A stretch of DNA of 36,522 nucleotides from Caldilineaceae bacterium (lineage in GTDB: Bacteria > Chloroflexota > Anaerolineae > Caldilineales > Caldilineaceae), in the NCBI GenBank assembly GCA_019455155.1, contig JACFMY010000001.1, positions 1-36,522 on the forward strand, given 5' to 3'. Below are positions 1-36,522 of the stretch, in pieces. Positions within the stretch are counted from its first letter, which is position 1. The number at the start of each line of letters is the position of its first letter. The notes beneath the pieces are model-generated. The model was not told where the DNA came from. It ran no database searches and saw only the letters and a program-made list of their open reading frames with translations. Position numbers and translations under genes: made by a program.

Positions 1-345
1 TCCCTGCACATCCGACCACAATATGTAGCCCCCGAAACCTGCGCTGCGATCATACTCAAACATCGCCTGGATTTCGTCTTTCCCTGTTGCAACCAGCCTT
101 CCCTCAGGGCCGAGGTCAGGGAAGTTCTTGCCTGGGTCTATCCACGTCCACACGACATCGTCGGTCTGCAGCGCGAGCATCTTGTCTATATCGTAGGTCT
201 CATAGGCTGCAAAGAACTGATCAAGCACTGACATGGCGGCTGCCTGCTCCTGTTGCGCAACCGGCGCCGCCATAACCGGTTGGCACGCGCTGAGGACCAG
301 CGCCGCCAGCAGTAATATGATGCACGATCGATGCCTGGTGAGCAT
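1..345 (-). CDS. Partial SnoaL/NTF2-like lipoprotein (runs off left edge)
   Basis: Reading the minus strand from the ATG at 345-343 gives an open frame of 115 codons that reaches base 1 without a stop, so the 3' end lies outside the window. A purine-rich GGAAGG lies about 8 nt upstream. The N-terminus is a lipoprotein signal: basic MLTRHR, a hydrophobic stretch, then the lipobox LSAC with Cys21, followed by QPV. The mature part contains 'VLDQFFAAYETYDIDKMLAL' and 'DDVVWTWIDPG', which resemble the start of SnoaL-like (NTF2 fold) domains, where a small cone-shaped barrel binds a ligand or catalyses. The family is inferred from these motifs only; the substrate is unknown. It would be anchored on the outer face of the membrane. 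Confidence 0.72.
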   Translation of the reverse strand, partial: MLTRHRSCIILLLAALVLSACQPVMAAPVAQQEQAAAMSVLDQFFAAYETYDIDKMLALQTDDVVWTWIDPGKNFPDLGPEGRLVATGKDEIQAMFEYDRSAGFGGYILWSDVQG

Positions 346-773
346 GGTCGCCTTCCTTTCAGCCGTCTTCGGCCAGCATGACAATCAGCAACGAGCAGCA
401 AAGCGTCGATTCCGGGTCGGAACCGACGCATTGCCTGGCTCGAACCTGTTTGTCATGGTACACCCCTGGCGTCGCAAGAACGTCGCACTAGTGTCTGGAA
501 TACCACCCGGAGTCTGGTCTGTTTCTTGGGGAATTTCAAGTTGGGGGTGGGTGGGGTCAACAAGCCCGACAACTGTTTTCCCGCTAATCGGCGCAACGCT
601 TGGATTGTAGGCAATGGACAGGGCGCCACCAGGAGCTGCCGCCAGCGCTCTCGACATCAATCGCAGTTACCTGATGGATCAGCTGGAGCGACGATATAGC
701 CCTTTGTATTTGTCGTCTCCATGGTCGCCTCCTCCGGTGGTGATCATACCACCGATAGAGGCCGACTCAGTGT
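346..773. other. Intergenic stretch without recognisable gene
   Basis: Short frames exist on both strands, but none has a recognisable motif or convincing ribosome-binding site. The part next to 345 should carry the promoter of the minus-strand lipoprotein gene. A small inverted repeat (CGGTGGT at 735-741 pairing with ACCACCG at 748-754) lies near the CRISPR-like repeats. Nothing else is supported. Confidence 0.5.
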
Positions 774-944
774 AAGTTGACAAATACACGGGGATTCGTC
801 CCTCTCTGACTTGTTAATTCTTTTCTATTTGGGAATGGGTGGCGGATAGGTTTCAGACCCCTGGCGGGGATTCGTCCCTCTCTGACAGGTTCTTAATTGC
901 CCTGCTTATCGTCAGTGCAATGTTCGTTTCAGACCCCTGGCGGG
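774..944. CRISPR. CRISPR-like array remnant: three repeats, two spacers
   Basis: A 37-nt unit is complete at 850-886, starting GTTTCAGACCCC and ending GTCCCTCTCTGAC. Its last 21 nt recur exactly at 790-810. Its first 19 nt recur exactly at 926-944. Both recurrences are offset by exactly 76 nt, giving two 39-nt intervening sequences (811-849 and 887-925) that differ from each other. The unit contains a CCCC/GGGG inverted repeat and has the GTTTC...GAC ends common in CRISPR repeats. Copy 1 has lost its 5' half. Copy 3 stops where the mobile element begins. No cas gene is in the window, so this looks like an orphan fragment. A non-CRISPR short tandem repeat remains possible with only one intact copy. 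Confidence 0.6.
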
Positions 945-1145
945 AGCTTTGGACAAAACATAAGATTCGGGCCACTACATGGCACACGTTCCGCGCGGCG
1001 ACGCTCTCAGAAGTTGTCCGACTGGCACCCATCTTATGTTTTGTGCCAGTGCGCGGCCCGCTGCAGGTCACGCCTGTACGCCACAAACCTGTACCTGGAT
1101 GCCACTACGCCACGCAAATGATGGCCTCCTGCTGGTAAGATTTCA

Positions 1146-2737
1146 GTGAGCAAACCAATCCCCCGCCAGCGAGGAGACCTTCATGCTTCATTTTACTCCA
1201 CTCTCTCACTGGTTGGACACGCTGCGCACACGCATCTCCCAGGCGTCGCCAGCGACGGTGCCGCTTGACCGCCCAGCTGCCCCTTTCCCAACTGCCTCGC
1301 CCCGTGCAGGAGTGCCCCGTCGCCAGGAAATATCTCGCCCTCCTCGGCGACCTCAACTGGACCCACTTCCCCGAACGCCCAACCCAGCGCCCCTGGCCCG
1401 GCCCCACACCCGCGCCCAGAGCACCTTTTGCCGCCGCCTTTCTCGTCAAGCTGGAAGAACAGATCCCCACCTTCGGCAAACTCCGCTCCTTCCTCGTCAA
1501 TCACCCCGCCCTGGTCTGGGTGCTGGGTTTCCCCCTCACCCCCGCCAACCGGTCGCCCTGGGGCTTCGATGTGGCGCGCGCCGTGCCCAGCCGCAAGCAG
1601 CTCTGCCGCGTCCTGCGCGACCTCGACAACGCGGCCCTTCAGTTCCTCCTCACCGCTTCCGTCACCTGCATTGCCACCGTCCTGCCGCCAGACCTCACCT
1701 GGGGCGACACCATCGCCCTCGACACCCAGCACATCCTCGCCTGGGTCAAAGAAAACAACCCCAAGACCTTCATCGCCGATCGCTTTGACAAGCAGCGCCC
1801 TCCCAAAGGCGACCCCGACTGCCGCCTGGGCCGCAAGCGCAGAGAGAACTGTGCACCCGCCGCCCTCGCCGACGACGCGCCTGTCTCGCCCACTCCTCAC
1901 TCCCAGGGCACGCCCGCCAGCCACACCTTGCCCAAGCTCCACAAGGGTGAGTTCTACTGGGGCTACGCCTCCGGCATCGTCGTCACCAAGCTCGACTCCC
2001 TCGCCGAAGTCGTCCTCGCCGAACTCACCCAGCCCTTTGACCAGAGCGACCAGAGCTTCTTCCTGCCCCTCATGCAGCGCACCCAAGCCAACCTCGGCCG
2101 CAGGCCACGCTTTGGCGCGCTCGACAAGGCCAACGACGCCTTCTATGTCTACGAATACTTCCATCGGGCCGGCGGCTTTGCCGCGGTGCCCTGGGCGGAC
2201 CGCGCCACACATCTTAAGTCCTTCTCGCCTGAGGGTCTGCCCCTCTGCCACGCCGGTCTTCCCATGCCCCTCAAGTCCACCTTCTGGCAGCAGTACCACT
2301 GTCTGGTCCCGCATGAGGTCGGCCGCTACACCTGCCCTGCCGCTCACAATGGCGCCGTCGCCTGTCCCATCCACCACCCGAACGCAGCCAAACCGGGCGG
2401 CTGCATCACCTCGCTTCCCACCAGCCCCGGCACCCGCGTGCGCCACGAGCTCGACCGCAAGAGCGAGGCCTTTACACGCCTCTACAACTAGCGCTCCGCC
2501 TGCGAACGCATCAACAGCCAGGCGCGCGAACTGGGCATCGAGCGTCCTCACCTGCGCAATGGCCGCTCCATTGCCAACCTTGACACGCTCATCTATGTCC
2601 TCATCAACCTGCGCGCCTTGCACCGCATCCGCGCGCGCCTGCCCTACCGGGAGGCGACCCGCGGGCTGAACCTCTGACCAGCTGCCGGGCGGCGCCGGCT
2701 CACCTTTGCGATTCCGGGCGGGGATTGGTTTGCTCAC
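1146..2737 (+). mobile_element. IS4-like insertion sequence, inactive, about 1.6 kb
   Basis: GTGAGCAAACCAATCCCC at the left end (inverted repeat 1146-1167) is matched on the opposite strand at 2717-2737. The arms are identical except that the right one has one G fewer in a G run. They enclose a single transposase gene on the plus strand, beginning 16 nt inside the left repeat and ending 39 nt before the right one. No clear target-site duplication is visible. The transposase is disrupted twice, so this copy cannot move by itself. Confidence 0.72.
1183..2677 (+). pseudogene. IS4-superfamily DDE transposase, frameshifted and with an internal stop
   Basis: The N-terminus (MLHFTPLSHWLDTLRTRISQ) reads from the ATG at 1183. 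The frame must then shift near 1250-1265 to enter the long frame that runs to 2491. That frame carries the first two acidic catalytic positions, 'IALDTQHILAW' and 'FGALDKANDAFYVY'. An in-frame TAG at 2489-2491 interrupts it, but translation beyond the TAG continues with 'RSACERINSQARELG' and '...LINLRALHRIRARLPY' to the TGA at 2675-2677. The stop falls inside the IS4 Y-x2-R-x3-E motif, between Tyr and Arg, so the catalytic Glu lies only in the read-through part. The very long minus-strand frame over the same bases is a GC-skew shadow. Confidence 0.82.
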
Positions 2738-3013
2738 CCTGCCGGTCTTGGATCGCCGCCCGGCGGCTGCTTCCCAACCGACCCTTGCTCCCTTCGGAAG
2801 GTCGCTGTGCCTTCCGCCAGGTCGCCGCGCCCAACAACCGGCCGGGGGTACCTCACTTCCTGTCGCATGGCCGCCTTCCAGCGGTGGTGCCAGCTTACCG
2901 TCCGCTCCACCTCGCCCAACTAGCTGCTCGCCTGGCCGTTGCGACCGGCAAACCGGCTCTGCCTCCGGTGAAACATTTCGTGCCACCGCTCACCGACATC
3001 TTATGTTATGTCC

Positions 3014-3376
3014 TGCCCTCCCTACGATACGTCATCGCTCTTTGGTTCGGGCAACTGCTATACGACCGTCGGCGATCTCTATCGTTGGAACGAAGGGTTG
3101 CACACCGGCAAACTGTTGAACGCCGGCGAACTGGCAAAGATGCTTACCTCGCACGCGGTTACCGTGTACAACGAGGGGTCTGGCTACGGGATCGTCCTGC
3201 GCGAATTCAACGGTCGCAGGCTCGCATCCAATGCCGGTGGACCAGATGACTACTCATCGATCAGCTATCGATTTCTCGATGACAATGTCACCTTTGTGGC
3301 AATCGGCAACCAGTGGATGGAGTATATCTTTGACATTGCCAATCAGGTCAGTACGATTTTCTTTGGGGACGAGTAA
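3014..3376 (+). pseudogene. 3' stump of a beta-lactamase-fold gene
   Basis: Immediately after the right end of the outer element the frame reads 'PYDTSSLFGSG', 'DLYRWNEGLHTGKLLNAGEL', 'GSGYGIVLREFNGR' and 'YRFLDDNVTFVAIGNQ', ending with TAA at 3374-3376. This matches the last ~115 residues of the intact lipoprotein encoded at 7646-9757 ('PFDVSSLYASG', 'DLYRWNEALYNGELLNETEL', 'GSGYGIVVGKYFGR'). It is the C-terminal part of a serine beta-lactamase/esterase-like domain (PF00144 type). The 5' part, including signal peptide and nucleophile region, is absent. At the position of the usual His-x-Gly motif it has SNAGG, so this copy too was atypical. An ATG at 3008 lies inside the inverted repeat and is unlikely to be a genuine start. 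Confidence 0.8.
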
Positions 3377-3517
3377 GCGTCAAGTGGAGATCAACGTTCA
3401 TGACGTGGGCGGTTGAACTGCAAGTTGTTGGCAATCAATCAAACGCTGGTTCGCATCAGTGTGAGCGGCTGATCCCCTGCAGCCGCTCACGCAATAGCTT
3501 TGGCAATGGCGAGAACG

Positions 3518-3724
3518 ATGCCGGGAGAACCACCGTACCCACGCACACATCTGTTCACAGTCCGCCTTTGGATTGAGCCAACCCGTTACAGTCGTGGCGA
3601 GGTGCGTATGTGCGTGGTCCATGTACTGAGCGGCGAAACGCGCTATTTTCGCGCGTGGCAGGATGCGAAAGCCTTCATGCTGGCGAAACTGATGAGCCGC
3701 GACGAGACCGGTAAAGAAGGGTAA
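3518..3724 (+). CDS. Small conserved protein, PYPRTHLF family (copy 1)
   Basis: This 68-aa frame is supported by a paralogue 3.8 kb downstream at 7349-7570. Both share 'PYPRTHLFT-RLW-EP', 'GEVR', 'VTH/VVH-LLSGETRY' and 'AFML', and diverge at both ends. The ATG at 3518 is chosen because it aligns with the start of the paralogue (MPGEPPYPRTH against MPSQEPYPRTH). An ATG at 3506 and a TTG at 3500 are in frame too. The ribosome-binding site is weak. The protein is soluble-looking, with no signal peptide, cysteine pair or membrane segment. It probably forms a small beta-rich domain, given the alternating hydrophobic pattern. I do not recognise a function. It follows the beta-lactamase-like stump and precedes the SARP regulator on the same strand. 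Confidence 0.7.
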   Translation: MPGEPPYPRTHLFTVRLWIEPTRYSRGEVRMCVVHVLSGETRYFRAWQDAKAFMLAKLMSRDETGKEG

Positions 3725-3896
3725 GCACTGCTGGTGTTGGTCGACAACAACAGTCACGGCACCGCTGCGCGATAAGTGGCCCCCGTCGACCGCGCGCAAA
3801 TGGCCGGATTGCGCGCTATGGACAAGTCCTCAAAAATCCGTACAATGGGGCATCGCTCCGCCTTGTGCGCCAGCCTGGTGCTGACGCGTCAACGGT

Positions 3897-6800
3897 ATGC
3901 CAGTGGTGCCAACCATGCCCACGTTGTATGTCCAGCTCCTTGGGGATTTTGGCCTGACCTACGATGACGATCGCGGCGTCACCGTGAACCAGGCGCGACA
4001 GCAGGCGCTGATTGCCTACCTGCTGCTGCATCGCGGCACACCGCAGTCGCGGCAGCGCGTCGCCTTCCTCTTCTGGCCCGATACATCCGAAGCACAGGCA
4101 CAGACCAATCTGCGCCAATTACTGCATCACCTGCGTCGCGCCTGGCCTGCTTGCGCCGACTATATCTATGTCGAACCGCGCACGATCGCCTGGCAAATGG
4201 GTGCCCCGTGCAATGTCGATCTCGTGGCGTTCACGCAGGCCGCGGCCGAAGCATCCGCCGCGGTGCGACAGGGCCGTACTGATGTGGCGCGGACCGCCTG
4301 CGCGCAGGCAGTAGACCTCTACCGTGGCGAGCTATTGCCTGCGTCCTACGACGAGTGGCTCCTGGCCGAACGCGAGCGGCTGCGCCAGACCTATCTCGAC
4401 ATCCTGGAGCACCTCGTCATTCTCTGTGAAAATGAACGCGATTATCCAGCAGCCATCCACTATGCTCAACGCTTCCTGCGCGCTGACCCGCTGCACGAGA
4501 CGACCTATCGGCGGCTGATGCGCCTCTACGCGCTCAATGGCGATCGCGCCAGCGCTCTGCGCACCTACCACCTCTGCGCGACGACGCTCGAGCGCGAGTT
4601 GGGCGTCGTGCCCAGTCGGGATACGCAGGAAGCGCATGCGCGCCTGCTCAACATGGCAACGCCACCGGTCCTGCGCGACCAGCCGATGCAGTCATCCTCC
4701 TCCAGCGTACGGCTGGTCGGGCGCGGGGCCGAGTGGGTGCACCTGCGCGGTGCGTGGGAAAAAGCGAGGCAAGGACACCCGCACCTCGTCTGCATCGTGG
4801 GCGAGGCCGGCATAGGCAAATCGCGGCTGGCCGAGGAACTGCTCGACTGGGTGCGCCGGCAGGGCTTTGTCCATGCCCGTGCCCGCGTCTACGATTCGGC
4901 GCGCACGCTTGCCTATGCCCCGGTGACCGAATGGCTGCGCGCCGGCTCATTTCAACCGGCGATCCTGCAGCTTCCCGTCGTCTGGCTTGGCGAGGTGACA
5001 CGGCTATTGCCCGAACTGCTTGTAGATCGACCCGATCTGCCACGCCCGGAGCCCTTGACCGAGCGCTGGCAGTTGCAACGCTTCTATGAAGCGCTGGCGC
5101 GCGCGGTGATGGCTGCGGGCCAGCCCCTGCTGTTCTTACTCGACGACATTCAATGGTGCGATCTGGAGACGCTGGAATGGCTTGGCTATCTGCTCCATTA
5201 CGACCGTACAGCCCGTTTGCTGGTGGTCGCTACCCTGCGACCTGAGGAGGTTGACGACCGCCATCCGCTGGCATCCTTTCTGCTCAACCTGGGCACCGAG
5301 GAACTGGTGACCGAGATTCCCCTGGAGCGTCTGGCTGCCGCCGAGACGGCCATGCTGGCGGCGCTGGTAGCCGAAAGCACGTTTGATCCCGCTGCCGCCG
5401 AGCGGCTCTTTGCGGAAACGGAGGGCAACCCGCTCTTTATCATCGAAACCGTGCGCAGTCTTGCGAGCAAGCCGCCCGGTGATGCGGCGGTGGCGACCCG
5501 GCTAGAGTCCTTGCCGGCCCGGTTGCAGGTCGTTATCCAGCGCCGTCTTGCACAACTGACGCCAGTTGCCCGCGAGGTAGCCGATCTCGCCGCCGTCGCG
5601 GGCCGTTCATTTACCTACGAACTGCTTGCCCGCTCCGGCGTGCTCGGCGAGGACACACTGGTGGCGGCGCTGGATGAACTTTGGCGGCGGCGCCTGGTGC
5701 GCGTGCAGAATGCCGACGACTACGATTTCAGCCACGGCCGGATTCGCGAGGTGGCCTATGCTCAGGTCAGCCCCACGCGCCGCCGGCTGCTGCATCGACG
5801 CATTGCCCACGCGCTGGAACAACTCCACCCTGATGATCTGGACACCATCGCAGGCGAGCTTGCCGCGCACTGCGAGCAAGCTGGTCTGCGGCAACAGGCC
5901 GCCCACTACTACACACGCGCCGCAGAAAGCGCACATCGGCTGCTCGCGTATCCGGAGATGGAGGCTTTCCTGCAAAAGCGGCTCGATCTGCTGGATTCAT
6001 TGCCGGCGACGCCCGAGAATCTGGCCCAGCAACTGGACACATTGTCGCGCCTGGGTGGCGCGCTCCTGATTGTGAAAGGGCTGACCGCGCCAGAAGTCGA
6101 GGCAACGCTGCGCAGAGCGCGCACAATGTGTGACCTGGTTGAGGATGCCGATAAACGCTTCGAGGTGCTGCATGCGTTGCGCTTCTACTGGGGGCAGCGC
6201 TGTCAATGGGATGAAGCCGCGCGGTTGAACGAAGAACTGCTGGCGCTGGGCTATCGCTCAGAGGAACCCGTACATCTGCAAGCCGCGCTGCGTCTGACCG
6301 GAGCGCTCTCATTTCACCAGGGCAGATTTCAGGAGGCCCATCACTACTTCGAGCAGGCAACCTCTCTCTTTGAGGTCAATCAGCCGCGCAGCCGCGGCCA
6401 GGACTTCGAACAGGACCAGGGCATCGCCAACCTACGTCGCCTCGCACCAGTGCTCTGGCTGCTTGGCTCTCCCGACCAGGCACGCGCGCGTATGCAGGAA
6501 TTGCTCGAACGGACGCGCTCCATCGCCCGCCCGTTCGACATGCTGATGTCGCTCGACTTTGCGTTTGATCTTGCGCATTACCTACGCGACCCGCACCTGG
6601 CGCAAGCGCACGCGGCCGAATACAGCGCATTGGTAGCTGAACATCCCTATCCGCACTGTGTGGCCGTGGACCTGACTTTTCGCGGCTGGGTGCTGGCCGA
6701 ACAAGGCGCGGCGGACGCAGGCATTGCCCTCATTCAGCGTGGCATCGACCAACTCCGTGCGCTGGACACTTTGCTCTACTCATCGCAAGGACTCGCCCTG

Positions 6801-7190
6801 CTCGTCGAAGCGTATGCCAGGGCCGGGCACTTCGCACAGGGCATTGCCCTTGTCGACGAAGCGTTGGCATTTGTCACTCAAATCGGTGAAAGTTACTGGA
6901 ATGCCGAATTCTACCGCACCAAGGGTGACATGCTGTTGGCATCAGGCGCAGATACCGTCGAAATCGAACGCTGCTACCAGGCCGCGATCGAAACGGCACG
7001 GCGGCAGGGCGCAAAGTCGCTGGAACTGCGTGCTGCTGTGAGCCTGGCGCGTCTGTGGCAGACGCACGGCCAAGCCGCGGAGGCCCGGCAGTTACTGGCA
7101 GGTATCTACAACTGGTTCGACGAAGGCTTCGATACCCCCGATCTCCAGGAGGCCGGCGCGCTGCTGGACGCCCTGCGCCATAGCGCATAG
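3897..7190 (+). CDS. SARP-family transcriptional regulator with AAA ATPase and TPR domains
   Basis: This 1097-aa protein has the layout of large SARP/AfsR-like activators. Residues ~8-95 form the winged-helix DNA-binding domain ('VQLLGDFGLTYDD', 'RVAFLFWPDTSEAQAQTNL'). Residues ~105-255 form the BTAD helical domain ('YRGELLPASYDEWLLAERER', 'LRADPLHETTYRRLMRLYAL'). From ~272 comes a STAND/AAA ATPase with Walker A GEAGIGKS (302-309) and Walker B LLFLLDDIQW (~411-420). The last ~430 residues are helical repeats of TPR type. Such proteins bind promoter repeats and are switched by nucleotide or ligand binding; the target genes here are unknown. The neighbouring lipoprotein and small-protein genes are candidates. 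The start could also be the ATG at 3915, since neither has a clear Shine-Dalgarno. Confidence 0.9.
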   Translation: MPVVPTMPTLYVQLLGDFGLTYDDDRGVTVNQARQQALIAYLLLHRGTPQSRQRVAFLFWPDTSEAQAQTNLRQLLHHLRRAWPACADYIYVEPRTIAWQMGAPCNVDLVAFTQAAAEASAAVRQGRTDVARTACAQAVDLYRGELLPASYDEWLLAERERLRQTYLDILEHLVILCENERDYPAAIHYAQRFLRADPLHETTYRRLMRLYALNGDRASALRTYHLCATTLERELGVVPSRDTQEAHARLLNMATPPVLRDQPMQSSSSSVRLVGRGAEWVHLRGAWEKARQGHPHLVCIVGEAGIGKSRLAEELLDWVRRQGFVHARARVYDSARTLAYAPVTEWLRAGSFQPAILQLPVVWLGEVTRLLPELLVDRPDLPRPEPLTERWQLQRFYEALARAVMAAGQPLLFLLDDIQWCDLETLEWLGYLLHYDRTARLLVVATLRPEEVDDRHPLASFLLNLGTEELVTEIPLERLAAAETAMLAALVAESTFDPAAAERLFAETEGNPLFIIETVRSLASKPPGDAAVATRLESLPARLQVVIQRRLAQLTPVAREVADLAAVAGRSFTYELLARSGVLGEDTLVAALDELWRRRLVRVQNADDYDFSHGRIREVAYAQVSPTRRRLLHRRIAHALEQLHPDDLDTIAGELAAHCEQAGLRQQAAHYYTRAAESAHRLLAYPEMEAFLQKRLDLLDSLPATPENLAQQLDTLSRLGGALLIVKGLTAPEVEATLRRARTMCDLVEDADKRFEVLHALRFYWGQRCQWDEAARLNEELLALGYRSEEPVHLQAALRLTGALSFHQGRFQEAHHYFEQATSLFEVNQPRSRGQDFEQDQGIANLRRLAPVLWLLGSPDQARARMQELLERTRSIARPFDMLMSLDFAFDLAHYLRDPHLAQAHAAEYSALVAEHPYPHCVAVDLTFRGWVLAEQGAADAGIALIQRGIDQLRALDTLLYSSQGLALLVEAYARAGHFAQGIALVDEALAFVTQIGESYWNAEFYRTKGDMLLASGADTVEIERCYQAAIETARRQGAKSLELRAAVSLARLWQTHGQAAEARQLLAGIYNWFDEGFDTPDLQEAGALLDALRHSA

Positions 7191-7348
7191 AACACCTAAC
7201 CTCTACACCTCGTCCCATAGAACGGTTTGAGAACGCCCCATTCTCTATCTTCAACCCATCCAAAGCGACGACTCACGGGTGCATTGCGGCGACAGCGGTC
7301 GATCCCGTGCGATCGTTGTCTGGAGTTGGCCGGTCAAGGATGGGGTCG

Positions 7349-7570
7349 ATGCCGTCACAAGAGCCATATCCACGCACGCATCTGTTTACGCTGCGCTTGT
7401 GGGTCGAGCCGGTTGGCTGTGGTCAAGGTGAGGTACGCGTGCGCGTGACTCATCTGCTCAGCGGGGAGACGCGCTATGTCCGCACATGGTCTGATGTCGC
7501 TGCGTTCATGTTGTCAATCGCCGGCGCAACCGGGACGGATGGCGGCGAGGAAGGAGGTGTTAGCGGCTAG
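7349..7570 (+). CDS. Small conserved protein, PYPRTHLF family (copy 2)
   Basis: This 73-aa paralogue of the protein at 3518-3724 shares the core 'PYPRTHLFTLRLWVEP', 'GEVRVRVTHLLSGETRY' and 'AAFML'. The ATG at 7349 has AAGGA at 7336-7340, eight bases upstream, which decides the start against the longer frame from 7307. The C-terminal tail is glycine- and glutamate-rich. No domain is recognised. It lies between the SARP regulator and the beta-lactamase-fold lipoprotein gene, 75 bp before the latter, on the same strand. The same small protein therefore appears next to a beta-lactamase-fold gene twice in 6 kb, which suggests a functional or at least evolutionary link. Confidence 0.75.
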   Translation: MPSQEPYPRTHLFTLRLWVEPVGCGQGEVRVRVTHLLSGETRYVRTWSDVAAFMLSIAGATGTDGGEEGGVSG

Positions 7571-7645
7571 CTGAATCAGTGCTGCCCATGGATCACAACT
7601 GCTGTGAACGGACTGTTTGATTTGATATGGAAGAGGAGGAAACCC

Positions 7646-9757
7646 ATGAGACGCTTCTACTTGCTTATTTTGCTGGCAATGCTGGCGCTCGCCGCCTGCC
7701 AGCCGGTTCAACCGCACACAATGGATACGCAACCGATGGCCGTCCCCGTGCTCACGGCCGCCGACAAGATCACCAACGCCATGACTGCGGCGCCCTCAAC
7801 CGTGGCTGCGGGTGCCGCAGTACGTGACTGGCCCATCGACGCCACCCTGGGCGAGGCCAAGGAGTTGCGTCCAGGCACGAACGGCTGGGTCTGCCGCCCG
7901 GACGACCCGTCATCGCCCACCGACGACCCGCGCTGCCTGGACGCCAACTGGCTGAACGTCTTCGGCCTGGACTTTGGCCCCGAACGCGAGTCACAGGGCA
8001 ACATTGGCATCTCCTACATGCTGATGGGCGACAGCGTGGCCGACAATGACGACCCGTCGGCGCTTGTGCCACCGGCCGGCCAGGAATGGCAACTTGACCC
8101 GCCGCACCTCATGGTGGCCTCGCCTCGCCCGCTGGATCCGGCGCTCTATACGACCGACCACCACTCAGGCGGACCGTTTGTCATGTTTGGCGGCACGCCG
8201 GCCGAGCACATCATGGTGCCTGTCGAGATCGTACCGGCGCAGGACGCCGCCGACAAGATCGCCAATGCCATGAGCGCGGCGCCTATGATCGTCGCTCAAG
8301 ACGCCACCATCATCGACTGGCCCATCGATCCCACGCTGGGTGACGGCAAGGTGCTGCGTACGGGCACGAATGGCTGGGTCTGCCGTCCGGACGACCCGTC
8401 GTCGCCCACCGACGACCCGCGTTGTCTGGATGCCAACTGGCTGAAAGTCTTTGGCATGGAGTTCGGGTCTGAACGCGAGGCCCTCAACCTCATCGGTTTT
8501 GCCTACATGCTTCAGGGTGACAGTGTTGCAGATAACGACGATCCATCGCTGGCCGAGCCACCTGCCGGACAGGAGTGGTTGGTCGACCCGCCGCATATCA
8601 TGATCGCCTCGTCGCATCGCTGGGATCCGGCTGCCTATTCCACCGACCCGCATGCCGGCGGACCGTTCATCATGTTTGCCGGGACGCCTGCCGAACACTT
8701 GATGGTGCCGATAACCGACGCTGCCATTTCGGCGCCGACGGCAAACGATGCGCCGGATTTTGATATCGCAGCCGGACTGGCAAGCGCCGAGGCGTTCCTG
8801 GATAAGAAACAGGCGGCGGGGGACTTCAACGGTGTCGCCCTGATCGCACGTGACGGCGAGATCATCTGGAGCAAGGCGTGGGGGATGGCCGACCGCGCAC
8901 AAGGCATCCCGAACACCGCCCAGACGATCTTTCGAGTCTACGAGATGAGTGTGCAATTCACCGCCGCGGCCATGTTGCTGCTCGAACAACAAGGCAAATT
9001 GAGTGTTCAGGATCCGATCTGTGACTATCTCGACGGCTGCCCCGAAGCCTGGCAGCCCGTCACCATCCACCATCTGCTCAGCCATACGTCTGGTCTGCCT
9101 GACTACTTCGAGTCGGATGCCGGAGCGGCTTACAGACTTTCCAGGGATGGCGCCACAACGCAGGAGATCATTGACCTCTTTCGCGACGATCCATTGCTGT
9201 TCGAGCCAGGCGAGCAGCGATACTGGAGTCATAGCGGTTTTGTGCTGGCTGGGCTGATCATCGAACGCGTCTCTGGTCAGCCTTACGGGGAGTTCGTACG
9301 CCAGCAACTCTTTGAACCGCTCGGGATGTTACATAGCGGATATGGCGATCCGGCTGAGGGACTGGCGCTCGGCTACCGAACCTATCGCGATACAACGCCC
9401 GTCCCTTTTGATGTTTCTTCTCTATATGCTTCTGGTGGCATCTACTCGACCGCCGAAGATCTTTATCGCTGGAATGAGGCACTGTATAACGGTGAGTTGC
9501 TGAATGAGACGGAGTTGAGCAAGATGCTGACCTGGCACGACGATAATGGTTCCGGGCAGGGGTCAGGCTATGGCATTGTGGTGGGTAAGTATTTCGGGCG
9601 TCCGTGGGCCGGCAATGGCGGCTACTTTGACGGCTATTCCGCTGTCCTTGGCCGCTACCTGGACGACCGCGTCACAACCGTATTGATGGGCAATCAGGAC
9701 ATGCTGATCTTTGATCTCAGCGACGAGATGGAGCGCCGGTTCTTCACATCTCAGTAA
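7646..9757 (+). CDS. Lipoprotein: duplicated unknown domain plus catalytically degenerate beta-lactamase fold
   Basis: This 703-aa protein starts at the ATG at 7646, preceded by GAGGAGGA. The signal peptide LLILLAMLALAAC puts the lipidated Cys at residue 18. Residues ~38-192 and ~202-356 are two copies of one uncharacterised domain ('TNGWVCRPDDPSSPTDDPRC', 'PHLMVASP'/'PHIMIASS', 'GGPF-MF-GTPAEH-MVP'). Residues ~373-703 resemble class C beta-lactamase/DD-peptidase relatives (PF00144): 'GVALIARDGEIIWSKAWGMA', 'HHLLSHTSGLPDY', 'GLIIERVSGQPYGEF'. The catalytic motifs are not intact. The SxxK position reads E433-M-S-V436, the YxN position reads W527-S-H529, and the HxG position reads N657-G-G. The fold is kept but normal acyl-enzyme chemistry seems lost. 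It is likely a surface binding protein. Confidence 0.88.
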   Translation: MRRFYLLILLAMLALAACQPVQPHTMDTQPMAVPVLTAADKITNAMTAAPSTVAAGAAVRDWPIDATLGEAKELRPGTNGWVCRPDDPSSPTDDPRCLDANWLNVFGLDFGPERESQGNIGISYMLMGDSVADNDDPSALVPPAGQEWQLDPPHLMVASPRPLDPALYTTDHHSGGPFVMFGGTPAEHIMVPVEIVPAQDAADKIANAMSAAPMIVAQDATIIDWPIDPTLGDGKVLRTGTNGWVCRPDDPSSPTDDPRCLDANWLKVFGMEFGSEREALNLIGFAYMLQGDSVADNDDPSLAEPPAGQEWLVDPPHIMIASSHRWDPAAYSTDPHAGGPFIMFAGTPAEHLMVPITDAAISAPTANDAPDFDIAAGLASAEAFLDKKQAAGDFNGVALIARDGEIIWSKAWGMADRAQGIPNTAQTIFRVYEMSVQFTAAAMLLLEQQGKLSVQDPICDYLDGCPEAWQPVTIHHLLSHTSGLPDYFESDAGAAYRLSRDGATTQEIIDLFRDDPLLFEPGEQRYWSHSGFVLAGLIIERVSGQPYGEFVRQQLFEPLGMLHSGYGDPAEGLALGYRTYRDTTPVPFDVSSLYASGGIYSTAEDLYRWNEALYNGELLNETELSKMLTWHDDNGSGQGSGYGIVVGKYFGRPWAGNGGYFDGYSAVLGRYLDDRVTTVLMGNQDMLIFDLSDEMERRFFTSQ

Positions 9758-9797
9758 CACTCTGCGGCTTGAAGTGAACATGTGTGGTGAGGAAATG

Positions 9798-9846
9798 CGC
9801 ACGATTGAGGGCCATCGCCGACCTGGTGATGGCCCTCAATCGTGCG
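9798..9846. terminator. Long hairpin between convergent genes
   Basis: GCACGATTGAGGGCCATC (9799-9816) pairs perfectly with GATGGCCCTCAATCGTGC (9828-9845) around an 11-nt loop, and one further C-G pair extends the stem. It lies 41 bp after the stop of the lipoprotein gene and just before the stop of the minus-strand fragment. This suits a bidirectional terminator, although no strong U-run follows on either strand. Confidence 0.6.
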
Positions 9847-9858
9847 TTGGCGCAACCC

Positions 9859-10236
9859 CTATTCCGTTACTGCAAAGCGCCACATGTACGGCGCCACCAG
9901 CGGATCGCGCCAGAATTGGATGGCGCGGTGGTCGTCCGGTCCCTCGGCGCCCCAGTTGGTGGCGGTATCCTCGACAGGCTTGCTGCCGTCCGGACCGTTG
10001 ACGACGGCTAGACTGCGGTTGTCGAAGCCGCTGATCGCTCCCCACTGCTCCACCGTCTCCCAACTGCCGCGCGTGTACTTGTACAGCAACGGCGTGCCTT
10101 CGCGCAGCGTCGCTGAGAACTCCCACAGCCTGTCGCCCGCCGGCGTCATGGGTGTGAGGCTGGGATTGTAGGGCGCCAGGAATGCTTCGGTGTTGTCGCC
10201 GTCGATGAAGATCGTGTCGTCGGCAGGGGTATTCGC
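9859..10236 (-). pseudogene. Fragment of a starch-binding-like (CBM20-type) domain protein
   Basis: From about 10236 leftwards the minus strand reads 'ANTPADDTIFIDGDN', 'LTPMTPAGDRLWEFSATL', 'GTPLLYKYTRGSWETVEQWG', 'GFDNRSLAVVNGPDGS' and 'WRDPLV', ending at 9859. This is the pattern of CBM20-like modules found at the ends of amylase-type and other secreted enzymes, where they bind alpha-glucans. No catalytic domain or signal peptide precedes it. The frame upstream (to 10407) is Cys-rich and unlike the family. A different frame just upstream reads 'STIQFDALVR', which would suit the lead-in to such a domain, so a frameshift near 10236 is likely. I treat it as a remnant. Confidence 0.6.
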
Positions 10237-10416
10237 ACAAGCGCGTCGAACTGGATGGTTGAAGCATAACCACGAGCCGAATGGCGTCTGTAAGCAAATT
10301 GGTTGCCTGAGACTGTCGCTACAGTGACCACAAGGGCAGGGATACTCGCAATGTGCAATTTTCGATCCACAGTAGAATAGGTGCGGCTGAATAGGAGATA
10401 CCGCCAAGCTTAGAAT

Positions 10417-10761
10417 CTAGCTCTGATTATCGCTAATCAACCGACGGAGAGGGAGATACTTTAGCGTATCAGAAACATGGAGGCGCACCAATTCGTTCTG
10501 GATGCGCCGCACCCCGAGTTGGCGCTCCTGTCGCAAGGCAAGAATCCACTGCGTTTGCTCCGCAAACACTTTCTGAGCAGGCGAGTGATGCGGCCGCCGA
10601 CTCTGACTGGCAAGCCCATCCGTGCCGAGTTGCTCATAACGTCTGATCCACTTGCGCAATGTCGGGCGTGAAATGCCGCAGCGCTGGCACGTCAACCCGG
10701 CATCGCCGGTCTCCAGATACATCGATATCCAAGCCTATCTTTGTTTGATTTCGCTGTCCAT
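10417..10761 (-). pseudogene. IS481-like transposase remnant with internal stop
   Basis: The minus-strand frame from 10722 reads 'MYLETGDAGLTCQRCGISRP', 'TLRKWIRRYEQLGTDGLA', 'SRRPHHSPAQKV' and 'RQLGVRRIQNELVRLH'. This is the helix-turn-helix N-terminal region of IS481-type transposases. The frame extends upstream to an ATG at 10761-10759 (MDSEIKQR) but is broken by a TAG at 10737-10735. After ~10460 the sequence no longer resembles the family and stops at 10417, so the DDE integrase core is missing. It is a decayed 5' fragment of an insertion sequence. No flanking inverted repeat was identified. Confidence 0.78.
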
Positions 10762-10820
10762 GACACCATTCTGCCTTGAAATGATGTCTGTAGATCGCAC
10801 AGATTAGGAAAGCTGTAAAT

Positions 10821-10856
10821 GGTGGGCAGCGGCTCTCTTTCTACCCCCTGCCCACC
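10821..10856 (-). terminator. Hairpin downstream of the YifB gene
   Basis: GGTGGGCAG (10821-10829) pairs with CTGCCCACC (10848-10856). The hairpin lies 27 bp beyond the stop of the minus-strand ATPase gene. The stem is 9 bp with an 18-nt loop and only a weak AT-rich tail, so the call is tentative. Confidence 0.45.
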
Positions 10857-10883
10857 TTACCCAGGCTTGCTGCCTGGCCAGCC

Positions 10884-12413
<1,530 letters not shown>

Positions 12414-12440
12414 GTCACCTCCCTCTGGGGGTAGAGAGTA

Positions 12441-12478
12441 ACACCACCGCCGCCTGGCGCAGGCAGAGGCGGTGGTGT
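12441..12478 (-). terminator. Hairpin after the secreted-protein gene
   Basis: ACACCACCGCC (12441-12451) pairs exactly with GGCGGTGGTGT (12468-12478), and the 16-nt loop can itself fold (GCCT/AGGC). It lies between the stop of the gene at 12537 and the start of the YifB gene at 12413. No U-run follows on the minus strand, so an intrinsic terminator is likely but unproven. Confidence 0.5.
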
Positions 12479-12536
12479 CCTGCTATGGATGATAGTGGCT
12501 GTTGGCCAGGCGTGGCTGCCCGGCTCCGGCAATACG

Positions 12537-14807
12537 CTAGCGGCGCACCACCGGCAGGAATAGCCGCGGAAGCTCGTTGTCCAACGACAACGTCTGCTCC
12601 ACGGTTTGGTCACTGCCCTCGTCAACCATCAGCTGCAACGCGCCGGCACCGTCCCATTGACCATAGTCAAAGGTCAAGGTCTCGCCGGCAGCCAATGCCA
12701 CCTCTTTGTGCAGGAACCACGTAGATCCTACACCAGTGGAACAGCCCATGCGGAAGTCAAACGCGCCGCTCGATGTACCGGCGTTGTGCAGTACCACATG
12801 CTCGCTCGTCTGGTCGATCTGCAGCGAGATAGGCTGGCCAGCCGCGAGATCAACTTGCTCGAGCGCGGCCTGGCAACCTTTGGTCGCATTCTCGACCACC
12901 AGCAACATGTTCGCCGTTGTCTGTTGCGACGACTGGTAGGTCATTCGTGCAGCCGTACGCACCGTAGTCAGCGTGCTCTGCACACCTGCCAGACCGCCCA
13001 GATCCTCGACTGCGGCCGCAAAGCCCGGTCCAAACCGGGACGCGAACAGAGGCGTCGAGCTGGCCAGCGTGGCGCCGTCGAGCGTCATTTGCATCGTGTC
13101 GTCTGTGGGCACGATGTAGACCGGCGCGCTGTCCGCGCCCAGACCGCCATCGAGATAGTCCGCGTACCCCGCGGGAATCTCGTTTAACCACTGGTCGCCG
13201 CTCTGGCCAAGGCGCCGTCCCTGGTTGTCGGTCAACAACAGCTTGCCCCCGCCCAAGAGCCAGAATTGCTCGCGGGTCCCGGCCGCGCTGGCCGTCGCTG
13301 CCGTGCTGCCGGCACACCAGTCACACGTAGATGGCTTGGCATACTCCGACAGGGCCGTAAGACCAAGATTGCCCGAAGCGGCATCACCATTCCACAAAGC
13401 CCAGCCGGCGCTGTAGCGCCACGTATGGTCACCGGTACCGAATTCTACATAGAGATCCGTCGCGTTGGGTTGGCCCGGGTCATAGACGAGCACGTGATAG
13501 ACCCCTGGCTCGCGCTCGATCGCGGCATAGGGAACAAGCAGGACGCCACCCTGGCTGCCATCGCGCAGGAAAAGGAGCAGCGGATCGCTTTTCGCTTCCA
13601 TGGCGCTCAACAGGTTGGCCAGTATGGTATTGGGGTCCGCGGTGCGCGCACTTTCCCGGTTGAGCGCGACGGGCTGCGTAAACTGCCGCGCCCAGTACAG
13701 TGCGGTCTCTTCGCGCACACTATACTGGGTCAGATCATATGCCGAGTTCGCGCCGCTTTGATAGTCCCCTGGCTTGTCGGCGCCGGTGAAAAAGCGCAGG
13801 CTTGTTACACCCATGCCACCGCCGCGCCCCACAGCCAGTGCCCGGTTCACCTGCGTCAGCCAGGCCCATGCCGCCGGGCGCAGGGCACAGGGTCCCGTGC
13901 TCTTCCAACAGGCGCCGGCTGTACCCAAGAGCTGCACGACTTCATTCAGGCCCAGATCGGCGACAGCTGAAGGAGCCATTTTAGGGCCATAGTTGGCAAA
14001 GGTATAACCATTGACAGTGGGACGGAAGCCGAGATCGTAGGGGTTATCGCCAATTTGCCGGGCGGCGTAGCGAAACAGATTCTGGATATAGGTGTCAGAG
14101 CCCGGCGTGACCGAATCGGAGGTGATCTTGCCGGTGTGAAAGATGACTCGTCCGCTCTGATACTGGCCTACGGCAAGGCTCGCAAGCTGCTGGTTCTCCG
14201 CTACCAATGCCAGCGTGATATAGCCGGCGCCCAGGTTAGCGGCCATGACACTGTCGTAGTTGCCCGCGGTCTCGTAGGGCTGCAGCCCCTGTAGGATAGG
14301 GTGTACCGCCCCCTCTGGTGTAAAGACGATCGTGCTGGCCTTCACTGGATAGCCGGGATAGAGGTGGTTGGAGACGAACACCTCAAAGCTAGCGGGCATG
14401 ATGGGCAGCGTGCCGGTGCGGTTGGGCTGTTCAACGATCAGGCCGCCCCCGGCTCCCACAAAATCGTGGATCGCCGCAGCGTAGTCGACGAGCGTATCGG
14501 CGCTCGCGCCGGCCACATAGAGCACATCGTAGCGATCCAACATGCCGCTTATCTGGGAGGGTGTGCTCACTTTGGTGACGTTGGTCACCAGCTCCTTGAT
14601 ACGGTTGCAGGACGGGATCGACGTCTCGTAACAAAGCACTCGAATGTCAGGTATCGCAGCCACGGGACTGGCTGGCAGCCCAGACGGCGCAGAGGCAGGG
14701 GGGGAGGATTCGCTGCCGTAAACAAGTGCAGGCGATCCGGCCAGGGTCAGGCTCAGAATCAGCACTGCCAACAACCGGTGCTGCAAGCGCAACACGCGCA
14801 TAAACAT
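12537..14807 (-). CDS. Secreted ThuA-like protein with Chloroflexi-type C-terminal tail
   Basis: This 756-aa protein uses the ATG at 14807. GAGGAG lies six bases upstream, which is better than the longer frame from 14855. Residues 1-~31 are a signal peptide (LLAVLILSLTLAGSPALVYG) without a lipobox. Residues ~50-260 resemble a ThuA/class-I glutamine-amidotransferase-like fold: 'YDVLYVAGASADTLVDY', 'FVGAGGGLIVEQP', 'HPILQGLQPYE', 'GRVIFHTGKI'. The middle region (~280-520) is unrecognised. Its 'GGGMGVTSLRF' and 'GVYHVLVYDPGQP' hint at a cysteine-peptidase-like or transglutaminase-like fold, but I cannot identify a catalytic Cys. The last residues, LFLPVVRR, resemble a short tail seen on many exported Chloroflexota proteins. 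Its function is unknown. Confidence 0.75.
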   Translation of the reverse strand: MFMRVLRLQHRLLAVLILSLTLAGSPALVYGSESSPPASAPSGLPASPVAAIPDIRVLCYETSIPSCNRIKELVTNVTKVSTPSQISGMLDRYDVLYVAGASADTLVDYAAAIHDFVGAGGGLIVEQPNRTGTLPIMPASFEVFVSNHLYPGYPVKASTIVFTPEGAVHPILQGLQPYETAGNYDSVMAANLGAGYITLALVAENQQLASLAVGQYQSGRVIFHTGKITSDSVTPGSDTYIQNLFRYAARQIGDNPYDLGFRPTVNGYTFANYGPKMAPSAVADLGLNEVVQLLGTAGACWKSTGPCALRPAAWAWLTQVNRALAVGRGGGMGVTSLRFFTGADKPGDYQSGANSAYDLTQYSVREETALYWARQFTQPVALNRESARTADPNTILANLLSAMEAKSDPLLLFLRDGSQGGVLLVPYAAIEREPGVYHVLVYDPGQPNATDLYVEFGTGDHTWRYSAGWALWNGDAASGNLGLTALSEYAKPSTCDWCAGSTAATASAAGTREQFWLLGGGKLLLTDNQGRRLGQSGDQWLNEIPAGYADYLDGGLGADSAPVYIVPTDDTMQMTLDGATLASSTPLFASRFGPGFAAAVEDLGGLAGVQSTLTTVRTAARMTYQSSQQTTANMLLVVENATKGCQAALEQVDLAAGQPISLQIDQTSEHVVLHNAGTSSGAFDFRMGCSTGVGSTWFLHKEVALAAGETLTFDYGQWDGAGALQLMVDEGSDQTVEQTLSLDNELPRLFLPVVRR

Positions 14808-15058
14808 GGCATGCTCCTCTGCGGCGCCCCGCAAGACTCCGGACCACCGCACCATTCAGCCACTCAGAACTTCCCATCCTCTATATATACCGTGTGCACG
14901 GCCGGATTGGGACTGTCATATGACCGAACGTTGGCGGTGTATTGCAATAAACTTAAGTAGTGAATCTGGCGCAGACGAGAGGGTAGTGGCAATAGAGGAC
15001 AAGTGCCATGGCCGGCCTGCGCCGAGGATGCCGCACGCCAGCCATGGCTAGGATACGC

Positions 15059-15808
15059 TCAGCGGCCGGCGAACAGGTCCGCCGGCAGGTCTTGGCGGCT
15101 GGCGTGGCGCACGCCGCCGGGACCGGCCACGACTAGGTCAGTGGCCATGTCCAGAAAGAGGCCGTGTTCCAAAATGCCGGCCCGCGCCGCCATCTTTGCC
15201 GCCAGCAGATGCGGATCGGGCATCGGGCCAAAGGCGCAGTCAAGGACCCAATTACCGTTGTCGGTGACGAACGGCGAGCCGTCGTCCCGTAGACGGCGGC
15301 GTACCCTGGCGCCGAGCGACTCGAGAAACATGGCCTGTGCACGCCACCCATAGGGCAACACCTCCACCGGTACCGCCCACAAGGTGCCCAGGCGCGACGA
15401 GAGCTTGCTGTCGTCCGCCACAATGACAAAGCGGCGGCTGGCCTGGGCGACGATCTTCTCCCGCAGGTGCGCCCCACCGCCCCCTTTGATGACATTCAGC
15501 TGTGGATCCACTTCGTCGGCGCCGTCAATGGTCACGTCGAGACTCCGGGGCAGATCATCCGGCAACAGGGGGATGCCCAGCCGCATGGCTTCTTCTTTGA
15601 TAGCCTGTGACGTGGCAAAGGCAACGACATCATGTAGCTGGCGCCGCTGTAACAACAGGCCAAGATGATGGGTAGTGTGGATGGCGGTGCTGCCTGTGCC
15701 CAGGCCCACCGCCATGCCCGATTCTACAAAGCGTACAGCATATTCGCCCGCCTCCTGTTTGTAGCGGACAGCTGCATTGGCGTGCTGGTCGCTCTGGTTC
15801 GTGTTCAT
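15059..15808 (-). CDS. rpiA: Ribose-5-phosphate isomerase A
   Basis: This 249-aa cytosolic enzyme interconverts ribose 5-phosphate and ribulose 5-phosphate in the non-oxidative pentose phosphate pathway. The family signatures are all present: phosphate loop 'GLGTGSTA', 'DVTIDGADEVD' with the catalytic acidic residue, and 'VIKGGGGAHLREKIVA' with the catalytic Lys-Gly-rich loop and Glu. A C-terminal 'GILEHGLFLDMATDLVVAG' is also typical (normally 'VVEHGLF'). Length is normal (E. coli 219 aa) with a slightly longer N-terminus. It is the third gene of the glk-pgi-rpiA cluster, starting 15 bp after pgi, which suggests cotranscription. Confidence 0.96.
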   Translation of the reverse strand: MNTNQSDQHANAAVRYKQEAGEYAVRFVESGMAVGLGTGSTAIHTTHHLGLLLQRRQLHDVVAFATSQAIKEEAMRLGIPLLPDDLPRSLDVTIDGADEVDPQLNVIKGGGGAHLREKIVAQASRRFVIVADDSKLSSRLGTLWAVPVEVLPYGWRAQAMFLESLGARVRRRLRDDGSPFVTDNGNWVLDCAFGPMPDPHLLAAKMAARAGILEHGLFLDMATDLVVAGPGGVRHASRQDLPADLFAGR

Positions 15809-15823
15809 GGTCCCCGGCAGACA

Positions 15824-17467
15824 CTAGCGCGCGGCATGCCGCAGGCGGCGATAACGACGGATTAGCGCGTTGGTAGAGCTGTCATGGTGCAGATCGGGCT
15901 CCTTGTCGCTCTCCAGCTCGGGAATAATGCGCGACGCCAATACTTTGCCCAGCTCCACGCCCCACTGATCAAACGAGTCGATGTCCCAGATCACGCCCTG
16001 GGTAAAGACGTTATGCTCGTAGAGCGCAACCAGCGCGCCCAGGGTAAAGGGCGTCAGCTCCTCGGCCAGGATCGTGCTGGTAGGCCGGTTGCCATCGAAG
16101 ATGCGGAACGGTCGCTGGGCCGGCGCCACACCCTCACGCTCCAGCTCTTCCAGCGTCTTGCCAAAAGCCAGCGCCTCAGTTTGGGCAAAGAAGTTGGCCA
16201 TGAGCAGATCGTGGTGGTTGGCCAGGTGATTGAAGGGTTTGGCAAAGCCAATGAAGTCGCACGGGATCAGCTTCGTGCCCTGATGAATCAGCTGGTAGAA
16301 GGAATGCTGCCCATCGGTGCCCGGCTCGCCCCAGATGACAGGGCCGGTTTGGTAGGTAATTCGCTGTCCCTGGAGATCTGTGCTCTTGCCGTTGCTCTCC
16401 ATCTGCAGCTGTTGGAGATAGGCAGGGAAACGCGCCAGATATTGGGCATAGGGCAGCACCGCCACAGTCTCGGCCCCAAAGAAGTTGTTGTACCAGACCG
16501 TGAGCAATGCCATGAGCACCGGCAAGTTGTGCGCAAACGGGGCCTCTAGAAAATGCTCGTCCATAGCGCGGAAGCCAGCCAGCAACGCCCGGTAGTTCTC
16601 CGGCCCAATGGCCAACATTGTGGAGAGGCCAATGGCCGAGTCCATAGAATAGCGGCCGCCCACCCAGTCCCAGAAGCCGAACATGTTGGCTGTATCAATG
16701 CCAAACTTCTGCACCTCATTGGCGTTCGTGGAGACCGCGACAAAGTGCTTGGCCACGGCGGCTTCGTTGCCGAGCTGGTCCACAAGCCAGGCACGCGCCG
16801 TACGCGCATTGGCCATGGTTTCTAGGGTGGTAAAGGTCTTGGAAGAGACAACAAAGAGCGTTTCTTGGGCGTCCAGTCCCTGCACGGCCTCAACAAAGGC
16901 CGCGCCATCCACGTTGGCAATGAAACGGAAGTTCAGGGCGCGATCGCTGTACTCGCGCAACGCCAGGTAGGCCATCTCAGGCCCCAGATACGAGCCACCG
17001 ATGCCGATGTTGATGACATTGCGTATCCGCTTGCCAGTGTGACCTGTCCAGGCCCCGCTGCGCACGCGATTGGCGAATGCCTCCATGCGCTCCAATACCT
17101 CGTGCACCTCTGGCACCACGTTGGCGCCATCTACCATGATCTGGGCGCCTTTGGGCGCGCGGAGCGCCACATGCAGCACTGCCCGCTGCTCGGTCACGTT
17201 GATCTTGTCACCGCGGAACATGGCCGCCCGCCGTTCAGAGAGGTTGCTTGCTTCTGCCAATTTGATCAGAAGGTCGATCGTCTCACCGGTCACGCGGTGC
17301 TTGGAATAATCTAAGAAGAGGCCAGCACCTTCCGCGACCATCCGCTCGCCGCGTTCAGCGTCCGCCGCAAACAACTGGCGCAGGTGCATATCTTTGACCT
17401 GGTGGTAGTGGCGCGCCAGCGCTTGCCAGGCAGGCGCCGGCGGGAGCATCACTTCATTGTTCGACAT
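15824..17467 (-). CDS. pgi: Glucose-6-phosphate isomerase
   Basis: This 547-aa enzyme converts glucose 6-phosphate to fructose 6-phosphate at the entry of glycolysis. It is the long, E. coli-type Pgi. Visible signatures are '[16 protein letters not shown]' (sugar phosphate binding), '[11 protein letters not shown]', '[16 protein letters not shown]' (the canonical form has GTNGQHS), and '[11 protein letters not shown]' containing the catalytic lysine, then 'HDSSTNALI' at the C-terminus. AAAGGA precedes the ATG at a normal distance. It lies 18 bp after glk and 15 bp before rpiA, the arrangement of a single operon for glucose entry. Confidence 0.97.
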
Positions 17468-17485
17468 TGTCAGTCCTTTTCCAAT

Positions 17486-18484
17486 TCAATTATGGGACAT
17501 GCGCTCTAAGCCATAACGGGCGGCGCCAGTTAACGCCGCCTGTGTAGCAATCACATGCACCGGAATCTTATGCATCATGGCCGCGAACCGCCCCTTGTTG
17601 GTGAAGGCTGCCATGAACCTGCCCGTCTGCAGCTTGGGCAAAATGCGTTTGGGAATACCTCCACCCAAATAGACGCCGCCCGTCGCCAACACCTTGAGCG
17701 CCAGGTTGCCGGCCTCCGCCCCCAATATGGAGACAAACATATCCACCGTAGCCTCACAGAGTGGGTCAGGATCCTCTTCTCTCAGCGCGGCCTGTACGAT
17801 CAGCGGCGTGCGGTCCGCGGCAGCATCTAGACGCGCGGCGAATTCGGGCGACTCCGGCGCGTAGCCGCTGTCGCGAAAATAGTCGTAAATGTTGGGAATG
17901 CCGATACCGGAGCAGACACGCTCATAGCCTACGTGGCCAAAACGTTTGAGCAAATAGCCCAACATGGCGGCCTCAGTTTCGCTATTGGGACCAAAGTCAG
18001 TATGGCCGCCTTCTGAGGCATGAGCAGAATAGCCGTTATCGCTCCAGACCAGAAAGGCTTCGCCCAGGCCAGTGCCCGGCGCTACCACGGCAATCGCGCC
18101 GTATTCGGCGGCTTCGCCCTTGTTAATGGTAACGAGATCGTTGGGCGTCAGGTGTGGGACCGCATACGCTGTCGCCTGCAGATCGTTCAACAACCAAACC
18201 TTCTGCAGGTCCAGCTTGCTCGCCAACTCGTTGCTATCTACCACCCACGGCAGGTTGGTAAGCTGGGCACGGCCGCCCACGACCGGCCCGGCCACATCAA
18301 AACAGCCGTATTCAACTGTAACCTGCGTATCTCTAAGAAAATCGCGCACCATGTCGGCCAGATTCGCATAGTCCGTACTCGGAAACAAGGCTTCGATTAC
18401 CGGACGGCGCGGTCCTTCAGCCAGCGAGTAGATGGCAAGTTGCGTCTTGGTGCCGCCAATATCGCCTGCTAACAGCATATCCAT
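17486..18484 (-). CDS. glk: Glucokinase (Glk family, PF02685 type)
   Basis: This 332-aa enzyme phosphorylates glucose with ATP. The N-terminus has the phosphate-binding 'LLAGDIGGTKTQLAIY'. Later come 'NDLQATAYAVPHL', 'VVAPGTGLGEAFL', 'EGGHTDFGP' (glucose-binding Glu-Gly-Gly-His), 'YERVCSGIGIPNIYDYF' and 'GGVYLGGGIPKRILP', the order seen in E. coli-type Glk rather than ROK kinases (no Cys zinc motif). The ATG at 18484 lies very close to its AGGAG, and the second Met (18478) has better spacing and may be the real start. First gene of glk-pgi-rpiA. The product is the substrate of the next gene. Confidence 0.95.
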   Translation of the reverse strand: MDMLLAGDIGGTKTQLAIYSLAEGPRRPVIEALFPSTDYANLADMVRDFLRDTQVTVEYGCFDVAGPVVGGRAQLTNLPWVVDSNELASKLDLQKVWLLNDLQATAYAVPHLTPNDLVTINKGEAAEYGAIAVVAPGTGLGEAFLVWSDNGYSAHASEGGHTDFGPNSETEAAMLGYLLKRFGHVGYERVCSGIGIPNIYDYFRDSGYAPESPEFAARLDAAADRTPLIVQAALREEDPDPLCEATVDMFVSILGAEAGNLALKVLATGGVYLGGGIPKRILPKLQTGRFMAAFTNKGRFAAMMHKIPVHVIATQAALTGAARYGLERMSHN

Positions 18485-18743
18485 TTACTCCTAAATAGGG
18501 GTTTTCGTTTGAGGCTTGCAGCCAGACCGGCGGTCGTAATGGAAAAAGGTACCGGCCAGCTTTGGGCTGTGCCGATGTAAGATTATAACACCCTAAATGC
18601 ATTCGCCAATGGTTGCGGCCGTTACTTTGTAGGCGTAGCACAGGTGAGGACACGGTGCCATCAGTGCAGCAACGATAACGGGCCACCAGTCATGACTTGT
18701 CGCAAACTCAGGCCTGGACTGTGCTAGAGAGTGGAGTGGCGGC

Positions 18744-18772
18744 CCATCACCGGGGATGATACCCGGTGATGG
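18744..18772 (-). terminator. Strong 11-bp hairpin downstream of formate dehydrogenase
   Basis: CCATCACCGGG (18744-18754) pairs perfectly with CCCGGTGATGG (18762-18772) around a 7-nt loop. It lies about 210 bp beyond the stop of the minus-strand fdh gene. There is no U-run, so it could instead be a protein-binding palindrome. Confidence 0.4.
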
Positions 18773-18785
18773 ACAACGCCGGAGG

Positions 18786-18811
18786 AAAAAAGGAGGTTCC
18801 CGTTACCGGGA
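18786..18811 (-). terminator. Possible U-tailed terminator of the fdh cluster
   Basis: On the minus strand a 5-bp stem with a four-base loop (18811-18798) is followed six bases later by a run of six T (18791-18786). The stem is short and the spacing to the T run is long, so it would be a weak intrinsic terminator. Confidence 0.35.
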
Positions 18812-18817
18812 GGAGGT

Positions 18818-18851
<34 letters not shown>

Positions 18852-18979
18852 GCTCGTTATTGTACTATGGACACTATTGTAGCGCATCGTGCAGGGTGCA
18901 CAAAATTCACAATGCCTTATTGTGCATTTAATCACAACCGTTGGGCACACTGCCCAATCGCGTGCTGCGCAGCCACCGG

Positions 18980-21142
18980 CTAGTAGCGTCCCCGCTCCTG
19001 TACGGCCTCCGGCGCCACCAGATCATCCTCGCTGGCAATCTGAATATTGACCGCGCACGCCTTGTATTCGGGTATTTTGGCCTGCGGATCCAGCGCGTCG
19101 ATTGTCAGCAAATTGGCCGCAGCCTCCACAAAGTGCATGGGAATGAAGACCACGCCGGGTGTTGCCTTGGGCGAAACCTTGACCCGTAGCACCACCGTAC
19201 CACGGCGAGACGAGACCCGCACCGCGTCGCCTGTCTTCACAGCACAGCGCGCGGCGTCGATCTCGTGCATCTCCACCAGCGGCGCCGGATAGAGCGCGTC
19301 CAACTGCGAATGGCGTGTCATGGTGCCGCCATGCCAATGCTCTAGCAGCCGTCCCGTCGTCAGGATAAAGGGATATTCCTCGTCGGCCTCCTCGGCTACT
19401 GGTACATATTCCAACGGAAAGAAACGGGCGCGCCCCGAAGGGAAGGTGTCCGCAAAGAGATAAGGGGTGCCCGGGTGTGACGCATCAAATACAGGATACT
19501 GGAGGCCAACCTTGTCGATCCGCTCATAGGTAATGCCCCGGAACTCTTCGACCACGCTGGCCATCTCCTGCATGACCTCCTGAGGATGGGCGTAGCTCCA
19601 GCCCGCGCTCGCGGGCCGGCCCAGGCGCAATTCGATACGCTGCGCCAGGTCACAGATGATCGTCCAGTCGGGCCGCGTCTGCCCGCGCGGGGCTATCGCC
19701 TGGCGCACCCGCTGGACGCGGCGGTCCGTGTTGGTAAAGGTACCGTCTTTCTCTGCCCAGGAGGCAGCCGGCAGAATCACATCGGCGTACGCGCCAGACT
19801 CGTTGATAAACAGATCCTGGGCAACAAGAAACTCTAGATCTTCCATATGGTGGCGCGTTACATTTAGATTAGGTTCGGTCATCATGGGATTTTCGCCCAT
19901 GATATAGAGCGCGCGCACCCCGCCAGGACGGACATTGGACAGAATCTCTGTTGTCGTCAGGCCCCGTGCGCGGTCGAGCCCGCCTGGCTCGACGTTCCAC
20001 ACGCGCTCCCATTGCACGGCGGCCTCCTCGTCGTCTACCGGCATGTACCCCGGAAAGTGAAAGGGCATGGCGCCGGCATCCGACGCGCCCTGCACATTGT
20101 TCTGGCCGCGGAGTGGATTGAGCCCCGTGCCCTCACGGCCGATATGGCCGGTAAGCAACGCCAGGTGAATCAGCCCCAACGCGCTGGCCGTGCCGTTGGA
20201 AAATTGGGAAATGCCCATCCCCCAGTAGATGGCGCCGTTACGAGCGGTGGCATACAGTCTGGCCGCCTCCACAATCAGATTCCGGTCGACTCCAGAGATG
20301 GCTTCGGCGACCTCAGGTGTGAAGTCATCGAGCGAACGGACGAATTCCGCGTAGCCTTCCGTACGGGCCTCGATGAACGCACGGTTGACCAATCCCTCCT
20401 TCACAATGACATGGGCCATGGCCGTAAAGACCGGTACATTGGTGCCCGGCTTCAACGGCAGCCAGAGGGTCGCAAAATCACACAGCTCCAGCCGCCGCGG
20501 ATCGATGACGATCAGCTTGGCACCATGTTTGCGGACCGCGTCCTTCATCTGCAGGGCGATGATGGGGTGATTTTCCGTGGTATTCGATCCCGTGACGATG
20601 AAGCAGTCACTCTTGACGACCTCAGCGGCCGTGTTGCTCATGGCCGAAGTGCCCAACGCCATCTGGAGCGCGACGACACTGCCGGCGTGGCAGAGCCGTG
20701 TACAGTGGTCCACATTGTTGGTGCGGAAGAGCGCGCGAAAGAGTTTCTGGAGCAGATAATTCTCTTCATTGGTCGCCTTGGCGCAGCAGTATACAGCCAT
20801 CGCACGCGCGCCGTCGCGCTGGTAGATTTCCACCAGGCGATCGGCGACATAGTCCAGCGCTTCGTCCCAACTTACCGTTCGCCACGCGTCGCGATCAAAA
20901 GCCTGGGTACGCTCCCCTGGCCGCTGGTGCGTCTTGCGAATGAGGGGTTCTGTAACCCGGTCAGGGTGGTAGATGAAGTCATAGCCGAACCGTCCCTTGA
21001 CACAGAGGTTACCCTTGTTGACCACCGCGTCAAAGGGCGTCGTGACACTATATATAAAGTCATCCTTGACATGTAGTCGGAGATTGCAGCCTACGCCACA
21101 GTAGGGACAGGTCGTCGAAACGATCCGATCCGGTGTTAGCAT
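18980..21142 (-). CDS. fdhF: Formate dehydrogenase catalytic (molybdopterin) subunit
   Basis: This 720-aa molybdopterin oxidoreductase oxidises formate to CO2. The N-terminal [4Fe-4S] ligands are C12, C15, C19 ('CPYCGVGC') and C47 ('NLCVKG'). The active-site motif is 'HCTRLCHAGSV', with Cys151 in the position occupied by selenocysteine in E. coli FdhF and the adjacent His conserved. Mo-bis-MGD binding segments ('GSNTTENHPI', 'LIVIDPRR', 'LTGHIGREGTGLNPLRGQNN', 'GTFTNTDRRVQRV') follow, with the molydop-binding domain at the end. It lacks the NuoG-like N-terminal Fe-S region, which a separate HoxU-like gene supplies. A strong GAGGAGG lies between the stop of the transporter gene and this ATG, indicating coupled translation. 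Confidence 0.94.
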   Translation of the reverse strand: MLTPDRIVSTTCPYCGVGCNLRLHVKDDFIYSVTTPFDAVVNKGNLCVKGRFGYDFIYHPDRVTEPLIRKTHQRPGERTQAFDRDAWRTVSWDEALDYVADRLVEIYQRDGARAMAVYCCAKATNEENYLLQKLFRALFRTNNVDHCTRLCHAGSVVALQMALGTSAMSNTAAEVVKSDCFIVTGSNTTENHPIIALQMKDAVRKHGAKLIVIDPRRLELCDFATLWLPLKPGTNVPVFTAMAHVIVKEGLVNRAFIEARTEGYAEFVRSLDDFTPEVAEAISGVDRNLIVEAARLYATARNGAIYWGMGISQFSNGTASALGLIHLALLTGHIGREGTGLNPLRGQNNVQGASDAGAMPFHFPGYMPVDDEEAAVQWERVWNVEPGGLDRARGLTTTEILSNVRPGGVRALYIMGENPMMTEPNLNVTRHHMEDLEFLVAQDLFINESGAYADVILPAASWAEKDGTFTNTDRRVQRVRQAIAPRGQTRPDWTIICDLAQRIELRLGRPASAGWSYAHPQEVMQEMASVVEEFRGITYERIDKVGLQYPVFDASHPGTPYLFADTFPSGRARFFPLEYVPVAEEADEEYPFILTTGRLLEHWHGGTMTRHSQLDALYPAPLVEMHEIDAARCAVKTGDAVRVSSRRGTVVLRVKVSPKATPGVVFIPMHFVEAAANLLTIDALDPQAKIPEYKACAVNIQIASEDDLVAPEAVQERGRY

Positions 21143-21154
21143 ATCGATTCCTCC

Positions 21155-22015
21155 TCACAACATGATGAGGGTTACAGCCAAAAGCGCCGCGACCACGCCG
21201 ACCGTCTGAGGTCGGTTGAGCCGTTCTCCCAACACCATCCAGGCCAGCATGACCGTCATCCCTGGATAGAGTGAGGAAAGCACAGCGGCCACGTCCAGCC
21301 GGCCGAACATCGCGGCTAGCCCAAAGAAGAGATTTCCGCCTGCGTCCAGGGCGCCGCCCAGCAGGTTAACCGGCAGTACGCCGCGCGGGGGCAAGAAGGG
21401 CTGGCGCAAAATGACAATGGCCAGACCGATGACCACGCCACCCATCAGGCGGGCGAAAGCCAGGTTCCAATAGATGCCGCCGCTTGTGGCCTGGTCCACC
21501 AACACGAAGTAGAAGCCAAAGCCAAGGCCAGCCACAGAGGCCAACAGCAGCTCGTTGGGCGAGGCAATGCGCCCGGTGCCGCCCGAAAGCAGCCACACCG
21601 CGGCGAGGGCGACAACAAAACCCAGGAACTGGGGCCGGCCCGGCAATCCATCCATGACCAGGCTGGCCAGGATTGGAACGACCGCTGCTGTGACCGCGGA
21701 GAGTGGCGCCACGACTCCCATGTGGCCCGTCGACAAGCCGGTGTACAGGGCAAGCAACCCAACGCTGCCGGCAACGCCGGCCGCCCCCGCCCACAGCAGG
21801 CTCTGCCCTTGCGGCCAGTCCTCGCCAAGGGACAATGCCAACAGGACAAGGAGCACCGCGCCCATTAACTCAGCGACAAAGACCACGGCAAAGGGACGGG
21901 CACGTTTGGCGGCCAGACCGCCGCAGAAGTCACCCGACCCCCAGCTCAACGCCGATAAAAGGCCAAATACGATTGCAGAGAACTCTATCCCAGAGCCGCT
22001 CAGTATGCTATCCAT
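21155..22015 (-). CDS. EamA/DMT-superfamily transporter
   Basis: This 286-aa membrane protein has about ten hydrophobic helices in two similar halves, as in EamA (drug/metabolite) transporters. Visible features are 'FGLLSALSWGSGDFCGGLAA' in helix 1, 'APLSAVTAAVVPILASLV' closing the first half, and 'DVAAVLSSLYPGMTVMLAWM' with 'VLGERLNRPQTVGVVAALL' at the end, the classical EamA C-terminal signature. The substrate cannot be read from the sequence. It sits inside the formate dehydrogenase cluster, 57 bp after the HoxU-like gene and 12 bp before fdhF, so a role in moving formate, a metabolite of the pathway, or a cofactor precursor is conceivable but unproven. Confidence 0.88.
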   Translation of the reverse strand: MDSILSGSGIEFSAIVFGLLSALSWGSGDFCGGLAAKRARPFAVVFVAELMGAVLLVLLALSLGEDWPQGQSLLWAGAAGVAGSVGLLALYTGLSTGHMGVVAPLSAVTAAVVPILASLVMDGLPGRPQFLGFVVALAAVWLLSGGTGRIASPNELLLASVAGLGFGFYFVLVDQATSGGIYWNLAFARLMGGVVIGLAIVILRQPFLPPRGVLPVNLLGGALDAGGNLFFGLAAMFGRLDVAAVLSSLYPGMTVMLAWMVLGERLNRPQTVGVVAALLAVTLIML

Positions 22016-22072
22016 CTATGTGTCTCAGTGATCTGATGTGCGCGGTGTCCGGAATGATCCCGGCACGCGCGA

Positions 22073-22783
22073 TCAATCCTGGCTGCGCCGGCGCCGGCTG
22101 CCGCGGCGCTGTGCGCGCGTCAACTCCATGATCTCGTCGGGCGTATGTCCCTCTTCCAGCAGCCATTCGCGCCGCGGTTTGAGCGCGCCGGTCGGGCAAA
22201 CACCGACGCATTGGCCACAAAAGACACAGCTGGTTTCCGGCATGGGTTTGTCGAAGAAGGTGCCAATCTGGGTTTCGTAGCCGCGACCATCAAAGCTCAG
22301 CGCGAACGTATATTGTGCGTCCTCGGCACAGACCTGGACACAGCGCCAGCAGAGCACACATTTCGCGTAATCGCGAATATACATGGGATTGTCATCTAGG
22401 GCAGCCGGCTGGCGCGGTTTTGCGCCAGGGAAACGTTGCGTGTCCGCATCGTAGTCCTGCATCTGCTGTTGGATCCCTGGGGCATCCGATAGATCCACCG
22501 CCGAGGTAAGCATCTCGAGGATCGTGCGGCGGCTACGCTCAACCCGGTCACTGCGCGTGGACACAACCATCCCTTCGCTCACCTGGACGACACAGGCGGG
22601 TTGCAGCAGCCGCTGTTTCTCCACCTCGACTACGCATAGGCGGCAGATGGCATTGGAGGTACAGGCCTCATGGTAACAGATCGTTGGCACGTCGATGCCC
22701 GCCGCCTCGGCTGCCTTGAGAATTGTCGTCCCCCGCGGCACAGTGACAGCGTGACCATCGATGGTTAGGGTGATTTCGCTCAT
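22073..22783 (-). CDS. HoxU/NuoG-N-like iron-sulfur subunit of formate dehydrogenase
   Basis: This ~236-aa electron-transfer subunit, taken from the ATG at 22783 ([10 protein letters not shown]), resembles HoxU and the N-terminal third of NuoG. Residues ~1-80 are a [2Fe-2S] ferredoxin domain with Cys in '[18 protein letters not shown]' and 'LLQPAC'. A His/Cys-type segment typical of NuoG is not obvious: the central part has '[15 protein letters not shown]'. The C-terminal part holds two [4Fe-4S] motifs, '[11 protein letters not shown]' and '[12 protein letters not shown]'. It would pass electrons between the Mo subunit and the FMN subunit. The longer upstream frame to 22837 lacks family similarity. 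The tail is very basic ([11 protein letters not shown]). Confidence 0.88.
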
Positions 22784-22885
22784 AGGAATAGAAAGATAGC
22801 AACGAATAGCCGGCGCCTGGCTGAAACCGCGCTGCATAGGGCGATGGCGCCGGTCACGGAATTGCTCGTCTGCCTCCGGTCCGAT

Positions 22886-24487
22886 TTAGGCTTCAGGAAA
22901 CAGGTGTGGCCAATGCTTCATGGCGCTCAGCACCGCGCTCGCTGCGGTCTGGCCGAGGCCACAGAGCGACGAATCAGTCATGGTCCAGCCTACGTCCTGG
23001 AGGCGCTTGACATCCCCAGGCAGAGCACGACCCACAGCCAGGCGATCCAGAATCTCGAACTGGCGCTGCGTGCCAAGCTGGCAAGGATAACATTTGCCGC
23101 ATGACTCGTGGGCGAAGAAACGACCCAGCCGGCGCAGGATGTCGCGCAGGTCCCGGGTATCGTTGAAGACCATGATCGCACCGGAGCCCAGGGTCAGCCC
23201 GGCCGCGCGCAGGTCCTGGAAGGTAATCGGCACATCCAGCTGCGCGGGACTGGCAAACGCGCCGGCCGCGCCCCCGATGAGCACAGCCTGCAGCTCGCCG
23301 CCGACCACGCCACCCGCCAGATTGTCGATCAGGTGACGCAAGCTGATGCCAAAGCCAACTTCGTAAAGACCAGGCCGCACCACATCGCCGGAAACACACA
23401 GCAGCTTGGGGCCCGTGGACTCGGCCGTACCCAGCCGGTGAAAGGCTTCCGGTCCATGGTTAACGATATAGGGGATCTTGGCCAACGTTTCGACGTTATT
23501 CACCACGGTTGGTTTGCCAAAGAGCCCGTGGGTGGTAGGGAAGGGCGGCTTGATGCGGGGAAAGCCCCGCTTACCCTCGATCGATTCGAAGAGTGCGGTC
23601 TCTTCGCCACAGATGTAGGCCCCTGCGCCGCTCCGCACTTCCACATCGATGCTAAAGCCGCTGCCCAGTATGTTTTCGCCCAGGTACCCCGCCGCGCGCA
23701 GCTCGCGCAGGGCGGCTTCGGTACGCTCGATGGCCAGGGGATACTCGCCGCGAATATAGATGAAGATATGCGTGGCGCCCATGGCGTAGGCGCCAATAAC
23801 CGCACCTTCGAAGATTCGGCACGGATCACCTTCCAAGAGAACGCGATCCTTGAAGGTGCCGGGCTCGGATTCGTCGGCGTTGATGACGAAATATTTTGTC
23901 TTGCTTTCTGTTTTGGATGCGCCTTCCCACTTCACCCAGGTAGGGAAGGCCGCGCCGCCGCGGCCCAGCAGGCTGGCGCGCTTGAGCATATCGATTAGCT
24001 GCGCCGGCGTCATTTCCGTCAATACCTTGCGCAACGCCTGCATACCGCCCACTGCCTCATATTCCACGAGCCGCGTACGCCGGCCACGGCCGCACAAGGG
24101 AGTGACGATGCTGAGGTCACCGCCCACATAGTCCTCGCTCCAAAAGTCCGCCGTTGTGCGGCCACGCCCTTCCAACAGCTCATCCAATGCCGCCGGCGTT
24201 ACATGGGCAAAGGTAATATTCTTCACGGGCCGGCCGTACGAGACATTGACCGAGACGCCAGAATTGCAGTGGCCCAGACAGGGCGATCGCTCGACGGTGA
24301 CTGCTCCGTCCGCAGATGTCGAGCCCTCAGCCACATCCGCCAGCCGGCAGGTCAGGGCCAGCACATCTTCACCGCCGCGCAACGCACATGCCGGATCGGT
24401 GCAGACACGCACGACTGTCCGGCCCACCGGCTCACGATACAGCATGGAGTAGAAATCGATCACACCGTGAACGTCCGCCAGGGGCAC
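22886..24487 (-). CDS. NuoE-NuoF fusion (HoxF-like) NADH-binding subunit; 5' end frameshifted
   Basis: Residues ~1-110 are the thioredoxin-like NuoE part with the [2Fe-2S] ligands 'CTDPAC' and 'CLGHC'. The rest is NuoF: FMN/NADH motifs '[15 protein letters not shown]', '[13 protein letters not shown]', '[14 protein letters not shown]' and 'KPPFP', then the [4Fe-4S] ligands '[10 protein letters not shown]' and 'SLCGLGQ'. It would transfer formate-derived electrons to NAD. The start at GTG 24487 is unlikely to be original, because upstream in-frame codons read '[17 protein letters not shown]', the normal NuoE lead-in. However, no start codon exists there before an in-frame TGA. The missing N-terminus appears in another frame from 24633. 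First gene of the fdh cluster. Confidence 0.85.
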
Positions 24488-24513
24488 GCCCAGGACACGA
24501 CCGATCTCGGCCG

Positions 24514-24633
24514 CTACCGGTTCTGGAATATATCCGTATAGGGCCTGCGTGCGGTGCGCCCTTGCGAGGCAAATCGGTCCAATACCGGGGGCAGAGGCGA
24601 CAAATCAACAAAGCTAGCATGCGGGTCCGACAT
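24514..24633 (-). pseudogene. Out-of-frame N-terminal piece of the NuoE-NuoF gene
   Basis: An ATG at 24633-24631 opens a 39-codon frame reading '[20 protein letters not shown]' and 'FASQGR', then ending at TAG 24516-24514. The first ~26 residues look like the amphipathic start of NuoE proteins. The frame downstream then loses similarity exactly where the next frame takes up '[13 protein letters not shown]'. Compared with usual NuoE proteins about ten residues (the ...LLPxLxxxQ stretch) are missing, so a small deletion with frameshift near 24545-24565 is the simplest explanation. Either the gene is damaged, it is translated from the internal GTG, or the base sequence contains an error. Confidence 0.55.
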
Positions 24634-24825
24634 GATAGTGCCCAGTTTCCACAAGATCGTTAATGCCAAGGTTAGGATGCCCGCCAGTATAGATCATGGT
24701 AGCCCTTCAATCAAGGACGTGCTGCTTTTTGCAGATCGGCCCAGGACGGGAGCAAGATGACGGCCTAGCAGGAAATGGACAGTCCCAACCCAGAATCGGG
24801 CGCGCTAGAGCCAGTCCATATCTAA

Positions 24826-24854
24826 TTGGCGCAAGTATGGCGCATTGGTATACT
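24826..24854 (+). promoter_or_regulatory. Candidate promoter of the chimeric lipoprotein gene
   Basis: TTGGCG (24826-24831) and TATACT (24849-24854) are spaced by 17 bp, a good sigma-70-like arrangement, and lie about 47 bp before the ATG at 24901. An overlapping TTGACA (24854-24859) has no good -10 partner. Prediction is by eye only. Confidence 0.4.
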
Positions 24855-24900
24855 TGACACGCCACAGATTGCGAGTCATAGATCGCAGAAAGGATTTCCT

Positions 24901-27423
24901 ATGAAGCGTCCCTTACAGCGTCCCATCTGGGGCCTGGTGATGCTCATACCCGCGCTGGCGGCCACAATAGTGGCCGCGTGCCAGCCGGTTAGTCCGGCCA
25001 TGCGCAACGAGAACGCTCCATCCGTGGTCGCCGAGCAGCGACCAGGCGCTGTCTGGCAGCGTATCAAGACCAAGGGCGAGCTCGTTGTCGGCACGTCAGC
25101 GGATTACCCACCGTTTGAGTATTATAACGAGAGCTACCAGCTCGACGGCTTCGATCTGGCGCTTATGCGCGCCATTGGCGAAAAACTGGGGCTCAAGATC
25201 GTGGTGCGTGACATGGCTTTTGATGGCCTGAGCAGTGCGCTCGAGTTGGACCAGATTGATATGGCCATCGCTGCCATCACCCGAACGCCTGAGCGGTCCC
25301 AACTAGTTGATTTCAGCGACACCTATTTTGTTTCCGTAGAAGGGTATCTGGCCGCGGCTGGGTCACCGCTCTCTGTCACAACCCTCGCCGATCTCCAGGG
25401 ATCGCGTGTAGGTGTGCAGCGAGGCTCCATCTACGAAGCGTGGCTACGGAAGAATCTTGTCGATGCAGGGATCATTCCCAGGGAAAATCTGATTCTGTAC
25501 AATGCCGTCGACGGCGCGGTAGCCGATCTGGGCGCCGCTCGCATCGACGTGGTTGTGTTGGATCTGTTGGCGGCCGAAGCCTTTGCAGAGGATGACGCGG
25601 TGCAGTTAGCAGGTCAAGGTATCTACCCCCAATCCTATGCCATAGCTGTGCGCAAAGGATCTGGCGAGCTCGTAGCCCAGCTGAACGAGACGCTGGCCGA
25701 GCTTCGGGCAGATGGAACATTGACCAGCCTGGCTACGAGCTTCTTGGGGCTAGATAGCGTCGCAGCCGAGGTTCCTGCCAGCCAAGCGCCGGAGCTTGCC
25801 AGCAGCCTGGCGGCCGCGCACGTGGGCTGCAGCGACGGCATGGCCTGGGAGAGCGATCTCTCCCTGGACGACCAGAACATGGCAGCGCCGCCTGTCATGT
25901 TTCCTGGCCAACCCTTTGCCAAGAGCTGGCGCATTCGCAATTCAGGCACCTGCACATGGGATAGCACCTATTCCCTGGCCTTTGCCCGCGGCAACGCACC
26001 GGGCGCCAGTATGAGCGGCGCCGCCGTTCCTATCGATGATACCGTTGCACCGGGTGAGAGCTATGACGTCACTGCCAGCCTGGTGGCGCCGCTGTTGCCA
26101 GGCACCTACCAGGGCTTCTGGTATCTCAGCAACGCTGACGGCGCCCCCTTCGGCGAAACCTTGCGAGTGGGTATCCAGGTAGCGGCGGTGCCCACGCCGA
26201 CACCGGCGCCTACCCAAACCCCGGTGCCTGGCATGGTCTTCTACGCTGACAGTACGGCCGTCCAGAAGGGCCAGCCGGTCACTTTCTACTGGAGAGTAGA
26301 TAGCAGTGACGCGCGCTTCTTCTATGAAGATGGCCAGGAGTGGCAAAGCAACCCGGTGAGCGCAGACGGCAGCCGCACGGTCTATCCCGACCACTCCACC
26401 GTCTATCACCTGCGCGTCAGCCACGGCGACGGCACGACCAGCACGCGTTCCATCACGGTCAACGTCGAGCAGGCGGCTGGGGCACCACAGATCGACCACT
26501 TCGCGGTTGTGCCCAGCGGCCAAATCCCGGCTGGCACCTGTGTGGATCTCTCCTGGCAGGTGCATGGCGATCTTACGGCCATTACGGTTAGCCGCAATGA
26601 CACAGTGCTGTGGGATGGTTCCGCGGTGGAGGGTACCTTTCAGGAGTGCCCGGAGGAACAGGGCGAATATACCTATACCATTGTGGCTACCGGGCCTGGT
26701 GGCCAGGACACCAATGCTGCCCACGTTAGCGTGGCCGGCGCTATCCAGCAGAAGGCCGCGGCCGGGCCAAAACTCATCGACGCGTTTGCAGTGACACCTG
26801 CGGAGATCGCTGTCAACGGCTGCGTCACAATCGCCTGGAACGTGGGCGGCGCCGCCGAGCACATTCGCCTATTACGCAACGATCTCACGGTGCTCGATGG
26901 CGCGCCCAAGACGGGCACCGGCAGCAACTGCCTGACCGAGGCCGGCACCTTCACCTATCGTCTGGAAGTCACCGGCGGCGCGGGCGATCAGGACGCGGCA
27001 GAGGTCGCGGTGACTGTGGCTCTACCCACGCCGACACCCCTGCCGGCAGGTGGCCTCGCCATCGACGCGGCTCTGGCTGCAAAAAGCTGGCTCCTGACAT
27101 CTTATTATGACGGTGCCGGCAACCTGATCTCGCCAGTGGCTGGCTCCCAGATCACGGCCAGCTTTGGCGGCGACGGCAGTCTGACTGGCGTTGCCGGCTG
27201 CAACAATTACCGGAGCCCCTATCACGCAGCCGGCGGCACCATTACCATCGGAACAGCCGCTACCACGCGCAAATTCTGCGCCACGCCCGCGGGTATCATG
27301 GACCAGGAAGCGGCATACCTGCTCCTATTGATAACAGCGACCAACTATACTGTAAGCGATAATGAGCTAACTCTCAGTGACGGCGGGGGGCAGACCATTG
27401 CAGTCTACGTCGCTGGCGAGTAG
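24901..27423 (+). CDS. Chimeric lipoprotein: solute-binding domain, NBR1-like, Ig-like repeats, META
   Basis: This 840-aa protein starts at ATG 24901 after AAAGGA; the longer frame from 24826 has no ribosome-binding site. The lipobox is 'IVAAC' followed by QPV. Residues ~57-285 form a family 3 solute-binding domain ('ELVVGTSADYPPFEYYN', 'GFDLALMRAIGEKLGL', 'DMAIAAITRTPERSQLVDFS'), typical of amino-acid uptake. Residues ~309-430 resemble an NBR1-type Ig domain ('FAKSWRIRNSGTCTWDSTY', 'APLLPGTYQGFWYLS'). A PTPTPAP linker follows, then three Ig-like repeats (~447-706), a second PTPTP linker and a C-terminal META domain (~725-840: 'GVAGCNNYRSPY'). No permease or ATPase is adjacent. Probably a surface receptor or cell-wall-associated binder. 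Confidence 0.88.
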   Translation: MKRPLQRPIWGLVMLIPALAATIVAACQPVSPAMRNENAPSVVAEQRPGAVWQRIKTKGELVVGTSADYPPFEYYNESYQLDGFDLALMRAIGEKLGLKIVVRDMAFDGLSSALELDQIDMAIAAITRTPERSQLVDFSDTYFVSVEGYLAAAGSPLSVTTLADLQGSRVGVQRGSIYEAWLRKNLVDAGIIPRENLILYNAVDGAVADLGAARIDVVVLDLLAAEAFAEDDAVQLAGQGIYPQSYAIAVRKGSGELVAQLNETLAELRADGTLTSLATSFLGLDSVAAEVPASQAPELASSLAAAHVGCSDGMAWESDLSLDDQNMAAPPVMFPGQPFAKSWRIRNSGTCTWDSTYSLAFARGNAPGASMSGAAVPIDDTVAPGESYDVTASLVAPLLPGTYQGFWYLSNADGAPFGETLRVGIQVAAVPTPTPAPTQTPVPGMVFYADSTAVQKGQPVTFYWRVDSSDARFFYEDGQEWQSNPVSADGSRTVYPDHSTVYHLRVSHGDGTTSTRSITVNVEQAAGAPQIDHFAVVPSGQIPAGTCVDLSWQVHGDLTAITVSRNDTVLWDGSAVEGTFQECPEEQGEYTYTIVATGPGGQDTNAAHVSVAGAIQQKAAAGPKLIDAFAVTPAEIAVNGCVTIAWNVGGAAEHIRLLRNDLTVLDGAPKTGTGSNCLTEAGTFTYRLEVTGGAGDQDAAEVAVTVALPTPTPLPAGGLAIDAALAAKSWLLTSYYDGAGNLISPVAGSQITASFGGDGSLTGVAGCNNYRSPYHAAGGTITIGTAATTRKFCATPAGIMDQEAAYLLLLITATNYTVSDNELTLSDGGGQTIAVYVAGE

Positions 27424-27584
27424 ACAGGCTGGTGCCATGCGTGAACAACGGTGCCGGCATAAGAAACCGTTCCAACCCCTGTTCCATTGATCCGGCGTAT
27501 CAGATCACCCGTACAGCCGGATCTAGTCCTGCGTAACTAAGCTGTTACCAGCATTCTTTACAAACGCCATAAGGAGTTTCCACC

Positions 27585-29207
27585 ATGACTTCGAAGCCGT
27601 ATTCCATCCTCTTGCTGTTGGCATTCGTGGCGCTGCTGGTTAGCGCCTGTGCTGCGCCCGTTGCGCCGGTAAGCGAGAGCGCAGCCGGCGAGCCTGTGCC
27701 AGCGACCGCGCCCGCTGAGGAAGCGCCGGTTAATGTCGTCTATGATCTGCCGGATCTCGGCGGGCGTGCGGTGGCCGCGGCCGTGGCCAACGACTACACG
27801 CCGCTGCAGTTCATCGACCCTGTCACCGGTGCGGCCGTGGGTTGGGAGTATGACGCAGTGGCCGAGATCTGCCGCCGGCTCAACTGCGTGGTCGAATGGA
27901 ACACCACCTCCTGGGACGCCATGATCCCGGCCATCGCCGCTGGCCAGTATGATGTGGGCATGGACGGCATCACCATCACCGAGGACCGCGCCCAGCAGGT
28001 CGATTTCTCGGCGCCCTACATGACCTCCGAGCAATTCATGCTCGTACGCGTCGACGATGACCGCTTCACCACGCCCACCGAGTTCGCGGCTGATGAGGCC
28101 TTGCTTGTGGGCGCCCAGCCCGGCACGACCGGCTTCTACACCGCTGTCTACGACATCCTCGACGGCGACGAGGCTAACCCGCGCATCAAGCTCTTTGACA
28201 ACTTCGGCGCCTCCGTCCAGGCCCTCATCACCGGCGACGTAGACATGGTCCTCGTCGATGCCGCCTCCGGCCGTGGCTACATCGGCGCCAACCCGGAAAA
28301 ACTCAAGATCGTCGGCGACGCCATCAAGTCCGAAGACTTCGGCTTCATCTACCAGAAGGGCTCTGACCTCGTCGAACCCTTCAACGCCGCCATCGACTCC
28401 ATGCAACAGGATGGCTATCTCGACTATCTCAACACCCGGTGGTTCTTCCTGAGCGATCCAAATGCTGAGGACCTGTACGACATGCTGCCGGATCTCGGCG
28501 GGCGTGCGGTGGCCGCGGCCGTGGCCAACGACTACACGCCGCTGCAGTTCATCGACCCTGTCACCGGTGCGGCCGTGGGTTGGGAGTATGACGCAGTGGC
28601 CGAGATCTGCCGCCGGCTCAACTGCGTGGTCGAATGGAACACCACCTCCTGGGACGCCATGATCCCGGCCATCGCCGCTGGCCAGTATGATGTGGGCATG
28701 GACGGCATCACCATCACCGAGGACCGCGCCCAGCAGGTCGATTTCTCGGCGCCCTACATGACCTCCGAGCAATTCATGCTCGTACGCGTCGACGATGACC
28801 GCTTCACCACGCCCACCGAGTTCGCGGCTGATGAGGCCTTGCTTGTGGGCGCCCAGCCCGGCACGACCGGCTTCTACACCGCTGTCTACGACATCCTCGA
28901 CGGCGACGAGGCTAACCCGCGCATCAAGCTCTTTGACAACTTCGGCGCCTCCGTCCAGGCCCTCATCACCGGCGACGTAGACATGGTCCTCGTCGATGCC
29001 GCCTCCGGCCGTGGCTACATCGGCGCCAACCCGGAAAAACTCAAGATCGTCGGCGACGCCATCAAGTCCGAAGACTTCGGCTTCATCTACCAGAAGGGCT
29101 CTGACCTCGTCGAACCCTTCAACGCCGCCATCGACTCCATGCAACAGGATGGGTACACGAACTACCTGAATACGAAATGGTTCTTCTTGTACGACCCGAA
29201 CCGGTAG
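27585..29207 (+). CDS. Solute-binding lipoprotein with two identical tandem domains
   Basis: This 540-aa protein begins at ATG 27585, with AAGGAG eight bases upstream. The lipobox is 'LLVSAC' followed by AAP. After a Pro/Ala/Glu-rich linker come two family 3 solute-binding domains of ~223 residues each. Each has 'LQFIDPVTGAAVGWEYDAVA', 'DVGMDGITITEDRAQQVDFS', 'PYMTSEQFMLVRVDD' and 'DMVLVDAASGRGYIG'. The two domains are identical in amino-acid sequence. Only the closing segments differ ('DYLNTRWFFLSDPN' against 'NYLNTKWFFLYDPN'). The likely ligand is an amino acid or similar small polar molecule, captured outside the membrane. No ABC permease or ATPase gene is next to it. The long minus-strand frame over the same bases is a shadow. 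Confidence 0.92.
   Translation: MTSKPYSILLLLAFVALLVSACAAPVAPVSESAAGEPVPATAPAEEAPVNVVYDLPDLGGRAVAAAVANDYTPLQFIDPVTGAAVGWEYDAVAEICRRLNCVVEWNTTSWDAMIPAIAAGQYDVGMDGITITEDRAQQVDFSAPYMTSEQFMLVRVDDDRFTTPTEFAADEALLVGAQPGTTGFYTAVYDILDGDEANPRIKLFDNFGASVQALITGDVDMVLVDAASGRGYIGANPEKLKIVGDAIKSEDFGFIYQKGSDLVEPFNAAIDSMQQDGYLDYLNTRWFFLSDPNAEDLYDMLPDLGGRAVAAAVANDYTPLQFIDPVTGAAVGWEYDAVAEICRRLNCVVEWNTTSWDAMIPAIAAGQYDVGMDGITITEDRAQQVDFSAPYMTSEQFMLVRVDDDRFTTPTEFAADEALLVGAQPGTTGFYTAVYDILDGDEANPRIKLFDNFGASVQALITGDVDMVLVDAASGRGYIGANPEKLKIVGDAIKSEDFGFIYQKGSDLVEPFNAAIDSMQQDGYTNYLNTKWFFLYDPNR
27747..28414 (+). repeat. 668-bp direct repeat, copy 1
   Basis: This begins CTGCCGGATCTCGG and ends ...CAACAGGATGG. The same sequence recurs exactly 738 bp downstream, with no difference found by eye. 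It encodes almost the whole first solute-binding domain. Confidence 0.93.
28485..29152 (+). repeat. 668-bp direct repeat, copy 2
   Basis: This is the second copy of the repeat at 27747-28414, in frame and separated from it by a 70-bp linker. Divergence begins abruptly at both ends: a T/G difference just before the left end and a C/G difference right after the last GG. Confidence 0.93.
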
Positions 29208-29271
29208 CAAAGGTTGGTGGCTGGAACTCGTTGTGACAGAGAGGCATGCTACCCATGAAGGAGAAGAGTAA

Positions 29272-30468
29272 ATGAGTGAAACATATGTCGTTTCGGCCGT
29301 TCGCACGGCAATCGGGCGATTCGGCGGCTCGCTAAAGGACGTATCGCCCGTCGACCTGGGCGCCCACGTGATGAAGGCGGCCATTGAGCGCGCTGGCATT
29401 GAAGCCAAAGAGCTGGACATGTACATCTTTGGCAACATCCTCAAGCACGGGCACGGCCAATTGGTACCACGCCACGCCGCGCTCAAGGCAGGAATTCCCG
29501 CCGACGTGGACGGCTATGCGCTGGACATGCTCTGCTCCTCTGGGATGATGAGTGTCATGAACGCCGATACGGCCATTCGCGCTGGCGATGCGGACCTGAT
29601 CCTGGCCGGTGGAATTGAGTCCATGTCCCAGGCAGGCTTCATACTCAGCGCTCGAGCCCGGTGGGGTTACAAGCTCCTCATTGGTGGCGCAACCGAACAG
29701 CTACAGGACGCCATGATTATCGACGGCCTCACCGACCCCATAACAGGCGAGCTCATGGGGGAAGAGACGGACCGCCTCTGCGCGGAGCACAGGGTGACCC
29801 GTGAGGAGCTAGATGAAGTGGCCTATCTGTCGAACATACGGGCAGCCACGGCCACCCAGGCCGGCAAGCTGAAGGCGGAGATCGTTGCTTTCGAGGTGCA
29901 GGAGCGCAAGAAGACCGTCGCCTTTGACAAGGATGAAGGCGTACGTCCTGACACCACCATGGAAACGCTGGCGTCGCTGCGCCCGGCGTTCTCAAAGAGC
30001 GGCGTGCTGACAGCCGGCAACTCGAGCCAGATCTCTGACGGCGCGGCAGCCATGGTGCTCGCCAGCGAGAAGGCGGTCAAAGAATATGGACTCAAGCCGA
30101 TTGCCAAGATCACCGGCTCCGCTTGGGCTGGGGTGGAATCGTGGCGTTTTGTGGAGGGTCCTGTCCCGGCCATTCGCAAACTGCTGGCCAAGACCGGGAT
30201 GGCCGTCGATGATTTTGACCTGGTGGAGAACAACGAAGCCTTTTCACTGAACAACGTGCTCCTGCGACGCATCCTGGAGATCCCCTACGAGAAGATCAAC
30301 ATCCATGGCGGCGCCATTGCCATGGGCCATCCCATTGGCGCATCGGGCGCGCGCATTATGGTGACGCTGATCAACGCGCTGCGCGGGGAAGGCAAGGAAC
30401 GTGGCCTGGCCTCCCTCTGCCACGGCGTGGGTGGCGGCACGGCCATCGCCGTGGAGATAACGGACTAG
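29272..30468 (+). CDS. Acetyl-CoA acetyltransferase (thiolase)
   Basis: This 398-aa enzyme condenses two acetyl-CoA to acetoacetyl-CoA, or performs the reverse cleavage. The N-terminus 'VVSAVRTAIGRFGGSLKD' is typical. The catalytic residues are visible: nucleophile Cys88 in 'DMLCSSGMM', His353 in 'GGAIAMGHPIGASGAR', and the acid/base Cys383 in 'SLCHGVGGGTA'. 'VENNEAFSLNNV' corresponds to the usual NEAF motif. The Cys383 loop (CHGVGGG instead of the common CIGGGxG) is a variant, so chain-length preference is uncertain. AAGGAG precedes the ATG. It stands 64 bp after the solute-binding gene and ends at a strong terminator. No other beta-oxidation or polyhydroxybutyrate gene is nearby. Confidence 0.93.
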   Translation: MSETYVVSAVRTAIGRFGGSLKDVSPVDLGAHVMKAAIERAGIEAKELDMYIFGNILKHGHGQLVPRHAALKAGIPADVDGYALDMLCSSGMMSVMNADTAIRAGDADLILAGGIESMSQAGFILSARARWGYKLLIGGATEQLQDAMIIDGLTDPITGELMGEETDRLCAEHRVTREELDEVAYLSNIRAATATQAGKLKAEIVAFEVQERKKTVAFDKDEGVRPDTTMETLASLRPAFSKSGVLTAGNSSQISDGAAAMVLASEKAVKEYGLKPIAKITGSAWAGVESWRFVEGPVPAIRKLLAKTGMAVDDFDLVENNEAFSLNNVLLRRILEIPYEKINIHGGAIAMGHPIGASGARIMVTLINALRGEGKERGLASLCHGVGGGTAIAVEITD

Positions 30469-30505
30469 ACCCACGGCAAGCTCATCAGAGAAGGAAGACG
30501 AACCA

Positions 30506-30531
30506 AGGCGCCGGAGTCTGCTCCGGCGCCT
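30506..30531 (+). terminator. Intrinsic terminator after the thiolase gene
   Basis: AGGCGCCGGAG (30506-30516) pairs perfectly with CTCCGGCGCCT (30521-30531) around the four-base loop TCTG, followed by GTTTAAT. Very GC-rich 11-bp stem, 37 bp after the thiolase stop codon. Confidence 0.8.
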
Positions 30532-30649
30532 GTTTAATACAGGGCATTGTCGAGAATCTATACGCAGCCCGGGCGCAAGACGATGCACCCGCATCGCTTT
30601 GGCCGTTCTCTATCAGATTTACTTTCGTGCCAACGGCTAGATCGGGGGA

Positions 30650-31048
30650 CTACAACATCTTTACGACAACCTGCGCCTTGTTCCACAACTCTTCTAGCTT
30701 GTAGTAGCGGCGCATATCTTCGGTAAACAGATGGACGATCACGTCACCATAGTCGAGGACGGACCAGCCGCCACCATGGCCATCGAGACCGTCAGTACTT
30801 AACGGGCGCAGATCTTGCTGCAGCTTGAGCTTCTCAATGAGATCGTCTTCGATTGCGCGGGCCTGGCGTTCGTTGTCAACTGTGGCGACGATGAAGTAAT
30901 TGGCGAGGGTGGTGAGTTCGTGGACATCCAGCAACACGATATCGGCCGCCTGTTTGTCTTCCACAATGTCCACGATCCGGTGAGCAAGCGTCAAACTATC
31001 CAGATGAACCTCCTGTGGTGCAACTGCAAACATTATTGTCCCATACAT
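30650..31048 (-). CDS. rsfS: Ribosome silencing factor RsfS (Iojap family)
   Basis: This ~132-aa protein binds ribosomal protein uL14 and blocks joining of the subunits when nutrients are scarce. Family signatures are 'AHRIVDIVEDKQAADIVLLD', 'TTLANYFIVATVDNERQARA', 'GWSVLDYGDVIVHLFTEDMR' and 'YYKLEELW'. Length is normal. The first ATG (31048) lies almost on the predicted transcription start; the sixth codon ATG (31033) gives a short leader, so either could be used. Usually this gene neighbours nadD; here it lies downstream of the cofE/yqeB/ATPase group and may have its own promoter. Confidence 0.94.
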   Translation of the reverse strand: MYGTIMFAVAPQEVHLDSLTLAHRIVDIVEDKQAADIVLLDVHELTTLANYFIVATVDNERQARAIEDDLIEKLKLQQDLRPLSTDGLDGHGGGWSVLDYGDVIVHLFTEDMRRYYKLEELWNKAQVVVKML

Positions 31049-31052
31049 CTAT

Positions 31053-31058
31053 ATTATA
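31053..31058 (-). promoter_or_regulatory. -10-like TATAAT before rsfS
   Basis: The minus strand reads TATAAT at 31058-31053 within an AT-rich stretch that is rare in this window. No good -35 hexamer lies at the right distance. If real, transcription would begin about at the first ATG, giving a leaderless or very short-leader mRNA. Confidence 0.4.
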
Positions 31059-31142
31059 TAGATCAGTCTAGCATAGCAGATGTAATCACTCAAGCATCCC
31101 GGGGATATTTTACCAAATGCTAACAAGCGATATGCACGTAAC

Positions 31143-31910
31143 CTAGCGAAACACGTCCATTTCGGGCGGTCGCTGAATCGCGCGTGCCGGTGCGGGTGTC
31201 GCGGCAGGCATCCGGTATCCACGCACAATCACCACAGGCCGGCCCTCATCACTCTGCCCCATGAGCAAGCTGGCGGCAGCCGCCAACTCGTCGGCAATAC
31301 ACTCTTCACTGGAGACCAGCTCGTAGCCAAAGAGATCGCGCAGGCCCCGCTGATCCCACACGGGCGGCAGCCCCGCGCAGCCGATGGCGACGCCGACCGT
31401 GCCAATGCGCCAGGCGCGGCCGTGGCTGTCATTGATGATGACAGCTGGCAGCACGCCGGTCAACTCGCCTAGCCTGGCACGCAGCGCTTGGGCGCTGGCG
31501 TCCGCGTCCGCCGGCAACAGGGCCAGACAATCGCTTTCCACGCCAGCCTCGACGTTGCTACGATCGACCCCGGCATTGGCGCATACCCACCCGCTGCGCT
31601 GCTCCACGACCAAAAGCCCCCGGCGCATACGCACGATCTCGTTGCTGTCATCCAGGATAACTTGAACCACGCGCGGGTCCTTGCCGACAGTAGCCGCTAT
31701 CTCTTCAGCCCGTGCACTGGGTACGACATCGGCCACGCGCACCAGCCGGCCTTCCGACTTGCTCACAATCTTCTGGGCGACGACAACAATGTCACCAGGC
31801 TCCAGTGCCTCACCTGAAGCGGCAAGCGCGTCGACAATCAGCTGCGCCAGATCGTCACCCGGGACCACGTTGGGTAGGCCGGCTACGGCAAACAAGCGCA
31901 TGGATTTCAC
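31143..31910 (-). CDS. cofE: Coenzyme F420-0:L-glutamate ligase
   Basis: This ~255-aa enzyme adds glutamate residues to coenzyme F420-0 with GTP, a late step in making the deazaflavin cofactor F420. CofE signatures are 'PGDIVVVAQKIVSKSEGRLV' near the N-terminus, 'DDSNEIVRMRRGLLVVEQRS', 'VCANAGVDRSNV', and 'INDSHGRAWRIGTVGVAIGC' followed by 'LRDLFGYEL'. It corresponds to stand-alone archaeal-type CofE, not the longer FbiB fusion. The start is either GTG 31910, close to GAGGG, or the ATG three codons later. It implies that the organism makes F420. No other F420 gene is in the window. It follows yqeB after 49 bp on the same strand. Confidence 0.93.
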   Translation of the reverse strand: MKSMRLFAVAGLPNVVPGDDLAQLIVDALAASGEALEPGDIVVVAQKIVSKSEGRLVRVADVVPSARAEEIAATVGKDPRVVQVILDDSNEIVRMRRGLLVVEQRSGWVCANAGVDRSNVEAGVESDCLALLPADADASAQALRARLGELTGVLPAVIINDSHGRAWRIGTVGVAIGCAGLPPVWDQRGLRDLFGYELVSSEECIADELAAAASLLMGQSDEGRPVVIVRGYRMPAATPAPARAIQRPPEMDVFR

Positions 31911-31959
31911 TCATCCCTCGATTTCTAGATGGCAGAACGTGTGGAAGGCCAGCCGCCGC

Positions 31960-32814
31960 TCAGGCAAGCTCGCCCACGTTCCAATTCAGGTTCATTGCCT
32001 GCAACACCGCCTCCAACACTCCCCCGCCAATGGCCAGGGACTTGTCGGATACGGTATGGCAGTAGGTAGGATCCGCCCGGGGGTCCAGATCCCCAATCTT
32101 CATGTCCCGCGTGACTGGAACGAGCGGGTGGATGAGACCGCGCAGTAGCCCGTCAAACGGGGCCACGATGTTGGCTATAGCCAGACTGTCCGGGCCCGCC
32201 GTAGTCTGTATGGTGGCGACAACTGCACCTTCCGCTACGCGGTCGCCAATGGCATAGGCGCCTCTGACGTAGCCTGGCGCTGGCGCTCGCAGAACACGAG
32301 TCGCCCGTTTCCCGACTCCCGGTAGCTCGCCTGGTGTACCCGTGTCCGCCTCGGCGCAGCCTTGCCAGATCACCCGGCCCAGATTGTGCCCGCGGTTCGT
32401 CTCCACCACTGCGTGGCAATCCACACCGGCAGTGAAGCCCGGCCCCAACGCGACTACGAGCCGTGCATCGCTGCGCTGCGTACCCATGTTGCGCTTCGCC
32501 ATGATGGCGTCCACCACGACCATGGGGTGCAGTTGCTGCACCAGGGTCGCGGCTGGGTCCACAACCACCGCAATATCGCCGTCGCGCGTGATCGCGGCCG
32601 CGTCCGGTCCAGCGCAAAGGCGCCCCCGCACCTCTTCCACCATGCAGACCCCATCGAACACAGCCTGGGCAAAAGCGACGGTGCGTCGTACCGCCAGAGG
32701 CAGGGCAATCTCTGTCATAACGACCGGGAAGCCAGCACGGTGCAGACGAATCGCCACACCACTTGCCAGATCACCGGCGCCTTTTATCACCACCAGGGGA
32801 AACAATCCTGCCAT
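31960..32814 (-). CDS. yqeB: YqeB/EF2563-family molybdenum hydroxylase accessory protein
   Basis: This 284-aa protein starts 'LVVIKGAGDLASGVAIRLHR' with a dinucleotide-binding-like GAGDLASG loop, then 'VVMTEIALPLAVRRTVAFAQ', 'VVVDAIMAKRNMGT', 'LVVALGPGFTAGVDCHAVVE', and a barrel-sandwich-like C-terminal part 'RVLRAPAPGYVRG'. This family was named from clusters with selenium-dependent molybdenum hydroxylases. Its biochemical role is not settled, but it is thought to act in cofactor maturation. No xanthine-dehydrogenase-type hydroxylase is in the window, although a molybdenum formate dehydrogenase is 10 kb away. It begins 15 bp after the AAA-winged-helix gene, and 49 bp separate it from cofE, so these genes may share a transcript. 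Confidence 0.88.
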   Translation of the reverse strand: MAGLFPLVVIKGAGDLASGVAIRLHRAGFPVVMTEIALPLAVRRTVAFAQAVFDGVCMVEEVRGRLCAGPDAAAITRDGDIAVVVDPAATLVQQLHPMVVVDAIMAKRNMGTQRSDARLVVALGPGFTAGVDCHAVVETNRGHNLGRVIWQGCAEADTGTPGELPGVGKRATRVLRAPAPGYVRGAYAIGDRVAEGAVVATIQTTAGPDSLAIANIVAPFDGLLRGLIHPLVPVTRDMKIGDLDPRADPTYCHTVSDKSLAIGGGVLEAVLQAMNLNWNVGELA

Positions 32815-32829
32815 GACGAGGGTCTCAGC

Positions 32830-34212
32830 CTATTTGCGGCGCTTGGCGGGGACAAAGCGATAGCCACGACCGCGGTCGTTTTCAATGCTGCCGATAGATG
32901 GCTCAATGTTTTCCAACTGGAGGCGTAGACGCCTGATGGCTTCCTGGACACGGCGGTTGGAGGAGTCGGGGCGCTTCCAGACGTCGGCTAGCAACTGCTC
33001 GGGGGGAACAACCTGGTTCTCGTGCGCCTTGAAGTAGCGCAACAGGGCCGCCTCGGTCTTGGTGAATTGGTCTAACACATCTTCGGATAGCTCTGGCGAG
33101 GCAGGACGGGGTTGAGGCTGGGCGCCATTATCGGGCGCCAGTCGCCGGGTGACATATTCCGTAAAGAGCGGTGTAAAGAATTGGTAGCCCTGCTGATTCG
33201 GCAGCACGCAGCAGGTAACCACTGCCTGATTGATGAGCCAGTTGAGGGCCGATGCGTACTCCGGCTGCAGGTTGCCCAGCGGTAACATACCCTTGACCAT
33301 CTGGCGCAGGAGTGAATCGACGGCATCACTGCGCACCCGCGCGGGCGGTTGCTGCAGACGCCGCCAGGAGGTTTCAAAGAGCAGCCGGCTGTGTTCGGCC
33401 AGCCGCAAGCGCAGGAGCGGCACGTGGTCCCGCGACAACGTCGTCGCGCCTGGCAGCATCTGGCGCACCTCTAGCAAAATGTCGCCCAGGCGCCGCAGCA
33501 AAAATGGGTGCATGCCGGTCAGGTCCAGCAAGCCATCAAGGAGGTCAGGCACTCCGGGAAACTCGTCAGCATAGGACAGAATCCAGTCACGGGCTGAGGC
33601 CGGTTCCAGAAGCCCCAAGAAAAGCTGGGTCATTACGTTGAAGAGAGGCGATGCCGCCAGATCCCGGTCCAGATCGTGCAGCGGCTGCTCGGTGGCGACA
33701 ACCAGGGCCATCTCCAGGGTCAGCGGTCGCAGCTCGTCGACCGTTTCCCGGCGGATCCATTGTTCTTCAAAGACGCGGTCGAAATTGTCCATCAGCAGCA
33801 CAAGGCGCAAGTCCATCTCCTTGAGGGATCGGGCAACCAGCCAGATCCGGCGGCTACTCGACTGCTCCTGCTCGATCTGTTTCCAATCCAAGGAGATATT
33901 GGCATCACGCACGCGCTCAACGATCTTCTTGTAGATCCAGCCAATGAGGTCCTTGCGTGCGTCCTGCCAATCGCAGTCGACCCAGGTTACGATGACATTA
34001 GCGCCATCCTGAAACGTGAAAGGCCGCTGGTCGGCAAAGTCCTCACCCATCAGTGGTCCCTGTTCGGAAGCCAGAAAATGGAGCAGTTGGCTCTTGCCGA
34101 TGAGCTTGGGCCCGACAACAGAGAAACTCTGCGGTTGAGGCCCAAGCAACCCTTGCACAATCTCAAAGAAAACACGATTCCGGCCGAAAAACATCTTACG
34201 CCTGGACTCCAT
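32830..34212 (-). CDS. AAA ATPase with C-terminal OmpR-type DNA-binding domain
   Basis: This 460-aa protein starts at ATG 34212. AGGAGG at 34224-34219 decides the start and overlaps the stop codon of the upstream gene. Residues 7-~330 form an ORC/Cdc6-like or STAND ATPase: 'MFFGRNR', Walker A 'GPKLIGKS' (34-41), Walker B 'LVLLMDNFD' (Asp142), and 'GLLDLTGMHPFLLRRLGDIL', typical of AAA_16-like proteins. Residues ~372-459 are a winged-helix effector domain with 'FTKTEAALLRYFKAHENQVV', 'RRVQEAIRRLRLQLE' and the wing 'RGRGYRFVP'. No receiver domain is present, so the ATPase takes the place of the usual phospho-switch. Probable ATP-dependent transcription regulator. Confidence 0.87.
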   Translation of the reverse strand: MESRRKMFFGRNRVFFEIVQGLLGPQPQSFSVVGPKLIGKSQLLHFLASEQGPLMGEDFADQRPFTFQDGANVIVTWVDCDWQDARKDLIGWIYKKIVERVRDANISLDWKQIEQEQSSSRRIWLVARSLKEMDLRLVLLMDNFDRVFEEQWIRRETVDELRPLTLEMALVVATEQPLHDLDRDLAASPLFNVMTQLFLGLLEPASARDWILSYADEFPGVPDLLDGLLDLTGMHPFLLRRLGDILLEVRQMLPGATTLSRDHVPLLRLRLAEHSRLLFETSWRRLQQPPARVRSDAVDSLLRQMVKGMLPLGNLQPEYASALNWLINQAVVTCCVLPNQQGYQFFTPLFTEYVTRRLAPDNGAQPQPRPASPELSEDVLDQFTKTEAALLRYFKAHENQVVPPEQLLADVWKRPDSSNRRVQEAIRRLRLQLENIEPSIGSIENDRGRGYRFVPAKRRK

Positions 34213-34222
34213 CAGCAACCTC

Positions 34223-36522
34223 CTACTCCGTATTCAGTGCGAGCCACTGCTGGAACAGCAGGCTAGCGAATTGCCACCGATCGGGCGCCGGCTGCAACAA
34301 AATATCCTGATCCGTCATGGTACGTAGAGCCGTACGCAGACTCTCGGGAGCGACATTGGGAAGTGCCGCCCGGATGCGCGCCCAACTTACCTGGCGATCG
34401 CCTTGATCGACAGCGAGCCGTGCTACAGTGCCCGCTACATGGTTGGCGATACCGCGCAGCATCTCCGTCATGTGGGCGAAGGTGTGCTCCTGGGGCTGCA
34501 TAAACTCCAGGCGAACGCCCTCCACGTCCTCTGGCATGACCTGCTGGCGCTGCTGGCGCGCCATGTGCATGACCAGATTGTGACAAAATGCCTGGATTAG
34601 AAACGGACTGCCGCCAACGAGCCCAGCCACACGGTCCACGATCTCTGCCGTATAGTCGAGATGGTTACGCATGGGCCATTCGATGAGGCGGCGTACGTCC
34701 TCATCTTCCAAGGGACGCAGATGAAGGCGATGGCCAACATCCATCAGCCGCCAACTGGGGTCGTCGGGGTTGTTCCCCAGCTGCTGCACCATAGTCTCAC
34801 AGGTCTGCTGCTGCATGACGACGATATAGCCAATGTTGGCACGCTGGGTCGTGTGCATCATGCCGCGCCAGAGATCGAAGAAGCTGCCGTCCAGCTCCCC
34901 CTGCAAATACGCGTCGGTGAAGCGACTGAATTCGTCCATGAGCAACACCAGGCGCCGTGCCCCCAAAGCTGCCTGGACATTCGTGAGATACTCGATCAGC
35001 CGCCGTGCCGCGTCTTCATCAAACAGACTGCGTAGCGGCGCGCCCACTTCGCCCAACCGGCCCTCGCTGCTCAGGCTCGAATAGACGCTGCTGGCCACCT
35101 GGAAGAAGACACTGGCCCGCGCCGGGTGGCCCATAAGCTGAAAATCTACAAAGACCGGCGCAAAATTGCGCGCCGGCAAATAGTGCTCCTTCAAATGTAA
35201 GAGGAGCGAAGTCTTGCCTACACGCTTCTGGCCAATCAGCCAGACGCCCGGCTGCCGCGTGGCCAGACATTCCAGGATGCGTTCACGTTCCTGCGACCGG
35301 CCAAAGAACATGGCGTCCTCATTTACGGGCAGGCGAGAATATGGATTGAAGACTGTGCCGTGTACTATCTCCTGCCATTCGGCCTGCTCTGACGGCGGCA
35401 GCTGCAGTGACTGCACCTCGGAAATGGTGTAGTCAGGGAGCGAGCGCAGAGCGTCCACAATCTCTTGGATCGTGGCAAGCTGGTCGGCTTGGAGGTCGAA
35501 TTGTAGGCGAGCAGAGCCATGGCGCGCCATGGCGCGTACCTGGTGCAGCGTTACGCGCGGTTGGCGCGCATAGACCTGGGCGATAGCTGCCCCCAGGAGG
35601 CCGTCTTCATCCAGCGCGCGCAGGTCGATCCGGGCAACGGTAACCAGTTGGGGCTTGAGACGCCACTTGGTGGGCAACACTTCACCGTGGCCCGCAATGC
35701 GTTGGCAACCTTGGCGATGAATCGTGAGCCGCACGGCCTCGCCGTGACGCCGGTAGACGTTCCCCACGATCTCGTCGCCGAGGATAGGCCGGCAACATTG
35801 AGCCAGATGCAATTGGTGGTGGCGCAGGCGCAGCGAACGGGGAATCTCAACCAGGCGCAGAATCTCGCGTTCGAACAGACGATGGAAGAGACGGTCGGCA
35901 GCAAACTGGCCAGACGCAACCGCGGCGAGCAGATCTTCCTTGCGGGCAAAGTTCTCCCGGCGCATGGTATCCACAATGGCCTTTTCCACTTTGTCCGGGG
36001 GTAGGTTGAAACCATAGTGCTGTTCCAATGCCTTCAGGCGCTCATCCAAGATCTTCTGGCCGTGGTAGATGCCGGGGCCCTGGCGTTTTAGATAGCGCTC
36101 AATCGCGTTCCGGGCACGGGAGGTATGCGCCGCCAGCAGCCACAGACGGGTGGGCCCCGGCGCGCGCGGGTCATGCTCCAACTCGACCAGGTCCAGATGG
36201 CGCAGAACAGTTGCAGGCTCCACAGGTCGTCCATTGACGACAAAACGACGGCACTGTTCAGCCAGGTCCGAGTGTACATGATAGGCGAAGTCGACAACTG
36301 TGCTACCCCGATCAAAGCCGAACAGCTGCCCCTGTGGGCTAAAGACAAAGAGTCGTTCGGGCAACGAGCCAGGTTGTGCTGTGGCGATCTGTGTGTAGCC
36401 GGTAGCCGCGTCGTTCCACCAGGCTCCGGGCGTGGACATCTGCAGATGATCGCGCATATGGAGCGCGGCTGCACCCCACAGATTGATTTCGTACTGCGCA
36501 CGCAGCGCGATGACGAAATTGA
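34223..36522 (-). CDS. RelA/SpoT regulatory region fused to an AAA ATPase (5' partial)
   Basis: The frame is open to the right edge; the first ATG inside is at 36457, and residues are counted from it. Residues ~34-94 are a TGS domain ('ERLFVFSPQGQLFGFDRG', 'VDFAYHVHSDLA'). Residues ~110-205 match the RSH helical domain ('HTSRARNAIERYLKRQ', 'ALEQHYGF'). Residues ~215-255 are the Cys zinc-finger domain with C221, C222, H247, C251 ('QCCRPILGDEIVG', 'IHRQGC'). Residues ~269-350 resemble an ACT domain. From ~379 an ATPase begins: 'AMFFGRSQERERILE', Walker A 'GQKRVGKT' (409-416), Walker B 'LVLLMDEF' (Asp508). In RelA/SpoT these regulatory parts sense deacylated tRNA on ribosomes. The 21 codons before the Met ('FVIALRAQYEINLWGAAALH') may be the end of a synthetase-like domain. 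Confidence 0.85.
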   Translation of the reverse strand, partial: NFVIALRAQYEINLWGAAALHMRDHLQMSTPGAWWNDAATGYTQIATAQPGSLPERLFVFSPQGQLFGFDRGSTVVDFAYHVHSDLAEQCRRFVVNGRPVEPATVLRHLDLVELEHDPRAPGPTRLWLLAAHTSRARNAIERYLKRQGPGIYHGQKILDERLKALEQHYGFNLPPDKVEKAIVDTMRRENFARKEDLLAAVASGQFAADRLFHRLFEREILRLVEIPRSLRLRHHQLHLAQCCRPILGDEIVGNVYRRHGEAVRLTIHRQGCQRIAGHGEVLPTKWRLKPQLVTVARIDLRALDEDGLLGAAIAQVYARQPRVTLHQVRAMARHGSARLQFDLQADQLATIQEIVDALRSLPDYTISEVQSLQLPPSEQAEWQEIVHGTVFNPYSRLPVNEDAMFFGRSQERERILECLATRQPGVWLIGQKRVGKTSLLLHLKEHYLPARNFAPVFVDFQLMGHPARASVFFQVASSVYSSLSSEGRLGEVGAPLRSLFDEDAARRLIEYLTNVQAALGARRLVLLMDEFSRFTDAYLQGELDGSFFDLWRGMMHTTQRANIGYIVVMQQQTCETMVQQLGNNPDDPSWRLMDVGHRLHLRPLEDEDVRRLIEWPMRNHLDYTAEIVDRVAGLVGGSPFLIQAFCHNLVMHMARQQRQQVMPEDVEGVRLEFMQPQEHTFAHMTEMLRGIANHVAGTVARLAVDQGDRQVSWARIRAALPNVAPESLRTALRTMTDQDILLQPAPDRWQFASLLFQQWLALNTE

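Follow-up and report, generated by a model that had tools for sequence, protein, structure and literature searches.

The window, by which we mean the whole 36,522-nucleotide stretch analysed, holds at its far end a gene for a decayed Rel protein joined in frame to a P-loop ATPase, and we are highly confident that this is a pseudo-Rel/STAND fusion within a two-gene system. From sequence comparison and structure prediction we consider it somewhat probable that this system is a tRNA or starved-ribosome sensor, which would make no (p)ppGpp and would act on transcription through a pair of STAND-type ATPases. The features concerned are as follows, with residues of the fusion numbered in its 744-aa ORF.

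34223..36522, (-) strand: pseudo-Rel/STAND-type ATPase fusion gene; the in-window 3' 765 codons of a frame of ~1070 codons, full-length in homologues
36350..36522, (-) strand: degenerate synthetase end and linker to TGS (PF04607 in the full frame; catalytic residues absent)
36179..36349, (-) strand: TGS domain, residues 37-93 (PF02824; in the 5iqr alignment H62 = RelA H432 and P41 = RelA P411)
35858..36148, (-) strand: alpha-helical (AH/HEL) domain (alignment to 6htq and 5iqr)
35690..35818, (-) strand: zinc-finger/RIS domain with ligands C221, C222, H247 and C251 (RelA alignment)
35432..35635, (-) strand: ACT/RRM domain (ACT_4; RelA alignment up to residue 734; D283 = RelA D675)
34232..35347, (-) strand: STAND/ATPase_2-type P-loop ATPase with a winged-helix-like C-terminal tail, residues 371-742 (AAA_16, nSTAND1, AAA_35; Foldseek 2qen, 2fna)
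35207..35233, (-) strand: Walker A GQKRVGKTS, residues 409-417 (K in 26/26)
34928..34945, (-) strand: Walker B LLMDEF, residues 505-510 (DE in 26/26)
32830..34218, (-) strand: partner gene, AAA/STAND-type ATPase with an OmpR/PhoB-type winged helix, 462 aa (Trans_reg_C 6.8e-14; fold)
34090..34113, (-) strand: partner Walker A GPKLIGKS (G36, K38, G41 and K42 invariant)
32854..33066, (-) strand: partner winged-helix DNA-binding domain (Trans_reg_C; PhoB 1qqi 2e-8, with a 10-row family profile)

From its first ATG the fusion ORF covers 34223-36457 on the (-) strand and encodes 744 aa, and its frame stays open up to the window edge, which is a scaffold gap of 10 N; contig C573 (55,906 bases, in an assembly of 6.85 Mb and 780 contigs) continues beyond. 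Read across the gap, the frame runs from 34223 to 37435 of the contig and encodes approximately 1070 aa, with domains in the order degenerate HD, degenerate synthetase, TGS, helical, zinc finger, ACT and ATPase. Within the 744-aa ORF, Pfam places TGS (PF02824) at residues 37-93 (1.2e-12; 2e-12 in the full frame), ACT_4 at residues 275-342 (2e-4; 3.5e-4 in the full frame) and AAA_16 at residues 384-519 (1.3e-7, above its own cut-off; 1.2e-7 in the full frame), and the NCBIfam RelA/SpoT model TIGR00691 spans residues 22-342 (1.4e-30), or residues 242-668 of the full frame (2e-42). The closest PDB sequence matches are to ribosome-bound RelA (6htq, 1e-40; 5iqr, 9e-33), and the zinc ligands C221, C222, H247 and C251 align exactly with C612, C613, H634 and C638 of E. 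coli RelA. These Pfam and TIGR00691 matches, the RelA alignments and the intact Walker A and B motifs confirm the architecture proposed in the initial annotation, in which TGS, helical, zinc-finger and ACT modules are followed in frame by an ATPase. Its description of the Rel part as a regulatory half fails, as the frame beyond position 36522, checked for hydrolase and synthetase domains, holds both in degenerate form only (PF04607 at residues 243-296 of the full frame, 3.5e-5; HD_4, 0.03). The long-RSH order HD-SYN-TGS-HEL-ZFD-ACT is present, with HD and SYN merely degenerate remnants in the window protein, and the decayed hydrolase and synthetase across the gap make this a full-length pseudo-Rel plus ATPase.

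The 10-N gap lies in the synthetase region, and the N-terminal half of the window protein is joined to the rest by inference. As such, it could be argued that unrelated genes have been linked through the scaffold gap or by misassembly, but the probability of such an artefact is negligible, as the ACT-to-ATPase junction lies away from the gap and the frame is unbroken in approximately 40 other genomes. The same homologues rule out misassembly at the fusion junction, including the misassembled join near residue 355 that had been raised as a possible flaw. We also rule out that the fusion is the cell's only Rel, as a canonical Rel is encoded on a separate contig of the same genome (C697; TIGR00691 712 bits) and the tree described below places the fusions outside the canonical Rels.

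Homologues with the same fusion could be listed from approximately 40 independent Chloroflexota genomes of at least two classes. Among 60 relatives scanned, 10 further genomes of the same family carry the fusion, with both parts covered, 43-70% identity and stop-free frames, one of which is cut by a contig edge; within the family as a whole the fusion is present in 11 of 37 genomes. A wider profile gave matches spanning the RSH part and the ATPase in 30 of 396 sampled genomes of the class, from 10 families, together with a 31st match to the ATPase only; families f68 and f76, which lie outside the class, also have members. Matching contigs in a named collection came from Caldilineaceae, a Litorilinea, other Anaerolineae and unclassified Chloroflexota, while a cross-phylum contig scan, which would miss distant members, gave 12 fusion matches, all from Chloroflexota. 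The distribution is patchy. One genome (G145) carries two diverged copies of the fusion (L163, L165), each beside its own partner gene. Thirty-two members, with complete frames of 1017-1224 aa, were examined in detail, a further locus (L170) being left out because of an in-frame stop; 26 of these were aligned residue by residue, and the other six are L208-L213.

Both enzymatic centres of the fusion are lost. A complete hydrolase HD...ED motif was found in 0/26 aligned members, as was a complete synthetase active site. The HD dyad alone is kept in four distant members (L166, L167, L168 and L184). The full set of synthetase residues tested (the R-x-K loop, D264 and E323, in RelSeq numbering) is present in no member, and the single member that keeps the E323 equivalent lacks the others. 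In the window protein the stretch with these residues falls at the 10-N gap, and for the E323 position it is the gap-free homologues that settle the point. The active sites are lost even in the least decayed members (L213, L184 and L167), which give clear HD and SYN Pfam matches: L213 (HD_4 1.5e-21, RelA_SpoT 2.1e-19) has HE in place of HD and N in place of the catalytic E. This loss in all members examined rules out an active bifunctional Rel with an added ATPase, and leaves unsupported the earlier suggestion that signalling through ATP hydrolysis might operate in addition to (p)ppGpp synthesis.

The sensing half and the ATPase present a different picture from the dead catalytic half. The TGS histidine equivalent to RelA H432 is present in 26/26 aligned members, and in 29/32 when L208-L213 are counted, being absent from three distant members (L208-L210). 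Equivalents of RelA P411 and D675 are kept in 25/26 and 19/26 respectively (numbering mapped via alignments to 5iqr), and the zinc ligands of the ZFD/RIS domain in 23-25 of 26, with all four in the window protein. Structures of RelA on the ribosome show H432 stacked between bases C74 and C75 at the CCA end of the tRNA, P411 touching A76 and D675 touching L16 (PMC4974054). A few members other than L213 lack single zinc ligands; in L213 itself (4174-7227, (-) strand) the zinc finger is entirely absent, with TGS, ACT and ATPase kept. Given the histidine and zinc losses in some members, ribosome or tRNA sensing may not hold family-wide. In the ATPase, the Walker A lysine and Walker B Asp-Glu are present in all 26 members, and the GxP segment before the winged helix is recognisable as G-x-P in most aligned rows, with P618 invariant across 24 distant members. 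Codon comparison of two full-length pairs gave dN/dS of approximately 0.13-0.16 for the sensing half versus 0.26-0.28 for the dead catalytic half; for the ATPase, dS was saturated in one of three pairs and the other two gave 0.16 and 0.21. Column identity across 10 homologues was 0.57 for TGS, 0.51 for HEL, 0.46 for ZFD, 0.48 for ACT and 0.47 for the ATPase, and 0.32 for the pseudo-catalytic half. Together, these values indicate selection on sensing and ATPase, with weaker selection on the dead enzymes.

That selection on the pseudo-HD/SYN fold is still purifying, and that the fold is retained, would be in keeping with a ribosome-independent ligand sensor, in which the ATPase is gated by an amino acid or a nucleotide such as (p)ppGpp bound to the pseudo-catalytic pocket or to ACT. 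The GYRxLH motif partly persists (Y in 20/26, R in 21/26), and the loss of the TGS histidine from three distant members also fits such a sensor. We nevertheless regard it as rather unlikely, since the pseudo-catalytic half is the least conserved part of the protein while the tRNA and ribosome contacts are among the most conserved.

Structure prediction is in agreement with the domain assignment. An AlphaFold model of a gap-free homologue (L056, 1068 aa; 12-row alignment, pLDDT 75.7, pTM 0.42) matches ribosome-bound RelA (5kpv, 3.5e-21; 5iqr, 1.9e-20) and SpoT (7qpr), with an N-terminal part matching the RelSeq catalytic fragment 1vj7 (TMt 0.71) and a C-terminal part matching the archaeal STAND-like ATPases 2qen and 2fna. 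The model is modest overall, with TGS its weakest part, and its large whole-chain rmsd makes the domain arrangement unreliable, such that its support is limited to the domain folds; at that level the comparison with ribosome-bound RelA that had been proposed did recover the RelA folds. Sequence, structure prediction and the conservation of contact residues and of gene linkage support the initial annotation in its view that a probable ribosome- or tRNA-sensing region is coupled to an ATPase.

The downstream ATPase with its DNA-binding domain, which goes unmentioned in the initial annotation, is the most informative part of the system for its output. This partner gene starts 4 bases past the fusion stop. 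A second ATPase gene stands directly downstream of the fusion on the same strand at every locus with enough contig, and the spacing between the two is small in the 25 loci measured, often -4, -8, 0, 3 or 4 bases, negative values being overlaps. The predicted structure of the partner (pLDDT 86.6) is similar to Orc/Cdc6 and NOD/MalT-type ATPases that end in a winged helix. An OmpR/PhoB-type DNA-binding domain is present wherever this part could be resolved; the profile did not resolve any winged helix in the most distant pairs, L208 and L209. Pfam finds in the partner no receiver domain of two-component response regulators, and the ATPase occupies that place.

On the (-) strand downstream of the pair (30650-32814) lie a 284-aa gene without a Pfam match, which we presume to resemble EF2563/YqeB-type proteins, an F420_ligase gene (31143-31910) and a gene for the ribosome-silencing factor RsfS (30650-31048). 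In Caldilineaceae these genes are in part retained next to the pair (L039, L040, L042, L044 and L048). STAND-type ATPases are common in defence, and the patchy distribution of the fusion would suit a conflict system in which the STAND ATPase acts as an alarm reading phage-caused translation stress. Such a role is very improbable here: neither the fusion nor the partner matches any PADLOC model of known anti-phage systems at E 0.01, the partner ends in a PhoB-type DNA-binding domain with no toxic effector, and the neighbours are of housekeeping type (F420_ligase, RsfS).

The same ATPase module is also found behind GAF-containing proteins (L050, L051), with an ATPase-winged-helix gene alongside. 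It likewise stands behind FG-GAP/beta-propeller proteins (L187, L188), where a related ATPase gene is close by. At a further locus in the same genome as the window (L189), the reading frame of a comparable ATPase is overlapped by a gene for a two-component-regulator propeller. The pseudo-Rel occupies the sensor position of these other proteins, and it is chiefly on this ground that we read it as an input module. These loci suggest that paired ATPases may serve Chloroflexota as a general signalling chassis, to which different sensors (Rel, GAF, propellers) could be fitted interchangeably. They also bear on the explanation that the fusion regulates the canonical Rel of the same genome, the pseudo-Rel binding to starved ribosomes or to that Rel and so competing with it or titrating it, the ATPase then removing the pseudo-Rel and transcription by the partner being secondary. 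Kept ribosome contacts with lost catalytic sites are as expected of a competitor, and a canonical Rel is available to be regulated, but this explanation accounts neither for the constant next-gene ATPase, with its DNA-binding domain where resolved, nor for the same ATPase pair after GAF or propeller sensors, and we think it quite improbable.

A conserved region upstream of the fusion, just beyond the window (L003 ~13490-13640, equivalent to ~37490-37640 of contig C573), carries candidate divergent promoters, TTGC-N17-TATATT towards the fusion and TTGACA-N17 away from it, and repeated TTGTGTAT half-sites. At its core is the 14-mer TTGTCAATACMCAA, which has a single occurrence in the 6.85-Mb genome, while four other loci have this 14-mer or a close variant at the equivalent place; the 8-mer TTGTGTAT is present in 8/11 loci, versus at most 3 in simple shuffles. 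On these sequence grounds the repeat region is a candidate operator for the partner. PhoB-like 11-base tandem spacing was not clearly found in it, the spacings being 8-10. Small ORFs of ~64-75 aa (e.g. MMQLDLLIAQERYNEMVREAERIRLAEEV...), which look alike between several loci, begin at the far side of this region and run divergently from the fusion in L003, L039, L040, L041, L044 and L045.

The preferred reading, sensing of starved ribosomes or tRNA with output to transcription, can be set out as a series of steps. The pseudo-Rel would dock on starved ribosomes with deacylated tRNA, or bind deacylated tRNA, through TGS, zinc finger and ACT. Pinning of TGS may then cause a conformational change in the C-terminal ATPase adjoining ACT, whose ATP/ADP state would reach the partner ATPase, probably through hetero-assembly of the two ATPases. 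In response the partner winged helix would change its DNA binding and so alter how target genes, its own operon perhaps among them, are transcribed. The overall effect would be starvation signalling by a branch that is independent of (p)ppGpp and operates alongside the cell's canonical Rel. We infer this ribosome-to-transcription mechanism with roughly even confidence.

A tree built on the TGS-ACT region sets the fusions apart from the canonical Rels of Chloroflexota and other phyla; a single origin is compatible with the tree at weak support (48/13), and the least decayed members are nearest to the canonical Rels. It is possible that a Rel duplicated, captured an ATPase and gradually decayed in its enzymatic half, an origin that is tentative because some branches are long. 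The fusion is a variant of the long RSHs, its parts being known families. It shares with Rel, RelA and SpoT their domain order, the ribosome and tRNA contact residues and the folds of ribosome-bound RelA, and differs in the loss of both active sites, in approximately 400 extra ATPase residues and in its operon with an ATPase-winged-helix gene. Like the fusion, E. coli RelA has an inactive hydrolase domain, TGS H432, the zinc finger C612/C613/H634/C638 and ACT D675; unlike it, RelA has an active synthetase and ends after ACT. With STAND/ATPase_2-type ATPases (archaeal 2qen and 2fna; Pfam nSTAND1 and AAA_16) and MalT the fusion shares a P-loop ATPase, a winged-helix-like tail and the GxP segment, and in STAND regulators such as MalT the ATPase is a switch between sensor and output, as we read it here. 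In contrast to those regulators, the sensor of the fusion is a Rel-derived body, and a separate, co-encoded ATPase carries the DNA-binding domain. AfsR/SARP-NOD transcription factors likewise join a DNA-binding domain, of SARP/OmpR type, with a nucleotide-binding oligomerisation ATPase, but in one polypeptide with a TPR domain, and with neither an RSH part nor a second ATPase (PMC10936776). The RSH survey of 2011 defined 30 subgroups, and the word 'ATPase' is absent from its main text (PMC3153485); TGS domains are mentioned merely in passing for vWA-MoxR conflict systems (PMC7159879). No description of an RSH-ATPase fusion or of a catalytically dead sensor Rel was found in the open-licence PubMed Central literature.

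We place a little short of even odds on the full proposal, that a dead Rel and a heteromeric STAND-type ATPase pair let a stalled ribosome control transcription by a path that itself has no (p)ppGpp step, as one form of a general chassis. The best-known bacterial route from deacylated tRNA on the ribosome to transcription is (p)ppGpp made by Rel or RelA. If the mechanism proposed here were demonstrated, starvation signalling of a new kind would be established: starved ribosomes would have a second way of reaching the promoter, and the RSH sensor would be reusable as a module.
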